A stretch of DNA of 64,000 nucleotides from positions 124,001 to 188,000 of the forward strand of contig JAGVWE010000005.1 in NCBI GenBank assembly GCA_018304425.1, read 5' to 3'. This document shows, one piece after another, positions 1 through 64,000 of the stretch. The stretch's first letter is position 1, and the number at the start of each line of letters is the position of its first letter. This DNA is from Candidatus Iainarchaeum sp. Its GTDB lineage: Archaea > Iainarchaeota > Iainarchaeia > Iainarchaeales > UBA10219. The position numbers were made by a program, and so were the translations under genes. The notes beneath the pieces are model-generated. The model was not told the origin of the DNA, did no database searches, and saw nothing but the letters and a program-made list of their open reading frames with translations.

Positions 1-80
1 GCACTGATTCTGGGTTTTGCGAGAAGGGCTAAGTTGTAACAAGGTGTCCGTAGGGGAACCTGCGGACGGATCACCTCCTT
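1..80 (+). rRNA. rrs: 16S rRNA, 3' end only
   Basis: The window opens inside the last helix region of the small-subunit rRNA. The universal 3' tail is visible: AAGTTGTAACAAGG, then the helix-45 hairpin, then GGATCACCTCCTT, which carries the anti-Shine-Dalgarno sequence and ends near base 80. Only this 3' part is present. It is co-oriented with tRNA-Ala and 23S, so it belongs to a linked rRNA operon. Confidence 0.95.
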
Positions 81-343
81 CCAATTTGCCCCCCTAACGG
101 GGGGTAATAGGACATTGCTGCCTGCAAACCCAAAATGGCGAGCGAACAAAAGGCGTTTGACCGGCAACGTGGTCTCCACGTCAAATGAGGCGGTAGTGGG
201 CTTCAGCCCACGTTTTTTCCCCAGGCTTTTTGCCCCGGGCAAAAAGGCTGCTTAACGGTTGCAATGCGTTTCCCGAGTTCGGGGCGCAGTTAAGCTTTCG
301 AACAACTAAAGATTAAGTGAACGGTGAACCAATGTTTGGTTCC
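81..343 (+). other. 16S-tRNA-Ala internal transcribed spacer
   Basis: No protein gene is credible here. The spacer holds two strong hairpins: GTGGGC-TTCA-GCCCAC followed by a T run near 196-216, and CTTTTTGCCC facing GGGCAAAAAG near 226-250. They probably serve rRNA processing. A bulge-helix-bulge pairing cannot be checked because the 16S leader lies outside the window. Confidence 0.6.
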
Positions 344-416
344 GGGCTCTTAGCTCAGTTGGTAGAGCGCCTCGTTTGCAACGAGGAGGCCGGGGGTTCG
401 AGTCCCCCAGAGTCCA
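344..416 (+). tRNA. tRNA-Ala (anticodon TGC)
   Basis: The cloverleaf folds fully. The acceptor pairs GGGCTCT with AGAGTCC and includes the G3:U70 alanine identity pair. The anticodon stem CCTCG/CGAGG encloses TTTGCAA, and the discriminator is A. CCA is not encoded. A tRNA-Ala between 16S and 23S is common in archaeal rRNA operons. A hairpin element begins two bases after the 3' end. Confidence 0.97.
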
Positions 417-418
417 TT

Positions 419-480
419 AGCCGCACGAAAGCGGCGGCTGCGCGCTGTACGTCGGCCCATTTGCAATGGGCCATAAATAG
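419..480 (-). repeat. RNA-abutting bipartite hairpin element, family 2, copy a
   Basis: Read outward from the tRNA 3' end, a GC-rich hairpin (AGCCGC...GCGGCGGCT, 419-439) is followed by a spacer containing TGTACGTC. A second hairpin (GGCCCATTTGCAATGGGCC, 454-472) and ATAAATA follow. The same order occurs next to tRNA-Leu, tRNA-Ala(CGC) and tRNA-Ser(CGA) in this window, with the first hairpin always against the tRNA end. The function is unknown; it could be a mobile repeat, a processing signal or a promoter module. Confidence 0.7.
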
Positions 481-689
481 ACGCGCGCCAAAACGAGTGG
501 ACGACTCGAGTTTATGCTTAATCATTAAGGTATTGATTAAGTCCGTGGGAAGCTTTTTTTCCACGGTTGGATGAGGCACTGAATCCGTTCTTCCCGTTCG
601 GATAGGTTGCCAGCCAATGACGTTCCCCCCTGGGGGAGCCGAGGGCTGTGAACCGAAAAGGTGCCGATGAAGTCATGCATTGGTAGACG

Positions 690-3648
<2,959 letters not shown>

Positions 3649-3671
3649 TCGAGTCAAATACCAATGCATGA

Positions 3672-3746
3672 GGGCTTTTTACAAAAGCCCTGGGAAAAAG
3701 TCCCATGCTTCGCATGGGACGGCCTTTCGCCTTGCGGCGAAAGGGC
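3672..3746 (+). repeat. Bipartite hairpin element, family 1, copy after 23S
   Basis: Hairpin A (GGGCTTTTTACAAAAGCCC, 3672-3690) is followed by the spacer TGGGAAAAAG. Hairpin B (TCCCATGCTTCGCATGGGA, 3701-3719) comes next, then a third hairpin, GGCCTTTCGCC/GGCGAAAGGGC. The unit recurs near tRNA-Gly, tRNA-Ala(CGC) and in the tRNA-Ser intron. The spacer from 3747 to 3823 holds two more inverted repeats, TTGCGGGG...CCCCGCAA and AAAATTCTTTTT...AAAAAGAATTTT, and no gene. Confidence 0.7.
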
Positions 3747-3823
3747 TTCCCAATTCTTCATCCAATTGCGGGGGTGACCCCGCAAAAATTCTTTTTTTCT
3801 ACCAAAAAGAATTTTTTCTCTGC

Positions 3824-4570
3824 TTAGCCGTGAGGCTGCGCGTGCTTAACGTGCCATGCCAACAGCCGTTTTCTCTTTTCCCGGCGACGCCATTGGACAA
3901 TGCGTGCCTCCAGGCGCTGACGGGCGGGCGAAAGCCTCCGAACAACCGGTAGCCTCCACCCTTTCATGGGGGCAAAGCGGTCGATGAACCGGAAGCGTGC
4001 CCGCGGAATCGGGAACACGTCGCGGATGCGGGTGAGATGCCCGGGATGCATGACTACCATATCCTTAGGTCGCGCCTTCAACCAAAGCAGGTGACGCCAT
4101 TGCCTTTCCCGCACGAGGCTCATCATATAGTAGAGCGCTTCATCCTCTTTTCCCCGGACTGGTGTGTCATGCGGAATCCTGAGTAACCGGGCGAGCGCGC
4201 CTTCGTCTTGATAGGCTTTTAGGTTCTCGGTGACGTTCATCGTACTCCGCTTGTCCAGGGGAATGATACGAATCCGTCGGGCATCCAGCCATTTCACGAG
4301 CTGTAGATAGCTACCCGTTTCACAGTATGCCAGCCAGTCCGCATGCGTCTTGCCCCTTTTATCCAATTCATGCTGCAGCATGGGAAGCCCACGATTGGCT
4401 GCCCGTAGCAACCGCAGGTCATCGGCAGTGACCTCCAAAAAGCACCTTGCACCCAATCTTGCGTAGGCACTCAAAGCGGTTTCAAACCCTTTCCCGCCCC
4501 CCTTGTCGTGACTGAACCCGAAGAACATCGGCCAGCCTCCTTTGGGTTCGGTCGGTTTTGCCGGGGCCAT
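3824..4570 (-). CDS. Uncharacterised protein, paralog 1 of 3 (possible TraB/TIKI-like fold)
   Basis: The protein has 248 residues and is not assigned to a named family. It shares four motifs with the two genes upstream: an N-terminal F-G-x-x-H followed by GGGKG, an RCFLEV segment, IPLDKRS, and RERQW followed by VVMHPGHL. An N-terminal Gly-x-x-His, an internal Glu, an Arg-rich helix and a C-terminal His recall the TraB/PrgY/TIKI superfamily; that is only a suggestion. The basic C-terminus ends in PHG, like its neighbour. The start is fixed by a TATA-like box centred about 25 bases upstream; a longer in-frame extension lacks the family motifs and was rejected. Confidence 0.7.
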   Translation of the reverse strand: MAPAKPTEPKGGWPMFFGFSHDKGGGKGFETALSAYARLGARCFLEVTADDLRLLRAANRGLPMLQHELDKRGKTHADWLAYCETGSYLQLVKWLDARRIRIIPLDKRSTMNVTENLKAYQDEGALARLLRIPHDTPVRGKEDEALYYMMSLVRERQWRHLLWLKARPKDMVVMHPGHLTRIRDVFPIPRARFRFIDRFAPMKGWRLPVVRRLSPARQRLEARIVQWRRREKRKRLLAWHVKHAQPHG

Positions 4571-4587
4571 GAACCAATTACGGCACC

Positions 4588-4600
4588 GATAAATAAAATG
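4588..4600 (-). promoter_or_regulatory. TATA box of paralog 1
   Basis: On the minus strand CATTTTATTTATCG is centred about 25 bases before the ATG at 4570. The spacing implies a transcript with almost no leader and supports that start codon. Confidence 0.55.
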
Positions 4601-4635
4601 GTTCCCTTTCCCCCCAAGGCAAGGATTTTCCGTGA

Positions 4636-5259
4636 CTAACCGTGAGGCCGGACTCGTTTGAGCTTCGACTGACTTTCGCGGAATCGCGCGAGCCGGGCGG
4701 CTTTGAAGCGTGCCCTTTTTTTCAAGACCCTGCGGTCCATTTTCCTGCTTAGCCATATCCGCCAGGCCTTTGGGATCTTGTCCACGAAGATGCAGTGGCT
4801 GGGCGGCACGTGGAATCTGCGCTGGTAACGCCGGAGATGCACCGGGTGCATGACCACGAGGTCGCCCGGTGCCGCCTCGGCGAGGATTGTGTGGCGCCAA
4901 CCTCGTTCGCGCAAAAGATCCTGGACATACGTCCGGGCATACCCCGGATTGAGCAGCTTCCGCTTCCAAAGGAACCGGGTAATGCTTTCCCTGTCCAAGG
5001 GCACGATTTTTACGCCCACCCCATGCAACCATTCCATCAATTCGAGATAGGTGGTCGGATTGGAACTGGCCGTCGCGAGGACGGCACCGCCAGCGTTGTA
5101 CAGCTCAGCGTCCCGCTTCCTCACCTCGAGGAAACAACGCACGCCGGGCCGAATGAACGGCGCCAGCCTTTCCTTCATCCCCTTTCCTCCCCCCTCCCAG
5201 TGATCGATTCCGAAATAATTCGGTTCGCCCTTGGGTTCACGGGTTTTCGGTGCCGACAT
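4636..5259 (-). CDS. Uncharacterised protein, paralog 2 of 3
   Basis: The protein has 207 residues and aligns with its neighbours along its whole length. It shows YFGIDH then GGGKG, RCFLEV, IVPLDRES, RERGWRH and VVMHPVHLRR. The C-terminus is very basic and ends in VRPHG, almost the same tail as paralog 1, which points to tandem duplication. It is the shortest copy and lacks the 20-30 residue insertion after the RCFLEV region. There is no signal peptide or membrane segment, so it is probably cytoplasmic. Its function is unknown; the conserved His, Glu and Arg positions suggest an enzyme. Confidence 0.75.
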   Translation of the reverse strand: MSAPKTREPKGEPNYFGIDHWEGGGKGMKERLAPFIRPGVRCFLEVRKRDAELYNAGGAVLATASSNPTTYLELMEWLHGVGVKIVPLDRESITRFLWKRKLLNPGYARTYVQDLLRERGWRHTILAEAAPGDLVVMHPVHLRRYQRRFHVPPSHCIFVDKIPKAWRIWLSRKMDRRVLKKRARFKAARLARFRESQSKLKRVRPHG

Positions 5260-5279
5260 GAAATAATCACGCAGCCGGA

Positions 5280-5290
5280 CAATTTAATCG
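5280..5290 (-). promoter_or_regulatory. TATA box of paralog 2
   Basis: On the minus strand CGATTAAATTG is centred 26 bases before the ATG at 5259. The bases from this box to the ATG closely match those before paralog 3, so the promoter was duplicated with the gene. Confidence 0.6.
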
Positions 5291-5321
5291 TTCCGCTCGC
5301 AGCCAGTCAGCAGCCGTAGGA

Positions 5322-6062
5322 CTACTTGCCACGCCAGCGTCTGAAGCGGTTTGCCACGGCATTGAAGGGCGCCCAAACACGGGAACGTCTCGGCTGGGGC
5401 CGCGCTTCCTCAGGCTGTGGTCTCGCTCGGGGTCGCCGTTCCCGCGTCCGCCGCACCAGCGCGCGGCGCGCAAGCAGTTCGGCTTCGCCTCGGAGGCCGC
5501 GCCCGACGACTGCCCGGTCGGGTTCGTGAATCCAGTGCAGGCGTTCCTCCGGCAGGTGCATCCGCAGCTTGAGGCGATAAACGTGGTTGGGGTGCGCGAC
5601 CACGAAATCCACTTGCTCTGCTTCCCGCATCAGGCGCCCGACCCAAGACCTTTCCCGGTGCGTGACAGTGAGCAGCTCGTGCAAGTCGGGCGAGGCCTTG
5701 TCTCCCAAGCGGTGCCGGATGTTGAGCAACGAATTGCGTTCCAAGGGGATGACCGTTACATCCCGGGAGGCCAGGACGCCGAAGACGCGATCATACAGTC
5801 TAGCATTCTTCATTATTTCCCTGCGGTGCCGCTCGAAGTAGGCCTGGTTTTCCCGGAAAGCCTTTGACGCTGCCGGCGTGGACGGCATCCAATACTTTTT
5901 TTCGAGCACGTACAACAGCAGGGGGTCGATTTCCATGAAGCAACGCCCGCCAGCAGCAGCGGCTTCGCGCAGGGCTTGATTGAGGCCCATGCCGCCCCGC
6001 GCCCGGTGGTCGAGGGCAATGAAGAGCGGAATGCCGTTCTTGAACTCGCGCGTGCGCGCCAT
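5322..6062 (-). CDS. Uncharacterised protein, paralog 3 of 3
   Basis: The protein has 246 residues and is the most divergent copy. It has IALDH then GGMGL, RCFMEI, VIPLERNS, RERSW and VVAHPNHV, so the key His, Glu, Arg and C-terminal His positions are kept. The last 60 residues are extremely rich in Arg and Pro and may bind nucleic acid or be disordered. The start at 6062 is preferred over an ATG four codons upstream because a TATA box lies 26 bases before it. It is first in the cluster and divergent from a lipoprotein gene. Confidence 0.7.
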   Translation of the reverse strand: MARTREFKNGIPLFIALDHRARGGMGLNQALREAAAAGGRCFMEIDPLLLYVLEKKYWMPSTPAASKAFRENQAYFERHRREIMKNARLYDRVFGVLASRDVTVIPLERNSLLNIRHRLGDKASPDLHELLTVTHRERSWVGRLMREAEQVDFVVAHPNHVYRLKLRMHLPEERLHWIHEPDRAVVGRGLRGEAELLARRALVRRTRERRPRARPQPEEARPQPRRSRVWAPFNAVANRFRRWRGK

Positions 6063-6082
6063 GCAATATTCCACGCATTCGG

Positions 6083-6093
6083 CAAATATAATC
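6083..6093 (-). promoter_or_regulatory. TATA box of paralog 3
   Basis: On the minus strand GATTATATTTG is centred 26 bases before the ATG at 6062. The whole box-to-ATG stretch resembles the one before paralog 2. Confidence 0.6.
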
Positions 6094-6155
6094 GTTTTGC
6101 CTGGCTAAAACGATACCTATATAAACCTCTTCGACGTCAATCTATCAAGATTTTT

Positions 6156-6575
6156 ATGAACGCATTCAAAGCAGCAATCGCACTCTTGATTGTGGGATTG
6201 GTTGTCTTAAGTGGATGCGCCCAGCAGGCGCCCAAGGCACCCGTGACCGAAGAGCCAGTCGCTCCAGTGGTCGAGGAACCCCAGCAGCCAACTGTTGAGG
6301 AGCCTACAGCACCTGTCGTAGAAGAACCCATGGGGCCATCAGCTTCGACCGTGCAGCCGCCCGCCGTTCCGGCAGGACAGCCAGCCATCCAAGCACCTGA
6401 GACTCCCTTGGGAACCTATACCGGGCCAACACCGCAGACAACTTCTACCAAGAACGCGAGCATGTGGGACTGCATCAAGCAGAAGCTTAGCAGCCGGTTC
6501 CCCGATGCCGCGCCCGGGACTATCCCTGACGAAGAGGTAGTCAAGGCCAACAGAGAGTGCGTCGGCTACCAGTAA
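6156..6575 (+). CDS. Small Pro/Glu-rich lipoprotein
   Basis: The protein has 139 residues. A hydrophobic signal (residues 5-20) ends in the lipobox LSGC, so Cys21 should be lipidated and the protein anchored outside the membrane. Residues 25-60 are a low-complexity spacer of repeated Val-Glu-Glu-Pro units, followed by a Pro/Thr-rich stretch. The last 40 residues form a small domain with two cysteines (WDCIK and NRECVGYQ). A TATA box (CTATATAAAC, 6117-6126) predicts initiation about 10 bases before the ATG. The family is not recognised. Confidence 0.75.
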   Translation: MNAFKAAIALLIVGLVVLSGCAQQAPKAPVTEEPVAPVVEEPQQPTVEEPTAPVVEEPMGPSASTVQPPAVPAGQPAIQAPETPLGTYTGPTPQTTSTKNASMWDCIKQKLSSRFPDAAPGTIPDEEVVKANRECVGYQ

Positions 6576-7059
6576 AAACACTGAAAGACGGCGCACCGTT
6601 TTTCTACTTCTTTTCTTTTAATTTCGGGCAGGCCTCGCCAGGCCTCCAAGCCCGGCACCTGTCGGCCAGGCAACTTTTTCCCGCATCCCTGCTTCGAAAA
6701 GTAAACTAACAAATTCTTTATAGTGGGGGCGTGTAAGGCATACGAGGGGTGAAAGAATGAACCTTCACACGCTGCGGCGAAGAAGAGAAGAATACCAGTC
6801 AAGCGCTTTTGAAAAAGAAGGGGTTTTCAGGGGCATCAAGTCATTGACCAACTTTTAACGCCAGAACTTACGCGTATTCTATAAAACATTTGACGGCAGA
6901 AATATAGCGCAAGTTATATTCTTGTCAAATGTTTTAAACCCCATTTTACCCAATGGCGGCGGTTGAAGCCTCAAAAACTTCGGCCGCCGCCCCATACCCC
7001 CTACTTCTTTGCTTTCCCAAACACCAAGGTTTTTATTCGCCGACGTGACCAATATATGC
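6576..7059 (+). other. Long intergenic region with stacked hairpins
   Basis: No convincing gene lies in this 484-base stretch. The right half holds three consecutive inverted repeats. AAAACATTTGAC (6883-6894) pairs perfectly with GTCAAATGTTTT (6924-6935) and encloses a smaller AT-rich stem. CCATT...AATGG follows at 6941-6956, then CGGCGG...CCGCCG near 6956-6992. The left half has a weak GCGTGT/ACACGC pairing near 6731-6775. A processed RNA, a terminator or a repeat relic would all fit. Confidence 0.4.
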
Positions 7060-7280
7060 GTGGGTAGCGGGTGGATGGCTGCGTCCCGAGCCCGAAAGGG
7101 CGAGGGATGAGGAAAGTCCGCCCACCTATCGAAACCAGCGCCAGAAATGGTGCCCGGGGGAACAGAAACGAGACCTGGCCGAAAGGCTGGGATGAAACGC
7201 GCTCCCGGTTGGGTGCAACCCGAAAGGGGCTCAGGCGAATGCCATCTAAAACAGAAGGCGGCTTACGGCCCGCTGCCCAC
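7060..7280 (+). ncRNA. rnpB: RNase P RNA
   Basis: This is the catalytic RNA that trims tRNA 5' leaders. The diagnostic blocks are present: GAGGAAAGTCCGC (conserved region I), the internal ACAGAAAC, and near the end ACAGAAGGCGGCTTACGGCC (conserved region V). The ends are set by the terminal helix P1, GTGGGTAGCGGG at 7060-7071 with CCCGCTGCCCAC at 7269-7280. A TATA-like TTTTTATTC lies about 26 bases upstream and a T-rich terminator follows. At about 221 bases it is short for an archaeal RNase P RNA. Confidence 0.93.
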
Positions 7281-7340
7281 ACTTTTCTCTTAACCCCTCA
7301 CGCCAGCAACTTTAATTACTAGTTTGGCCTTATTCTCCGC

Positions 7341-8048
7341 ATGCTGAACTTGATTGTCGCCGGCACCTGCTGGCTGCTTGCAGGGGCAAGCTATTGGTGG
7401 AGCGCGCAGACCGAGAAGCGCAAGCAGGAAATCATGTCCATTCAGTCCACGAAATGCAGGGACCTCGAGCCAGGACGAAAAACAGAAGTCAAGGGCACGG
7501 TGAAAGCCCTTACTCCCCTGCCGGTGCCCGAGCGGCCCGGTGAATGCGTGTACTACCGGATTGAACGCAGGCAGGAACGCATGCACACGCGGCGCGAAGC
7601 CGACGGAAAAATCCATTCGACCCCTGAATGGGAAACCATTGAAGCGCGCACCGAGTCACGCCGGTTCCTGGTGGAAGACGAAACAGGGAGCGTACTCGTG
7701 GACTTGCAGGAGGGTGCGGAAGTCGACGCGCCCCTGGTGGTGGACAAGAACGAGCAAAGCCCGGGCAACACCCTCTCTGCAGGCGGGTTCCGTTTGTCGC
7801 TGGGCGGCGGCAAGCCAACAACCACTAGGGTGTGGGCCCTGGTCCCAGGCCAACCCGTTTACGTCCTGGGCCAGGCGGAAAGCGAGGGCAGCCGGGTGGT
7901 GTTGAAGTCCGGCGAGCAAAAACTCGTCGTTTCCTACAAGTCCGAAGAGGAACTGCTTCGGGGCGCGCAACGCGATGCCTCGTTCGGCAAAGTCATTGCG
8001 GCCGCCCTGCTGGCGGCGGGCGCTGCGGCGTTCTTCCTGATTAAGTAG
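7341..8048 (+). CDS. Membrane protein with GIDE/MUL1-type domain
   Basis: The protein has 235 residues. An N-terminal membrane helix (about 3-20) and a C-terminal one (about 215-233) flank a soluble domain. That domain shows the GIDE (E3 ubiquitin ligase MUL1-like) pattern: a C-R-D-L-x-P-G start, EVKGTV, PGECVYYRIERR, WETIEA, then FLVEDETGSVLVD. There is no RING finger, as is usual in prokaryotic members. Its role is unknown; mitochondrial relatives sit in outer membranes. A TATA box about 26 bases before the ATG predicts a leaderless mRNA. Confidence 0.75.
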   Translation: MLNLIVAGTCWLLAGASYWWSAQTEKRKQEIMSIQSTKCRDLEPGRKTEVKGTVKALTPLPVPERPGECVYYRIERRQERMHTRREADGKIHSTPEWETIEARTESRRFLVEDETGSVLVDLQEGAEVDAPLVVDKNEQSPGNTLSAGGFRLSLGGGKPTTTRVWALVPGQPVYVLGQAESEGSRVVLKSGEQKLVVSYKSEEELLRGAQRDASFGKVIAAALLAAGAAAFFLIK

Positions 8049-8085
8049 GACGGTATTTATTCTTTTCTTCGCTTGTTTTGGGTAC

Positions 8086-10635
8086 ATGAAACCGGATAAG
8101 CAGGTTAAGGAGGAATTCCGCAAGGCCTGCCAGCGGGAGCCGGAAAAGCATTATCCCGTGGCAAAGCTCCGGGAGCTCGGCCTTTCCCGCGGCACGTGCG
8201 AGAAGTGCGGCAAGAACTACTGGGCGGTGGACGCCACGCGGAAAGTGTGTGGGGATGCGGCCTGCCAGGGAGGCTTCACCTTCATCGGGAACAGCCCGGC
8301 GAAGAAGCAGTTCGATTACCTGGAGGCCTGGAAGGCCTTCGAAAAGCATTTCGTCGACCTGGGCTACAAGTCCCTGCCCCGCAAGCCGGTGGTCGCGCGC
8401 TGGCGCGAGGACGTTTACTGGGTGGGGGCCAGCGTGTACGGCTTCCAGCCCTACGTGGTTTCGGGGGAGATAAAGCCGCCCGCGCGCGCGGTCATCATCC
8501 CCCAGCTCTCCCTGCGCTTCAACGACATCGATAACGTGGGGATTACGGGCTCGCACTACGTGTGCTTTGACATGCTGGGCCAGCTGCACTTCGAGAAAAA
8601 GCAGGACTACGACATGCCCCGCTACCTGGAGGAGTACTTCAATTGGATTCACAAGGGCATGGGGGTGCCGAAGGAGGAGCTCATCCTGCACGAGGACGCC
8701 TGGGCGGGTGGGGGAACCTTTGGGCCCTGCATCGAGTTCTTTTCCCGGGGCTGCGAGATGGGCAACCAGGTGTACATGCAGTATCGTGCCACGGAGACCG
8801 GCAGCGAGGAGTTGGACATCAAGGTGCTGGACATGGGCCAGGGCCACGAGCGGATTCCGTGGTTCACGCAGGGCAAGAGCACGAGCTATGAAACCACGTT
8901 CCCAACGGTGGTCAAGAAGTTGAAGGGCCTCACAGGCGTCAAGGCCGACGAGAAACTCGTGCAGCGGTTCCTGCCCTATTCGGCTTACCTGAACGTCGAC
9001 GAAGTCGAGGACATCGGCAAGACCTGGGCCTTCGTAGCCCGGCAACTGGGATTGGAGGCAAACGCGTTAAAGGGGCAAATCCTGCCCCTGGCCGCCCTCT
9101 ACAGCGTGGCCGAGCACTCGCGCGCGGCCCTGGTCGCCCTACATGATGGGGCCTTGCCCAGTAACGTGGGCGGCGGCTACAATTTGCGGGTCATCATCCG
9201 CCGCGCGCTGGACTTCATCCAAAGGTATGGGTGGAAGCTGGACTTCGCCGAGGCCGCGGCCTGGCATTCCGCGTACTTGAAGCCCCTCTACCCGGAACTG
9301 GACGAGGGCATTGACGAGGTGCAGGAAATCCTGGAAGCCGAGGAAAAGCGGTATGCCGAGACGCGGGAGCGCGCGCACCAAATCATTCAAAAGGAGCTGG
9401 GGAAGGGCGTGTCAGCGGAGCAACTCATTGAATGGTATGACTCGCAGGGGATCAGCCCGGAACTCGTGCAGGAAGAGGCCGCGAAGGCGGGCAAGGAAGT
9501 GAGGGTCCCGGAGGACTTCTTTGCACGCGTGGCAGAAAGGCATGAGCAGGCCGAGCAAAAAACACAGACCAAGAAGGTCCAGCGTGTCCGGTTACCGGAG
9601 GGGTTGCCGGAGACCCGGGTGCTTTACTATAATGCGTGGAAGACGAACGAGTTTTCGGGCAAGGTGCTGGCAGCCGTGGGGCGGATGGTGGTCTTGGACC
9701 AGACCGGGTTCTATCCCACCTCGGGGGGACAGGTGCATGACCTGGGCTCCTTGGAAGGGGTTCCGGTCGTGGAGGCGTTCAAGCAGGACGGGAAAATCGT
9801 GCACGTGCTGGCGGAGGAACCGGCTTTTCGCGCGGGCCAGGCGGTTACCTGCAAAATCGACTTCGAGCGGCGGAAGCAGCTCTCCCAGCACCACACGGGC
9901 GCGCACCTCCTCAATGGGGTGTGCCGGCTTATTTTTGGCAGCCACTGTTGGCAGGCGGGCGCGGCCAAAACCCCGGAAAAAGCGCGGCTGGACATCACCC
10001 ATTTTGAGGCCCTCTCGGACGAGCAGTTGAAGGAAATCGAGGCAAGGGCCAACGAATTCATCAAAAAGGGCGTGCGGGTGGAGAAGCTGCTGGTGCCCCG
10101 CGAGGAGGCCGAGGAAAGGTTTGGCATGCGGATTTACCAGGGTGGCTTCATTCCGGGGAAGCTATTGCGCATCGTGAAAATAGGGGACTTGGATGTCGAA
10201 GCCTGTGGGGGCACGCACTTGGACAATACGTCGGAAATCGAGTGCCTTAAAGTCTTGAACGCTTCCCGCATCCAGGACGGAGTGGTGCGCCTGAACTTTG
10301 TTTGCGGCAACGCGGCGAGGATGACAGGGCAAGGGGAAGCCGGTGCCTTGGGGGAAGCAGCGCGGTTGCTGGGCTGCCGGCCCGGGCAGGTGCCTGGCAG
10401 GGCGCGGGAGCTGTTCGAGAAGTGGAAGGCCGCTAGGAAGCTGGAGAAAAAGGGCGGCGAGGCCAAAAAGGAGTGGTTCGAGTTGATGAGCGACGAGGAG
10501 CGGGGGCTGGAGGCAGGAGAATTATTAAGGGAGGCCGCCGTAATACTTAGCACGCAGCCCGAGCACGTGGGGAAGACCGTGAAACGGTTCCTGGATGACT
10601 TGGCGGGTTGGAAGAAAAAAGGGGGGGCGATTTGA
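8086..10635 (+). CDS. alaS: Alanyl-tRNA synthetase, archaeal type
   Basis: The 849-residue enzyme charges tRNA-Ala. An archaeal N-terminal zinc module (Cys38, Cys41, Cys55, Cys60) precedes the class II catalytic core. The core includes HEDAWAGGGTFGPCIEFF and a GHERIPWFTQG segment. The editing domain has the zinc-binding HHTGAH (602-607) and CGGTH (707-711) motifs that hydrolyse Ser- and Gly-tRNA-Ala. The C-terminal part after about 760 is short. Two tRNA-Ala genes lie in this window. A lipoprotein gene starts one base after its stop. Confidence 0.96.
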   Translation: MKPDKQVKEEFRKACQREPEKHYPVAKLRELGLSRGTCEKCGKNYWAVDATRKVCGDAACQGGFTFIGNSPAKKQFDYLEAWKAFEKHFVDLGYKSLPRKPVVARWREDVYWVGASVYGFQPYVVSGEIKPPARAVIIPQLSLRFNDIDNVGITGSHYVCFDMLGQLHFEKKQDYDMPRYLEEYFNWIHKGMGVPKEELILHEDAWAGGGTFGPCIEFFSRGCEMGNQVYMQYRATETGSEELDIKVLDMGQGHERIPWFTQGKSTSYETTFPTVVKKLKGLTGVKADEKLVQRFLPYSAYLNVDEVEDIGKTWAFVARQLGLEANALKGQILPLAALYSVAEHSRAALVALHDGALPSNVGGGYNLRVIIRRALDFIQRYGWKLDFAEAAAWHSAYLKPLYPELDEGIDEVQEILEAEEKRYAETRERAHQIIQKELGKGVSAEQLIEWYDSQGISPELVQEEAAKAGKEVRVPEDFFARVAERHEQAEQKTQTKKVQRVRLPEGLPETRVLYYNAWKTNEFSGKVLAAVGRMVVLDQTGFYPTSGGQVHDLGSLEGVPVVEAFKQDGKIVHVLAEEPAFRAGQAVTCKIDFERRKQLSQHHTGAHLLNGVCRLIFGSHCWQAGAAKTPEKARLDITHFEALSDEQLKEIEARANEFIKKGVRVEKLLVPREEAEERFGMRIYQGGFIPGKLLRIVKIGDLDVEACGGTHLDNTSEIECLKVLNASRIQDGVVRLNFVCGNAARMTGQGEAGALGEAARLLGCRPGQVPGRARELFEKWKAARKLEKKGGEAKKEWFELMSDEERGLEAGELLREAAVILSTQPEHVGKTVKRFLDDLAGWKKKGGAI

Positions 10636-10636
10636 A

Positions 10637-10822
10637 ATGAATTCGGCCATCATCGCGTTACTTGTTTTAGCGCTGTTGTTTTCCGGGTGCAATGCCTTGG
10701 AGCGCACGTGCGGGAACGGGGCCTGCGATGGCTGGGAGAACGGCCAGTCCTGTCCCAAGGACTGCAAACCCTTGTCGGAAAAAGAGTTGGTTGGGAGTGC
10801 GGAGGCCAACGCGAATGGATAG
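10637..10822 (+). CDS. Tiny Cys-rich lipoprotein
   Basis: The protein has 61 residues. The signal peptide ends in the lipobox LFSGC, so Cys17 is probably lipidated. The mature part holds four more cysteines in CGNGACDGWENGQSCPKDC, a pattern seen in short repeats of secreted archaeal proteins. The ATG lies one base after the alaS stop, and the 3' end overlaps the next lipoprotein start, so the three genes are probably co-transcribed. Confidence 0.7.
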   Translation: MNSAIIALLVLALLFSGCNALERTCGNGACDGWENGQSCPKDCKPLSEKELVGSAEANANG

Positions 10823-12239
10823 GGCCTTGCTGGCTGGTTTGGTTGGCTTGCTGGTGCTGGGGTTGAGCGGCTGCGCCCAGAAAGCAATTGAAGAACGGGT
10901 GTGGGTGGAGTTGGAGCCCGTGCAATGCCAGGGAAACCCCTGGGAACCGGTTGGAAAAGAGTTTTCAGGGGAAGCCGACGCCCTCAAAGCCTATTACCAG
11001 GCACGAGGTGTTGAGATTTATGACTACCAGTACGTGGAGCGCACCCTGAACACGTGCACGGCTTGTGCTTGTCCGCGGGGAGACAAATACCGGTTGCTGG
11101 TGGACGCAAAAAACAGGGATGCCGTGTTCTTTTGGCCCAAGAAAGCCACGGAAAAGGCGGGCGTGTTTTTCGAGGCCAGCGTGAAGCCTGAAAAAGTGGA
11201 TGCTGGCAGCGAGGTCCTGGTCCAGCTCCGGAACAACTCCATGAAGCCGGTTTACTTCGGGGGCTGCAATGATTATGCCGTGGAGTCCCTGGTTGAAGGC
11301 CAGTGGAGGGAACTGCCCAAGTTCGTCAAGCAATGCGGATGGGAGGGGCTTCCAAAGAAGGCGGAGGGCCAGAATTTCCTGGAATGGACCGAGAACCGGG
11401 TGGACATTCCCGGCAGGCACCGGCTTGTCTTCCAACTGGGCCTAGATTGCCTGGAGCAAAGGCCGCTGAGTGAAGCAAACTGCCGGATTCGCATTCCCCT
11501 GCGCTCCAATGAGTTCACGGTGAACCCGTTGCAGGAAATCCCGGAATCGCAGCTCAGGGCCTGCAGCACCTCCGCGGAGTGCGTGAAAGCCGTGGAAGGC
11601 TGTTGTGACTGTGCCAACGGGGGCCGGAATACGGCCATCAACCGGAAATTTTTGTCTCCCTGGCTGAAGAAACGGGAAGCAGGGTGCCTGACCGTGATGT
11701 GTCCAACGGTTTTGTCGACTGACCCCAGTTGCAGCGAAACGCATTCACCCCAATGCGTGGAAGGAACGTGCCAATTGACCGCCAAGGCCGTGGATGTAGT
11801 GGCGGCTGCCAGGACCCGGTTCAAGCGGCTGGCGTCAGGGCCATTTTCGCGGGCGGGAACGGAAGTGGAAGTGCACAGGGGCAAGGAATCCTTCCAAGGG
11901 CTTTGGGAGAATACGTACGCCCAGTTAGCGCCCAAACCGGATTTGCCGGCCGTTGACTTCAATGCCAGCATGGTGGTGGGCCTGTACATGCAGCGGATTA
12001 CGGGAAGCCCCTATCTCGTCAAGGTGGAACGCGTGGAAGAAACCGATACTGCCCTGATTATATGGTACTCGAAGCGGTATGCCACGCCCGTGGAAATCCG
12101 GAACATCGTGGAATTCGCGCCCTATGAGTTGATTGAGGTGCCGCAGAGCGCGAAAAACGTGGAAATGCAAGTACTTTCCTCGGCCAGCGGGGAGGATGCC
12201 AACGCCTTGGAGCGGAGAGGCGTCAGGCAGTCGGGGTGA
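10815..12239 (+). CDS. Lipoprotein with Cys-rich and PrcB-like domains
   Basis: The protein has 474 residues. The lipobox LGLSGC follows a hydrophobic signal. Residues about 95-260 look like an Ig-like beta domain with conserved cysteines. A Cys-rich segment follows (CSTSAEC, GCCDC, MCPT, CVEGTCQL). The C-terminal segment beginning GLYMQRITGSPYLVKVERV and ending YELIEVPQSAKNV resembles the PrcB C-terminal domain of secreted protease-associated proteins. The start overlaps the end of the preceding gene, and its stop overlaps the next gene, so translational coupling is likely. The exact role is unknown. Confidence 0.72.
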   Translation: MDRALLAGLVGLLVLGLSGCAQKAIEERVWVELEPVQCQGNPWEPVGKEFSGEADALKAYYQARGVEIYDYQYVERTLNTCTACACPRGDKYRLLVDAKNRDAVFFWPKKATEKAGVFFEASVKPEKVDAGSEVLVQLRNNSMKPVYFGGCNDYAVESLVEGQWRELPKFVKQCGWEGLPKKAEGQNFLEWTENRVDIPGRHRLVFQLGLDCLEQRPLSEANCRIRIPLRSNEFTVNPLQEIPESQLRACSTSAECVKAVEGCCDCANGGRNTAINRKFLSPWLKKREAGCLTVMCPTVLSTDPSCSETHSPQCVEGTCQLTAKAVDVVAAARTRFKRLASGPFSRAGTEVEVHRGKESFQGLWENTYAQLAPKPDLPAVDFNASMVVGLYMQRITGSPYLVKVERVEETDTALIIWYSKRYATPVEIRNIVEFAPYELIEVPQSAKNVEMQVLSSASGEDANALERRGVRQSG

Positions 12240-12964
12240 AGCACATGCAGGACCCATCTCTGGGAGAAGCACTTGAAGAGCTCAGGACCACCGCTTTATT
12301 CCACATACGGGACGTGTTGAAGCGAGGCAACCTCTCCGAGGCGCAGCGGCTGGCGTGGAAGACCATGCAGCGAAACATTGCGCGCGTGGCCATCGGCGTG
12401 GAGCCCGGGCAAGAGTCCTTGTTCGATGGCCTGGGCTACCGCGTGCAAGGCGAGCACGTGACGCAGATTGCGGGCAACGGGGAACTGCGCGAAGAAATCC
12501 GGTTGCCCAAGGCCTTTCTTTTCCAGCGGGGGCGGCTCACCCTGCAAGGCATTACCACGTTGTTCCACGAGTGGGCACACAACCCGCTGCGGTTTCCCGG
12601 CCTGGGAAACCGCCAGGTCCGTGAGATGGTGGAAGAGCAACTGGCGGATGCCCTGGCCATCAATTTGGGCATCAAGATGGGGTTTCCGCCAAGGGCCTTG
12701 TTCAGGCACCTGGTCGGCCGGATGCCCTTCATCGGGGGAATGGCTTACCGGCGTTACCTGCGGTTGGTGGAAAACTATGCCGGCGAAAAATTCAGGAAAG
12801 TCGAGCGGTTGGCAGCCCTGCAAAGCCTGGCGCGTAGGAGGCAATTCGCGTTGGCTTGGGCGCGCGCCCACCAGCGCCGGCCGGCCGCTGCCTTTTCACC
12901 GGTGCTGAAAATGTTATCCGGTCCTCAGGCAAGGCCGGCAAAAAAACGCCCGCTGATGGCATAA
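12236..12964 (+). CDS. HExxH-containing putative metalloprotease
   Basis: The protein has 242 residues. The motif TLFHEWAHN (about 103-111) is a canonical zinc HExxH, and an EEQLADALA helix about 25 residues later could supply the third ligand. There is no signal peptide, and the C-terminus is basic. The GTG start overlaps the upstream stop (GTGA), making it the last gene of the alaS-lipoprotein cluster; an ATG three codons in is an alternative. I do not recognise the family. It is likely a cytoplasmic zinc peptidase, but this is unproven. Confidence 0.68.
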   Translation: MKHMQDPSLGEALEELRTTALFHIRDVLKRGNLSEAQRLAWKTMQRNIARVAIGVEPGQESLFDGLGYRVQGEHVTQIAGNGELREEIRLPKAFLFQRGRLTLQGITTLFHEWAHNPLRFPGLGNRQVREMVEEQLADALAINLGIKMGFPPRALFRHLVGRMPFIGGMAYRRYLRLVENYAGEKFRKVERLAALQSLARRRQFALAWARAHQRRPAAAFSPVLKMLSGPQARPAKKRPLMA

Positions 12965-12965
12965 A

Positions 12966-12979
12966 AACGTTTATAAAGC
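12966..12979 (+). promoter_or_regulatory. TATA box of leuS
   Basis: CGTTTATAAAGC is centred near 12974, predicting initiation near 13000, about 10 bases before the leuS ATG. Confidence 0.6.
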
Positions 12980-13010
12980 GATTTTAGGCTAATGGTGATG
13001 AAGGGATTCC

Positions 13011-15638
13011 ATGGCGTTCGACCACAAGGAAATCGAGAACAAGTGGCAGCGGTTTTGGGCCGAGGCCACGGTTTTCGAGGTAACCGAGGACCCCGAGAAA
13101 GACAAGTACTATGTCTTGGAGATGTTCCCCTACCCCTCGGGAAAGCTCCACATGGGGCACGTGAGGAACTACGCGATTGGCGATGCGCTGGCGCGGTTCA
13201 AGCGCATGCAGGGCTTCAACGTCTTGTACCCCATGGGGTATGACTCGTTTGGCTTGCCGGCGGAGAACGCCGCCATCGAGCACAAGGCCAACCCCAGGCT
13301 GTGGACGTACGAGAAAATCAACCAGATGCGGGGCCAGCAAATCCAGATGGGGTTCAGCTATGACTGGAGCCGCATGGTGAAGACCTGCGAGCCCGAGTAC
13401 TACAAGTGGAACCAGTGGATTTTCCTCAAGCTCATGGAAAAAGGCCTGGCCTACCGGAAGAACGCGCCCGTCAACTGGTGTGAGAAGTGCCAGACCGTGC
13501 TGGCCAACGAACAGGTCGTCAATGGCAGCTGCTGGCGGTGTGGAACGGAAGTTTCGGAGAAGGCGCTGGAGCAATGGTTTTTGAAGATCACCGCGTACGC
13601 GGACGAGCTACTGGCCGGCATTGACAAGCTCACGGAGTGGCCGGAACGCGTCCGCGTCATGCAGCAGAACTGGATCGGGAAAAGCGAGGGCGTTGAAATC
13701 TTCTTCAAGGTCAAGGACTCGCATCACGTCATCAGCACCTATACCGCCCACTGGAACACGATTTATGGGGTCACTTTCCTGGTGCTGGCCCCGGAGCACC
13801 CGCTGGCGCTCGAACTGGTAAAGGGGACGCCGAAGGAGAAGGACGCGTTGAAGTTCATTTCCGAAATGAAGTGGCTGTCGCACATCGACCGGGTCAACCC
13901 GGACAAGGATAAGTTGGGCTTCGATTTGGGCGTCAAAGCCATAAACCCAGTCACAGGCAGGGAAATCCCGGTCTTCCTGACGAACTTCGTGCTCATGGAC
14001 TATGGCACGGGCGCCGTGATGGGGACGCCGGCGCACGACCAGCGCGACTTCGAGTTCGCGAAAAAGTATGGCTGCGAAGTCAGGGTCGTTGTCCAGCCCA
14101 GGGACCGGAAACTGGCTCCTGAGTGCATGGAACGCGCCTTCGTCGACGAGGGAATCATGGTCAACTCGGGACCGTTCAACGGCTTATCGAGCGCGGAAGC
14201 TATGCCCAAGGTGGCCACGCACCTCGTCAAGGAGCGGCTGGCCAAGCGCGCGGTCAATTACAAGATACGGGACTGGCTGGTTTCCAGGCAGCGGTTTTGG
14301 GGCACGCCGATTCCGGTCGTGTACTGCGATAAATGCGGCGTGGTCCCGGTTCCCGAGGACAAGCTACCGGTCAGGCTCCCGGATGCAGCGGAATTTGGCT
14401 TGGTGGGAAACCCCTTGCAGCACGTGAAGTCCTTCGTCGAAACGACTTGTCCGAGGTGCAGGGCCAAGGCGCGGAGGGAAACCGACACCATGGACACCTT
14501 TGTGGACAGTGCCTGGTATTTCCTGCGGTATTCTTCTCCCCGGGAGGCCAAAAAACCGTTTGACGAGAAGAAGGTCTGGCAGTGGATGCCCGTGGACCAG
14601 TACATTGGCGGCATCGAGCACGCCATCCTGCACCTCCTCTATGCGCGGTTCTTCACCAAGGCCTTGCGGGACCTCGGCCTCTTGGAGGTGGACGAGCCCT
14701 TCCAGCGGCTGCTGGCCCAGGGCATGGTGTTGAAGGACGGCGCGAAGATGTCCAAGAGCCTGGGCAACGTAGTGGACCCGGGCGAGATCATCGAAAGGTT
14801 TGGGGCCGACACCGCACGCGTGTTCATCTTGTTCGCGGCCCTGCCGGAAAAGGAATTCGAGTGGAGCGACCAGGGGGTTGAATCCGCACGGAGGTTCCTG
14901 GAACGCGTTTACCGCCTGGTGGAAGCCAGCAAGGGCGGCATGGCCCGGGGCGAGGCGAAGGAGAAAGACCTGGCCCAGTCCGAGCGGCTGCTGTTGTCGA
15001 AGGCGCATCGCACCATCCAGCGGGTCACCGAGCACATGGAGAACATGCGGTTCAATTACGCGCTTCAGGCGCTCATGGAGTTCGCCAACGACCTGGGCCG
15101 GCTGGAATGCAGGGATAGGAACGTGAAGTGGTTTGCGGTGCGGAGCCTGGTCCAGATGCTCTCTCCTTTCGCGCCCCACCTGGCCGAGGAACTGTGGCAG
15201 TCAACCAAGGAAAAGGGTTTTGTGTCGCTGAGCAAGTGGCCTGCCTGTGATGCGTCCAGGATTGACGTGGGGGCAGAAACCGCGGAAGCCTTCGTGGAAA
15301 GTGTTAAAGCGGACTTGAAGAATGTGTTGGCGCTCTCGAAAATCCAGAAGCCAAAGGCAGTTTACGTCTTTGTGGCGGCCAAGTGGAAGGCAACCGCCCT
15401 TGCCGTGGTACGGGAAGCCTGCAAGGGCAAGCCCGATGTGGGGTTGGCCATGAAGGCCTTGATGGCCCGGCCTGAGTTCAAGGCCCAGGGCAAGCAAATC
15501 GAGGCCTTTGCCCGGGCCGCGGCAAGAAAGGCAGGGGAAACCGGCAAACCCGTGGCATTGGATGAGTGCCCTTCCCGGGACCCCTTGAACAAGGCCCGGA
15601 ACGCCTTCCCCTTGAAGCCCGCCATTTACGTGGAGTGA
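13011..15638 (+). CDS. leuS: Leucyl-tRNA synthetase, bacterial type
   Basis: The 875-residue enzyme charges tRNA-Leu. It follows bacterial rather than archaeal Leu[23 protein letters not shown] near the N-terminus, a zinc module (CEKC...CWRC), the late pair CDKC...CPRC, and KMSKSLGN at about 579-586. In the CP1 editing domain the usual Thr-rich TTRPDT motif reads TAHWNT (245-250), while [13 protein letters not shown] further on is normal. This suggests altered or lost post-transfer editing. A bacterial-type enzyme in an archaeon suggests horizontal transfer. Confidence 0.95.
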
Positions 15639-15641
15639 AGG

Positions 15642-16544
15642 ATGCCCATGTTACTGCAAGCAAATGGTGACCTAGCCGCCCAGAATTTGCTGAACTTGTT
15701 TGGCTTGAATTCCCTGGGCCAGCTCGCGCTCAACGCGGCTTTCATGGTCATGGTGTTGGTGGTGGCCTATCTTTTGCAGGCCGTCCTGGCCTGGTTCATT
15801 GACTGGAATTTTTCGGCCAAGTCCTTCATCGGGCGGCGGCGAAAAATCACGGAGTTTGGCTTGAAAATCGCCAAGCGGTTCACGACGTTTTTCATCTACT
15901 TTGTCGCGCTGGCGTTTATCCTGGGCGCCTACAACATCGACTTGACTGCCATCATCGCCGTGCTGGGCGTGGGAGGCATTGCCGTGGCCCTCGCCGCCCA
16001 GGAAACCCTTTCAAACCTGATTGCGGGCTTCGTGTTGTTGACCGACAAGCCGTTCAAGGTGGGCGACCGGATTTCCCTGCGGTCCAGCGCCCAGCAACGC
16101 AAGGAAGACGATGCCGACGAGTGGGGGTACGTCATCGACATCGGCTGGAGGAGCACCCGCATCCGCACCAAGGAAAACATTTACCTCACCATTCCCAACG
16201 CGGAGTTGACGAAGCGGGAAATCTATAACTACACCATCAAGGACCCGACTTACCGCCTGTGGATGCCCCTGCAGATAAGCTATGAAAGCGATTACGACAA
16301 GGCCAAGGCCCTGTTGCTCCAGGCCTGCCGGGAAAGCCCCTTCGTCATCCAGGGAAAGCGGAACGAGGCCGTCCACAAGGGCTTTGGCGATTCCGGCGTC
16401 AAGCTGATGCTGCGGGTGTGGATTAAGAATGCCGAGGAACGCGGCCAGGCCCGGAGCGACCTCTACGAGCGCATCCAGCGGGCGTTCAAGGAAAACGGCA
16501 TAGTCATCCCCTATCCGCGCATTCAACTCGTGCAACAAAAATAG
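15642..16544 (+). CDS. MscS-family mechanosensitive channel
   Basis: The protein has 300 residues. Two or three N-terminal membrane helices (about 20-50 and 70-100) lead into the pore helix and the MscS signature VGGIAVALAAQETLSNLIAG. FKVGDRI then opens the beta domain. The C-terminal alpha/beta domain is complete. It releases solutes on osmotic downshock. The gene starts three bases after leuS and probably shares its transcript; a second ATG two codons in is equally possible. It converges with argS. Confidence 0.9.
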   Translation: MPMLLQANGDLAAQNLLNLFGLNSLGQLALNAAFMVMVLVVAYLLQAVLAWFIDWNFSAKSFIGRRRKITEFGLKIAKRFTTFFIYFVALAFILGAYNIDLTAIIAVLGVGGIAVALAAQETLSNLIAGFVLLTDKPFKVGDRISLRSSAQQRKEDDADEWGYVIDIGWRSTRIRTKENIYLTIPNAELTKREIYNYTIKDPTYRLWMPLQISYESDYDKAKALLLQACRESPFVIQGKRNEAVHKGFGDSGVKLMLRVWIKNAEERGQARSDLYERIQRAFKENGIVIPYPRIQLVQQK

Positions 16545-16556
16545 CTGGTGTCTGGA

Positions 16557-18278
16557 CTACATCCGTTCCAGGACGTCGATGGCCAGCAGGTGCAAGGCGT
16601 TCTGCAAGACGATGGACACGGCTTCCACGAGCGCCAGCCGGGCTTCCATGGTTTGTGTTTCGGCTTGCAGCACCGGCACCTCATGGTAGTAGGCGTTGAA
16701 TTCCGAGGCCAATTGCAGGAGGAACTGCGCGATTTTGTGGGTGGTGACAGCTGCCAGGGAGTCGTGCACGACCTGGGGATAGCCTTCCAGGAGGGCCAGC
16801 AGGCGCTTTTCTTTCTCGTGGGAGAGCCGCACATAGTCGACTTTTTTCGGTAGCTTGCCGGCCTTGGCAAGGATGCTTTTTGCGCGCGCGTACGCGTAGA
16901 GGAGGTAGGGCCCGGTTTCGCCGTCAAAGGAAATGCTTTCCGATGGGTTGAAGACCATGTCCTTGACCGGGTCGACGCGCACCATGTAGAACTTGAGCGC
17001 TGACAAGGCGATGACGTTGGCGCGTTCGTTGAGCTCCTTTTCCTTGAGGTCAGCGTAGCGCTTGCGCAGTTCCTCCTTGGCCAGAAGCTCGAGTTCGTCG
17101 AGGAGGTCGTCGGCGTCAACCACGGTCCCTTCTCGGGACTTCATCCTGCCTTCGGGGAGGTTGACCAGGCCATAGCTCAGGTGATAGAGCCGTTCCGCCC
17201 ACGCGTGGCCGAGGAGCTGGAGGCAGCGGAACAACTGCCGGAAGTGCAGGTTCTGCTCCGAGGCGACCACGTAAATGGCTTTGTCGAAATGGAATTCGTC
17301 ATAGCGGGCTTTGGCCAGGTAAAGGTCTTGGGTGATGTAGAGGCAGGTGCCGTCCGAGCGAAGCAGGTGCTTCTTCCCGAGCCCGTATTCCTCGAGGTCG
17401 GCCACGATTCCGCCCTTCTCGTCCCGTTGGAAGACGCCCTTGCCGAGGCCTTCCTCGACCATCTGCTTGCCCTGGTCGTAGAACTCGCTCTCATGGTATT
17501 CCTTGTCAAGCACCACGCCAAGGCGGCCCGTGGTCTCCTTATAGCCCTCAAGCACCCAGTCCAGCGTCTTTCGCCAGAGGGCGCGCACTCTCTTGTCGCC
17601 CTCCTCCCACTTCCGAATCATTTCGATGGCTTGGCTTTCGAGGGAAGGGTCCTTCGCGGCCTCCTTCACGAACCGCACATACCAGTCGCCCACGAAGTGG
17701 TCGGATTTGAGGGCCTCGCTTTCCGGAGTCTTTCCCTCGCCCCAGCGCTCGTAGGCCAGCATGGCCTTGCAGATGGCCGCGCCCCGGTCATTGTAGATGG
17801 TGGTGCGCACCACCTTGAAACCGTGGTTGGCAAAGAGGCGGTTCACGGCCAGGCCCAGGCAGATGTTGCGCAAGTGCCCGAGGTGCAGGGGCTTGTTGGT
17901 GTTGGGGCCATAGTACTCGTTGACAATGGTCTTGCCCTTGCCCGCCGAACTTGAACCGAATTTTTCGCGCTCTGACCGCACCTGCTGCAATACTTTTTCG
18001 GCGAGCGCCTGCTTTTGCACGAAGAAGTTGAGGTAGGGGCCGAAGGCCTTGGCCTCGCTGATGTCCGCGGGTTTCACGATTTTCTTGGCGAGCTCCTGGG
18101 CGATGACGGGAGGGGCTTTCTTGAAGGCGGCCGCGAGCTTGAAGCAGGGAAAGGCGTAGTCGCCGAGCTCGGGCTTGGGCGGCGCCTCCAGCAATCCCGC
18201 GACTTGGTCGGCCGGGAAATCCGGCAAGGCGATGGCTTTCTCCAGGGCCCTTGCGACTGCCTGCTTGAAGTCCGTCAT
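16557..18278 (-). CDS. argS: Arginyl-tRNA synthetase
   Basis: The 573-residue class I synthetase charges tRNA-Arg. An N-terminal Add1-like domain is followed by the signature PNTNKPLHLGHLRN, with HLGH as the HIGH motif. The KMSKS counterpart is GRMKSREG, and a C-terminal helical anticodon-binding (DALR) domain ends the protein. A TATA-like CTTAAAAC on the minus strand is centred 26 bases before the ATG, so the message may be leaderless. tRNA-Arg(TCT) lies 36 bases upstream on the same strand, so enzyme and substrate are neighbours. Confidence 0.95.
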   Translation of the reverse strand: MTDFKQAVARALEKAIALPDFPADQVAGLLEAPPKPELGDYAFPCFKLAAAFKKAPPVIAQELAKKIVKPADISEAKAFGPYLNFFVQKQALAEKVLQQVRSEREKFGSSSAGKGKTIVNEYYGPNTNKPLHLGHLRNICLGLAVNRLFANHGFKVVRTTIYNDRGAAICKAMLAYERWGEGKTPESEALKSDHFVGDWYVRFVKEAAKDPSLESQAIEMIRKWEEGDKRVRALWRKTLDWVLEGYKETTGRLGVVLDKEYHESEFYDQGKQMVEEGLGKGVFQRDEKGGIVADLEEYGLGKKHLLRSDGTCLYITQDLYLAKARYDEFHFDKAIYVVASEQNLHFRQLFRCLQLLGHAWAERLYHLSYGLVNLPEGRMKSREGTVVDADDLLDELELLAKEELRKRYADLKEKELNERANVIALSALKFYMVRVDPVKDMVFNPSESISFDGETGPYLLYAYARAKSILAKAGKLPKKVDYVRLSHEKEKRLLALLEGYPQVVHDSLAAVTTHKIAQFLLQLASEFNAYYHEVPVLQAETQTMEARLALVEAVSIVLQNALHLLAIDVLERM

Positions 18279-18314
18279 ACTCCATTCACCCGAGGAAGTT
18301 GTTTTAAGGGAAAG

Positions 18315-18389
18315 CGGACGTGGTGGGATTTGAACCCACGACCCTCAGCTTAGAAGGCTGACGCGCTATCCAGGCTGCGCTACACGTCC
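18315..18389 (-). tRNA. tRNA-Arg (anticodon TCT)
   Basis: The acceptor GGACGTG pairs with CACGTCC, with discriminator G. The anticodon arm TCAGC-CTTCTAA-GCTGA gives TCT. The T arm GTGGG-TTCAAAT-CCCAC is canonical. There is no intron and no encoded CCA. It lies directly upstream of argS. Confidence 0.96.
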
Positions 18390-18442
18390 CTCCGACCAGT
18401 CAAAGAATTGACGCGAACAACCTATTTAAACGTATTTATCGG

Positions 18443-19444
18443 TCAATGAGGGGTTTTCCCGGTGTTGAAGACCTTGTTGAGTTTGTCTTTCACCGTGAAC
18501 TGGTGGGTTTTCACGTCAAACAACCAGACCCGGAGTTTGGGGTTGTTGAACACCGGGGAGAGGGGCGTGCTCCGGTCCTGCTTGTGGAACACTTTCTGGG
18601 TGGGGCGCCGGTGGGTGTTGAGGCTCCCGTCCGGCAAGACGAAAACGAATTCGTCCACGTCCACGGCATAGGCCAGTTTTTCCTTGAGCTTTCCCTCGCT
18701 GGGCCGCGTCAGCACTTCCACGCCCATGCGTTTGCCGTCAAAGGTCTCCACGAAGAAGTCGAAGCGGCCCTTGCGCGGGGTCTTCGCGCGCTCCTTTCGC
18801 AGCACGGTGGCTTTCTCGGCCACGACGTTGACGAGCCTCCGCTCGAACAAATGCATTTTGTTGAGTTCGTGCCGCGTGTAGAGGTGCATGAGGGGCGTCA
18901 AGTGGTTGCCCGGCTCCATGGAGGCCTTCTCGCCCTCCGAGTAACTGAACCGCACCGGGGCCTTGCAGAGTTTCTGGAGCAGGCCCTCGAATTGCCTGAG
19001 TTTTGGCTGGGTGCCTTCAACTACCACCATGTTGGAGAAGCCGTCCGCCATGTCCACGAACAAGCCGTTGTCCGCCTTGACGACGATGTCCGCGAAGAAG
19101 AGGTCGAACAAGACGTTGTAGTCCTTGAACAACGGGGCCAGGTTTTTGGCGTCCAGTTCCGCGGCCAGGCTGGTCTTGTCCTGGTAGGCGTCCAGGGAAG
19201 CCCTGCGGCGCAGGTGGTGGCTCTGGCAGAACCGGTTGAATATCTCTTGAATGCGTTCATGGGGGAGGTTCAACCGCGTGTAAATCCGGTTCAAGGGCTC
19301 CAAGCGGTTGATTTCGAGGCGGAGTTTCTTGCACCCCGTCTGCTGGAGGGCCTTCGGCAGGTAGGTCCAGAGAAAGTCGTAGACTTCCGGCCGGCCGTTG
19401 GCCGCCAGGGAAAACGTGAGGGTCACGAATTGCTTGGCCTGCAT
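18443..19444 (-). CDS. Conserved hypothetical protein with possible nuclease-like C-terminal domain
   Basis: The protein has 333 residues and the family is not recognised. The N-terminal 200 residues are mixed alpha/beta with no membrane segments. Residues about 225-300 (FDFFVETFDGKRMGVEVL, then KLAYAVDVDEFVFVLPDG) show the strand-strand-helix arrangement of restriction-endonuclease-like folds. The usual E-x-K is not clear, so activity is uncertain. The start is supported by a TATA-like CCATTAAAATCC centred 26 bases upstream. It is divergent from the secreted Cys-repeat gene. Confidence 0.7.
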   Translation of the reverse strand: MQAKQFVTLTFSLAANGRPEVYDFLWTYLPKALQQTGCKKLRLEINRLEPLNRIYTRLNLPHERIQEIFNRFCQSHHLRRRASLDAYQDKTSLAAELDAKNLAPLFKDYNVLFDLFFADIVVKADNGLFVDMADGFSNMVVVEGTQPKLRQFEGLLQKLCKAPVRFSYSEGEKASMEPGNHLTPLMHLYTRHELNKMHLFERRLVNVVAEKATVLRKERAKTPRKGRFDFFVETFDGKRMGVEVLTRPSEGKLKEKLAYAVDVDEFVFVLPDGSLNTHRRPTQKVFHKQDRSTPLSPVFNNPKLRVWLFDVKTHQFTVKDKLNKVFNTGKTPH

Positions 19445-19622
19445 TCAACGCAATGGAATGGCAAAAGGATTTTAATGGGTTTACCCATGATTTTCCGTAA
19501 ACGCTTCCTTGTCCTGCCTTGCAGGACGATGCCCCCCAATGCAAGGCATTGGATGGTTGCCAAGGGCAAAAGGGTTTTTATAGGGTTCGTGCCTCAATTT
19601 GGGCAATCAAAGGGTTTTCTGC

Positions 19623-20495
19623 ATGAATTCCAGGCTCTGGCTCGCCATTTTCATGGTGTTGTTGTCTTTCCAGGTGGTGTCTGCCCTCCAGGTGCAGCCC
19701 GTCGAGGAGAACCCGATTCCGGGCATGACCAAGGCCGAGGCCCTCCGGATAACGGAAGTCATGCAGTCCAAGAACGCGGACTGCCGGTGGCGGTATGACA
19801 AGGCCATGGTCATCGACTACTTGTTGACCGGCAAGGGTTATACGTTCAAGACCGGGATTGGCCTCCAGGAATGCGTCCGGATTGCCATGGGCAAGCCCAT
19901 CGGGCCAGGCTTCACGCGGGGCATGGAAAAGGAGAAGCCGAAATTCGAGCGCAAGTCACCCATTGCCAAGCCCTTGACCGAAGAAGAAGTCCTGGCCAAG
20001 GAATTGAAGGTCAAGCGCGAGCAAGGCAAGCGCATTGCCAACGTCGTGCGCCGCTCGGACGCGGTGTGCCGCCGGCTCTACAACGAGGACGTCATGGCTG
20101 AATTCTTTGTCTCGGGAAAGGGCACGTCGGCCAAGGAAAGAAGCCTCGAACAATGCCTTGGTTTGGGCAAGACCCTTTTAGGGTATGAGATGGGAACCCT
20201 GACGGCGCCGGCCGCCACGTACGTGCAGAACCGGCCGCCTTCCAACAAGCCCGCCATCGAGTTGCCGGGAACCCTGCAAGACTGGCAGGTGTCGAGAATC
20301 ATTGACGCGGCCATGACCGCCCGCATTTCGGGCAAGGCCTGCCGCAACTACTACGACCGAGGGGAACTGAAGGCCGCGCTCCTGGATGGCGTGGCGCCCG
20401 CCCAGACCGCGGAACTCCTCCGGCAAGGCAACAACCCGGACGTCTTCGACTGCGTGAGAAACGGGCTGCGCATCTCAAACATCAGGGTACGGTAG
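19623..20495 (+). CDS. Secreted protein with three two-Cys repeats
   Basis: The protein has 290 residues. The signal peptide covers about 1-21, with cleavage probably after VVSA. The mature part carries three diverged copies of one unit, at about 41-90, 135-185 and 225-285. Each unit has an R-I-x-x-V/A start, a Cys-Arg pair before a YD/YN/YYD tract, a hydrophobic helix with G-K-G or similar, and a second Cys about 30 residues later. Each unit could form one disulfide. A TATA-like TTTTTATAG lies near 19573. The family and function are unknown; an extracellular location is likely. Confidence 0.72.
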   Translation: MNSRLWLAIFMVLLSFQVVSALQVQPVEENPIPGMTKAEALRITEVMQSKNADCRWRYDKAMVIDYLLTGKGYTFKTGIGLQECVRIAMGKPIGPGFTRGMEKEKPKFERKSPIAKPLTEEEVLAKELKVKREQGKRIANVVRRSDAVCRRLYNEDVMAEFFVSGKGTSAKERSLEQCLGLGKTLLGYEMGTLTAPAATYVQNRPPSNKPAIELPGTLQDWQVSRIIDAAMTARISGKACRNYYDRGELKAALLDGVAPAQTAELLRQGNNPDVFDCVRNGLRISNIRVR

Positions 20496-21120
20496 AAGCC
20501 CCGAATCCGCTTGTCTTACGGGAAAACGAGTAGACCAGCCCCGCATACAGCAGGTCCCACCCCAGAATGGATGCGAAAAGGAAAGGCAGCAAAATGGATT
20601 CCTGGGCAACCGGTTTATACAAATAGAATGCGAGGCTCGCGGCAGCCGTTCCCAGCAATTTGAGCACCGCAATGGAAGCAGATTGGCCCCTCAAATTGCC
20701 GCGGTTCAACAGCATGGCAACGAACAACATGGACATCACCAGGTTCTGTCCGAAGGCAGCATACACGCCGTCAAAGTCGTGGAATTCTTGGCTGACCAAC
20801 AACACCAAGCCAAAGGCCGTGAGCAGGACCAGCACAAAGCATGCATAAAATTGTTGGGGGGAAAGACGGGGAAACTCGTTTCGCCCGAATTTCAGGAATT
20901 CCAATGCGATGAATACATCCAAAAAGAGCCATGCAACGTTGATGTAAAGCTGGGGGGCGGCCGGCGGGTACAGGAACGAAAAAATGAACTCCCAGGAGAG
21001 GTTGGCGCACAAGGCAAACAAGGGCATTCCATAGGTCTGGTCCTTGAAGCCCCGCCAAATAATTAGCAGGTAGGCAAGCGACCAAAAGAAGCCGCTCGCA
21101 TTCATCAATGCCTGGAACAT
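20482..21120 (-). CDS. Seven-helix membrane protein resembling Pyr4/PaxB-type terpene cyclases
   Basis: The protein has 212 residues and about seven membrane helices. The second block, FKDQTYGMPLFALCANLSWE followed by FIFSFLYP, closely matches the block I remember from fungal transmembrane terpene cyclases (FKERTYGM...CCNIAWE...IYP). The later LRGQSASIAVLKLLGT and ILGWDLLYAG also align with that family. The two acidic residues held essential in Pyr4 correspond to Glu44 and Asp189 here. Cyclisation of a prenyl substrate is therefore possible but unproven. The start at 21120 excludes an upstream extension that would run into repeat sequence. The 3' end overlaps the convergent gene slightly. Confidence 0.72.
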   Translation of the reverse strand: MFQALMNASGFFWSLAYLLIIWRGFKDQTYGMPLFALCANLSWEFIFSFLYPPAAPQLYINVAWLFLDVFIALEFLKFGRNEFPRLSPQQFYACFVLVLLTAFGLVLLVSQEFHDFDGVYAAFGQNLVMSMLFVAMLLNRGNLRGQSASIAVLKLLGTAAASLAFYLYKPVAQESILLPFLFASILGWDLLYAGLVYSFSRKTSGFGASTVP

Positions 21121-21147
21121 GGTGCAACCACCGGCGCATGACCGGCT

Positions 21148-21246
21148 GTGCCATACCCTGTATGGCACTTTTTCGCCAGCCTTTTGTAAAAAGGCTGTGG
21201 CATGCCTAGTATGCCACTTTTTCGCCAGCCTTTTGTAAAAAGGCTG
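21148..21246 (-). repeat. Bipartite hairpin element, family 1, two tandem copies beside tRNA-Gly
   Basis: Read outward from the tRNA-Gly 3' end, hairpin A (AGCCTTTTTACAAAAGGCT, 21227-21245) is followed by GGCGAAAAA and hairpin B (21197-21217, GTGGCAT...ATGCCAC). The unit then repeats as hairpin A at 21178-21196 and hairpin B at 21148-21168 (GTGCCAT...ATGGCAC). The spacers are identical and hairpin A is a perfect palindrome in both units, so the duplication appears recent or constrained. Confidence 0.8.
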
Positions 21247-21249
21247 GAG

Positions 21250-21320
21250 TGCAGCCGCCGGGGGTCGAACCCGGGTCGAAAGCTTGGGAAGCTCTCATCC
21301 TGCCACTAGACTACGGCTGC
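21250..21320 (-). tRNA. tRNA-Gly (anticodon CCC)
   Basis: The acceptor GCAGCCG pairs with CGGCTGC, with discriminator A. The anticodon loop TTCCCAA gives CCC, and the T arm CCGGG-TTCGACC-CCCGG is canonical. The hairpin A of a family 1 repeat begins four bases past its 3' end. Confidence 0.95.
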
Positions 21321-21376
21321 GTCCAGGGATTTTGGGCGGGGAATGGTTTTAAAGACAACGCCCTTACCCTCCTTGC

Positions 21377-22030
21377 ATGGCGAGGCTCTCCCCCCGAGAA
21401 GCGGCGGCCGAGGCCTTCAAGCGGCTCCACAAGGCGTATCCAGACGCCAAAGTCGAGTTACGGCATGCGAACCCCTTGGAGTTGCTGGTGGCAACCATGC
21501 TCTCCGCGCAGTGCACGGATGCCCGCGTCAACCAGGTCACGCCCGCGTTGTTCAAGAAGTATGGGTCGGCGGCCGACTACGCGAACGCGGACCTGAAAAC
21601 ACTGGAACGGGAAATCCATTCCACGGGGTTCTACAAGAACAAGGCCAAAAACATCGTGAACACGTGCAAGATAATCGTGGAAAGGCACGGCGGCCGGGTG
21701 CCGGAGTCGATGGCGGAATTGACGGAGTTGCCGGGCGTGGCGCGGAAGACCGCGAACATCGTGTTGGCGTCAGCCTTTGGAATCGTGGACGGCATTCCCG
21801 TGGACACGCACGTATGGCGGGTCTCGCAGCGGCTGGGGTTGACGAAGTTCGATGACCAGGACAAAATCGAGCGAGCCCTGTGCGCGTTGCTGCCGCGCGG
21901 GAAATGGTGGCCCTTTTCGACGCTGCTCATCTGGCACGGTCGCCATACCTGCATGGCCCGCAAGCCGGCTTGCAGCCGGTGCCCGTTGAACGACTTCTGC
22001 CCGCGCGTGGACGTGAGGGTGAGCGAGTGA
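21377..22030 (+). CDS. nth: Endonuclease III
   Basis: The 217-residue DNA glycosylase/AP lyase removes oxidised pyrimidines. The helix-hairpin-helix LPGVARKTAN carries the catalytic Lys, and VDTHVWRV carries the catalytic Asp. The C-terminal Cys-x6-Cys-x2-Cys-x5-Cys (starting CMARKPAC) ligates a 4Fe-4S cluster. The length is typical. A TATA-like GGTTTTAAAG is centred about 26 bases before the ATG. The stop overlaps the GTG of the rhodanese gene, so the two are coupled. Confidence 0.95.
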   Translation: MARLSPREAAAEAFKRLHKAYPDAKVELRHANPLELLVATMLSAQCTDARVNQVTPALFKKYGSAADYANADLKTLEREIHSTGFYKNKAKNIVNTCKIIVERHGGRVPESMAELTELPGVARKTANIVLASAFGIVDGIPVDTHVWRVSQRLGLTKFDDQDKIERALCALLPRGKWWPFSTLLIWHGRHTCMARKPACSRCPLNDFCPRVDVRVSE

Positions 22031-22356
22031 AACCGCCCCTTCGGGAAATCGAGGCCGAAGAGTTGGTCAAGCAATTGAAGTCCAAGAAGAGGCCGGTGGT
22101 GTTGGACGTGCGTTCCGTGGATGAATTCCTCGTGGACCACTTGGAGGGCGCGGTGCACGTGCCCGTGCAGGAACTGCAGGCCCGTGCCGGGGAGCTGGCG
22201 GCCTTCAAGGGCAAGGCCATGGTATGCGTGTGCGAGCACGGCCAGCGGAGCAGCATGGCGGCCGCCATCCTCTCCTGGATGGGCTTCCAGGGCGTGCAAA
22301 GCCTCCAAGGCGGCCTCGCAGAATGGCGGGAAAAGGGGCATAAGACGGTTAAATGA
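22027..22356 (+). CDS. Single-domain rhodanese
   Basis: The protein has 109 residues. It shows the rhodanese order VVLDVRSVDEF, then H-L-E-G-A-V-H-V-P, then the active loop CEHGQRSS with catalytic Cys, and ends with LQGGLAEWREKG. It transfers sulfane sulfur or acts as a thiol carrier in the cytoplasm. The GTG start overlaps the nth stop (GTGA). Co-transcription with nth may serve Fe-S cluster supply or repair; that is inference. Confidence 0.9.
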   Translation: MKPPLREIEAEELVKQLKSKKRPVVLDVRSVDEFLVDHLEGAVHVPVQELQARAGELAAFKGKAMVCVCEHGQRSSMAAAILSWMGFQGVQSLQGGLAEWREKGHKTVK

Positions 22357-22419
22357 CCCTCCTGACCGGAGTTTTTAAGGCCCAAAAGGTTTAACTGCAC
22401 CTGAACGCAATTAGTTACT

Positions 22420-24081
22420 ATGCCCGGCCCCCTAGAACCGCGAAGGTCAAAGTTGTCTCGCTGGCCGCGCCTCCTTCGACCAGCGCTAGGGCCTGCGCCA
22501 GTTGAATGGCGCGGAAAAGCAGTGCCCCATACCATTGAATTCAATCCTGCCACCCAGCAGCACACGGGAATTAAGTCGGTGACCGTGGAACCTTTACAGG
22601 CCAGACACGTTGAAGGCCAGGAGAGCATCGGCTTACATCAAGTTGACATTCACTTGACTAGTGGGCGAACCTTTAAAGCGAGAATGCTGCCCGGGCTGGC
22701 CCGTGCACCGGTTGGAATTGTTTATCTCAAGGGAATGATTCCCCCTCCCGGCCAAAAAGCCGGTGTTGACCGGACTACATTCAGGGAAATGCGGAAAAGC
22801 GAGGAGGGCCAGAAGGCCTTTGCCGCCTTTGCGGAAGCCCAAAAGCTCAAGGAACAGAATATCCTCAAAGAGCTTTCCTCCAGGGGCCTGCCGGTCATCA
22901 CTTTTGAATGGACTGGCACCTATGAAAACAAGGAGTTTGGAAGTTTTACGGAAGCAACCATGAAGGCCGACATCGATCGGGCCATTCAAGCCATGCATTT
23001 ACTGACCGGCGCGAAAAAAGCGGTGCTGTCAGGGTGGAGTTTGGGTGCTACTGCCGCGTTATGGTATGGCGCCAAGCATGCAAACCGGCATGAGATCGCC
23101 GGCATACTTGGGATGAGCCCCTACCACGTGCAAAGAGAAGCGGGGCTTAGTGGCAGGCCCATAGGGATTCAACCAGAAGAAACCCGGGGACACGTCATAC
23201 AAAGAATCGTGTCCCCGCAGTACCGTGACATGGCGGCAGTCCAATTTGCTGAAAATTTTGAGGCAGGAAAAATTTTCGGGTTCCTGGGAGACCCATCCAT
23301 GAGGCGGCTGGCACGCCTTCGAGTACCCATTGTATTGACCCACGGGGAGAGGGACATTCTTTCCTTTCACGGCCGCACAGAGCGGATTGCTGAAGAAATA
23401 CGTAGATGGAGACAGGCACGAAACCTGCCAACCGATGACATTTATTATGAACGGGTGCCTGGCACCGGCCATGATGCAATTACTGGAAGCCATGGCCGAC
23501 TCCAGGGCCTGCTGGATTCACTTTTGTCAGACTTGTTTGGATTCCACCATACATTACACAGTTTCCCCCCTAGCGCAAGAAAGTTTGTACAAGAACTGCC
23601 ACCTGAAAAGCAGCTTTCGATACTAATCCATCACCTCGAACACCAGCCTACTGGAAAAAAGCGAATTCCTTTAAGGACATACCATGACGCTGACAGAAAG
23701 GCTTGGACCGAGTTTAAACCGGTCATGCCTGGCGTGCCGCCTGTGATGGTGCATGGTGTGGGGGATAAGGTAATAAGCCAGGAAACGACCAGACGATTGA
23801 CTGCGTTGCTTAAAACTATGAATGTGCTTCAGAGGGGACAAGACCAAGTGATACCCCAGCATTTGGAAATTGTGCGGGAGATGGGTATCCCGATGGATAG
23901 GATTCCAGCGAACCAGACGGCGGAGAGAACCGAATTAATTGGAAGATTGAGAGCCCAGTTCGTTAAGTTATGCTATGAGACGGCCAAACAGGTGGGCGTC
24001 ACTCCACGGGAATTCCTGGTTTTGGCAAGAATATTCGTTGGGATGCCGGTTCGCCGGCTACGTCCACCAGCCGCCCCCTAA
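22420..24081 (+). CDS. Alpha/beta-hydrolase fold protein
   Basis: The protein has 553 residues. The nucleophile elbow is GWSLGA (Ser at about 208), the acid is probably in THGERDIL, and the histidine is in GTGHDA, a complete Ser-Asp-His set in order. An N-terminal stretch of about 80 residues and a C-terminal region of about 180 are extra; the latter includes a second hydrolase-like VMVHGVGDKVI segment. There is no signal peptide. The DNA is visibly less GC-rich than its neighbours, which may reflect later acquisition. The substrate is unknown. A TATA-like AGGTTTAACTG lies about 26 bases before the ATG. Confidence 0.75.
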   Translation: MPGPLEPRRSKLSRWPRLLRPALGPAPVEWRGKAVPHTIEFNPATQQHTGIKSVTVEPLQARHVEGQESIGLHQVDIHLTSGRTFKARMLPGLARAPVGIVYLKGMIPPPGQKAGVDRTTFREMRKSEEGQKAFAAFAEAQKLKEQNILKELSSRGLPVITFEWTGTYENKEFGSFTEATMKADIDRAIQAMHLLTGAKKAVLSGWSLGATAALWYGAKHANRHEIAGILGMSPYHVQREAGLSGRPIGIQPEETRGHVIQRIVSPQYRDMAAVQFAENFEAGKIFGFLGDPSMRRLARLRVPIVLTHGERDILSFHGRTERIAEEIRRWRQARNLPTDDIYYERVPGTGHDAITGSHGRLQGLLDSLLSDLFGFHHTLHSFPPSARKFVQELPPEKQLSILIHHLEHQPTGKKRIPLRTYHDADRKAWTEFKPVMPGVPPVMVHGVGDKVISQETTRRLTALLKTMNVLQRGQDQVIPQHLEIVREMGIPMDRIPANQTAERTELIGRLRAQFVKLCYETAKQVGVTPREFLVLARIFVGMPVRRLRPPAAP

Positions 24082-24255
24082 AGGCTATTTCCAGTTTTTA
24101 ATCGGGTTCTTGTAATCCTGCTATTCCTTGTACGGTTACGGGAAGGGGAAAGTCGATTGCGGCCCATAATTGCTTTTGCCCTTGTAGGCAAGACAGGGAC
24201 CTGTGATTAAACAAGGGAAGCAACCTATATTTTCCCGAATGGGCCATATACTGCC

Positions 24256-24831
24256 ATGTCGGCTCACCAGTATTGTCTAGAGAGCGGAGCGGCAGACGGC
24301 AATTGCCGGTTGTGCGTGCCGCTGCCTTCCCCCGGCGAGTTCTTCAAGGTGCCGGAACGCGAGTTGCTGGAAGGCATTGAAAAGAGAATGACCCTGGCCT
24401 CCGCCAAACTGGAACCCATTCTTTCCGTCCTCGTGGGCTTGCTGGAGGAAAACAAGCTGCGGTGCGCGATTGACTTCAGGGTCAAAAGCCTGGGAAGCAT
24501 CCACTTCAAGATGCTGATAAAGGCCCGGCCACCGGAAAAGATATACGACTTGCTGGGCATCCGGTTCATCGTTGACTCGGCAGAGGACTGTTACCGGCTC
24601 GCCAACCTGCTGCACATGGAATTCGACTTCGTCGCCAGCGAGTTCGACGACTACATTGCCAAGCCCAAGAACAATTACCGTTCCCTGCACACGGTCCTGA
24701 AATGGGACGAGGAAACAGCCTTTGAAGTTCAAATCCGGACCCAGAAAATGCACGAGGACGCGGAAAGGGGCAGCGTGAGCCACTGGCAGTACAAGATCGG
24801 CTTGCTGCAGCACGTCCCGGGCTTCACGTGA
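24256..24831 (+). CDS. RelA/SpoT-type (p)ppGpp synthetase domain protein
   Basis: The protein has 191 residues. It is a stand-alone synthetase domain without the HD hydrolase or TGS/ACT regions, like bacterial small alarmone synthetases. Catalytic features are in order: R75-x-K77-x3-S81-x3-K85 (RVKSLGSIHFK), DLLGIRFIV with Asp98 and Arg103, DYIAKPKNNYRSLHT with Tyr141, and FEVQIRT with Glu157 and Gln159. MH..AE.G...HWQYK follows. The PK-N-G-Y loop is one residue shorter than usual. It probably transfers pyrophosphate from ATP to a guanine nucleotide. A TATA box 26 bases before the ATG predicts a leaderless message. Confidence 0.85.
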   Translation: MSAHQYCLESGAADGNCRLCVPLPSPGEFFKVPERELLEGIEKRMTLASAKLEPILSVLVGLLEENKLRCAIDFRVKSLGSIHFKMLIKARPPEKIYDLLGIRFIVDSAEDCYRLANLLHMEFDFVASEFDDYIAKPKNNYRSLHTVLKWDEETAFEVQIRTQKMHEDAERGSVSHWQYKIGLLQHVPGFT

Positions 24832-24833
24832 GA

Positions 24834-25346
24834 CTATTTCTCATCCAACAACTTTTCGGTGAGGTCGGCAAAATCAAAGCGGCTGAACCGCGTTTCGTCG
24901 AGGATGATGAGCGCGCACTTGGGGTCCTCCAGGAGATAGGGGAACCCGCCCAGGAACGCCTTCAATTCGGTCAACTTGTTGTGGAACTCCCGGTAGTCCC
25001 GGAAATGCGCGAAATGCGTGCTCTCGGTTTCCTCGAAGCTGGCGACGATGGGCTTCAAGATTTCCAGGATTTTCGCCTTGGCCGCCTTCCGGTGGGCCGC
25101 GGAAGACAAGGGGTTGACCTTGAAGTGAATGGCGCCCAGATACTTGCATCCAAGGGCCTGCAGGTTCACCCACGCTTTTTGCACGAGATAACCCTCTTCC
25201 AGCAACCGGTTTTTGATGGCTGAAACCGTGGAAACACTTAAGCCCAGCTTGCCGGCAAGGGAACTATTCGTCAATTCAGGAAAGCGAAGCAAGGCCACCA
25301 TCACCTTTTTCTCGCGATGGGTGAGGGTTTTCTTCATCCGCTTCAA
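24834..25346 (-). CDS. Winged-helix regulator, second of a pair
   Basis: The protein has 170 residues. An N-terminal winged helix (about 5-60; LTNSSLAGKLGLSVSTVSAIKNRL is the recognition region) precedes an alpha/beta domain of about 110 residues that resembles the sensor part of Lrp-like proteins without a clear match. It overlaps the upstream regulator by four bases (ATGA) and is translationally coupled to it. It ends two bases from the convergent RelA/SpoT-type gene. Its targets are unknown. Confidence 0.75.
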   Translation of the reverse strand: MKRMKKTLTHREKKVMVALLRFPELTNSSLAGKLGLSVSTVSAIKNRLLEEGYLVQKAWVNLQALGCKYLGAIHFKVNPLSSAAHRKAAKAKILEILKPIVASFEETESTHFAHFRDYREFHNKLTELKAFLGGFPYLLEDPKCALIILDETRFSRFDFADLTEKLLDEK

Positions 25347-25873
25347 GGCAATGCCTCCAACTTGTAAGCAAAGAGCTCCCGGAGTTTGTCGGTGAAATCA
25401 AAGAAGCGCTCGGTATGGGCAAGCTTCACGGGGCTCATGACCAGCGTGGTTTCGGCGAGAAACCCGAGCGCCGTATACCGATCCACCCACAGCTCGTGCA
25501 ACAACCACTTGACTTCCGCGTAATCCCGCCCCAAAAAAAAACCAAGGTAATCCGTATCAGTCGTTTTCGCAAAAACAAGGTAAGGCACTCTCGAAATCTT
25601 GGCAAAAGCGGCGGTCTGCCGCCGCTTGGTAAACTGGATGCCGGGCTTGAACGAACCAAAGCAGGCACCCATCACGGTTACGTTCAACCGTTCCAGGTTA
25701 GGCAAATAAAAGTTTTTCACCACGCCTTTCCGGGTCAAGCGGTTGCGGACCGCGGTAAGCGAGGAACGCTTGACTTCCAGCCGCTGCGCCAACTCGACGT
25801 CGTTCAGGTCCGGATAGCGGCAGATGCCGTACAAGACCTTCTTCTCCAAGGACATGAGGCGAACCGGTCGCAT
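25343..25873 (-). CDS. Winged-helix regulator, first of a pair
   Basis: The protein has 176 residues and is a distant paralog of the next gene. It has a winged helix (LNDVELAQRLEVKRSSLTAV region), then a domain with GACFGSFKP, VPYLVFAKTTDTDYLGFFLG and a closing FFDFTDKL that matches FDFADLTEKL in its partner. The start at 25873 is chosen because an upstream extension would run into tRNA-Leu sequence. The two proteins may form a heterodimer; that is inference from similarity and coupling. Confidence 0.75.
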   Translation of the reverse strand: MRPVRLMSLEKKVLYGICRYPDLNDVELAQRLEVKRSSLTAVRNRLTRKGVVKNFYLPNLERLNVTVMGACFGSFKPGIQFTKRRQTAAFAKISRVPYLVFAKTTDTDYLGFFLGRDYAEVKWLLHELWVDRYTALGFLAETTLVMSPVKLAHTERFFDFTDKLRELFAYKLEALP

Positions 25874-25960
25874 GACCTCTTTTATGCCCCTGAACGAATT
25901 TAATGATATCCGTTCGCCAAAAAACGCCGGAAAAGCCGGAAAAAGGCGAAAAAAAAGGAG

Positions 25961-26043
25961 TGCGGGAGGGCGGATTCGAACCGCCGTAGCCGCTAGGGCG
26001 CGGGCCCTCAACCCGGTGTCGTTGGCCGCTTGACTACTCCCGC
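25961..26043 (-). tRNA. tRNA-Leu (anticodon GAG)
   Basis: This is a type II tRNA. The acceptor GCGGGAG pairs with CTCCCGC, with discriminator A. The anticodon loop TTGAGGG gives GAG. The variable arm is long (GCC-CTAGC-GGC), and the T arm is GGCGG-TTCGAAT-CCGCC. The outermost anticodon-stem pair appears to be a C-C mismatch. A family 2 hairpin element touches its 5' end with no gap. Confidence 0.94.
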
Positions 26044-26103
26044 AACTGACGAGGCGTCAGTTGACACCGCATACGTCGTCCCATCTGCGATGGGACATAA
26101 ATA
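26044..26103 (-). repeat. RNA-abutting hairpin element, family 2, copy b
   Basis: Read toward the tRNA: TATTTAT, hairpin B (GTCCCATCGCAGATGGGAC, 26078-26096), the spacer GACGTATGCGGTGTC, then hairpin A (AACTGACGCCTCGTCAGTT, 26044-26062) ending one base before the tRNA-Leu 5' end. If TATTTAT is the TATA box, transcription would start just past hairpin B. Confidence 0.75.
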
Positions 26104-26132
26104 TACCAGTATCAGCCTGACCGCTTTAACTA

Positions 26133-26552
26133 TTACTTCTTGAGGTGGGCTTTTATTCGTTCGCTTACGGTTTCAAGCCCGGGCATTTCGGCTTTGAAGC
26201 GATTGTGCACGAAGTTCAAGCCGTCATCCGCCTTGCGGGGAATCACGTGGAAGTGCACGTGGAAAATGACTTGCCCTGCGACCCGGTCGTTGGACTGCAA
26301 GATGTTGAAGCCCGGGCTGTCCGTGGCCTTCATGACGGCCGCACCCAGCTTCTTGGCGGCCAGGATGGCGGCCGCAAGTTCCTCGTCCCGGGCCTCGGCC
26401 ACGGTGGGCGCGTGCCGCTTGAGCACGACCAGGCAATGGCCGTCCGCAGCCGGATAGATGTCCATGAAGGAAACCACGTGCTCGTTTTCAAAGACTTTCA
26501 CACAAGGCAACTGCCCGGCCACGACCTTGCAGAACACGCAGTCCGAATTCAT
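26133..26552 (-). CDS. HIT-family nucleotide hydrolase
   Basis: The protein has 139 residues, the usual size for Hint-type enzymes. It begins with a zinc-type CVFCKVV motif and ends with the histidine triad HVHFHVIPR, where the middle His is the nucleophile. QSNDRVAGQ before it binds the nucleotide phosphate. It hydrolyses nucleoside phosphoramidates or similar conjugates in the cytoplasm. Its ATG overlaps the stop of the upstream FKBP gene (ATGA), so the two are coupled. Confidence 0.92.
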   Translation of the reverse strand: MNSDCVFCKVVAGQLPCVKVFENEHVVSFMDIYPAADGHCLVVLKRHAPTVAEARDEELAAAILAAKKLGAAVMKATDSPGFNILQSNDRVAGQVIFHVHFHVIPRKADDGLNFVHNRFKAEMPGLETVSERIKAHLKK

Positions 26553-27250
26553 TGAGTGCTTCCCTCTGCTGCTTTCTCGGGCTTGGAGATGTTCTCAATC
26601 TTTATCCAGAAGTTGAGGGCCTTGCCCACCATGGGATGGTTGAAGTCCACGCTCGCATGCGTGGCCGTTACCCCGACCACGGACAAAGGAAAGGGCACGC
26701 CCTCCGCGTACAACGTGTCCCCGACTTTTGGCTCGATGCCTTGCTGCTTCAATTCCGCCAAGGAACCCTCCTTGACCGGTTTGGGGTCGGGCAAGCCATA
26801 GGATTCCTCGGCAGACAAGTGAATGGATTTTTCCTCGCCCACTTTCATGCCGAGCACGGCCGCGTCAAAGCCCAGAATCATCAAGCCCATGCCGGCCACG
26901 AATTCCATGGGCCGGTTCCCGTTCTTCTCCGTGGAGTCAAACACGGTGCCATCGTCAAAGGTTCCCTTGTAAAACACCCGAATGGTGTCGCCCTTTTCGA
27001 CGACCAAGCCGTCAACGGGAGGGGTTGCCTCCGCCACCGGGCCAACGGCCGGAGCCACTGGAGTCACCGGGGCCGGCGTGGAAAGCGCTTCCGTTGCCGG
27101 TGCGGGTGCTTCCACGGACAAGGGCTTTACCGGCTCTCCGCCAGCCACGGCACTGGGCCTTCCGCTGCCTGCCTGGGTGCTTGTACCCGCCTGGGTGCAA
27201 CCCAGCACCAACAAGACGCCCATCAACGCCACGAAAACAGTGAAGTTCAA
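26549..27250 (-). CDS. FKBP-type prolyl isomerase lipoprotein, SlyD-like
   Basis: The protein has 233 residues. The lipobox LVLGC follows a short hydrophobic signal, then a Pro/Ala/Val-rich tether (about 20-80). The FKBP core starts at about 85 (GDTIRVFYKGTFDDGTVFDST). The IF chaperone insert follows, and the hallmark VDFNHPMVGKALNF is near the end. It isomerises prolyl bonds and assists folding outside the membrane. I chose a TTG start because GAGGAGGGG lies seven bases before it and it yields a proper signal; a start 14 codons upstream (27292) is possible. Confidence 0.88.
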   Translation of the reverse strand: MNFTVFVALMGVLLVLGCTQAGTSTQAGSGRPSAVAGGEPVKPLSVEAPAPATEALSTPAPVTPVAPAVGPVAEATPPVDGLVVEKGDTIRVFYKGTFDDGTVFDSTEKNGNRPMEFVAGMGLMILGFDAAVLGMKVGEEKSIHLSAEESYGLPDPKPVKEGSLAELKQQGIEPKVGDTLYAEGVPFPLSVVGVTATHASVDFNHPMVGKALNFWIKIENISKPEKAAEGSTQ

Positions 27251-27441
27251 GTCATTCCCCTCCTCGTCAACGCCAAACAGAAAGCGATTCAACCCATCAA
27301 TTAAACTCCTGGAAGGAATTTAAAGGTATTCCCGGAAAAACCCCCCAAAAACAGGCGACCAAAGGCTTAAATACGAGTTATTTCCTCTTATAGTGGGTTT
27401 TTGGAACCCAATCAAGCATTTTCTGAATGGAGGGGTAATGG

Positions 27442-28074
27442 ATGGGATTCAACTTCGGTGCATTGCCAGGCGTCTTGACTAAGCCCAAGCAGGCTTTCAA
27501 GGACCTTGGCCCGCAAACCATGAAAGAAGGAGCAATTCTTGCCGCCTTGTTTTCAATTGTTGCCAGCGCCATATCTGGCGTGGTCGGCGGTCAAATGAAT
27601 GTAGTGGGTTGGGTGGTTGGAGCAGTCGTGGCAGCCATCATCTTGGTAGCCACCGGCTGGCTGGCAGCCATGCTGGCCAAGATGGTATTCCACGGCAGCG
27701 GAAACACCCGCAACACCGTGGGCTACCTGGGTTATGGCTCGTTCCTGGGCGTCGTTTCAGCCATCGTTGGCGCGGTGCTCGGCATGATGGGCCTGGGCAT
27801 GATGGGCAGCGTGACCCCCGCGAATGCCATGGCCATGGCAGGCGGCGCCCTCGGCGTTGCCGCCATCGTGGGCCTGGTTTTCTTCCTGTGGTCGCTCTAC
27901 ATCAACGGCGCAGCAGTGGGAACCGCGAACGGCATTCGCCTCATTTTCGGTGCGATTTCCTTCTTTGTCGCGGCATTAATCGTGGGCATAGTTGTGGGCA
28001 CGATTCTCGTCATGGTGCTGGGCATGATTGGCCTGGGCGCCATGATGGGCGGCGCAGCCGCGATAGCCGGATGA
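27442..28074 (+). CDS. Yip1-like polytopic membrane protein
   Basis: The protein has 210 residues. The N-terminus, PGVLTKPKQAFKDLG, is typical of the Yip1 family, and about five Gly/Ala/Met-rich membrane helices follow. No catalytic motif is visible. GGAGGGG precedes the start by eight bases and the frame begins MGFNFGALPG; an adjacent ATG six bases upstream is out of frame. The role is unknown, possibly membrane organisation or transport. Confidence 0.8.
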   Translation: MGFNFGALPGVLTKPKQAFKDLGPQTMKEGAILAALFSIVASAISGVVGGQMNVVGWVVGAVVAAIILVATGWLAAMLAKMVFHGSGNTRNTVGYLGYGSFLGVVSAIVGAVLGMMGLGMMGSVTPANAMAMAGGALGVAAIVGLVFFLWSLYINGAAVGTANGIRLIFGAISFFVAALIVGIVVGTILVMVLGMIGLGAMMGGAAAIAG

Positions 28075-28194
28075 TCAAACCAGTCGAGGATTGGCGCGGC
28101 TGGGAACAGCCGCGGCCCCTGTTTTTTCTTTTTCCCCTTATGTAGTGAGCCCCGGGAAAAGCATTTTTAAACACGATGGACGCCTATCAGTAAA

Positions 28195-28290
28195 GTATTG
28201 GGAGTTAAGGAGGTAAGTCACACTGCTCAATCCCCTTCGGGGGTGGCGCCTGTAACCGGGTGCTGCAGCTCCCTGGCTTACCTCTTTTCA
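28195..28290 (+). ncRNA. Candidate structured small RNA
   Basis: A TATA box (ATTTTTAAAC near 28163-28172) predicts transcription from about 28195. The region folds on a terminal stem GAGGTAAG (28210-28217) with CTTACCTC (28277-28284), which can be extended outward. Inside are CCCC-TTCG-GGGG, a GCGCC/GGTGC hairpin and a CTGC/GCAG pairing. A TTTT follows the closing stem. No open frame fits. It matches no RNA family I know (not 5S, SRP, C/D or H/ACA by motif). Confidence 0.45.
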
Positions 28291-28359
28291 CTTACTCTGT
28301 TTTTCCGGCAAACCCCACCCCTTATTAATCGTTTTCGGATGGAATTGGATACCAGCGCC

Positions 28360-28538
28360 GCGGAGGTGGCAGAGTGGTCTAATGCGCCAGCCTGGAAAGG
28401 CCTTGAACCCTGTAAGGGTTTACAAAAGGCCTGCGAAAAGGGGTCATACGTTGTATGGCCCTGCCTGATAAGGCCGCAGGAAGGTTCCAGCGAGCTGGTT
28501 TCCGCAAGGAAGCACGAGTTCGAATCTCGTCCTCCGCG
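28360..28538 (+). tRNA. tRNA-Ser (anticodon GGA), with 95-base intron
   Basis: The exons give a clean type II tRNA-Ser. The acceptor GCGGAGG pairs with CCTCCGC, with discriminator G. The anticodon stem is CCAGC/GCTGG, with loop CTGGAAA. The variable arm is TTTCCGCAAGGAAGC and the T arm ACGAG-TTCGAAT-CTCGT. The exons are interrupted after base 37 by an intron at 28398-28492, the canonical archaeal site for the splicing endonuclease. A TATA-like CTTATTAATCG lies about 30 bases upstream. Confidence 0.93.
28398..28492 (+). repeat. tRNA-Ser intron made of a family 1 hairpin element
   Basis: The intron is almost entirely a repeat unit. GGCCTT...AAAGGCC forms hairpin A and contains a nested AACCC-TGTA-AGGGTT. 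The spacer TGCGAAAAG follows, then hairpin B (GGGTCATAC-GTT-GTATGGCCC), then a GGCC-containing tail. TTTACAAAAGGCCTGCGAAAAG is nearly the same as in the copy at 31242. Hairpin A starts one base after the exon. Confidence 0.75.
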
Positions 28539-28608
28539 CTGCCCTTTCCTTCTTTTCCTGGATGGGGGACGCGCTTTGCCTTTTAACCTTTTCCCATCCT
28601 AACACAGT

Positions 28609-30417
28609 ATGGCAGCGAAAGACCTAATCTTCGTTCTCGATTTCGGCGGACAATATGCCCACCTCATTGCCAACCGCGTCCGCCGCCTGGGGGTTTACTC
28701 GGAGATCAAGGACCCGCTCACGCCCCTGGCCGAGCTCCGCAAAGCCAAGGGAATCATCCTCAGTGGGGGGCCGGGAAGCGTCTACGACTCCCAGGGCACG
28801 CCCTATAACCCCGAACTGTTCAAGACCCGGAAACCCGTCCTCGGCATCTGCTACGGGCACCAGGTGATGGGCCACGAGTTGGGCGGCAAGGTGGTTCCCG
28901 GCACGGTGAAAGAGTACGGCAAGGCCGCGCTCATGGTCAAGAAGAAAGAGGGCCTCTTTGCCGGCCTCTCGGACCACGAAACCGTGTGGATGAGCCATGG
29001 TGACACGGTCGCAAGGCTGCCCCCCGGCTTCGAAATCATCGGCTCGACGCCTGACTGCCCGCACGCGGCCATCGCGGACTTCAAGCGCAGGATGTTCGGC
29101 GTGCAGTTCCACGTCGAGGTAACGCATACCCCGCAAGGCGGGCGGATGCTGAAGAACTTCCTGTTCAAGGTCTGCAAGTGCAAGAAGAGCTGGAACGTGA
29201 AGGGGTTTGCCGCGCAGAAGGTGAAGGAGCTTCGAAGGGAAGTCGGGAAGAAGAACGTGTTCCTGCTTATCAGCGGCGGCGTTGACTCGGTGGTTTCGCT
29301 GGCGCTGCTGAACAAGGCCATTGGCTCCAAGCGCATCTATGCCTTGCACGTCGACCACGGCTTCATGCGCAAGGAGGAAAGCTTGGCCGTGGAGCGGGCA
29401 CTGAAGAAGCTCAAGATGTCGCCGCTGCACGTGGTGGACGCGGGCAAGGAATTCTACGAAGCCCTAAGGGGCGTGGTGGAGCCGGAGCAGAAGCGGAAGG
29501 TCATCGGAGGACTCTTCGTGAAGCTTGCCAATCAGGAGCTGCGGCGGCTGAACCTCAAGCCCGAGGACTGGCTGCTGGGCCAGGGCACGATTTACCCGGA
29601 CACCATTGAAAGCGCGGGCACGAGGCACGCCTGCCGCATCAAAACACATCACAACCGCATTGACTCGCTCAAGGAAATGATGGAAGCCGGTTTGCTGGTG
29701 GAGCCCATCAAGGAGTTGTACAAGGACGAGGTCCGGGAACTCGGCGTCCAGCTCGGCTTGCCCGGGGCAATCGTGAAACGGCATCCCTTTCCCGGGCCGG
29801 GGCTCGCCATCCGGGCCCTTTGCTCGAACGGCCAAACCGAACCCGTGCCGGAGGGCTTGGGGGAACGCGTGAACGCCTTGGCAAGCAAGTTCGGGTTGAA
29901 GGCCCAGGTGCTGCCCCTTCGAAGCGTGGGCGTGCAGGGAGACGAGCGCACCTACCGGTTGGCCGTGGCGTTGCAGGGCCAGGCAAGCTGGACCGCCTTG
30001 GAGGAATGCTCGACGCGGCTCACCAACGAGGTCAAGGAAGTCAACCGCGTGGTGTGGCTGCTTGAACCGAAGGCCATTGAATCGGTGAGGGTCAGGCCCG
30101 GCTATTTGACGCGCAGCCGGCTGGACTCGTTGCGGGAAGCCGATGACGTGGTCAACCAGGCAATGGCAAAAACCAGGTGGTATGACCGGATATGGCAGTT
30201 TCCCGTGGTGCTCGTGCCCCTCGCGGTCAACGCCGGAGAAGGCGAGTCCATCGTGTTGAGGCCGGTGTTCTCCACCGAGGCCATGACCGCGAAATTCGCC
30301 CCCCTGCCTCCCGCCTTGGTGGAGAAAATGGTGAAGGGCATCCGGAAACTCAAGGGAATAACGGCCGTGTTCTACGACGTGACGCACAAGCCGCCGGCCA
30401 CGATTTGCTGGGAGTGA
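28609..30417 (+). CDS. guaA: GMP synthase, one-chain form
   Basis: The 602-residue enzyme converts XMP to GMP. The glutaminase domain (about 1-195) has Cys81 in GICYGHQ and a His/Glu pair in QFHVEVTHT. The ATP-pyrophosphatase domain has the PP-loop SGGVDS at about 222-227. The dimerisation part is extended (DRIWQFPVVLVPL, then ITAVFYDVTHKPPATICWE). Most archaea encode these as two genes, and 602 residues exceeds the usual bacterial length of about 525, so this is a long fused version. A TATA-like CCTTTTAACC is centred about 26 bases before the ATG. Confidence 0.95.
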   Translation: MAAKDLIFVLDFGGQYAHLIANRVRRLGVYSEIKDPLTPLAELRKAKGIILSGGPGSVYDSQGTPYNPELFKTRKPVLGICYGHQVMGHELGGKVVPGTVKEYGKAALMVKKKEGLFAGLSDHETVWMSHGDTVARLPPGFEIIGSTPDCPHAAIADFKRRMFGVQFHVEVTHTPQGGRMLKNFLFKVCKCKKSWNVKGFAAQKVKELRREVGKKNVFLLISGGVDSVVSLALLNKAIGSKRIYALHVDHGFMRKEESLAVERALKKLKMSPLHVVDAGKEFYEALRGVVEPEQKRKVIGGLFVKLANQELRRLNLKPEDWLLGQGTIYPDTIESAGTRHACRIKTHHNRIDSLKEMMEAGLLVEPIKELYKDEVRELGVQLGLPGAIVKRHPFPGPGLAIRALCSNGQTEPVPEGLGERVNALASKFGLKAQVLPLRSVGVQGDERTYRLAVALQGQASWTALEECSTRLTNEVKEVNRVVWLLEPKAIESVRVRPGYLTRSRLDSLREADDVVNQAMAKTRWYDRIWQFPVVLVPLAVNAGEGESIVLRPVFSTEAMTAKFAPLPPALVEKMVKGIRKLKGITAVFYDVTHKPPATICWE

Positions 30418-30423
30418 AAAACG

Positions 30424-31071
30424 TCAGGGCTTCAAGGCCTTGAGTTGTTCTACCGCTTCCGCTGGGTTGGCGGACGCGAAGACGGTGGTTCCGGCCACCA
30501 AGACGTTGGCTCCTGCCTTGAGGCAGCGCAAGCCGGTTTCCAGGTCTATTCCGCCGTCGACCTCGACGTCGCAGGCAATCTTTTTCTCTTTGAGGTAGCG
30601 CGCGAGTTGCTGGATTTTGTAGACCGCGTTCACGTTAAAGGCTTGGCCGCCAAAACCTGCTTCGACGGTCATGACTTGTGCCAGGTCGACGTCGGCGAGA
30701 AAGGGGAACAGTTTTTCTATGTCCACCCGGGCGTTGGCCGAAATGCCTTTGACCAGGTCGTTGACTTGCATGAGTTTGATGGTTTGCAGGGGGTTGGCAA
30801 CCGTTTCAACGTGGAAAATGGCCCCATTCGCCCCGGCCTCGGCAAAGGGCTTGATGAACCGGTCCGGGTTTGAAACCATCAAGTGGACTTCAATGGGGAG
30901 GTCGGTCACTTTCCGGAGGGCCTTGACGACGGGAACGCCCATGGAGAGGTTCGGCACGTAGTGGCCGTCCATCACGTCCACGTGGATGAAGTCCGCGTTC
31001 TTCACCTTGCCGATTTCCTCGGCCAGGTGCGCGAAGTCCGCGTTCAAGATGCTGGGACCGACTTTGACCAT
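30424..31071 (-). CDS. rpe: Ribulose-phosphate 3-epimerase
   Basis: The 215-residue TIM barrel interconverts ribulose-5-phosphate and xylulose-5-phosphate. It starts VKVGPSILNADFAHL. Metal and catalytic residues are in IHVDVMDGHYVPN, EVHLMVSNPD and VEVDGGI. The usual TVNPGFGGQ loop reads TVEAGFGGQ and the usual NP after the fifth strand reads NA, so the active-site loops are slightly atypical. The ATG at 31071 matches the family N-terminus and lies 26 bases after a TATA box formed by the ATAAATA end of a family 2 repeat. Confidence 0.92.
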   Translation of the reverse strand: MVKVGPSILNADFAHLAEEIGKVKNADFIHVDVMDGHYVPNLSMGVPVVKALRKVTDLPIEVHLMVSNPDRFIKPFAEAGANGAIFHVETVANPLQTIKLMQVNDLVKGISANARVDIEKLFPFLADVDLAQVMTVEAGFGGQAFNVNAVYKIQQLARYLKEKKIACDVEVDGGIDLETGLRCLKAGANVLVAGTTVFASANPAEAVEQLKALKP

Positions 31072-31092
31072 GACCATTACCTGCAGCAAAGC

Positions 31093-31166
31093 CTATTTAT
31101 GTCCCATCGAGCCCTTCAGGCGAGATGGGACGACGTATCGTGTGCAGCCGCCACCTTCAGGCGGCT
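31093..31166 (+). repeat. RNA-abutting hairpin element, family 2, copy c
   Basis: Reading toward the tRNA 3' end: TATTTAT (31094-31100), hairpin B (GTCCCATC...GATGGGAC, 31101-31131, with an enlarged loop), GACGTATCGTGTGC, then hairpin A (AGCCGCCACCTTCAGGCGGCT, given here as 31146-31166). Hairpin A ends one base before tRNA-Ala(CGC). On the opposite strand ATAAATA is well placed as the TATA box of rpe. Confidence 0.75.
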
Positions 31167-31167
31167 A

Positions 31168-31239
31168 TGGACTGGCGGGGAATCGAACCCCGAGTCTCCG
31201 CGTTGCGAACGCGGCGTCTTACCATTCGACTACCAGCCC
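31168..31239 (-). tRNA. tRNA-Ala (anticodon CGC)
   Basis: The acceptor GGGCTGG pairs with CCAGTCC, including the G3:U70 pair, with discriminator A. The anticodon arm CCGCG-TTCGCAA-CGCGG gives CGC. The T arm is CGGGG-TTCGATT-CCCCG. It is flanked by repeat elements on both sides: family 2 one base past its 3' end and family 1 two bases before its 5' end. Confidence 0.96.
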
Positions 31240-31241
31240 AA

Positions 31242-31437
31242 GGGCTTTTTACAAAAGCCCTGCGAAAAGGTGCCATTCTCACGAATGGCACGGCCTTTTT
31301 ACAAAGGGTTTGCGACCTTGTCTCCCCCTGGGAGACGAGGCCCCGAAGACAAAGTCTTCGGGGAAATGCCCTGTGCATTGCACAGGGCTGGCTCGGCCTT
31401 TCGGCCTCGCATCTGGGCAGCCGTTGCCCAGACTGCA
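31242..31437 (+). repeat. Array of about eight consecutive hairpins starting with a family 1 element
   Basis: The array starts with hairpin A (GGGCTTTTTACAAAAGCCC, 31242-31260), TGCGAAAAG and hairpin B (GTGCCATTC...GAATGGCAC, 31270-31291). A partial second A unit (GGCCTTTTTACAAAGGG) follows. Then come palindromes TCTCCC...GGGAGA, CCCCGAAGAC...GTCTTCGGGG, GCCCTGTGCA...TGCACAGGGC, GGCCTTTCGGCC and CTGGGCAGCC...GCCCAG. The spacers are short. No gene fits in the 248 bases between tRNA-Ala and the HerA-like gene. Confidence 0.65.
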
Positions 31438-31487
31438 AGATAACTGAAACCAAAGGAATTTATTAAGGGTTAACATTAATATAAAGC

Positions 31488-34400
31488 ATGCCGGATGGAG
31501 AGGGGAAGGACGCGGTAGCCGCTGGTTCGGGGGAGAAGCCCAGGCCCTTGGGGGCAGGGGAGCGGGTGGTGAAGCTCAAGGCCGCGCCGAAGACCGACCT
31601 CTTTGAAGAGGTCTTGACCGGGAAAAGCCATGAAGAGCAGTCCCTGGACGAGCTCTCGGAGGCCGAGGAAAAGAGGGCCCAGGAAGCCGAGAAAACCGTG
31701 GCCACCAAGCCGGGCAGCGGGGCTGCGCCGGTGGCGGGGGCGGAAATGCCGGCGCCTGTTCAGGCTCGCCGCGGGAGCCCTCGGAAGGCTGCCCCTAAAA
31801 TCAGGGTACGCAAGAAGGGGGTTGAAGAAGCCGGGGCCGGCGTTGCGTCGAGTGAGGGCGGGGACGACGATGACGAGGAAGACGAGCCAGGGGAACCGAA
31901 GCCGCCCCTGGACATCGAGGAAGGCGATGACTTAAGTGCCGGCGACTGGAATGACTTGTTCAAGGAGGGAGACACCCGGGAGGAAGGCATCAAGGCGGCG
32001 CAGGCCCTGCCGGAGGCAGGGGCCGGGGAAGCGGGGTCTTCGGCGGGCGAAGAAGGACCGGTGGAGGCAAAAACCCCGCAGCCCAGCAAGGAGGAAATCC
32101 GCAGGGAGTTGATTGCCAGGACCGTTGCGGCCGGCCAAGGGGATTTGACTCCCTTGAAGGAGGGGTTGCCGCTCAAGTTCTTGGAGGACCCGGAGAAGGG
32201 CAACGTGTTCATTGGCCGCAAGAAAAACATTTGGAAGAAGTACGGGTATGAGGGCGCGTTGCTGGTTGGAAAGGTAGTGGAAGAAGAGTTCAAGGAACGG
32301 CACGTCTACTTGGACTCGTTGAACCCGCACGTGGTGTTCGTTTGCGGGGCCCGGGGTTCGGGTAAATCGTATATCATGGGGGTCATGGCCGAGGAACTCG
32401 CGCGCAAGAACAAGAACGTGGGAACGGTGGTCATTGACCCGGTTGGCGTGTTTTGGAGCATGAAGTACCCGAATAAGGAGGAAAAGGAGCTCGCGTTGAT
32501 GCCGGACTGGGGCTTGCAGCCGGAGGGCCTGGACAGCTTGCGCGTGTTCATCCCAGAGGGCATCAAGAGCCAGACGCCTAAGGAGACCTATGACGCTACC
32601 TTCACCATGCAGCCCAGCCTCTTGACTTCGGATGACTGGTGCCTGACCTACGGCATTGACCGGTTCAGCCCCACGGGCCTCTTACTGGAAAAGACGCTGA
32701 AGAAAGTCGAGTTGGGGTATGAGAACCTGGATGGCAAGAAGTTCCCAGCCCGCAGGCGGTCTTATTCCCTGGATGACCTCATTGCCTGCCTGGAAACGGA
32801 TGCGGAATTGAATTCGAGGGACAAGGGGTACAAGCAGGACTCCATTCGTGCCCTGGTTTCCCGATTTGAGGCCGCCAAGAACTGGGGGATTTTCAGTGAT
32901 AGGGGCACGCCCTTGGTGGAAATCAGCAAGGAAGGCCAGTTAACGGTCATTGACACGAGTTTCCTGGACGACAATGTCACGGCCCTGGTCATCGGGATAC
33001 TGGCGAGGAGGCTGTTGGCGGCCAGGAAGCTGTCCACGCGGAAGGAGGCCGCCAAGAAGTTCCAGGAAGAGGAGGGGGTTGACGTCCTGGAAACGGATAT
33101 TCCGCCTACCTGGCTGTTCATCGACGAGGCGCACACCCTTATCCCGAGTGGCAACGTCAAGACCCCGGCCACGCATGCCCTGGTCGAGTACGTGAAGCAG
33201 GGGCGTCGACCGGGTTGTTCCCTGGTGTTTGCCACGCAGCAGCCTTCGGCCATTGACACCAAGGTGTTGAGCCAATTGGATGTGATGGTCACCCACAAGC
33301 TGGTGTTCGACGACGACATCAAGGCCATTTACAAGCGCAGCCCGACCATCGTGCCCTTTAAGTACAAGAAGCCGAGTTTCGTGAAGACCCTGCCGATTGG
33401 CACGGCGCTGGTGGGGGATCGGACGGAGGAAACGAGCCGCGCCTTCATCATGAAAATCAGGCCCCGGTTGTCCCAGCACGAGGGCCGTGAGGCGGAGACC
33501 ACGGAGCGTTCCGTGGAGTTGGGGGCCAAGCAGGTGGAGCAGTTGGCGGTGAGCATGTTGTTGCGCCGCCTGGAAGAAGAGGGCGAGACCAGCATCGAGA
33601 CCGTGGAGAAGAGCGTGCAGGTGCTTAACCAGAAGTACAAGAGCACAGCCGACGCGGAGAACGTGCTCGCGATGCTGAAGCGGCATGGACTTGTAGTGGA
33701 CGAGGAGTTCGTGCGGTTGAAGGAGTACGTGGAGAAGGAAGAGGGAACCGGGAAACCGGCGGCAGCCAAAGCCGGCGAGGAAAGCCCCGTGGAAGCGGAA
33801 GAAGAAAAGGAGGCCGAGGAAGAGGCCCAGGAAACGGCGGGGGAGGAAAAACAGGGGAAACCCGTCCCCGAAGCCGTGGAAGCGGGCTTCGGCGGGCAGA
33901 CCGAGTTGCTGGCCTTGCCTGCCCGCGTGAACCAGCAGGCGGCGCAGCGCGTGGTGGATGGCCTGCGGCACAGGAAAGTCCTGGGCTTGCTGGGCAGCGA
34001 GGAAGTCATCGAGGACCTGCAATTGAAGTATGTCACGATTTGGCGCGTCAAATACGATGTCTACAACCAGCGCAAGGAATTCATTGCCCGGGAATGCTTC
34101 GTTAATTCCATGAGCGGGGAATTCATCCACTTCTTGAAGGACCGGTTCGTGGAAAGCAAGGGCTTGAAGGAAGTGTACGAGTTGGGCGAGGACGAAATCC
34201 AGTTCGTGCGCCTGCTGGGCCGCAAGGAGATGTCCTTACAGGAAATCGTGAAGCACACGCTGTTGGACGAGAAAAAAGTCCGCCCCGTCCTCGACAAGCT
34301 GCACTTCAAACGGTTGCTGGGCAAGACCAAGAAGAACAACGAACTCCATTACTGGCTGTTGAAGGAGTTTGACTTGCCGCCCCATGAAAGGCACGACCTC

Positions 34401-34625
34401 CTGCAGTCCATCCGGAACCTGCCGTTCGTGCGCGCGGAGGCCCTGGCCAAGGAACGCGAAATCTACGGCCGGAAGGAAATCCCCGAGGTCCTGGGCAAGC
34501 TATGGAAAAACATTCTGGTGCACAAAATCGAGGAACTCCACTGGCCCATCTGGCAGGCCACGTTGAAGGAAGGCCAGCGCACCCGCAAGGTCGGCATCGA
34601 CGCAGTTACCGGGAAAGCGGTTTAG
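31488..34625 (+). CDS. HerA-like hexameric ATPase with acidic N-terminal extension
   Basis: The protein has 1045 residues. The first 220 or so are low-complexity and very acidic and Pro/Ala-rich. A FtsK-HerA type ATPase follows, with Walker A GARGSGKSY at about 287-295 and Walker B WLFIDEAHTLIP at about 542-553. QPSAIDTKVLSQLD is typical of the DUF87/HerA clade. A second acidic linker (about 750-800) separates a C-terminal region with helical winged-helix-like repeats. It probably translocates DNA, but no NurA partner is adjacent. A TATA-like AATTTATTAAGGG is centred 26 bases upstream, so the message is probably leaderless. Confidence 0.85.
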   Translation: MPDGEGKDAVAAGSGEKPRPLGAGERVVKLKAAPKTDLFEEVLTGKSHEEQSLDELSEAEEKRAQEAEKTVATKPGSGAAPVAGAEMPAPVQARRGSPRKAAPKIRVRKKGVEEAGAGVASSEGGDDDDEEDEPGEPKPPLDIEEGDDLSAGDWNDLFKEGDTREEGIKAAQALPEAGAGEAGSSAGEEGPVEAKTPQPSKEEIRRELIARTVAAGQGDLTPLKEGLPLKFLEDPEKGNVFIGRKKNIWKKYGYEGALLVGKVVEEEFKERHVYLDSLNPHVVFVCGARGSGKSYIMGVMAEELARKNKNVGTVVIDPVGVFWSMKYPNKEEKELALMPDWGLQPEGLDSLRVFIPEGIKSQTPKETYDATFTMQPSLLTSDDWCLTYGIDRFSPTGLLLEKTLKKVELGYENLDGKKFPARRRSYSLDDLIACLETDAELNSRDKGYKQDSIRALVSRFEAAKNWGIFSDRGTPLVEISKEGQLTVIDTSFLDDNVTALVIGILARRLLAARKLSTRKEAAKKFQEEEGVDVLETDIPPTWLFIDEAHTLIPSGNVKTPATHALVEYVKQGRRPGCSLVFATQQPSAIDTKVLSQLDVMVTHKLVFDDDIKAIYKRSPTIVPFKYKKPSFVKTLPIGTALVGDRTEETSRAFIMKIRPRLSQHEGREAETTERSVELGAKQVEQLAVSMLLRRLEEEGETSIETVEKSVQVLNQKYKSTADAENVLAMLKRHGLVVDEEFVRLKEYVEKEEGTGKPAAAKAGEESPVEAEEEKEAEEEAQETAGEEKQGKPVPEAVEAGFGGQTELLALPARVNQQAAQRVVDGLRHRKVLGLLGSEEVIEDLQLKYVTIWRVKYDVYNQRKEFIARECFVNSMSGEFIHFLKDRFVESKGLKEVYELGEDEIQFVRLLGRKEMSLQEIVKHTLLDEKKVRPVLDKLHFKRLLGKTKKNNELHYWLLKEFDLPPHERHDLLQSIRNLPFVRAEALAKEREIYGRKEIPEVLGKLWKNILVHKIEELHWPIWQATLKEGQRTRKVGIDAVTGKAV

Positions 34626-35350
34626 GCCTTTCCCTTGGCGTCCCTGGCCTTGAGTTCGACCCTGGCCTTGTCCACTACCTGGGCTTGGGTAACGCCTTTG
34701 ACGAGCTTGTCCGCGGGCAGGAAGCCCTGGATGCTTTGCGCCGTGACCCAGGTGTGCGCCCCGACCAGGGTACCGGGAGAGGTAACGACGTTCGCACCGA
34801 GCCGGGCGTAGTCGCCGAGAATGCAGCCGAACTTGTCCGAACCCGTGGAAAGTTTCTCGCCCCTGATTTTCACCTGCACGACCTGCTGGTCAAAGCGCCG
34901 GTTGCCAAGGATGGTGCCGGAACCGATACGCGTCCCTTGTCCAAGGACGCTGTCGCCGACGAAGCAGTTGGTGCCGATTTTCGCGCCGTTGAAGAGGAGG
35001 GCGTTCTTCATCTCGACGCCCTTGCCGATGACGCAGCCGTTGCCGATGACGGTCACGGGCCGAATCCAGACGTGGGGGCGGATGGTGACGTTCTCGCCGA
35101 TGATGCACGGCCCCTCGATGACGGTGAAGGGCTCGACTACCGTGCCCTTGCCGATGACGACGTTGCCCTTGATGACGACAGTTGGGTGGACTTCGCCCTC
35201 GATGCGGGAAGCGCCAGGGTTGACCAGGGAATTCTTGCCTTCCACCATTTCCCAGGGGTGCCTGAATTTCTTCAACTCCTGGAGGGGGCAGGCGGAAAAG
35301 TCTTCGAAGTAGTAGTCGAGGCCCCCTTCCTTCAAAACTTTTGGGTTCAT
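34622..35350 (-). CDS. Hexapeptide-repeat acyltransferase, GlmU C-terminal type
   Basis: The protein has 242 residues. Repeated [LIV]-G-x4 units from about 58 to 195 predict a left-handed beta helix like the acetyltransferase half of GlmU or archaeal sugar-phosphate acetyltransferases. The nucleotidyltransferase half is absent. It is the last gene of a minus-strand operon after glmS and glmM and overlaps glmM by four bases, so acetylation of glucosamine-1-phosphate is the likely step. Its 3' end overlaps that of the HerA-like gene by four bases. Confidence 0.85.
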   Translation of the reverse strand: MNPKVLKEGGLDYYFEDFSACPLQELKKFRHPWEMVEGKNSLVNPGASRIEGEVHPTVVIKGNVVIGKGTVVEPFTVIEGPCIIGENVTIRPHVWIRPVTVIGNGCVIGKGVEMKNALLFNGAKIGTNCFVGDSVLGQGTRIGSGTILGNRRFDQQVVQVKIRGEKLSTGSDKFGCILGDYARLGANVVTSPGTLVGAHTWVTAQSIQGFLPADKLVKGVTQAQVVDKARVELKARDAKGKA

Positions 35351-36735
35351 GCACCAATCACCTTCCGGATTTCCGATGCAATGGACTGCGCAAGCTTACT
35401 TATTTCGGTTTGGTGCTTGCCTTCAATCATGACGCGCGCCAGGTTCTCGGTGCCCGAGTAGCGGACCAGTACGCGGCCCTCGGAGCCCAGCTTGCCCTCT
35501 ACATAATGGATTCTTTCCTGCACGCCCTCCATGGCCTCGAAGGGCCGTTTTTCCCTGACCTTGAGGTTGACCAGCACCTGGGGATAGGCTTTCATGCACC
35601 GTGCCAGCCGGGAGAGGGGCTGCCGCTTTTCGCACAGGAGCCGCAGCAACTGGAGGCCCGTGATGATGCCGTCCCCGGTGGTCGAGTACTCGTGGAACAC
35701 GAGGTGCCCGGATTGCTCGCCGCCAAGCACGAAACCGCCCCTGCGCATCTCGTCAATGACGTACTTGTCTCCCACTTGCGTGACCTTGACCTGGAGGCCT
35801 GCCTGCCTCATGGCCTCGTGGAAGCCCAGGTTGGCCATGACGGTTGAGACCACGGTGTCGCGGGCCAGCTTGCCCTTGGCCTTCAAGTCCAGGGCCATGA
35901 GCGCGAGTAAATGATCGCCGTCCACCAGTTTTCCCTTTTCGTCGCAGACGATGATGCGGTCGGCGTCCCCGTCCAGGGCAATGCCCAAGTCGGCTTTCTG
36001 CCTGCGGACTTCCCGTTGCATCTGCTCCGGGTGCAGGGCACCGCAGTTGAGGTTGATGTTCAGGCCATCTGGCTCGGTGTTCAGGGAAACCACTTGGGCG
36101 CCGAGCTCGGAAAAAATGTAGGGCGCGATGTGGTAGGCCGCGCCATTGGCGCAGTCCAGGACCACTTTGAGGCCCTGCAGGCTGAGATTGTCAATCGAGG
36201 ACTTGCAGAACTCGATGTAGCGGCCCCGGGCGTCATCGATGCGGAAGGCCTTGCCGATGTCGTTGCCCGTGACCTCTCCCGAGTCAAAGCCGTTGGAGTT
36301 GACGAGCTGTTCGATCCGGTCTTCGAGGTCCTCGCCCAGCTTGTAGCCGGCGTGGTCGAACACCTTGATGCCGTTGTCGTGCGCGGGGTTGTGGGAAGCC
36401 GAAATCACGATGCCCGCGTCCGCGTTCATGGACTTGGTCAGGTGCGCGATGGCGGGCGTTGGCATCGGGCCCACCAGGAAGACGTGCGCGCCCTGGGAGA
36501 CGATGCCGGAAGTCAACGCGGTCTCAAGCATGTAGCCGGACAAGCGCGTGTCCTTGCCGATGACGATTTTGGGCTTGCCTTGCCGTTTCTTGTCCGCGCG
36601 CTGGAGGACGGTTGCAACGGCTTTGCCCACGCGCAACGCGATTTCCGGCGTCATGGGGTAGACGTTCGCTTTTCCCCGGATGCCGTCGGTGCCGAAGATT
36701 TTCCCGTTCCCGTTGTCGTTCAAGGAGGACATCAT
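35347..36735 (-). CDS. glmM: Phosphoglucosamine mutase
   Basis: The 462-residue enzyme converts glucosamine-6-phosphate to glucosamine-1-phosphate. It starts FGTDGIRGKANVYPMTPE. The phosphoserine loop is ISASHNPAHDNGIKVF, the magnesium site is DGDADRIIV, the sugar loop is GGEQSGH, and the phosphate-binding end is RYSGTENLARVM. These match bacterial GlmM closely. It overlaps glmS by four bases upstream and the acyltransferase by four bases downstream, so one transcript should give all three enzymes. Confidence 0.95.
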   Translation of the reverse strand: MMSSLNDNGNGKIFGTDGIRGKANVYPMTPEIALRVGKAVATVLQRADKKRQGKPKIVIGKDTRLSGYMLETALTSGIVSQGAHVFLVGPMPTPAIAHLTKSMNADAGIVISASHNPAHDNGIKVFDHAGYKLGEDLEDRIEQLVNSNGFDSGEVTGNDIGKAFRIDDARGRYIEFCKSSIDNLSLQGLKVVLDCANGAAYHIAPYIFSELGAQVVSLNTEPDGLNINLNCGALHPEQMQREVRRQKADLGIALDGDADRIIVCDEKGKLVDGDHLLALMALDLKAKGKLARDTVVSTVMANLGFHEAMRQAGLQVKVTQVGDKYVIDEMRRGGFVLGGEQSGHLVFHEYSTTGDGIITGLQLLRLLCEKRQPLSRLARCMKAYPQVLVNLKVREKRPFEAMEGVQERIHYVEGKLGSEGRVLVRYSGTENLARVMIEGKHQTEISKLAQSIASEIRKVIGA

Positions 36736-38498
36736 TTCACCGTCACGCTTTTCGCGAGGTTGCGCGGCTTGTCCGGGTCATTCCCACGCAACACCGCGAG
36801 ATAGTAGGCAAGCAATTGCACGGGCACGAGTTCCGCGATAGCGGAAGCGATGCCAAGGTCGGGCACGGGGAGGTGGAGGTCGAAGACCTCGTTGTCCTGG
36901 GGTGCCAGGCCGATGATGTAAGCCCCTCGCGACTTGACCTCCATGGCGTTGCTCAGGACTTCTGCCTGGGTCTCATCGCAGGCAGCCAGGACGATGCAGG
37001 GGGTTCTCTTCTCGATGAGGGCTATGGGGCCATGCTTCAATTCCCCGCCGGCAAAGCCTTCGGCATGGATGTAGGAAACCTCCTGCAGCTTGATGGCGGA
37101 TTCGAGGGCGATGGGATAGTGCAGGCCGCGGCCGATGATGTACAAGTTTTCCTTGGCCTTTATTTTCTGCGCAAGGGCCTTGAGCCGCTTGCACTGCGCA
37201 TCATCCAGCGTCCGGGCCAGGGCGGCGCTTGCTATTTGAAGGGCTTTCCGGCCCTCGGCCAGGCGTCCGGCCGTGGCATAGGCCAGCAGGGCCAGCACGG
37301 CCAATTGGCCGGTGGCAGCCTTGGTGGAGGCCACGGCCTTCTCAGGGCCGGCGTTGATGAGCAGGTTGTAATCGGACTGGCGCATCATGGTGCTTCCGTA
37401 CACGTTGAGGAGGGAGACCACTTTCGCGCCGCGTTTCTTGGCGATGGAAAGGGCCTCGAGGGTGTCCGCCGTCTCCCCGCTTTGGGAGACGGCAATCACC
37501 AACGTGTCAGGCCCGACGAAGGGGGCGAAGTTCGGGAATTCCGAGCCCACGCAAAAGTGCGTCTGCCTGCCCGCGATCTTCGCGAACAGGTAGGTTCCCG
37601 CGAGGCACATCTTTCCGGCGGTGCCGCAGCCGACCAGCACCGTTTGCTTGGCACGGGTGATTAGTTGCGCGATTTTTTCGAGCTGCTCGTCGTCCTGCAC
37701 CAGGGCACGAGAAACGGATTCGCGCTGCTCGAGGATTTCCTTGAGCATGAAGTGCGGGAACTTTCCCTTCTCTGCCTGTTCGGGCGTCCAGGAAATCTTC
37801 TGCGGCTTCACGGGCAGCTGCTTTCCGGAGCGAAGGTCAAATAACCGGAGCGCGGAATCGATGAGGACAAGCTGCTGGTCGTCGAGGAACACGACCTGGT
37901 TGGTGTGGGGGAGGAAAGCCGGGATGTCGGAAGCGAGGAAGAATTCGTCTTTGCCGAGGCCGGCCAGGAGCGGGGAACCATTTCGGGCGCCGATGAGCTG
38001 CCCGGAATCCGCGTCGAGGACGATAAAGGAATACCGGCCTTCGAGCAGCAGGCAGGTGTGCCGCACCGCGGTGGGGAAGTCGTCGCCTTTTTTCAGGAAG
38101 TCTTCGACGAGCAGGGGGATGGTCTCGGTGTCGGTCTGGGAGTGGAACGTGTAACCCGCGGCCTGCAGGCGCTTGCGCAGGGCCTGGTAGTTTTCCACGA
38201 TGCCGTTGTGGGCCACGGCAATGCGCTTATTGTTGGACAAGTGGGGGTGGGCATTGGACTGGGTTACCCCCCCGTGGGTGGCCCATCTCGTGTGGCCCAG
38301 GGCCAGGTTTGCCTCAGGCAACGCCTTAAACCCCTTGAAATTGCCTATCTTGCCCACGTTTTTCTTTACTTGGAGGCCCGTTCCATCGAGAAAAGCGATG
38401 CCCCAGGAATCATATCCACGGTATTCGAGGGTTTTAAGGCCTTCCAAGACGATGGATACAGCCTGGTCTCCGCCTTTATAGCCAATGATTCCACACAT
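36732..38498 (-). CDS. glmS: Glucosamine-6-phosphate synthase
   Basis: The 588-residue enzyme makes glucosamine-6-phosphate from fructose-6-phosphate and glutamine. Cys2 of MCGIIGY is the N-terminal nucleophile, followed by EYRGYDSWGIA and HTRWATHG. Two SIS domains follow (ISWTPEQAEKGKFPHFMLKE linker; SQSGETADTLEAL; STKAATGQL; ELKHGPIALI), and the C-terminus ends LAKSVTVK. It opens the glm operon. A minus-strand GTATTTAAAC near 38545-38555 may be its TATA box, which would give a leader of about 25 bases. No glmS ribozyme is visible. Confidence 0.96.
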   Translation of the reverse strand: MCGIIGYKGGDQAVSIVLEGLKTLEYRGYDSWGIAFLDGTGLQVKKNVGKIGNFKGFKALPEANLALGHTRWATHGGVTQSNAHPHLSNNKRIAVAHNGIVENYQALRKRLQAAGYTFHSQTDTETIPLLVEDFLKKGDDFPTAVRHTCLLLEGRYSFIVLDADSGQLIGARNGSPLLAGLGKDEFFLASDIPAFLPHTNQVVFLDDQQLVLIDSALRLFDLRSGKQLPVKPQKISWTPEQAEKGKFPHFMLKEILEQRESVSRALVQDDEQLEKIAQLITRAKQTVLVGCGTAGKMCLAGTYLFAKIAGRQTHFCVGSEFPNFAPFVGPDTLVIAVSQSGETADTLEALSIAKKRGAKVVSLLNVYGSTMMRQSDYNLLINAGPEKAVASTKAATGQLAVLALLAYATAGRLAEGRKALQIASAALARTLDDAQCKRLKALAQKIKAKENLYIIGRGLHYPIALESAIKLQEVSYIHAEGFAGGELKHGPIALIEKRTPCIVLAACDETQAEVLSNAMEVKSRGAYIIGLAPQDNEVFDLHLPVPDLGIASAIAELVPVQLLAYYLAVLRGNDPDKPRNLAKSVTVK

Positions 38499-38623
38499 GG
38501 GGGTTGCACCGCAAAATAAGAAGCAATGGAACTATTCTGGGGCATTAGAGTTTAAATACCCCGTTGAAAGCCCATTACAGCCAGTATAAGCCTGGGCATA
38601 ACGGAAACCCCAAGGCTTTTAAA

Positions 38624-38666
38624 GACTAACTACACTAATACTAACTAACCCATAATAGTAGTATAA
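38624..38666 (+). promoter_or_regulatory. Direct-repeat operator-like region
   Basis: CTAACTA occurs at 38626-38632 and 38641-38647, with a related CTAATA between, followed by the near-palindrome ATAATAGTAGTAT. A TATA-like CTTTTAAAG lies just upstream near 38616-38624. The repeats therefore cover the expected start site, where an archaeal repressor would act. The downstream gene encodes a winged-helix protein, so autoregulation is possible. Confidence 0.4.
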
Positions 38667-38688
38667 CAAAACTTGTAATGGTGAATGC

Positions 38689-39645
38689 GTGGCGGATTTC
38701 CTGTTGTTGGATGGCGAGAAGCGCGTGCCCACCAAGCGCGTGGACTCCGTGGAAGCCTTGAAGCCCCTGCTGAACGAGTCGGCCTGGCAAATCGTGAAAC
38801 TCCTGCGCAGGCAGGAATCCTATCCCGCGGAAATCGCGAAAAAACTGGGCCTCAACGAGCAAACCGTTTACTACTATGTCAAGCAGCTGAAAGCCAGCGG
38901 CTTGATTGAGGTGTCACGCACCGAGGAAAAGCAGGGCGCGCTCGCGAAATTCTTCCGCTGCAACTATGACTCGTTTTCCCTCGTGGCCTCGGCCGAGAAC
39001 GCGAGAAAAGCGGAGTTCACGTCCTCGCCTGGCACGGCCAAGCAACTCGAACCCGCGCTCAAGGAATTCCTGGAGCCCTTCATCACCGAGGGCGGGCGGT
39101 TCGACGCCAAAATCGTGGTCGGCAGCCCTGACCCGCATGGGGAGTTGAAGGCGCGGGCGCGCGACGGCCACCTGGCCGTTGAACTCGCGGCCTTCCTGGG
39201 CTCGCTCTGCAACGAAATAAACTATCCCCTCATCTACTTGGACACGCAGATTCCCTCGGTCGAGAAAGAGAACTCGAACCTGATCCTCCTCGGCGGCCCC
39301 ATCACGAACCGGTTGGCCGAGGAACTCAACGAGCATTTGAGCATCCGGTTTGCCTCCAGCGGCGGCCAGTGGCTCGTGAAATCCAAGGCCAGCGACAAGG
39401 AGTATGCCGAGGACGCGACCGGCTTCATCGAGAAAATCAGGCACCCCTCCTATCCCAACCGCGCCATCCTCGTCATCGCCGGCAAACGCAATGCGGGCAC
39501 GCGGGCCGCCATCATCGGGTTAATCAAGCAAACCCATGAAATGGCGAAACCCAACAAATTCGACGAGCGCCTGCACGCCCGCATAGTGGAGGGCCTGGAC
39601 CTGGATGGAGACGGCATCATCGACGACGTCGAAATAAAGGAGTAG
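38689..39645 (+). CDS. Winged-helix regulator fused to S-layer-like domain
   Basis: The protein has 318 residues. An ArsR-like winged helix occupies about 25-95 (SYPAEIAKKLGLNEQTVYYYVKQL is the recognition part). Residues about 130-290 resemble the domain found in S-layer proteins of archaea: NLILLGGPITNRLAEELNEHL, then RAILVIAGKRNAGTRAA. The last 15 residues read DLDGDGIIDDVEIKE, an EF-hand or dockerin-like calcium loop. No signal or membrane helix is seen, so it is probably cytoplasmic DNA-binding. The start is a GTG; nearby ATGs are out of frame. Confidence 0.8.
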   Translation: MADFLLLDGEKRVPTKRVDSVEALKPLLNESAWQIVKLLRRQESYPAEIAKKLGLNEQTVYYYVKQLKASGLIEVSRTEEKQGALAKFFRCNYDSFSLVASAENARKAEFTSSPGTAKQLEPALKEFLEPFITEGGRFDAKIVVGSPDPHGELKARARDGHLAVELAAFLGSLCNEINYPLIYLDTQIPSVEKENSNLILLGGPITNRLAEELNEHLSIRFASSGGQWLVKSKASDKEYAEDATGFIEKIRHPSYPNRAILVIAGKRNAGTRAAIIGLIKQTHEMAKPNKFDERLHARIVEGLDLDGDGIIDDVEIKE

Positions 39646-39671
39646 AAACGACCCAGGCGCCTTCAGCTGGC

Positions 39672-40409
39672 TTAGTCCAGCAGGTTCTTCCAGCTCTTGC
39701 CCTTCCGCTTCTTGAGGTTGACGGCTCCGACCAAGGCATCGAACATGTCCTGGTTGGCGAGCGCGGCGCGCTCGATGGGGGCCTTGAAGCCCAAGCCAAT
39801 TGCCAGTCCCACGCCCAAGCCGACCGCGATGACGATGGTGATCATGGCGAGGCGCAGGATGTCCAACAAAATCGTGGTCTCGGCTGCCGGCAGGATGATG
39901 GGCAAGGCAATGATGATGCCCACGTAAATGACGAATATCTCCACGAAGCTCGCGACCTGGTCCTTGAAGGCGAAGATGCCGCGCCTCCGGATCTTCTCGG
40001 AAATGAAGTCCCCGAGGAACAGGGTGCCGACCAGCACGGCAATGCCCTCGATGAGGTTCGGCACGTAGTTCATGATGGAGGCCACGATGTTGCTGAAGTA
40101 AGCCAATCCAACCAGGTCGGTGGCCGTGCCGAAGAACAGCAACGCGATGTAGAGTTCAACGAGGATCGTGATTATTTCCGTGAGCCTGAAGCCCAGCAGG
40201 GCGTCTCCGAGGCCGTGCCCGGCAATGGTTTCCTCGAGCTTGATGGCCCGCGAAATCCGGCGGATGAGGATGGTCGTGTACTTGCCCACGATTTTGCTGA
40301 CCAGGAAAAAAGCGACTAAAACGATTAAGGCAATGATGGAGTTCTGCGCGTACCCAATGACCTGCGAAGTCATGGCCCCAAAATCCAAGTTAGTCAACCC
40401 AACAGCCAT
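39672..40409 (-). CDS. Membrane protein of the mechanosensitive-channel TM-helix family
   Basis: The protein has 245 residues. It has about five or six membrane helices (near 20-40, 75-100, 105-130, 150-175 and 180-205) with the amphipathic pattern GLGDALLGFRLTEIITILVEL and GIAVLVGTLFLGDFI. This is characteristic of the conserved TM-helix proteins related to MscS but without its beta domain. The C-terminus is basic. It converges with the S-layer-domain regulator. Gating or ion selectivity cannot be judged. Confidence 0.75.
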   Translation of the reverse strand: MAVGLTNLDFGAMTSQVIGYAQNSIIALIVLVAFFLVSKIVGKYTTILIRRISRAIKLEETIAGHGLGDALLGFRLTEIITILVELYIALLFFGTATDLVGLAYFSNIVASIMNYVPNLIEGIAVLVGTLFLGDFISEKIRRRGIFAFKDQVASFVEIFVIYVGIIIALPIILPAAETTILLDILRLAMITIVIAVGLGVGLAIGLGFKAPIERAALANQDMFDALVGAVNLKKRKGKSWKNLLD

Positions 40410-40480
40410 AGTAAACCCATCTAATCAAGTCATTTAATAGGATTTAACCGCTTAAAAACATATCGTCCGGGTGTTTTGGC

Positions 40481-40753
40481 GTGGAATGGAGTGAATTCGG
40501 GATGCGGCCCTGCAAGAACCGCCTGGCATTCGACGTGGTGCCCAGGCAAAGGCTTTCCCTGGACTGGCAGACAACCTGCCAGCGGCTGCGCGCCAATGGC
40601 CTGGAAGTGGAAGCCGAAACCCCCCGGTTGGTTCTGGTGCGGGTGCAAGGCAAACCGGTTTGCCTCTACCCGGACGGCCGGTTCCAGGTGCGGCAGGCCC
40701 GGGATGCCGTGGAAGCGAAAGCCGTCGCCGTCGCGGTTATCGGCTGCCTTTAA
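40481..40753 (+). CDS. Small conserved-looking hypothetical protein
   Basis: The protein has 90 residues and alternating strands and helices with no membrane segment: LDWQTTCQRLRANGLEVEAE, then RLVLVRVQGKPVCLYPDGRFQV. Such a small alpha/beta fold could bind nucleic acid, but no family is recognised. A TATA-like CTTAAAAAC is centred about 25 bases before the ATG, which supports a real leaderless gene. It lies just upstream of a site-2 protease gene on the same strand. Confidence 0.6.
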   Translation: MEWSEFGMRPCKNRLAFDVVPRQRLSLDWQTTCQRLRANGLEVEAETPRLVLVRVQGKPVCLYPDGRFQVRQARDAVEAKAVAVAVIGCL

Positions 40754-40792
40754 GGCAATGGAATTAAAAAGCGCTGCCACCCCAGCCATGGT

Positions 40793-41911
40793 ATGGCTGG
40801 CCTGAAACTGGGAAGCGTTTTCGGCATTGGCGTCGAACTGCACCCCACCTTCGTGTGGCTGTTTGCAGCGCTCGCCGTGTTCCTGCTGGTCTTTGACGCC
40901 GCGAGTTTCGTGCCCAGCATGGTCATGCTGGTCTTCCTCTTCGTCAGCGTGTTCGTCCACGAGTTGTTCCACTCCCTGGTCGCCTTGTCCAAGCACGTGC
41001 GCGTGGAAAAAATCGTGTTGCTGCCGATTGGCGGCATCTCCATGGCCGAGGAAATGCCTGAAAAGCCGTTGGACGAGTTCCTGGTGGCCATCGCCGGGCC
41101 GTTGTTCAATTTCCTGGTCGTGTTCCTCATCCTCTTCCTGGTAGCAGTGGTGCCCGGCCTGCCGTGGCCGCACGCGTTGTTCTCCGGCCAAGCCGATTAC
41201 GCCCTGGTCGAGGAAGCCATGCTGGCCTATCCCCTCTTCGCCTTGCTGTGGGTGAACCTGATGCTGGGCGCGTTCAATCTCTTCGTGCCCGCGCTGCCCA
41301 TGGACGGGGGAAGGGTGTTGCGCGCGCTCCTCTCCATGGTCATGGGCCACGCCAAGGCCACCGCGCTTGCCTCCAAGATTAGCCTGGGCTTTGCTTTCCT
41401 GATGGCGTTGCTGGGCTTGCTGGGCGGCAGCCTCATGCTGGTCGTCATCGCGGTGTTCCTCTACTTTGGCGCCACCTATGAACGCGACCTCACGGCCATG
41501 AAGGAAACCATTCGCGGCGCGGACTACGGGAAAATCGTGTCGAAAAAGTTTTCCGCCGTGGACGAGGGCATGCGGTTCGAGGACGCGCTCAAGGCCATGG
41601 CCGAAAAAAACACGGGCCTGCTCCTCGTGAAAGGCGGCACGGGCATTGGCTACCTCTCGACCGATGACTTGCTGGCCGTGGAGAAATCCAAGCGCCTGGG
41701 CGCCTTGACCGTTGGCCAACTGGCAAAGCGGCTGCCGGTCTTCGAAGCCGGAACCCCGGCCGAGAAGCTCATGGGCTTCTTCGCCTCCAAGGGCGTGCCC
41801 GTGGTCGGCATTTCCAGGGGCAAAAAGCTGTCCGGCCTCCTCTTCCAAGCCGATTTGGACGCCCTCTACCAATTGACAAAGTTGAAAAAGAAGTTCGATT
41901 TACAGTATTGA
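40793..41911 (+). CDS. Site-2 protease family (M50) with CBS-like domain
   Basis: The 372-residue intramembrane zinc protease has HELFHS (about 57-62) as the HExxH motif. ALPMDGGRVLRA (about 165-176) is the second conserved motif carrying the third ligand. Six or so membrane helices fill residues 5-225. The last 140 residues resemble a CBS pair, as in many archaeal S2P homologs, where it may sense nucleotides. It probably cleaves membrane-bound regulators. A TATA-like GAATTAAAAAG centred 26 bases upstream supports the ATG at 40793. Confidence 0.9.
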   Translation: MAGLKLGSVFGIGVELHPTFVWLFAALAVFLLVFDAASFVPSMVMLVFLFVSVFVHELFHSLVALSKHVRVEKIVLLPIGGISMAEEMPEKPLDEFLVAIAGPLFNFLVVFLILFLVAVVPGLPWPHALFSGQADYALVEEAMLAYPLFALLWVNLMLGAFNLFVPALPMDGGRVLRALLSMVMGHAKATALASKISLGFAFLMALLGLLGGSLMLVVIAVFLYFGATYERDLTAMKETIRGADYGKIVSKKFSAVDEGMRFEDALKAMAEKNTGLLLVKGGTGIGYLSTDDLLAVEKSKRLGALTVGQLAKRLPVFEAGTPAEKLMGFFASKGVPVVGISRGKKLSGLLFQADLDALYQLTKLKKKFDLQY

Positions 41912-41983
41912 CGGCGACGGCCGGTGAAAGCTGGCCTTTTCCCCGGAGCAAGAGCGAAGGGGCAGGAAGCGTGGTTGGCGGCA

Positions 41984-42043
41984 TATTTATGTCCCGCCGC
42001 AGGCGGGACGACGTATGCGGTGCCGGCTGACGCCTCGTCAGCC
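41984..42043 (+). repeat. RNA-abutting hairpin element, family 2, copy d
   Basis: In order: TATTTAT (41984-41990), hairpin B (GTCCCGCCGCAGGCGGGAC, 41991-42009), GACGTATGCGGTGCC, then hairpin A (GGCTGACGCCTCGTCAGCC, 42025-42043), which ends exactly at the tRNA-Ser 5' base. Its spacer and hairpin A core, CTGACGCCTCGTCAG, match copy b beside tRNA-Leu. Confidence 0.78.
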
Positions 42044-42128
42044 GCGGAGATGGCGGAATCTGGTAAACGCACTCGCCTCGAGAGCGAGAGCCCGCAAGGG
42101 CGCGTGGGTTCAAATCCCACTCTCCGCG
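42044..42128 (+). tRNA. tRNA-Ser (anticodon CGA)
   Basis: This is a type II tRNA. The acceptor GCGGAGA pairs with TCTCCGC, with discriminator G. The anticodon arm CTCGC-CTCGAGA-GCGAG gives CGA. The long variable arm is AGCCCGCAAGGGCGC, and the T arm is GTGGG-TTCAAAT-CCCAC. It has no intron, unlike the other tRNA-Ser here. Confidence 0.95.
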
Positions 42129-42185
42129 CTTTTTCCTGCCTTTGGCTGGAAACAATTAAATAGTTTGAGAGGCATAGGTAAATAC

Positions 42186-42410
42186 ATGCGGCAAAAGACT
42201 AGAGCCTTTACGGCTGTTGTGGTAAAGGAAGACGACCTGTTTGTTGCCGAGTGTCCCGAGGTTGGCACGGCCAGCCAAGGGCACACGATTGCGGAAGCAG
42301 TCAAGAACCTGAAGCTGGCCACCGAACTCTATCTGGAGGAATTTCCCGAAAAGGGGAAAGCTCACTCCGTGCTGACGAAGTTCGAGGTGGCCGCGGTTGC
42401 CAAGACTTAA
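42186..42410 (+). CDS. hicB: HicB-type antitoxin
   Basis: The protein has 74 residues. It shows the HicB partial RNase-H fold: FTAVVVKEDDLFVAECPEVGTASQGHTIAEAVKNL, ending in a short helix. It should neutralise the HicA toxin encoded next, which overlaps it. There is no obvious C-terminal DNA-binding domain. A TATA-like CAATTAAATAG lies near 42150-42160. Confidence 0.88.
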   Translation: MRQKTRAFTAVVVKEDDLFVAECPEVGTASQGHTIAEAVKNLKLATELYLEEFPEKGKAHSVLTKFEVAAVAKT

Positions 42411-42627
42411 ACCTGTTTCTGGCTTCGAGTGCCTGAAGATTTTGTGCAACAAGTTTGGCTTTGGCGTCGCGCGACAGAGCGGTGACCACGTCGTGCTCAA
42501 AAAGGAGACGCCTCAAGGCAGAATCGGCACGGTCATCCCCCTGCATCGCGAACTCAAAAGGAGAACCCTCCGGCGGGCATTGCAACTCGCCAAAGTCACG
42601 GAAGAGGAATTTGCGAAATATCTCTGA
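42397..42627 (+). CDS. hicA: HicA-type mRNA interferase toxin
   Basis: The protein has 76 residues. It has the dsRBD-like HicA fold: a Lys-Pro-Val-Ser-Gly start, GFGVARQSGDHVVLKK with the catalytic His in G-D-H, then IPLHRELKRRTLRRALQLA. It cleaves mRNA when not bound by HicB. It begins inside hicB with a TTG. The antitoxin-first order is the reverse of the common hicA-hicB order but is known in other systems. Confidence 0.87.
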   Translation: MPRLKPVSGFECLKILCNKFGFGVARQSGDHVVLKKETPQGRIGTVIPLHRELKRRTLRRALQLAKVTEEEFAKYL

Positions 42628-42674
42628 AGTCCGCTGCCGTTAACCATTTAACCCCTTCCGGCTTTGGGTTGGAC

Positions 42675-44090
42675 ATGAAGTATGCCCGTGAGCTCTTGAT
42701 GGTCTTGTTGATGGGGGCCGTGCTCCGGTTTGCGCCCGTGCTGTTCTACGGCGTGCCCTTGAGCTATGATGCTCCCTTTCATTTGACGCGGGCCTGGGAA
42801 ACCATTTACTCGGGTTCCCTGAACCGAGCCGAATTCTATCCCCCCCTGTACCGCCTGCTGTTGGCCGGCATCCAGATGGCCACCGGCTTTGACCTGGTGT
42901 GGGTGGGCGCGGTGCTGTTGCCCTTGTTTTCCACGCTCACGGTTTTGAGCGTGTTCGCCTTCGTGCGCGCCCTGGCTGGCCCGAGAATGGCCTTACTGGC
43001 CTCGCTCCTGATTGCATGGGGCGCGCCCCTCCTCGCGGCCGCCTACGACAGCCCCGAAAACATCGTCCTCTTCCTCCTGCCCGCCGGCTTCCTCCTCTAC
43101 CGGCACGACCGAAAGGCACTAGCCCCCCTCGTGATTGCCTCGGCCATCCTCTGGAACCAGTTGGCGGCCCTCGTCGTGGTGGCGTCCTTTACCGCCGCCT
43201 ACTACCGGCACTGGCGCAGCATGCGCCACTTCGCCGTGGCCGCCCTGGCCTTCCTCGGCGTATACCTTTTCTCCGTGGACTGGAAGCTGGTCGCCGGGCA
43301 AAGCATTTCCGCTGGCATGGCCTTCATCCAATTCAACCTACGCGAGGCTTTGCCGGTCATGGCCCTGGCCTCCCTGGCCTTCGCGGTGCCCCTCCTCTAC
43401 GCGTGCCAGGCCAAGCGCGCCATCGCGGGCTGGACGCGGTTCTGGTTCTACTGGTTCACGCTTTCAACCCTGGGCGTGGCCTCCTACGCCGCCAGCACCT
43501 TCCTCCGCCCCTGGGAGCACGTGAAGTTCCTGTTCTATTCGGGCGCAGTGCTGCTCTCCCTGGTGCGGGGCGAGCAGAAGTTCAGGGCCTTCGCCTACAT
43601 CTTGACGGCCTTCCTCTTCCTTTCCGCGGTCATCGTTTCCTTTCAACTGGTCTACCCCAAGATGCAGCAACACGACTTTCCCGCCATCGAGTTCCTGGAA
43701 TTCCGGGCCCGGCAAAACCAGGGCCTCATTTTGGCCGAGCCCAGCCTCAGCCAATGGATTGCGTTTGCCACGGGCCTCGACGACCGGCTGCTGACTTCCC
43801 TCCACTTCGAGGCCGCCAAGACAGGCAGCCGCTTCCAAGAGGGCCTGGGCTTCCTGCAATCCCAGGGAACCGGCTCTGAACGCTCCCTGCAGGAACTGGG
43901 CGTGAAGTACGTGGTGCTGAACTTCGAAGACGAAAGACTGCGGGGCGTGAACGGCATCGAGTCCAAGCCCTACCTCAACAAAGTGTATTCCGTGGAATAC
44001 TTTTCGGGCTGCCCCTTTGGCTTCCTGCCCAGGCTATGGGGCCTGGCCTGCGGTTGGAACCAGGCGGAAGTCCTGGAAACCAGGGAGTGA
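42675..44090 (+). CDS. GT-C-fold-like polytopic membrane protein
   Basis: The protein has 471 residues and about ten membrane helices (roughly 5-340) followed by a soluble domain of about 120 residues. The first outer loop contains SYDAPFHLTRAWE, with an Asp placed as in GT-C glycosyltransferases (oligosaccharyl and polyprenyl-phosphate mannosyl transferases). The C-terminal domain resembles the tail of AglB/PMT relatives. It may move a sugar from a lipid donor, consistent with nearby sugar genes; this is inference. A TATA-like CCATTTAACC is centred 26 bases before the ATG. It is followed directly by the aminotransferase gene. Confidence 0.75.
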   Translation: MKYARELLMVLLMGAVLRFAPVLFYGVPLSYDAPFHLTRAWETIYSGSLNRAEFYPPLYRLLLAGIQMATGFDLVWVGAVLLPLFSTLTVLSVFAFVRALAGPRMALLASLLIAWGAPLLAAAYDSPENIVLFLLPAGFLLYRHDRKALAPLVIASAILWNQLAALVVVASFTAAYYRHWRSMRHFAVAALAFLGVYLFSVDWKLVAGQSISAGMAFIQFNLREALPVMALASLAFAVPLLYACQAKRAIAGWTRFWFYWFTLSTLGVASYAASTFLRPWEHVKFLFYSGAVLLSLVRGEQKFRAFAYILTAFLFLSAVIVSFQLVYPKMQQHDFPAIEFLEFRARQNQGLILAEPSLSQWIAFATGLDDRLLTSLHFEAAKTGSRFQEGLGFLQSQGTGSERSLQELGVKYVVLNFEDERLRGVNGIESKPYLNKVYSVEYFSGCPFGFLPRLWGLACGWNQAEVLETRE

Positions 44091-44096
44091 AAGGAA

Positions 44097-45272
44097 ATGA
44101 CGGAACCCTTCGCGGAACGCGTGTCAAAAGCGGAAGCCAACCCCATCTTCGAAGTAATCAAGAAAGCCAGGGACTTGAAGGCGCAAGGCAAACCCGTGCT
44201 CCGCTTCGACGTCGGCGAAACCGATTTTCCCACTCCTGAAAACGTGAAGGCCGCGGCCAAGAAGGCGCTCGACGAGAACTTCACGTATTACACGCCGGCC
44301 GAGGGCATCAAGGAATTGCGGCAGGCGATTGCGGAAAAACTGGGAAAGGCGAATGACATCCCGGCTTCCTGGGAAGAAGTCATGGCCACGGTCGGCGGCA
44401 AGCAGGCCCTCTTCAACGCCACTCAGGCCCTGCTCCAGGAAGGCGACGAATGCGTGCTGGGCCTGCCTTACTGGGTTTCGCACCTCGAGCAAATCAAGCT
44501 GGCCTCCGCCACCCCAGTCCTCGTGCAAACCGACGAGCGATTCAAGTTGCGCGCGGAGGACATGGAGGAGGCGTTGACACCGCGCACCAAGATGGTGATT
44601 CTCTCCAGCCCCTCCAATCCAACCGGAGCCGTGATGGACGAAAAGGACTTGAAGCGGGTGGCGGCGCTCGCGGTCGAAAGAAATTTCTGGCTGGTCTCCG
44701 ACGAAGTGTACGAGCCCTTCGTGTTCGACGGGAAAAAGCATTTCTCGCCTGCCTCGTTCGGCGCCGAGGTGCGCGCGCACACGATTACCGTGAACGCGTT
44801 CTCGAAGACCTATGCCATGACCGGCTGGAGGCTGGGCTATGCCCATGCCCCCAAAGAAGTCATCAAGCGGATGGCGTACGTGCAAGGCCATTCAACCAGT
44901 CACCCGGACAGCCTGGCTCAAAAGGCCGGCCTCGAAGCCCTGCGCGGGCCCCAGGACTCGGTCAAGGAAATGGTGCGCGTCTTCGAGGAACGACGGAACG
45001 CCTTGGTGGCCAGGCTCAAGAAGCTCCCTGGCTTCAAGGTCGTGAACCCCGAAGGGGCTTTCTACGCCTTCCCCGACGTGCGCGGCTGCTTCGGCGGAAA
45101 AGTGCGTTCAGGGCTTGAACTGGCCAATTACCTGGTGGACCAGGCCCTGGTCACGGTGGTGCCAGGCGAGGCCTGCGGCAGCAAGAACCACGTGCGCTTG
45201 TGCTATGCCACGCCCGTTTCCGTCATCCACGAGGCCATGGACCGGGTTGAAAAGGCGTTGAAGGAACTGTGA
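44097..45272 (+). CDS. aspC: Aspartate aminotransferase (class I PLP enzyme)
   Basis: The protein has 391 residues. Fold-type I landmarks are present: LRFDVGETDFPTPENVK at the start, GGKQALFNA for phosphate binding, SPSNPTGAVM, a SDEVYEPFVFDG segment with the PLP-contacting Asp and Tyr, FSKTYAMTGWRLGY with the PLP lysine, and the carboxylate-binding Arg in HVRLCYATP. It interconverts aspartate and oxaloacetate with glutamate. Malate dehydrogenase, which makes oxaloacetate, is the convergent neighbour. Its start is six bases after the upstream stop, with AAAGGA as the ribosome site. Confidence 0.93.
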   Translation: MTEPFAERVSKAEANPIFEVIKKARDLKAQGKPVLRFDVGETDFPTPENVKAAAKKALDENFTYYTPAEGIKELRQAIAEKLGKANDIPASWEEVMATVGGKQALFNATQALLQEGDECVLGLPYWVSHLEQIKLASATPVLVQTDERFKLRAEDMEEALTPRTKMVILSSPSNPTGAVMDEKDLKRVAALAVERNFWLVSDEVYEPFVFDGKKHFSPASFGAEVRAHTITVNAFSKTYAMTGWRLGYAHAPKEVIKRMAYVQGHSTSHPDSLAQKAGLEALRGPQDSVKEMVRVFEERRNALVARLKKLPGFKVVNPEGAFYAFPDVRGCFGGKVRSGLELANYLVDQALVTVVPGEACGSKNHVRLCYATPVSVIHEAMDRVEKALKEL

Positions 45273-45290
45273 ACCCGTTTCCGGTGCCAA

Positions 45291-46214
45291 TCAGATGCCT
45301 GTTTCCTTGACGGCTTTCCGGGTTTCCTCTGCTGACTTGCGGAGCAAGGCCAGCTCTTCGCTGGATAACTTTAATTCGGTGATTTTTTCAAGGCCTTTTT
45401 TGCCTAAAACGCAGGGAACCCCGACAAACACGCCGTGCAAACCGTATTCTCCTTCGAGGTAGGCCGAACAGGGGAGGGTTTTCTTTTTGTTTTTCACGAT
45501 GGCTTCCACCATTTCCGTGATGGCTGCCGCGGGAGCGAAAAAAGCCGAGCCCGTTTTTAGGTGAGCCACGATTTCGGCTCCGGCCTGCTGGGTGTGTTCA
45601 ATGATTTCAGCCAGCTTCCGCTTGGACAAGAGTTTTTCAACGGGTTTCCCTCCAACCCTTGTATGCCGGGTCAAGGGCACCATGTTGTCGCCGTGGCTGC
45701 CCAACACCGTCGAGTAAACGTGTTTGGCGGGAATGCCCAGCTCTTTGCCGATAAAGTAACTCATCCGGGAGGAGTCCAGCAATCCGGACATGCCGATGAG
45801 CCTCTGCCTTGGAAAGCCCAGCGCCTTTTTTGCCACCATGCACAGGACGTCCAAGGGGTTGGTCACCACGATGACGATGCAGTTCTTGGCAGCGGATTTT
45901 TTGATGTGCCTGCATACTTCTTCGACGATCCGCTTGTTGGTGTTCAGCAGGTCCAGCCTCGACATGCCGGGCTTCCTCGGCACACCGGCTGTAATGACGG
46001 CGATTTCCGCGCCGGCCATGCATCGGAAGTCATTGCAGCCGAGAACGGAGTGCTCGAAACCCAGCAGGGGCGAGGCCTCCATCAAGTCCAGGGCATGCCC
46101 TTGCGGCAGGCCCTCCACCAGGTCAACGAGAATGATGTCTCCCAGGTTCTTGAATGCCATCAGGAAGGCGGCCGTGGAACCGACCTTTCCCGCCCCAATA
46201 ATGGCTATCTTCAA
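45291..46214 (-). CDS. mdh: Malate dehydrogenase
   Basis: The protein has 307 residues. The dinucleotide fold starts KIAIIGAGKVGSTAAFLM. Asp (VDLVEG) favours NAD. The substrate loop AGVPRKPGMSR carries the arginines of malate rather than lactate dehydrogenases, and GSHGDNMVPL carries the catalytic His. It belongs to the LDH-like MDH group common in archaea. The start is a TTG with GAGGG just upstream. It lies 18 bases after a glycosyltransferase gene on the same strand and may be its operon partner. Confidence 0.92.
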   Translation of the reverse strand: MKIAIIGAGKVGSTAAFLMAFKNLGDIILVDLVEGLPQGHALDLMEASPLLGFEHSVLGCNDFRCMAGAEIAVITAGVPRKPGMSRLDLLNTNKRIVEEVCRHIKKSAAKNCIVIVVTNPLDVLCMVAKKALGFPRQRLIGMSGLLDSSRMSYFIGKELGIPAKHVYSTVLGSHGDNMVPLTRHTRVGGKPVEKLLSKRKLAEIIEHTQQAGAEIVAHLKTGSAFFAPAAAITEMVEAIVKNKKKTLPCSAYLEGEYGLHGVFVGVPCVLGKKGLEKITELKLSSEELALLRKSAEETRKAVKETGI

Positions 46215-46232
46215 GCAAAACCCTCAAGCAAT

Positions 46233-47432
46233 TCATTTACTGTGCCCTAATAGGGTTTTTAATTGTGAGAGGTGCCTGGACCGGGCGAGCACCGCGTAGT
46301 TGGCCACCAGCCTTCGCTTGATGTCGGCCAGGGTCTCCGGCAAGTCGAAGGCTGGCTTTCTCCGCTTTTCCTCTGCTTCGATGATTTCGTTTATTTTTTT
46401 GAGGATGGCCTTGTTGTCGGGCTGGATGTTGGCCGCGTCCAGGGCCTGCCGGTAAAAGTCGAGGTTGCGGAAGAAGAGCGAGAGGTTTTCCCTGGAGGCA
46501 TGCTCGTACAATTCGCCGAAGCCCAGGTTTTGGGCGAGCAGGCCGTTGAAATAGCGTTCGAAGAAGTCGGGTTTGGTGAAGACGTAGACGGGTTTCTTGA
46601 AGACCACGATTTCGTAGAGAATCGAGGTCCCCCCGTGGCATAGCACGGCCTGCGCGGACAGCAGGTCTTTGGCGAATCCTTTTTCGGAGAACACCTTGAA
46701 CTGCAGGTTGCGGTCCTTGCGTGCAACGTTTTTTCCGTAGACGATGAATTTCTTGTCCGGGAAGAGGGGCAGGAGTTTAAGCACGGGGTCAATCTGCTCA
46801 TCCGAGCCGTACACGAGCACGTGCTTTCCTTCGACAGGGGGGACAGCGGCCAGCAGGCTCTCGCGGACGATGGGGTGGAAGAAGTGGACGTTTTTCTCCC
46901 TGGGCTCGGGCTTGATGAGCGAGGGGATGATGAAGTACTTGGAGGCGATGAAGGCGTTGAGCACCGGTTTTTCCGTCAAATAGTATTCCACCATCTGGTT
47001 GAATTTTAGGTGGGGTTTCACGTAGTTCATGAGGTGCATGTTGGAAATCGTGATGACCGGGATGCGGAACAAGTGCCCGACGTAGAGGCCGTTGACGTCG
47101 AAGTCCGAGATGATGAGGTCGGGCTTGAAGTCGCGCACCAGCTGCACCATTTTCTGGAAGTTGGTGGCAGCAACCCTCGGCAGGAGGGGCAGGCTCTGGA
47201 AGAACGTGCGGGCCTTGAGGTATTGGCTGCCCTTGAAGACCAGTTCAAACCAGTGGAGTTTGGCCCCATTGCGGGCCATTTCCTCCCTGAACTCGCGGCC
47301 GAGGTATTCATACCCCGAACCGTAGCTGGCGATGAAGACCTGGTGGCGCTTGAAGAGGCTTCGGATGAGCACCGAGCTCCGGGTCGCGTGGCCGAGGCCG
47401 AGGCCGCAGACCGTGAAGAGGATGCGGGCCAT
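46233..47432 (-). CDS. GT-B glycosyltransferase (GT28-like)
   Basis: The protein has 399 residues. The N-terminal fold begins ARILFTVCGLGLGHATRS, the glycine-rich loop of MurG/UGT-like enzymes, and contains DLIISDFDVNGLY. The C-terminal donor domain has HVLVYGSDEQID and AVLCHGGTSILYEIVVFKKP, the usual UDP-sugar site. It is a cytoplasmic or membrane-associated transferase of unknown acceptor; surface glycan assembly is likely. It follows the regulator-like gene with one base between. Confidence 0.87.
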   Translation of the reverse strand: MARILFTVCGLGLGHATRSSVLIRSLFKRHQVFIASYGSGYEYLGREFREEMARNGAKLHWFELVFKGSQYLKARTFFQSLPLLPRVAATNFQKMVQLVRDFKPDLIISDFDVNGLYVGHLFRIPVITISNMHLMNYVKPHLKFNQMVEYYLTEKPVLNAFIASKYFIIPSLIKPEPREKNVHFFHPIVRESLLAAVPPVEGKHVLVYGSDEQIDPVLKLLPLFPDKKFIVYGKNVARKDRNLQFKVFSEKGFAKDLLSAQAVLCHGGTSILYEIVVFKKPVYVFTKPDFFERYFNGLLAQNLGFGELYEHASRENLSLFFRNLDFYRQALDAANIQPDNKAILKKINEIIEAEEKRRKPAFDLPETLADIKRRLVANYAVLARSRHLSQLKTLLGHSK

Positions 47433-47433
47433 T

Positions 47434-48258
47434 TCATTCCCCCAGCAGGCCGTTCAGCTTCGAAAAGGGGCCGATGAATTCCAGGCCGTTGACGTCCAGC
47501 AAGGCCTTGATCCCGGGAAAGTAGAAGCTGAGCCAGAGCTTCTTCCCCTCCCTTGCGTGGGTGGAAAGCAGGGACACGAGGCCCGGCATTTCCTTGAGTT
47601 CCACGAGGAGGTTGTTGGCCTTCGGCTTTGAGGCCGTGACGGTGGACAGTTGTTCCAGGAGCAGGGCGTCATCCGATTCAACGGTTATTTTTTCCGCGTT
47701 CAACTTGTTGGCGGCCTCGACCAGCAGGCCCAACGTCACCGGGTTGAGGTCCATCCGCCTGGAATCGTTGAAGTCAAAGGCCTTTAAGGCATTGATTTGC
47801 TCGGAAAACACTTTGGAGACCTTGCTGAGCTGCTCGACCTGGGTGAGGATGCGCTGGTTGATGCGGGCGAGTTCCGAGACCGTGAACTCCGTGGAGCCCT
47901 TGGCTGCCTTCAACAGGTCGGCATCCGTCTTCGAGCGCTCGATGAGGGCGTGCAGCAGTTCGACGATGGGGTTGATGCCCAGGTGCGGGTTCTTGGCGCG
48001 CACCAACTGGTTCAAGCGGATGAGGAGCTTGGACTTCATCTCGGAACTGATTTCCGTGGACGCCTTGTCGGTGATGAAGAGATTGCTGCCCTGCTTGGTG
48101 ACCAAGCCGAAGGCGCGGAGGTCTTTGAGGGTGCGGGACAAGGCTGCGCGCGCGGAGTTCAGCGTGGAATAGTTGGCCGCGATTTTGTTGAGCAGGGCAT
48201 GGTATTCCATGCCCTGGTTCTGCTTGATGATTAACAGGACGGCGTTGCGCGCAGTCAT
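47434..48258 (-). CDS. Helix-turn-helix protein of unknown role
   Basis: The protein has 274 residues. The first 70 form a winged helix (MEYHALLNKIAANYSTLNSA region). The middle (about 80-165) is helical and probably coiled, and the last 100 form an alpha/beta domain. It is not a known family. It is coupled to the glycosyltransferase gene downstream and may regulate or accompany it. The ribosomal protein eL42 gene lies 81 bases upstream on the same strand. Confidence 0.68.
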   Translation of the reverse strand: MTARNAVLLIIKQNQGMEYHALLNKIAANYSTLNSARAALSRTLKDLRAFGLVTKQGSNLFITDKASTEISSEMKSKLLIRLNQLVRAKNPHLGINPIVELLHALIERSKTDADLLKAAKGSTEFTVSELARINQRILTQVEQLSKVSKVFSEQINALKAFDFNDSRRMDLNPVTLGLLVEAANKLNAEKITVESDDALLLEQLSTVTASKPKANNLLVELKEMPGLVSLLSTHAREGKKLWLSFYFPGIKALLDVNGLEFIGPFSKLNGLLGE

Positions 48259-48339
48259 GTTAAGGCAGAAAGAGTTAACTGGTTAAAAAGGAGACGGACG
48301 GCTGTTAAGCGACCTGCCCTCTTCGAGGACGCGCGGCCT

Positions 48340-48624
48340 TTAGGCCGCTTGGAGTTCGACTTTCTTCATCCGCTTGGGGATGACGCGGTAGTGCTTGCGG
48401 CCGCACGCCGAGCATTCGGCGACGAAGGCCGGCTTCTTGGTTTGTTTTTTGACGATCGCCGTGAACTCGGCTTTTCCGCCATAGCCTTTCTTGTGCTTGC
48501 GGACGTTCTGCCGCACGCCCCAGGCCATGGCCCGCGCCGTGCCAGCCTTGAAGAGTTTGAGCTTGTGCGGGGTGTGCGCATTGCACTTGGGACAATAGTC
48601 CTTGACTTCCTTGGGAACGTTCAT
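48340..48624 (-). CDS. rpl44e: Ribosomal protein eL42 (L44e)
   Basis: The 94-residue protein sits in the large subunit near the E site. Two zinc pairs are present, CPKC (11-14) and CSAC (about 73-76), with the basic KHKKGYGGKAEF loop typical of the family. The start MNVPKEVKDYCPKC matches archaeal homologs, so an upstream extension was rejected. The usual neighbour S27e is not adjacent. Confidence 0.95.
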   Translation of the reverse strand: MNVPKEVKDYCPKCNAHTPHKLKLFKAGTARAMAWGVRQNVRKHKKGYGGKAEFTAIVKKQTKKPAFVAECSACGRKHYRVIPKRMKKVELQAA

Positions 48625-48831
48625 GCAAACCACGAAAAAGCCGCTAAAAACAGCTTCAATTGACTCCATTGTCCTGGCAAGGGTTTAAAACCGTTGCGGT
48701 AAAGCCGGCCAGGAAAACACGGGTTTTGCCCAAACCAACCAAAATAATAATTTTTCGTCAATAGACGTAATACATGCGCGGGCTTTCGATTACCGTCAAA
48801 CGGCCAAGCAGGCTTTTATTCTAGAGCGTCT

Positions 48832-49056
48832 ATGGTGCTGGAAGCAGAAGTCAAGCTCAAAAAGTGGGGGAGTTCCATTGGAATGGTCCTGCCGAAGAAG
48901 GCCGTGGAAAAGGAGGGGCTCAAGGAGGGCGAGACCGTACGGGTGATGATCTTCAAGAAGAGAAACCCGTGGATTGAAAGCTTCGGCACCATGAAATTCT
49001 CCAAATCAACCGAGGAAATACTCAAAGAAGTGGATGAAGAGGGATGGGATGAGTGA
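48832..49056 (+). CDS. AbrB/MazE-type antitoxin
   Basis: The protein has 74 residues. A swapped-hairpin AbrB domain (VKLKKWGSSIGMVLPKKAVEKEGLKEGETVRV) precedes an acidic tail (STEEILKEVDEEGWDE) that would bind the toxin. The stop overlaps the PIN-domain gene start. It should bind DNA as well and repress the pair. Confidence 0.88.
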   Translation: MVLEAEVKLKKWGSSIGMVLPKKAVEKEGLKEGETVRVMIFKKRNPWIESFGTMKFSKSTEEILKEVDEEGWDE

Positions 49057-49411
49057 AGGCCGGTATTTCTATGACACGAACGCCATTTGCGAGATACTCA
49101 AGGGAAACCCGGCCTATAAGGAGCGTTCGAAAGCCGGTGGTTCGACCACCCTTTTCAATCTCGCTGAATTGAATTATTCGTTAAAACGCCAGGGCAAGGA
49201 GCGAGCTGACGAACAAACAACGGACTATGCTTCCTGTCTCGTCGATGTCACGGTTGCCGATGTCTTAGAAGCCATGAGCCTCCGCGTCATGCGCCGCGCG
49301 TTTTCCGTCCCGGATGCCATCGGCTACGTGGTCGCCAAGCGGTTAGGCCTCAAGTTCCTCACCGGCGACAAGGAATTCCAGGGCATGGACAACGTGGAAT
49401 TCGTCAAGTGA
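49049..49411 (+). CDS. vapC: PIN-domain toxin (VapC-like)
   Basis: The 120-residue metal-dependent RNase has the acidic residues of PIN domains in order: YDTN near the start, LAEL at about 45, and a C-terminal pair (VPDAIGYVVAKRLGLKFLTGDKEF). The ATG at 49049 overlaps the antitoxin end and gives the usual PIN start, so the in-frame codons before it were left out. Confidence 0.9.
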   Translation: MSEGRYFYDTNAICEILKGNPAYKERSKAGGSTTLFNLAELNYSLKRQGKERADEQTTDYASCLVDVTVADVLEAMSLRVMRRAFSVPDAIGYVVAKRLGLKFLTGDKEFQGMDNVEFVK

Positions 49412-49444
49412 AGCCTTAAATACAAGTTGAGACACGGTTTTTTC

Positions 49445-49735
49445 ATGGCATACAAACTGCCTGGCAAACCCTGGGGCCACGCCCCCTGGAAGCAGCGCAA
49501 GAACCAGGGCATGGAAGGCCGGCGAGTACGCAAGTTGGAGGACAACGAAGCCCGCGCCGCCAGGGATTCGGCGGAAAGGCGGAGGGCCCAGCAGAGCCTC
49601 CTCCACGGGCTGTCGCCCGAGCATAAACGCGCGCTCCTCGCCGAATTGTTTGCGAACGGCCTCAAGCCCAGGGACCAGCGCAGGCCCCAAACCGAAATCG
49701 TGGCCGCCTATAAAGCAAGTCACGGGCTCCGCTAA
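49445..49735 (+). CDS. Small basic protein of unknown function
   Basis: The protein has 96 residues and is rich in Arg, Lys and Ala. A Trp-containing start (MAYKLPGKPWGHAPWKQRKN) is followed by a long charged helix and a helix-turn segment (LSPEHKRALLAELFANGLKP). There is no membrane segment. A TATA-like CCTTAAATAC lies about 30 bases before the ATG. It could bind nucleic acid; no family is recognised. Confidence 0.6.
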   Translation: MAYKLPGKPWGHAPWKQRKNQGMEGRRVRKLEDNEARAARDSAERRRAQQSLLHGLSPEHKRALLAELFANGLKPRDQRRPQTEIVAAYKASHGLR

Positions 49736-49777
49736 AGAAACCCTTAAATAGCCCTTTCGCCTAATGATTGCGGGGTA

Positions 49778-50572
49778 ATGGGTTTGATTGTCAGCCTGAT
49801 GGCCGGAGTTTTCGAGTTGGTGAAGCGGCCGACCGCGGTGTTGCCGGCCCTGGTGGCGGCCTTGTTCCAGACCGGGCTCTTCCTGCTGGCCTGGGAGCCC
49901 CTGTTCTCGTTGTTGTTCGAGTTGGGGCCCGGCGCAGGCATGCCGCGGGGCAGCCTCCTGGAATTGCCTTTCCTGTTGCTGGTTCGGTTCCCCAACGAAA
50001 TCTCGGTGGCCGTGCTGCTTGCCTTTTTCTCCCTGGCCGCAGGCAACTGGCTGGTGTTCTCCTACAGCTACCTGTTCCGGAAAGAAAAGCCCCTGGGAAC
50101 CCTGAAAGCCATGGCCGCTGCCTTGAAGGACTTCAAGCAAATCCTGGGCCTCACGGTTTTCCTGTTCGCGCTCGGCGTGGTGTTCCTGGCGTTCACCCTC
50201 GTCCTGGCCCTGGCCCTGAAACCGCTCGCCGAAATCGGCGCAATCCTGTTGCTGGCCTGGCTGGTGCTCGGCTACTACGCTTACCTCAAGCTGTCGTTCA
50301 CGCCCATCGCCATGCCCTTTGAAGGCGTGAAACTCAGGGAAGCCCTGAAGCGGAGCTGGCGCTTTACCCGCGGAAAAATCCCCGCCCTCCTCCTGCTCGG
50401 CATCGTGTTGTCGCTGGTTACCTCGCTTTTGTCCAACGCCGGCAGCCTGGCCTCCGACTTCGTCGAAGAAGAAACCGCCAGCTTCCTCGCCCTCGCCTTC
50501 TTCCTCGCCCTGGGAACCGCCTACGCCAACATTGTGCTCGTCAAGTACTGGCTGGTGGGGCGGGAAAAATAG
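49778..50572 (+). CDS. Polytopic membrane protein
   Basis: The protein has 264 residues and six predicted membrane helices. It has an N-terminal amphipathic segment and the loop EGVKLREALKRSWRFTRGKI, typical of the glycerophosphodiester-phosphodiesterase membrane-domain and DUF-type transport-related families. It has no catalytic motif. A TATA-like CCTTAAATAGCC is centred about 30 bases upstream. The 228 bases after it hold no supported gene. Confidence 0.72.
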   Translation: MGLIVSLMAGVFELVKRPTAVLPALVAALFQTGLFLLAWEPLFSLLFELGPGAGMPRGSLLELPFLLLVRFPNEISVAVLLAFFSLAAGNWLVFSYSYLFRKEKPLGTLKAMAAALKDFKQILGLTVFLFALGVVFLAFTLVLALALKPLAEIGAILLLAWLVLGYYAYLKLSFTPIAMPFEGVKLREALKRSWRFTRGKIPALLLLGIVLSLVTSLLSNAGSLASDFVEEETASFLALAFFLALGTAYANIVLVKYWLVGREK

Positions 50573-50800
50573 ATGCCTGAAAAACCGGTCCCACGCAGGA
50601 AAAGCGCCTGGAAACTCATCCGCCGAGCCACTTACAAAGGGCCAGCCACGGACTGCGTGAGGGAAGTGGACACAACCCTATAAGCGGCTCGCACCGTTTG
50701 CAAGCCCCTGTGCGCGGCTGAAAGGCCTTGGAAAAGGGTTTATTAATCCCTTCAGCGTTAATCCATTGAATTCTGTTTAGGCAAGGGGACTGGGTTGGAA

Positions 50801-53800
50801 ATGATTCGCATCGCGCGCCTCCGTTTGAAGAACTTCAAGAGCTTCCGCAAGGCCAACATCCCCTTTCACGAGGGCTTCACCTGCATTGCGGGCAGCAATG
50901 CCAGCGGCAAGTGCGTGGTGGGGGACACGAAAGTCTACCTGTCGGACGGCTCCGCCAAACGCATCGACGAGTTGGTTGAAGCGGCGCTCGCGAAGTCGCA
51001 GCAGCCAGAGAAAATGGAGGACGGGTGCTTCACCCTCGCCAACCCGGAAAACGTCGAGGTCGCATGCCTTAACACGTGCTCGCTGAAAATGGAGCCCATG
51101 CCCGTGCGCTCGTTCATCAAGCGCACGAGCCCCGCCACGCTCCTGAAACTCACGACGAAAAGCGGGCGCAGCGTCACGGCCACGGCCTACCACCCGGTCT
51201 ACTCGCTGCAGGACGGAAAGCTCAAGGCATTGCAGGCCGGCGAACTGAAGGCCGGCACGCGCATCGCGGTGCCGCGGCGCCTCGTCAAGGAAACGCCGGA
51301 CGGTTTTTTCCGGGAGCTGATTGAAGCGGTCGCCGAGGAAGACAACCTGTATGCGCCGAATTACGGAGAGTACCGCGAGATTGCGCGCAAGTGGCTGAAG
51401 GAAAACGGCCTGACGCAGAAAGCGGGGGCGGCGCGCACCGGCATCCCTTACCTGGCCTTGAAGTCGTTGCTGGACGGCCAGGCCATGAAGCTGGCATACT
51501 TGTTCAGGTTGCTGAAGGCCGCAGGCCACGAAGCAAAAGAAATAGCCTGCCTGGTTCCGATGGCAAAGGGCAAGACCGGCGCGAAGGAAGTGGTCATTCC
51601 CTGGCATAACTCCAAGAAATTCGCGCGGCTGCTGGGGTACTTGTTCGCGGAAGGCCGGAACTCGACGAACAACCAGGTGTGGTTCACCAACGGCACGCCA
51701 GAAATCGTGGAAGACTATGCGAGCCTGTGCCGGCAGACCCTGGGCATCGAACCATTCGTGAAAAAATACAAGCCGAACGCCTGGGACGCCATCCTGTTCT
51801 CGAACCCCGCCAGCCTGTTCCTGGACAAGTTCGGGTTATGCAGGGGCAAACGCACGAAGCACAAGCGGTTGAACGAATTTTTCATCAGGCACGCGTCGCC
51901 TGAAGAGCTGGCGGAGTTCCTGAACGGCTTGTATTGCGGCGACGGTTACGTGACTGGCAACACCGTTGAGCTGACCAGCGCGAGCCGGGAGCTGGCTTTA
52001 AGCGTGCAACGCCTCCTGCTGATGCTGGACATTCCGGGGCGCCTCAAGCAGCGCACCAAGCATGCGACCAACACGGGCCGGAGCGGCATCTATTGGAGTG
52101 TGAGCGTATTCGGCCAGGAAAACCTCCGGAAATTCAACGAGAAAATCCGGCTCGTGCACGAGGCGAAGCGACGAACGCTGGAAAGCGCGGTTGCCGAGCC
52201 GCGACGGATCCATTCCAATGTGGACCTCATTCCGGGGTTGCAAGGCGTTATCCGAGAAACCTGCCAGGTGCTGGGTTCGCACCCCATGCGCAAAACCGAC
52301 CGCTATCCGAAGCTCCAAGCCTATGCGAGGAACCTGTGCGAGGTCAGCCGGCACGGCCTGCAGGAGGTCATCGAAAGGGAGTTCGCTCCCTTGGCGGTCG
52401 CGTCCCCGGAGAAGCTGGCCGGCCTCCGGCTGCTGGCGGAATCGGATGTTCTGTGGGACGAAATCGTGTCCATTGAAGCCTTGGAATCGGCGGAAGAATG
52501 GGTGTACGACCTGTGCATCGACGAGCACCACAACTTCGTGGCCGACAATGTGTTCGTGCACAACAGCAACATCCTGGACTCCATCCTGTTCGCCTTGGGC
52601 GCCACGAGCCTCAAGATGCTGCGGGCCTCGCGGTTGACCGACCTGGTGAACCATGACGCGGACGAGGACTATGCGAAGGCCGAGCTGGTGCTGAATGAGA
52701 ACGGCCAGGAAATCGAGGTCAAGCGGCTGATTGACAAGAAGGGGCGCGGCGCGGTCAAGCTGAACGGGAAGAAGAAGAGCCTGGATGAGGTCACGGCCTA
52801 CCTCGAGGAGCTGGGCCTACGGGCCAGCGGCCACAACATCGTTGTCCAGGGAGACATAACCAAAATCATCGAGATGAACCCCAAGGAGCGGCGACAAATC
52901 ATTGACCGGGTCGCGGGCCTCCAGGAGTTCGAGGAAAAAAAGGAGGAAGCGCTCAAGAAGCTGGAGAAGGTCGAGCAGAAGGTGCGCGAGGTCGGCATCG
53001 TCTTGAAGGAACGCGAGCTGTACCTGGGGGAACTGGAAAAAGAGCGGGCGCTGGCCCTGAAGTTCGAGCAACTCAACACCGAGTTGAAGCAGTCGAAGGC
53101 CACGATTTTGGCGCTGGAGATAAAGAAGGTCAAGGCCGAGTTGGCGAGCGCGGAAAAAAAGCGGGAGAGCCTGCAGAAGCAGATTGACCGCCTGGCCAGG
53201 GAAAAAGAGGGGTTGGCCGAGGAGGGCCGCAAGGCAGGGGAAAAATTGGAGGAACTGACCCGGAAACTCTTGGAGGCCAGCCAGAAGACCTATTCCGGCA
53301 TCGGCCGCGAAATCGAGGAAAAAAAGGCGGAAGCCCGCGTCCTCCGCGAGCGACTGGCGGGTTTGAACCAGCGCCTGCAACAGGATTCCCTGGCCCTCCA
53401 GCAACGGGTGGACCAGGCCAAGAACCTGGCCAAGACCGCGGGCGAGCGGGAGCGGGAACTGCACACCGCGCGGGACAAGCTTCAGGGACTCAGCGAGTCG
53501 CTCAAGCAATTGCAGGGCCTGATTGAAGCCAAGTCCAAGACGGTTTCCGCCAAGAGCGGGGCGTTGAAGGCCAAGGAAGGCCAGATCGAGGGGTTGAAGG
53601 CGAGGGCCTTGGAGCACAAGGAGGCCTTGATGGGCACGCACGGCGAAATCGCGTGGGCCGAGAACCTCCTGGCCTCGCGGGAGCACTCCATTGAGGCCGT
53701 GGAAAAGGAGAACGCGGCGTTGCACAAGAAGCTGGAGGAGAAGGGCGAGCTGTTGAAGCGGCTCCGGGAACTCGAGAAACGCAAGGACCACGAGCAGGCC

Positions 53801-55492
53801 TTGTTGAAGAAGGAAGCCGAGCTGGAGAAGGCCTTGGAGGACATCAGTTACTCGAAGAACCGCATCGAGGGCCTCCACGAGGAGATGGCGGCCCTGCAGA
53901 AGGCGAAAACCTCTTGCCCGGTCTGCGAGAACGAGTTGACCGGGGAGCGGAAGGACAAGTTGCGCGCGAAAAAGGAGCGCGAGAAGGACGAGTTCGAGGC
54001 CCGCATCCAGGAAAAGCACGCCTTGCGCGTGGAAATCGCGCGCGAGAAGGACGAGTTGCGGCACACCCTCAACGAGATAATCAAGTTGCGCGCCCAGCTC
54101 GAGGACGTGGACGAGCTGAAGAAGAAGCTGGAGGACAACCGCAAGCGCGTGCTGGAGTTGACCGCGGAATTGAAGAAGGTGGACTTGCCGGGCCTCAAGG
54201 CCAGGGAAAAAGAGCAGCAGCACGAGCTCGAGCGCGTGGAACGCGAGTGCTCGCTGGCCGTGAAGGGCCTGGAGAACATGCAGGAATCCGCGGAGAACCT
54301 GGCGTTCAACCAGTTGATGGAGAAATTCAACGAAGCCAACGCCGAGCACGCGGAGCGGCAGGAGCGGTTGCTCAAGCTGGAAAGCGAGTTGAACAATGCC
54401 AGGGAGGCCAGGGAGCGGCTGGGCGGCGAGGCCAAGGCCCTGGAAGGCCAGGTAAAGGGGTTCGGCGAGCAGCGGATGGAGAACGAGCGCGCCCTCCAAG
54501 GCATTGAAGGGGAACTGGCGGAGAAGCAGCTGGAAATGGAGAAGTCCCGGCAGGAAACCGGGTTGATGGAGCAGGAAAAGCAGCGGGTGTCCGCGCGGGT
54601 GCACGCGGTGGCCGGCGAGAAAGGCGAACTAGAGGGAAGGATTTCCGGGCTGGAACGGGAACTCAACGAGTTCAATCTCGAGCAGTCGCGGAACGAGGTC
54701 CGAATCGTCGACCTGGAAGAGGAATTCAAGCCCTTCGCGTCCATCGAATTGCTGAAGGAAGCCGAGCTGCCCGCCCTGCGGAGCCGCCTGCCGAAAATCG
54801 AGGCCGAACTCGACAAAATCGGGGCGGTCAACATGAAGGCCATCCAGAGCTATGAAGACTACAAGAAGGAAGTCGAGGACGTGCGTGGCAAGGCGGCCGT
54901 GCTCGAAGGGGAGCGGAAGGCCGTGCTGGAAATGATTGACAAGATCGAGGTCAAGAAACTCAACGTGTTCATGGAGTGCTTCAACAAGGTCAGCTATTTC
55001 TTCGGCGAACTCTACAAGAGCGTCTTCCAGAAGGAGGGAAGGCTGGGCTTGTCCGATGCCGTGAACCCCTTGGCAGGCGGCCTCCTGATCCAGGCCAAGT
55101 ACAAGGAAGACAAGATGAAGAGCCTGGACGAGATGTCGGGCGGGGAAAAGTCGTTGACGGCGTTGGCGTTCCTGTTCGCCATCCAGCAATACCAGCCCTC
55201 GCCCTTCTATATCTTTGACGAGATTGACGCGGCCCTGGACAAGGAGAACTCGGTGCGTGTGGGCCTGATGATCCAGCAGGTGGCCCGGAAAAGCCAGGTC
55301 ATCAGCATCACGCACAATGATGCAGTCATCAAGCTGGCCGACCAGCTCATCGGCGTGGCCCTGAACAAGCAGAAGAGCAGCGTGGTGGGGTTGAAGCTCA
55401 AGGGCGTGCTTTCGGCCGGTGGGGTCTTGGGCGGCGGGGAGAAACCCGACGAGGTCAGCGACGAGGAAGGCGCGGAAGAGCTCTCCGCGTAG
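50801..55492 (+). CDS. SMC-like ATPase with zinc hook, carrying an intein
   Basis: The precursor has 1563 residues; 1012 remain after splicing. The head has MIRIARLRLKNFKSF, a Walker A GSNASGKSN split by the intein, and an SMC-type NPKERRQIIDRVAGLQEFEE. The C-terminal signature is SGGEKSLTALAFLFA, with Walker B FYIFDEIDAALD. Long coiled coils flank CPVC (first Cys at precursor residue 1039, about 488 after splicing), the Rad50-type zinc hook. No SMC hinge domain is present, and the spliced length is short for SMC. It probably organises or repairs chromosomes. A TTG two codons upstream is an alternative start. Confidence 0.92.
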   Translation: MIRIARLRLKNFKSFRKANIPFHEGFTCIAGSNASGKCVVGDTKVYLSDGSAKRIDELVEAALAKSQQPEKMEDGCFTLANPENVEVACLNTCSLKMEPMPVRSFIKRTSPATLLKLTTKSGRSVTATAYHPVYSLQDGKLKALQAGELKAGTRIAVPRRLVKETPDGFFRELIEAVAEEDNLYAPNYGEYREIARKWLKENGLTQKAGAARTGIPYLALKSLLDGQAMKLAYLFRLLKAAGHEAKEIACLVPMAKGKTGAKEVVIPWHNSKKFARLLGYLFAEGRNSTNNQVWFTNGTPEIVEDYASLCRQTLGIEPFVKKYKPNAWDAILFSNPASLFLDKFGLCRGKRTKHKRLNEFFIRHASPEELAEFLNGLYCGDGYVTGNTVELTSASRELALSVQRLLLMLDIPGRLKQRTKHATNTGRSGIYWSVSVFGQENLRKFNEKIRLVHEAKRRTLESAVAEPRRIHSNVDLIPGLQGVIRETCQVLGSHPMRKTDRYPKLQAYARNLCEVSRHGLQEVIEREFAPLAVASPEKLAGLRLLAESDVLWDEIVSIEALESAEEWVYDLCIDEHHNFVADNVFVHNSNILDSILFALGATSLKMLRASRLTDLVNHDADEDYAKAELVLNENGQEIEVKRLIDKKGRGAVKLNGKKKSLDEVTAYLEELGLRASGHNIVVQGDITKIIEMNPKERRQIIDRVAGLQEFEEKKEEALKKLEKVEQKVREVGIVLKERELYLGELEKERALALKFEQLNTELKQSKATILALEIKKVKAELASAEKKRESLQKQIDRLAREKEGLAEEGRKAGEKLEELTRKLLEASQKTYSGIGREIEEKKAEARVLRERLAGLNQRLQQDSLALQQRVDQAKNLAKTAGERERELHTARDKLQGLSESLKQLQGLIEAKSKTVSAKSGALKAKEGQIEGLKARALEHKEALMGTHGEIAWAENLLASREHSIEAVEKENAALHKKLEEKGELLKRLRELEKRKDHEQALLKKEAELEKALEDISYSKNRIEGLHEEMAALQKAKTSCPVCENELTGERKDKLRAKKEREKDEFEARIQEKHALRVEIAREKDELRHTLNEIIKLRAQLEDVDELKKKLEDNRKRVLELTAELKKVDLPGLKAREKEQQHELERVERECSLAVKGLENMQESAENLAFNQLMEKFNEANAEHAERQERLLKLESELNNAREARERLGGEAKALEGQVKGFGEQRMENERALQGIEGELAEKQLEMEKSRQETGLMEQEKQRVSARVHAVAGEKGELEGRISGLERELNEFNLEQSRNEVRIVDLEEEFKPFASIELLKEAELPALRSRLPKIEAELDKIGAVNMKAIQSYEDYKKEVEDVRGKAAVLEGERKAVLEMIDKIEVKKLNVFMECFNKVSYFFGELYKSVFQKEGRLGLSDAVNPLAGGLLIQAKYKEDKMKSLDEMSGGEKSLTALAFLFAIQQYQPSPFYIFDEIDAALDKENSVRVGLMIQQVARKSQVISITHNDAVIKLADQLIGVALNKQKSSVVGLKLKGVLSAGGVLGGGEKPDEVSDEEGAEELSA
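50912..52564 (+). mobile_element. Intein with LAGLIDADG homing endonuclease in the SMC P-loop
   Basis: The intein has 551 residues and is inserted between Lys and Ser of GSNASGK/SN. It begins CVVGDTKVYLSDG (Cys1). Block B is SVTATAYHPVY, with the TxxH pattern. The two DOD endonuclease motifs are LLGYLFAEGR and FLNGLYCGDGYVTG. The C-terminal blocks read VYDLCIDEHHNFVADNVFVH, ending in His-Asn, with Ser as the +1 residue. All splicing residues are present. The endonuclease acidic residues read Glu in the first motif and Asp in the second, so it may be active. Confidence 0.95.
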
Positions 55493-55582
55493 GCCAGGCA
55501 CAAGGTATAAATACCTTTCCCAAGTCAATTTTGGAATGAATGGCCCGATTTGGGTCGTTAAAGCTATTTTGGAGGGGTTGGA

Positions 55583-57631
55583 TTGGAATTGATTTTGCTC
55601 GTGTTCGCAATCAGCGTGCTATCCGTCGGGTTCGCGGGGTATCTCGCCAATTACGTCCTGAAGAAGGACACGGGGACCCCGAAAATGCGGGAAATCAGCA
55701 ACGCCATCATGGAGGGCGCGAACGCCTTCCTCAAAAGGCAGTACAAGACCATCGCGGTCATCTGCGTGGTGCTTGCGGTCCTGATCATGGGCGCCTATGC
55801 CTTGACCGGCAAGGTCGACTTCGGCCTCAAGACCGCGGTTGCCTTCGTGTTCGGGGCCTTTTGCTCCGCGCTGTCGGGTTACATCGGCATGTGGATTTCC
55901 ATCCGCGCCAACATCCGCGCGGCCTCCGGCGCGCAGCGCAGCCTCAACGAGGCGTTGACCATTGCCTTGCGCGGCGGAGCGGTGTCCGGCATCATCATCG
56001 TGGCCTTGTCCTTGCTGGGCGTGAGCGCACTCTATTACTTCTACGGGCTCTCCGCGCCCCTCACGGAAGTGCCTTTCCTGATCGTGGGCTTTGGATTTGG
56101 GGCCAGCTTCGTGGCCTTGTTCGCGCAACTCGGCGGCGGCATTTACACGAAAGCGGCTGACGTCGGCGCGGACCTGGTCGGAAAAGTCGAAGCCGGCATC
56201 CCGGAAGACGACCCCAGGAACCCCGCCGTCATCGCGGACCTCGTCGGAGACAACGTCGGCGACTGCGCGGGAAGGGGGGCCGACTTGTTTGAAAGCACGG
56301 CCGCCGAAAACATCGGGGCCATGATCCTTGGAGTGGCCTTGTTTCCCGTGTTCGGCGTGAACGGCATCGTGTTCCCCCTAGTGGCAAGGGCCTTCGGCTT
56401 GATCGCCTCCATTATCGGGATCATGGCCGTGAAGGCCAGGGAAGACGAGGACCCCATGAACGCCTTGAACCGCGGCTATCTGATTACCTCGGTGCTGGCC
56501 GCCATTGCCTTCTACATCGCCACCCAGTGGCTGTTGGGCAACATCCTGTTCTTCTACGCCGGCCTCGTAGGCATCCTGGCCAGCATTGCCTTCGTCTACA
56601 TCACCATCTACTACACGGACCAAAAGTATGGGCCCGTTAAGTCGATTGCGGAGGCCTCGAAGACCGGGCACGCGACCAACATCATCGCGGGATTTGGGGT
56701 GGGACTCGAATGCGTGGCGGCACCGGTCATCGTCTTGAGCGCGGCCCTCATGGGCTCGTTCATGATTGGCGAGCTGTCCGGGTATGCGAACGGCGGCTTA
56801 TACGGAACGGCCATCGCGACCATGGGCATGCTTTCAACGGCTGCCTTCGTCTTGGCCATGGACACTTTCGGCCCCATCACGGACAACGCCGGGGGAATCG
56901 TGGAGATGAGCAAGAGCCCGGAAAAAGTCCGGAAGATCACGGACCGGCTGGACGCGGTCGGCAACACCACCAAGGCCCTGACGAAGGGCTACGCGGTGGG
57001 CTCGGCCGGCCTCGCGGCGTTCCTGTTGTTCACGGCCTACATGGATGAAGTCACGAAACTGGTGGGGCACCCCATGACGGTGAATCTCGCCAAAGTGGAC
57101 GTGTTCGTGGGCGGGTTGCTGGGCGCCATGCTGGTGTTCCTGTTCAGCAGCTACGCCATCAAGGCCGTTGGAAAGACCGCGGGCAGCGTCATCGAGGAAG
57201 TCCGGAGGCAGTTCAGGGAAATCCCCGGCCTCATGAAGGGAAAAGCCAAGCCCGACTACGCGAAATGCGTGGACATCTGCACCACGGCCGCCTTGAAGGA
57301 AATGGTGTTGCCAGGGCTTCTCGTGGTTTTCATGACCCTGGCCGTAGGCTATGTCCTCAAAGCCGAGGCCGCGGCGGCTTTCCTGATGGTGGGAACCATG
57401 AGCGGAATCCTCATGGCCTTGCTGCTCAACACGGGTGGAGGCGCCTGGGACAACGCCAAGAAATACATTGAAACCGGTGCCTTTGGCGGCAAGGGAAGCG
57501 AAGCCCACAAGGCCGCCGTAACCGGGGACACGGTGGGGGATCCCTTCAAGGACACGGCAGGCCCGAGCCTGCACGTGTTAATCAAGCTCTTGGGAACCCT
57601 TACCCTGGTGCTCGCGCCCCTATTCATATAG
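55583..57631 (+). CDS. hppA: Membrane-bound proton-pumping pyrophosphatase
   Basis: The 682-residue protein has about 16 membrane helices. The catalytic block is DVGADLVGKVEAGIPEDDPR, then GDNVGDCAGRGADLFES, and near the end GDTVGDPFKDTAGP. In GNTTKALTKG the Lys and the later Thr are the residues of potassium-independent enzymes. It couples PPi hydrolysis to proton (or sodium) export, saving energy. The start is a TTG six bases after GGAGGGG. Confidence 0.95.
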   Translation: MELILLVFAISVLSVGFAGYLANYVLKKDTGTPKMREISNAIMEGANAFLKRQYKTIAVICVVLAVLIMGAYALTGKVDFGLKTAVAFVFGAFCSALSGYIGMWISIRANIRAASGAQRSLNEALTIALRGGAVSGIIIVALSLLGVSALYYFYGLSAPLTEVPFLIVGFGFGASFVALFAQLGGGIYTKAADVGADLVGKVEAGIPEDDPRNPAVIADLVGDNVGDCAGRGADLFESTAAENIGAMILGVALFPVFGVNGIVFPLVARAFGLIASIIGIMAVKAREDEDPMNALNRGYLITSVLAAIAFYIATQWLLGNILFFYAGLVGILASIAFVYITIYYTDQKYGPVKSIAEASKTGHATNIIAGFGVGLECVAAPVIVLSAALMGSFMIGELSGYANGGLYGTAIATMGMLSTAAFVLAMDTFGPITDNAGGIVEMSKSPEKVRKITDRLDAVGNTTKALTKGYAVGSAGLAAFLLFTAYMDEVTKLVGHPMTVNLAKVDVFVGGLLGAMLVFLFSSYAIKAVGKTAGSVIEEVRRQFREIPGLMKGKAKPDYAKCVDICTTAALKEMVLPGLLVVFMTLAVGYVLKAEAAAAFLMVGTMSGILMALLLNTGGGAWDNAKKYIETGAFGGKGSEAHKAAVTGDTVGDPFKDTAGPSLHVLIKLLGTLTLVLAPLFI

Positions 57632-57706
57632 TGGCGCGCACCCCCTCCTTTTTCCCTCTTCTTTTTATTTCTTTGGCCCCCCCTACAATTACGTCGGTGC
57701 AGCTTC

Positions 57707-58477
57707 ATGGAAGAAAAACAACGCTCCTTGCTCGTCATCCTGATTGCGGCCCTGATTTTCGGGTTGGGCGCCTTCTCCGGCCCCACGTTCTTGGGCCTCT
57801 TGTCGGGCGAAAACGGTTTGGGGAGTCCGGGCCTGCCAGCCATCCAGTCCAGCGGGCAGACCGCCAGCATCAACATCGTGGCGGTAACCAGCCAGGGCGG
57901 CGGAGAGGTGTCCAAGGGAGTCGTCGAGTTGGTGCCGGGAAAGGGCCGCGTGTTAATCAACACCAACCCCTTTGTGGAACCGGACACGCAGTACTCGTTT
58001 GAGACCGCTGCCCAGGTAGCCGAAGGGGTCACGGGAAAGAGCTTGAAGAACGTGGACATCATTTTCACGGTCGAAGAATCCAAGGCCAAGCTGGTGGGCG
58101 GTCCCTCCGCAGGCGCGGCCTTCACCGTGGCCACCATCGCGGCCGTGGAAGGCCGGAAAGTGCGGACCGATGCCGCCATCACGGGAACCATGGACAAGAC
58201 CGGCCGGATCGGCCCCATCGGCGGCGTGCTCGAGAAAATGGTGGCCTTCGGCGAACTCGGCGGCAAACTCTTCCTGGTACCCAAGGGACAGGGCACCGTC
58301 AACTACCTGGTCGAGGAACCGGCCGGCGAGGGAAGGCAGGGGCCCTACCTCATCAAGCGGTTCCGCATGACGCAAAAGGCCCTGAAACTCGATGACTACG
58401 CCAAGGAACATTTCGAGGGAATGAAGGTAGTGGAAGTAGCGCACGTCGATGAAGCCCTGGCGCTGCTGGTACAATAG
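57707..58477 (+). CDS. Membrane-anchored Lon-like S16 protease
   Basis: The protein has 256 residues. One N-terminal membrane helix (about 7-30) anchors a Lon-type proteolytic domain. The catalytic Ser is in GGPSAGAAF (about 128) and the Lys is in GGVLEKMVA (about 171). There is no ATPase domain, as in the detached Lon-like proteins. The active site should face outside if the N-terminus is inside. It converges with a second S16 protein. Confidence 0.85.
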   Translation: MEEKQRSLLVILIAALIFGLGAFSGPTFLGLLSGENGLGSPGLPAIQSSGQTASINIVAVTSQGGGEVSKGVVELVPGKGRVLINTNPFVEPDTQYSFETAAQVAEGVTGKSLKNVDIIFTVEESKAKLVGGPSAGAAFTVATIAAVEGRKVRTDAAITGTMDKTGRIGPIGGVLEKMVAFGELGGKLFLVPKGQGTVNYLVEEPAGEGRQGPYLIKRFRMTQKALKLDDYAKEHFEGMKVVEVAHVDEALALLVQ

Positions 58478-58485
58478 GTCACGCG

Positions 58486-60936
58486 TTATTTTTTCGGCTC
58501 TGGCTTCTTTTTGGGGAGTGGCTTGACCTGCTTCCGCACCGAGCGCTGGACTTCCGACCAATCGCTTTCAACTCTCCCTACTGCCTGCCTTGCCTGGTCG
58601 GCTGCCACAACCTGGTCAATGGACTCCTCTTCGGCCAGGGCCTCGTACAACTGCTTGACCTTGGCATTGTATTCGTTGGTGAGTTTCCGGAAGTCCTCGG
58701 GGGAGATGCTGCGCTGCTTGAGGCTCCGCCGCAGGTCCCTGGACTTCATGTCAAACAACAAGAGGTCGGCGCGCAGCTTGTCCGAGGCAAAGGACTCCTC
58801 GGTCTTGGCTTCCCGCATGCGGAGCAGCCTCCGCAGTTGCTCGGACAACCGGCCTGACTCGGAGAGGTACTCGTCCTGGGAGAGCCTGCCCCTTGAAAGC
58901 CTTTCCTCGATTTCCCGCTGCTTTTGCTTGACCCCCTTTATTTCCTCGTACACCGAGTACTTGACGTCCGACTTCCGGGCTTTCAGTATCTTGAGCAGCA
59001 ACACCAGCAGCACGATGAACAACACGGTGGGCAGGAGGAAAAACATGAGGTACCACTTGGTCTGATCGGTTTTCACGACCTCGTCGACGGCCGACTCCGA
59101 GCCCGTGTAGGGCTTGGCGGCGTTCTTTTCATAGAACTCGCTGACCTCTTCCACGGTCTTGAAGAGGCTCTCCGCCAACATGGCCAGGCTCAACCCGTTC
59201 TTCAGGGAGGAAAGGGCATCGCTTTTGTGGTTCAATTCCTTGTAGTAAACGGCTTCCTCCAGGTAATAGCGGGCGTGGTCGAGGTAGAGGTTGGCCCAGA
59301 CATGCCGGTACTTGGAGTTGGCAATGGCCGAGCCCAAGTCGGCCAGTTTCTTGCGGAGGCTGGCCTCGAGCTTGACGGCATCGTCTTCCTTGGCCAGGCG
59401 CTTGCCCTCGATCAAGGCCTGCGCCGAGGCCGCGTTGAACAGGGCCGAGAGGCTCCAGCCACGCTTGAGTTCCTCCCGCGCCGAGGCAATCCGCCGCTCA
59501 ATGTCCTCGATGTCCTCGCCCTTGAAAACCGTCAACCCGTTTTCCGCCTTCACCAGCAGGTCCTGCACGCGTTCCACGAAGTCAGGCAAGGGCTTCACCT
59601 TCTTCTGGGAGACCTTGGCCGCCTCGAAGAATTCCCGGGCCACCAGCAGCCAGGCCCTTGCGGACTCGAACTTGTAGAGGGCGTCGATGACGGCTTCCTT
59701 CTTGTCGGCCGAGCCCCCCGCCGAGACCACGATGGTCTGGCCGCGGGACAACTCGTTCAAGGTGGTTTCGGCCCAGCCCAGCCGCTGCTGCGCGGAAACC
59801 ATCCACTCCAGGCGGTCAACGGGCATGAACTCGGACAATTGCTTCTTCAAGTCCACGAGTTCCTGCTTGAGCAAATCCACTTTCAGGTCGAAAACCGTGG
59901 AATCGTCGGACAACAGCGAGGGGTTTTCCGCGATGTCCTTGATGAGCATGGCGTTGACCCTTGCCAGGAATGCGAAGTTCGCGCTGCTGTACAGGTAGCC
60001 CTGGTCCAGGAGGATATCGGCCGTTTTGAGGTTCTTTTCCGCGTTGTTGAGGCTAGCCACCATCCGGCCGATGATGGAAACGTCTTCAATCAGGGTCGAG
60101 GAAAGCGCGTTCCGCGCCTCCTTCATGAGCTGCTTGGTTTCCTTCAAGTGCTTCCGGGTAATCTCCTTCATGGGCAGCAGTTCCTCTGCCGGCGTGGTCG
60201 GCTTTGGGACGAATTCGGGGGGCTCCTTTTCCGCCAACTCCTTGATGTCAATCTGCGATACATCCGTGTATGCGTACTTCAGGACGTCGTCCAGGGTGGA
60301 GGCCTCGACCACGTAGAGCCCCCACTTGTCCTTCGCGTACTGAATGAGGTTGATGGATTCGACGCCCGACTCGAGTTTCTCGATGCGGCGGGCTTCCCCC
60401 GAGGGAATCATGAACAGCTTCATGCCCCCGTCCTTCGCTGCCCTGGCCTTTTCGAAGACCCCTCCCACCGTGCCCACGATTCCGTCCTCGGAAATCGTGC
60501 CCGTGATGCTCACGTCTCGGGGAACGGTTTTTCCCTGCAGCAGGGCCGCCACCATGTAAGCCATGGCCGCTCCCGCCGAGGGCCCCTCGACCACGGCAGC
60601 GGTTGAACCAATCGAGAACTTGTAGTCGAACTTCTCCCATTCAGGAGAATACTTTTTTGCGGCCTGGACCGCGGCCTTTTCAGCGCTCTGCGTGGTCGTG
60701 CCCACCAGGGGGTTGACGGAAGTCCAGACCTTTCCGGTGCCGGGAACCAGTTCCAGGTAGAGGTCGGCTGAAAGCCCCTCGCCGTCGCCCGTGACGGCAA
60801 AAATCTTCATGGCCCCGCTGCGCACCTCGCCCTGGGACGCGGGCACGGCTTCCACGGCCCAGGCAAGCTGGCCAAGGCTGAACAGGAACAGGAAAACCAG
60901 TGCCACCTGCTTATTGAAAGCCAACCATTCACCCAA
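58486..60936 (-). CDS. Secreted/membrane Lon-like S16 protease with long helical region
   Basis: The protein has 816 residues. A signal peptide (about 8-27) is followed by a Lon-like domain with Ser in EGPSAGAAMAY (about 119) and Lys in GGVFEKARAA (about 161). About 400 residues of helical repeats come next, then one membrane helix (about 635-658, FFLLPTVLFIVLLVLLL). A cytoplasmic coiled coil and a Lys/Pro tail end the protein. It may degrade surface or membrane proteins. The start used is a TTG; another TTG four codons later is 26 bases from a TATA-like ATTATATG and may be the true one. Confidence 0.82.
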   Translation of the reverse strand: MGEWLAFNKQVALVFLFLFSLGQLAWAVEAVPASQGEVRSGAMKIFAVTGDGEGLSADLYLELVPGTGKVWTSVNPLVGTTTQSAEKAAVQAAKKYSPEWEKFDYKFSIGSTAAVVEGPSAGAAMAYMVAALLQGKTVPRDVSITGTISEDGIVGTVGGVFEKARAAKDGGMKLFMIPSGEARRIEKLESGVESINLIQYAKDKWGLYVVEASTLDDVLKYAYTDVSQIDIKELAEKEPPEFVPKPTTPAEELLPMKEITRKHLKETKQLMKEARNALSSTLIEDVSIIGRMVASLNNAEKNLKTADILLDQGYLYSSANFAFLARVNAMLIKDIAENPSLLSDDSTVFDLKVDLLKQELVDLKKQLSEFMPVDRLEWMVSAQQRLGWAETTLNELSRGQTIVVSAGGSADKKEAVIDALYKFESARAWLLVAREFFEAAKVSQKKVKPLPDFVERVQDLLVKAENGLTVFKGEDIEDIERRIASAREELKRGWSLSALFNAASAQALIEGKRLAKEDDAVKLEASLRKKLADLGSAIANSKYRHVWANLYLDHARYYLEEAVYYKELNHKSDALSSLKNGLSLAMLAESLFKTVEEVSEFYEKNAAKPYTGSESAVDEVVKTDQTKWYLMFFLLPTVLFIVLLVLLLKILKARKSDVKYSVYEEIKGVKQKQREIEERLSRGRLSQDEYLSESGRLSEQLRRLLRMREAKTEESFASDKLRADLLLFDMKSRDLRRSLKQRSISPEDFRKLTNEYNAKVKQLYEALAEEESIDQVVAADQARQAVGRVESDWSEVQRSVRKQVKPLPKKKPEPKK

Positions 60937-61080
60937 TCGAATTCATATAATTAAGGGGCCGGGATTTAAATAGTTTTCCCGGTGGCTGGCAACGCCTTAA
61001 ACGTGGATAAACAGGGGCATGCCCCGAAAAAAGAGGGAAACGGATTGCTGGTTTCGGCCCTGGCCCTTCGGCCATTGGCC

Positions 61081-61389
61081 TCAGCCGAACAATCCTGCGA
61101 GTCCTTCCGCTGCTTCCGCTTCCGATTTGCCGGCATCTTCCTTCTTCTCTTCCTTCTTGGCTTCGCCGGCGTGGCCTGCTGCGGCTGCTGGTGCGGCGGC
61201 TGCGGCTGGCGCGAAGGCTGCCTGCTTGATTGCGTCGTCGATGTTCACGTCCTTGAGGGACGCGACCAGCGCCTTCACCTGCGCTGAATCAGCCTTGACT
61301 CCGGCTGCTTCCAGCACCTTGGTTACGTGCGCTTCGTCGACTGGCTGCTTTACGGAATGCAAGAGCATTGCAGTGTAGACGTACTCCAT
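61081..61389 (-). CDS. rpl12: Ribosomal protein P1 (archaeal L12)
   Basis: The 102-residue stalk protein begins MEYVYTAMLLHSVKQPVDE, as in archaeal P1. An Ala-rich hinge follows, and the protein ends in a charged KKEEKKEDAGKSEAE segment plus AEGLAGLFG, the tip that contacts translation GTPases. GAGGTGAAAA before the ATG is a good ribosome site. It is the last gene of the L1-L10-P1 operon. Confidence 0.96.
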   Translation of the reverse strand: MEYVYTAMLLHSVKQPVDEAHVTKVLEAAGVKADSAQVKALVASLKDVNIDDAIKQAAFAPAAAAAPAAAAGHAGEAKKEEKKEDAGKSEAEAAEGLAGLFG

Positions 61390-61429
61390 TTTTTCACCTC
61401 GCAAGATTTTTTTGTAAGCCTTACTCCCT

Positions 61430-62323
61430 TCACTCCTTCTTCTCCGGTGCCTCGGCCTTCGAGGCCTCGGCCGCCGCCGCTGGTCCCTTGACCAGGCCCT
61501 TCAACGCGCCTGCCTGGGCGCTGGCCTTGGCCAGCAACAGGGGCGTGGTCTCGGCCGTGAAAATGCCGGCCTCCAGGGCCAATGCCCTGGCTTCCCTCGC
61601 CGCCTTGCCGATAAGCAGGGGCGTGGTCTGCACCGTCAAGTACGCGATGTTGAACGCCAAGTTGAAGGCCTGGGTGTGGGCGACGACGAAGTCGTTGAAC
61701 ACCTGGTCCAAGTCGATGTCAAGGACGTCGGCCTTGTAAATCAGGCCCTTCTCCAGGGCAGCTGAAACCCGCATCGCGATTTTGATGGGCTTGATGTTGA
61801 GCTTGGAAAGCGTGGATGCAACGGGCTTGGTGATGGGCTGGCCCTTCTTCGTGACCACCTTGTCTTCGACGACGTGAATGGTTGCACCCATCGGCCGGAC
61901 GTTCAAGCCGGCTGCCTTGAGGTCGGACAGGGCCGGGCCAGGCGGCAGGCCCGTGTCCCCCGCCGGCACCGTGATGTCTTCAGGGGCCAGTTGGCCTTCC
62001 TTGGCAAAGGCAGCGCCCTTGTTCTTCTTGATAAACCCATACAATTCAAAGGGGTTCATCTTGCTGAAAATGATGCCCACGCTGCCCTTGACGTTCTCGG
62101 TGAGGCCCGCTCCCTTGAGCCTGGATTCCTCGATGGCCTTCTGCACCACCCTCGCCTTGGACACCCTGACCACGGCATTGGGGTAGAGTTTCTTCCGCAA
62201 CTGCGCGAAGAGGTTGGCCGGGAACCTTTCCAGGTCGGCCACGGCGATGACCGGGTAACTGTTCAGCAAATCCTTGATCTCGGCCAGCTGCTGCTTCTTC
62301 CACTTGAGGGTGTGGGACTTCAT
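61430..62323 (-). CDS. rplP0: Ribosomal protein uL10 (P0)
   Basis: The 297-residue base of the ribosomal stalk binds 23S rRNA through its N-terminal domain (WKKQQLAEIKDLLNSYPVIA) and P1 dimers through C-terminal helices. The central archaeal insert is present (EDITVPAGDTGLPPGPALSD). The C-terminal tail is Ala/Glu/Lys-rich but lacks the clear GLFG-type end seen in P1. It overlaps the L1 gene by four bases (ATGA), so translation is coupled. Confidence 0.95.
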   Translation of the reverse strand: MKSHTLKWKKQQLAEIKDLLNSYPVIAVADLERFPANLFAQLRKKLYPNAVVRVSKARVVQKAIEESRLKGAGLTENVKGSVGIIFSKMNPFELYGFIKKNKGAAFAKEGQLAPEDITVPAGDTGLPPGPALSDLKAAGLNVRPMGATIHVVEDKVVTKKGQPITKPVASTLSKLNIKPIKIAMRVSAALEKGLIYKADVLDIDLDQVFNDFVVAHTQAFNLAFNIAYLTVQTTPLLIGKAAREARALALEAGIFTAETTPLLLAKASAQAGALKGLVKGPAAAAEASKAEAPEKKE

Positions 62324-63153
62324 TGCGCGTCGCCTCCCTCGGCGGGTTCAGCAGCGGTTGCTGGCGCAGCGGCTTTGGCTGCTTTCTTGGCTTTCGACTT
62401 TTTGGCGGCCTTGGCTTTCGCCTCGACGGGTTCCGATGCCTTCTTGGTTTCGGCCGCCGCCTTCCGGGCCAGCTTTTCCTTGTCAAGCTTGCGGTAGAAC
62501 GCGCCAATCTTGACGCAGGGCCCCATGGTCAGCTTCACGAACGCGTTCTTGATGTTGTGCTTCTTCTTTTCGAGCACGGGCAGCACCGCGTTGTAGACTG
62601 CCAAGGCATTGGCGACGAGTTGCTGGTCCTCGCTTTTCTCGCTGCCGATGAGTAGTTGGACCACGGGCATGAACTTGCCCTTGTTGTTGGACACCTTCAC
62701 GCTGGACGCCATGCCGGCCACGAACTTCTCGTACTCGGCGACGCTGGGCTGCATGGGCTTGGGCATCTTCCGCTTGGGGGCCAGAGTCTGGCCCAGGCAT
62801 TTCGCGACCACCAGCATGACCGCTCCCTCGGCGAGAAAACCATCATAGTCGTTGGCGAGTTTCTCGCCTTCCTTCTTGCCGAGCTTTTCGAGGTCCGCCT
62901 CCAACAGGAAGGGAATGCCTTTTTCCTTCAATTGTTCGGCGAAGTTCCGGTCCTTGACGAACACGAGGACTTTTGCCTGCGCGGCCTGACCCGTCCCAAA
63001 CGGCAGGGTCACGTCCACGCTGACGCGGTTCGTGGCCTTCTTGAAGTCAACTCCCTTGAAGTTGATGCCGAACTCGACGGACTGCGTGAACTTCCTCGGA
63101 GGCGAGGACTCGCGCATCAGCTTGACGGCTTCCAGTATTTCCCTTTCTTCCAC
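62320..63153 (-). CDS. rpl1: Ribosomal protein uL1
   Basis: The protein has 277 residues. Domain I and II signatures include TQSVEFGINFKGVDFKK, then GTMG-like LTMGPCVKIG near the end of the core. An extra C-terminal tail of about 55 residues is rich in Lys and Ala. The start is a GTG eight bases after GGGAGGT; earlier in-frame codons give no L1 sequence. L1 often represses its own operon by binding its mRNA. No L11 gene precedes it here. Confidence 0.94.
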   Translation of the reverse strand: MEEREILEAVKLMRESSPPRKFTQSVEFGINFKGVDFKKATNRVSVDVTLPFGTGQAAQAKVLVFVKDRNFAEQLKEKGIPFLLEADLEKLGKKEGEKLANDYDGFLAEGAVMLVVAKCLGQTLAPKRKMPKPMQPSVAEYEKFVAGMASSVKVSNNKGKFMPVVQLLIGSEKSEDQQLVANALAVYNAVLPVLEKKKHNIKNAFVKLTMGPCVKIGAFYRKLDKEKLARKAAAETKKASEPVEAKAKAAKKSKAKKAAKAAAPATAAEPAEGGDAQ

Positions 63154-63240
63154 GTTGAACGACCTCCCAATATCAGTCCCGAAGGGCTGGATTGGTGAAA
63201 CGGTGCTAACCACCCGGAGGCGAAAAATAGCACGTAAACG
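63154..63240 (-). promoter_or_regulatory. Leader of the L1-L10-P1 operon
   Basis: A TATA-like CTTTAAAAACC near 63260-63271 predicts initiation around 63240, giving a leader of about 87 bases. This is unusual in a window full of near-leaderless genes. It contains a CAGCCC-TTCG-GGACTG hairpin shortly before the GGGAGGT ribosome site. This is a candidate site for L1 autoregulation, not demonstrated. Confidence 0.4.
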
Positions 63241-63283
63241 CACTAATTGGCTGCGGCAAGGTTTTTAAAGCTATTCCCGGCGG

Positions 63284-63841
63284 CTATTGCTCAAACAACG
63301 GAAGCTGGCGAGCCCGTCCAGTAGGCTCCTGGCGGATTTCCAAGGCCCGATGAAAAACCAGCAGGGCCTCCCGCTCGGTGCTTCCCTTTTTTAACCGGTT
63401 TTTTGCCTGTTCAACCGCATCCAAAACGAGTTTCCGGTTCTGGGGGCTAACTGTGTCCGACAAATAGCTTTGGGCATAGGCGCGGATGCTGAAGTTCTCG
63501 TGCAATAACGCGTTGGCCACGGCCCGGATGGCAAAACGGTTGCCGTGGGAGGCCAGCAAACCCAACTTGAGCAAGGCATGGGCTTGGATTCCATGGGATT
63601 CCTTGCTATAAAGGACTCGGTTGATTTGGTTCACGGCGGCCATGGAAGCCCGGGTGTTGCCGTTCAGAGCCAAGCGAGTGAAGCGCTCCAATGCCGCCTC
63701 GAGCTCTTCCTGCGAAGGAGCGCGCCAGCGTTTTTTGACTCTGCCTTCCTTGGTTCGCACAAAAGAGGACACCGTCCGAACCCGGCCTCTCCGGTCCACT
63801 TCAAGGCGGCCGACACGGTTCAAGCGACTGGGTACCGACAT
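63284..63841 (-). CDS. Hypothetical protein with possible helical repeats
   Basis: The protein has 185 residues. A basic N-terminus (about 1-40) is followed by helices from about 45 to 165 with repeated Ala/Leu/Asn patterns (RFAIRAVANALLHENFSIRAYAQSYL), reminiscent of HEAT-like repeats. There is no signal or membrane helix. It lies upstream of the L1 operon on the same strand, separated by that operon's promoter. The family is not recognised. Confidence 0.62.
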   Translation of the reverse strand: MSVPSRLNRVGRLEVDRRGRVRTVSSFVRTKEGRVKKRWRAPSQEELEAALERFTRLALNGNTRASMAAVNQINRVLYSKESHGIQAHALLKLGLLASHGNRFAIRAVANALLHENFSIRAYAQSYLSDTVSPQNRKLVLDAVEQAKNRLKKGSTEREALLVFHRALEIRQEPTGRARQLPLFEQ

Positions 63842-63903
63842 TCATTCCACGCACTAATTAGGGGAGCAGGTTATATAAAAAAAGCGAGCCCAAAAAAAGC
63901 GCT

Positions 63904-64000
63904 TCACTTCTTTTTCTTGGGCCGGATGATGAGCGTGTTCCTATCCTCGGCCATGATATGGGTCATGGCAGTACTGGCCGAGGGCTTGGGCTTGGCTGTG
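63904..64000 (-). CDS. 3' end of an unidentified gene
   Basis: The last 31 residues of a protein run off the window edge. They read through AMTHIMAEDRNTLIIRPKKK and end in a run of lysines before TGA. The highly basic end and the position near ribosomal genes suggest an RNA-binding or translation-related protein, but this is too little to assign. Confidence 0.5.
   Translation of the reverse strand, partial: TAKPKPSASTAMTHIMAEDRNTLIIRPKKKK

Follow-up and report, generated by a model that had tools for sequence, protein, structure and literature searches.

SMC is the universal chromosome-folding motor, and its two arms are normally joined by a hinge, which is treated as a defining part of the protein, is implicated in DNA binding and figures in models of how DNA enters. 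A gene in the 64,000-nucleotide stretch of Candidatus Iainarchaeum DNA analysed here (the window) raised the question of what joins the arms where this domain is missing, and whether such a protein is still an SMC. An earlier note had described a product with SMC-like heads and, at the mid-point of its coiled coil, CPVC within a short loop and no hinge. We find that the window protein is an SMC in which a Rad50-like zinc hook replaces the hinge, and that hook SMCs of this kind prevail across the window's order, which belongs to Ca. Diapherotrites (Iainarchaeota).

The gene and its arm tip

The SMC gene occupies 50801-55492 (+), starting with the ATG at 50801, which agrees with the starts of homologues; an alternative in-frame start is the TTG at 50795, from which the open reading frame covers 50795-55492 (+). 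An intein interrupts the gene right after the Walker A lysine, and the span of 52565-55492 given in the earlier note corresponds to the C-extein and not to the whole gene. The spliced length of about 1012 residues noted there was correct, since removal of the intein leaves 1012 aa from the ATG (1014 aa from the TTG). The features of the gene are as follows.

50801..50911, + strand: N-extein, the first 37 residues of the SMC head through GSNASGK of Walker A (open reading frame, motif)
50912..52564, + strand: 551-aa intein (C...HN) that carries a LAGLIDADG homing endonuclease and splits Walker A between its K and S (GSNASGK/S) (PF14890, E 5.8e-22; PF14528, E 1.7e-20)
52565..55492, + strand: C-extein, the remainder of the SMC, 975 aa plus stop (open reading frame)
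52877..52942, + strand: SMC-type motif NPKERRQIIDRVAGLQEFEEKK of the N-terminal head/neck (conserved in the homologue alignment)
53903..53941, + strand: loop of the zinc hook, where the coiled-coil hairpin turns and a hinge would otherwise sit (AlphaFold2 model; matches to the P. furiosus Rad50 hook)
53915..53926, + strand: CPVC, predicted to supply half of a Zn2+ site (mid-region alignment invariant at C, P and C and nowhere else)
55136..55147, + strand: ABC signature motif SGGE of the C-terminal head (invariant in homologue alignments)
55214..55240, + strand: Walker B / D-loop FDEIDAALD (conserved in the homologue alignment)

Some homologues, such as L018, contain no intein. The window SMC shares the K/S intein site of Walker A with at least three other diapherotrites (L063 of genome G013, L067 of G047 and L197 of G085), the intein of G047 being a mini-intein. 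The SMC of G085 carries both an intein and a hinge, indicating that the intein site is independent of the hook.

Searches with Pfam found no SMC_hinge in the window protein. Almost every other archaeal SMC examined, including those of Micrarchaeota, Aenigmatarchaeota and Halobacteria, reached 120-240 bits with a hinge HMM that we built, the exception being one from Altiarchaeota (L095); the same HMM gave nothing on the window SMC and nothing meaningful on hook SMCs. A hinge encoded by a separate gene was rejected, as PF06470 had no match over cut-off anywhere in the window genome and none in 74 of the 75 genomes of the order.

The spliced protein contains a single CxxC, namely CPVC, halfway along the coiled coil (nt 53915-53926; residues 488-491 counted from the ATG, 490-493 from the TTG). 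Rad50_zn_hook (PF04423) scored 20.8-24.3 bits on the window protein, against a cut-off of 24.3, and was found in 30 of 32 CPxC-bearing SMCs. When a profile of the mid-region was compared with the PDB, it matched the P. furiosus Rad50 hook (6zff, E 2.6e-14; 1l8d, E 1.2e-13) in an alignment spanning both helices. The 32 homologous mid-regions have a mean column identity of 35%, yet no column is invariant but those of C, P and C, and CPxC lies at a nearly identical residue position across the full-arm homologues, indicating that CPVC does not occur by chance. With an HMM made from the hooks of hook SMCs, the nine Rad50s of DPANN-type genomes scored 24-41 bits, whereas hinge SMCs, haloarchaeal Rad50s and the hooks of ASRPs, the group of coalescin (ClsN) and Sph, gave no match.

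Structure prediction agreed with the profiles. AlphaFold2 modelled the window mid-region (mean pLDDT 96) as a helix, a 13-residue loop containing CPVC, and a second helix, and two chains of 1L8D (Rad50 Zn hook) ranked first and second in a Foldseek search of the PDB with this model; the E value of 4e-3 was modest, which is normal for a coiled coil. A model of the full-length homologue L018 (mean pLDDT 80) showed two long helical arms, a short loop and no globular middle. No globular mid-domain was seen in either model, and the earlier description of CPVC in a short loop without a hinge is borne out by both kinds of search, with the Rad50 hook matched and the hinge absent.

Arm lengths, partners and a proposed mechanism

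In nearly all hook SMCs, 451-461 residues separate Walker A from the first cysteine, and usually 397-408 separate the cysteine from the signature. The corresponding distances in hinge SMCs of the same class are 459-471 residues from Walker A to the hinge and 384-410 from the hinge to the signature. The similarity of these distances argues that the arms were kept and that a hinge of ~150 aa was swapped for a loop of ~13 residues. Short-armed forms were also observed. Two mini-arm hook SMCs, L053 (G006; 810 aa) and L055 (G029; 772 aa), have matching losses of ~90 and ~110 residues per arm, respectively, and SMCs of Aenigmatarchaeota and relatives (L099-L101, L103, L104, L106, L107; ~806-834 aa) have a full hinge with each arm shorter by ~160 residues.

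The window genome (1.48 Mb, 7 contigs, 92.6% complete) encodes a single SMC, the next-best SMC_N match being a 689-aa Rad50. It also encodes ScpA (49.2 bits) and ScpB (114.4 bits), each with a match in 47 of the 53 genomes sampled from the order; in several genomes (e.g. G002, G007, G011, G014, G020) only a few kb separate the two genes. In archaea, ScpA and ScpB often fail to associate, and the archaeal ScpAs studied to date do not bind ScpB (PMC7055376). None of the open reading frames listed for the window places a metallophosphoesterase gene beside the SMC, but an Mre11-like metallophosphoesterase, detected as a weak match and then identified by eye from its sequence, is encoded elsewhere in the genome, on the same contig (C1) as Rad50. 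The presence of a separate Rad50 and an Mre11-like gene indicates that the hook SMC is no stand-in for Rad50. A gene for a histone-fold protein is present as well. The earlier suggestion that this protein could be the only chromosome organiser of its lineage therefore holds in that it is the only SMC in the genome, and fails in that Rad50, an Mre11-like protein, a histone-fold protein, ScpA and ScpB are also encoded.

We consider it highly probable that this protein is the single canonical SMC of its diapherotrite host, with its hinge replaced by a Rad50-type hook and its arms at full length, and that it works as a zinc-joined Smc-ScpA(B) condensin. In the ancestor of most of the order, the hinge of ~150 residues would have given way to a 13-residue Rad50-type hook loop on full-length arms. 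The hook would most likely have been recruited from an archaeal Rad50; convergence on CPxC is a possible alternative to such a donor, the hook being short. Two SMC monomers, each contributing the two cysteines of its CPVC, would hold one Zn2+ between them and so close the arm tips, the task of the hinge in other SMCs. Zinc binding and dimerisation through the hook are suggested by homology and by prediction of the monomer, although some other role for CPxC is conceivable. At the opposite end, ATP would engage the SMC-type heads, which the kleisin ScpA would bridge, possibly together with ScpB, so that the complex would act as an Smc-ScpA(B) condensin in DNA loading or loop extrusion. Such a mechanism is plausible because an engineered B. 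subtilis Smc(Zh), in which the P. furiosus Rad50 hook takes the place of the hinge, supports normal growth on rich medium (PMC5344682), and because the reverse swap functions in fission yeast Rad50 (PMC6969161).

Alternatively, the hooks may tether different DNA-bound complexes and not the two arms of one ring, which would make the protein a DNA bridge more than a loop extruder. Although Rad50 hooks have been suggested to tether separate complexes (see the discussion in PMC6969161), high-speed AFM found the two Rad50 arms of one complex to be consistently joined at the hook (PMC6969161). The retention of a kleisin, and arms as long as those of hinge SMCs, also speak for closure within one ring, and we regard tethering as unlikely.

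Head domains and origin of the hook

A further possibility was that the protein is a Rad50 paralogue, or a coalescin/Sph-type ASRP, that merely looks like an SMC and acts in repair or compartmentalisation without a kleisin. The zinc hook in a short loop speaks for such an identity, and ASRPs are archaeal SMC-superfamily proteins with hooks; in a published tree they form a clade of their own (PMC9389158). The heads, however, are of SMC type. The motifs on which the earlier note had based this assignment are present, the window protein matched SMC_N with an E value of 1.7e-57, and the best PDB match of the SMC profile was the Pyrococcus SMC head 5xei at 521 bits, as against only 86 bits for the best Rad50. 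Condensin and SMC also led the matches of the full-length L018 model in Foldseek.

Trees of the head domains were computed with IQ-TREE. Hook SMCs, together with the SMCs of family f2 nested among them, formed one clade (100/100 with long-branch rows left out, 81/100 with them), and Rad50 formed a separate clade (100/97, 100/100), so that the heads fall outside Rad50 in the trees as in the profile search. Matches collected from plasmids in looking for ASRPs were mostly bacterial SMC, RecN or ABC proteins, and the ASRPs analysed were two annotated haloarchaeal sequences. These two lay outside the SMC clade at 96/99, on long branches; ClsN itself was not among the sequences. Kinship with coalescin/ClsN, which the earlier note had proposed, is thus not borne out for these two ASRPs, whose CWxC hooks are also unmatched by the hook profile. 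With ScpA and ScpB kept across the order, and a true Rad50 and an Mre11-like protein encoded elsewhere in the genome, a repair or compartmentalisation ATPase of this kind is very unlikely. The tree, the profile scores and the gene content together led us to reject identity as Rad50 or coalescin.

The hook could also be the ancestral state, with the hinge gained in other archaea, since Rad50 has a hook and deep SMC branches are poorly resolved. Yet bacterial and other archaeal SMCs have hinges, and in the tree rooted with Rad50 the hook clade lies inside hinge SMCs, beside the hinge SMC of G085 from the same class, a placement with weak support (80/53). A tree constrained to join hook SMCs with Rad50 was modestly rejected (p-AU 0.02), the group having been picked after a first tree. 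Ancestry of the hook appears highly improbable, and we favour replacement of a hinge by the hook.

The distribution of the hinge points in the same direction. PF06470 was found in one of 75 genomes of the window's order as against 10 of 12 genomes of the sister orders in the same class. A match to the SMC query was obtained in 47 of 53 genomes of the order (window genome included), with a hinge in one; among the 21 genomes that are >=90% complete, SMC, ScpA and ScpB were each present in all 21 and the hinge in none. We extracted 38 SMC proteins of the order, the window's included, and CPxC was present in 32, from 16 families. An artefact of assembly or gene modelling that removed the hinge might be suspected because the genomes are mostly metagenome-assembled, but it can practically be dismissed since these 32 proteins share one architecture and one comes from a 99% complete single-contig genome (G013); recurrence across the order rules out an assembly artefact. 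Diapherotrite-type hook SMCs were also seen on contigs of metagenome-assembled genomes labelled bacterial (L072, Chloroflexota; L081, Falkowbacteria), which are probably mislabelled or misbinned.

Some SMCs carry neither of the two known structures at the arm tip. The SMCs of family f2 (L046, L050, L064, L065; genomes G037, G044, G001, G030, one of the four being 99% complete) are 924-932 aa long and have neither hinge nor CxxC. Their nested position in the head tree suggests that the hook was secondarily lost, leaving no recognisable dimerisation domain at the tip, and the existence of SMCs with neither structure indicates that the hook is not strictly required. Family f4 (L059, L060; G003, G038) has an insert of ~110 aa at the arm tip, without CxxC, and the SMC of Candidatus Altiarchaeota archaeon DPANNHV_H2.bin.136 (L095; 1038 aa) has a middle of ~110 aa that is not recognised as a hinge. 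Neither matched the hinge profile in HHalign, with one or two sequences as input. From sequence, the f4 insert may be either a hinge that has degenerated or a tip domain of a new kind, and the middle of L095 is possibly another replacement of the tip. A real hinge was found in family f9 (G008, fragmentary), the sole genome of the order with a hinge match; its partial SMC could be placed in the tree only as a long branch. The two SMC fragments of G008 (L061 and L062) differ slightly where they overlap, which suggests a strain mixture or two copies. We read the whole as a single origin, one hinge-to-hook swap followed by losses or replacements, with a provisional place in it for f9 and f4.

Significance and comparison with known systems

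On balance, we lean towards the view that the order's only SMC-kleisin complex is hinge-free and joined by a Rad50-derived hook that arose in one swap, that f2 has since become hookless with no dedicated dimerisation domain at the tip, and that the hinge fold and DNA binding by the hinge are dispensable for natural SMC function. In this large lineage an unrelated, tiny metal clasp has taken the place of the hinge, while heads, arm length and kleisin were kept. Nature has here repeated the Smc(Zh) experiment, which is evidence that the hinge serves chiefly as a dimerisation module, and the hook SMC suggests that parts of SMC and Rad50 can be exchanged in evolution. The hook SMC offers a small hinge-free system for testing the need for contacts between hinge and DNA, and the order provides natural short-arm, hook-less and insert-bearing variants for comparison. 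The hinge-to-hook swap has already been made deliberately in the laboratory; a natural counterpart, an SMC whose hinge is replaced by a hook, did not turn up in our search of the open-access literature, including that on SMC of Diapherotrites/DPANN.

Among known systems, LmuB and Arcadin-4 differ from the hook SMC in having Rad50-derived heads, in acting in defence or cytoskeleton contexts, and in being without a kleisin. Both belong to the SMC superfamily and are reported to be related to Rad50; for LmuB of Lamassu, this relationship and the presence of a hook in many members are described in PMC10586767. The ASRPs (coalescin ClsN, Sph) are, like the hook SMC, archaeal SMC-superfamily ATPases with a zinc hook, but their hooks are CWxC and not CPxC, and the two haloarchaeal ASRPs sampled are shorter, at 617 and 653 aa. 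Apart from ClsN, the ASRPs described so far are mostly found alongside an ordinary SMC; in the present case it is the SMC that bears the hook. The Rad50 zinc hook (PF04423; PDB 1L8D, 6ZFF) and the hook SMC both have an antiparallel coiled coil that ends in a CPxC loop, and they are also similar in sequence along the coil; unlike in Rad50, the hook sits on SMC-type heads, and the expected partner is a kleisin and not Mre11.

The hinge-less SMCs without CXXC reported from marine Actinobacteria (PMC12153180) resemble hook SMCs in lacking a hinge within the SMC head clade, but only hook SMCs have a conserved hook; the f2 SMCs come close to the actinobacterial type. With the canonical archaeal SMC (Smc-ScpA/ScpAB, e.g. 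Pyrococcus), the hook SMC shares heads, signature and neck motifs, arm lengths, single copy, ScpA and ScpB, and differs in having a zinc-hook loop instead of the hinge of ~150 residues. Smc(Zh) has exactly the architecture of the hook SMC, but is man-made, whereas the natural version is fixed across most of an order.
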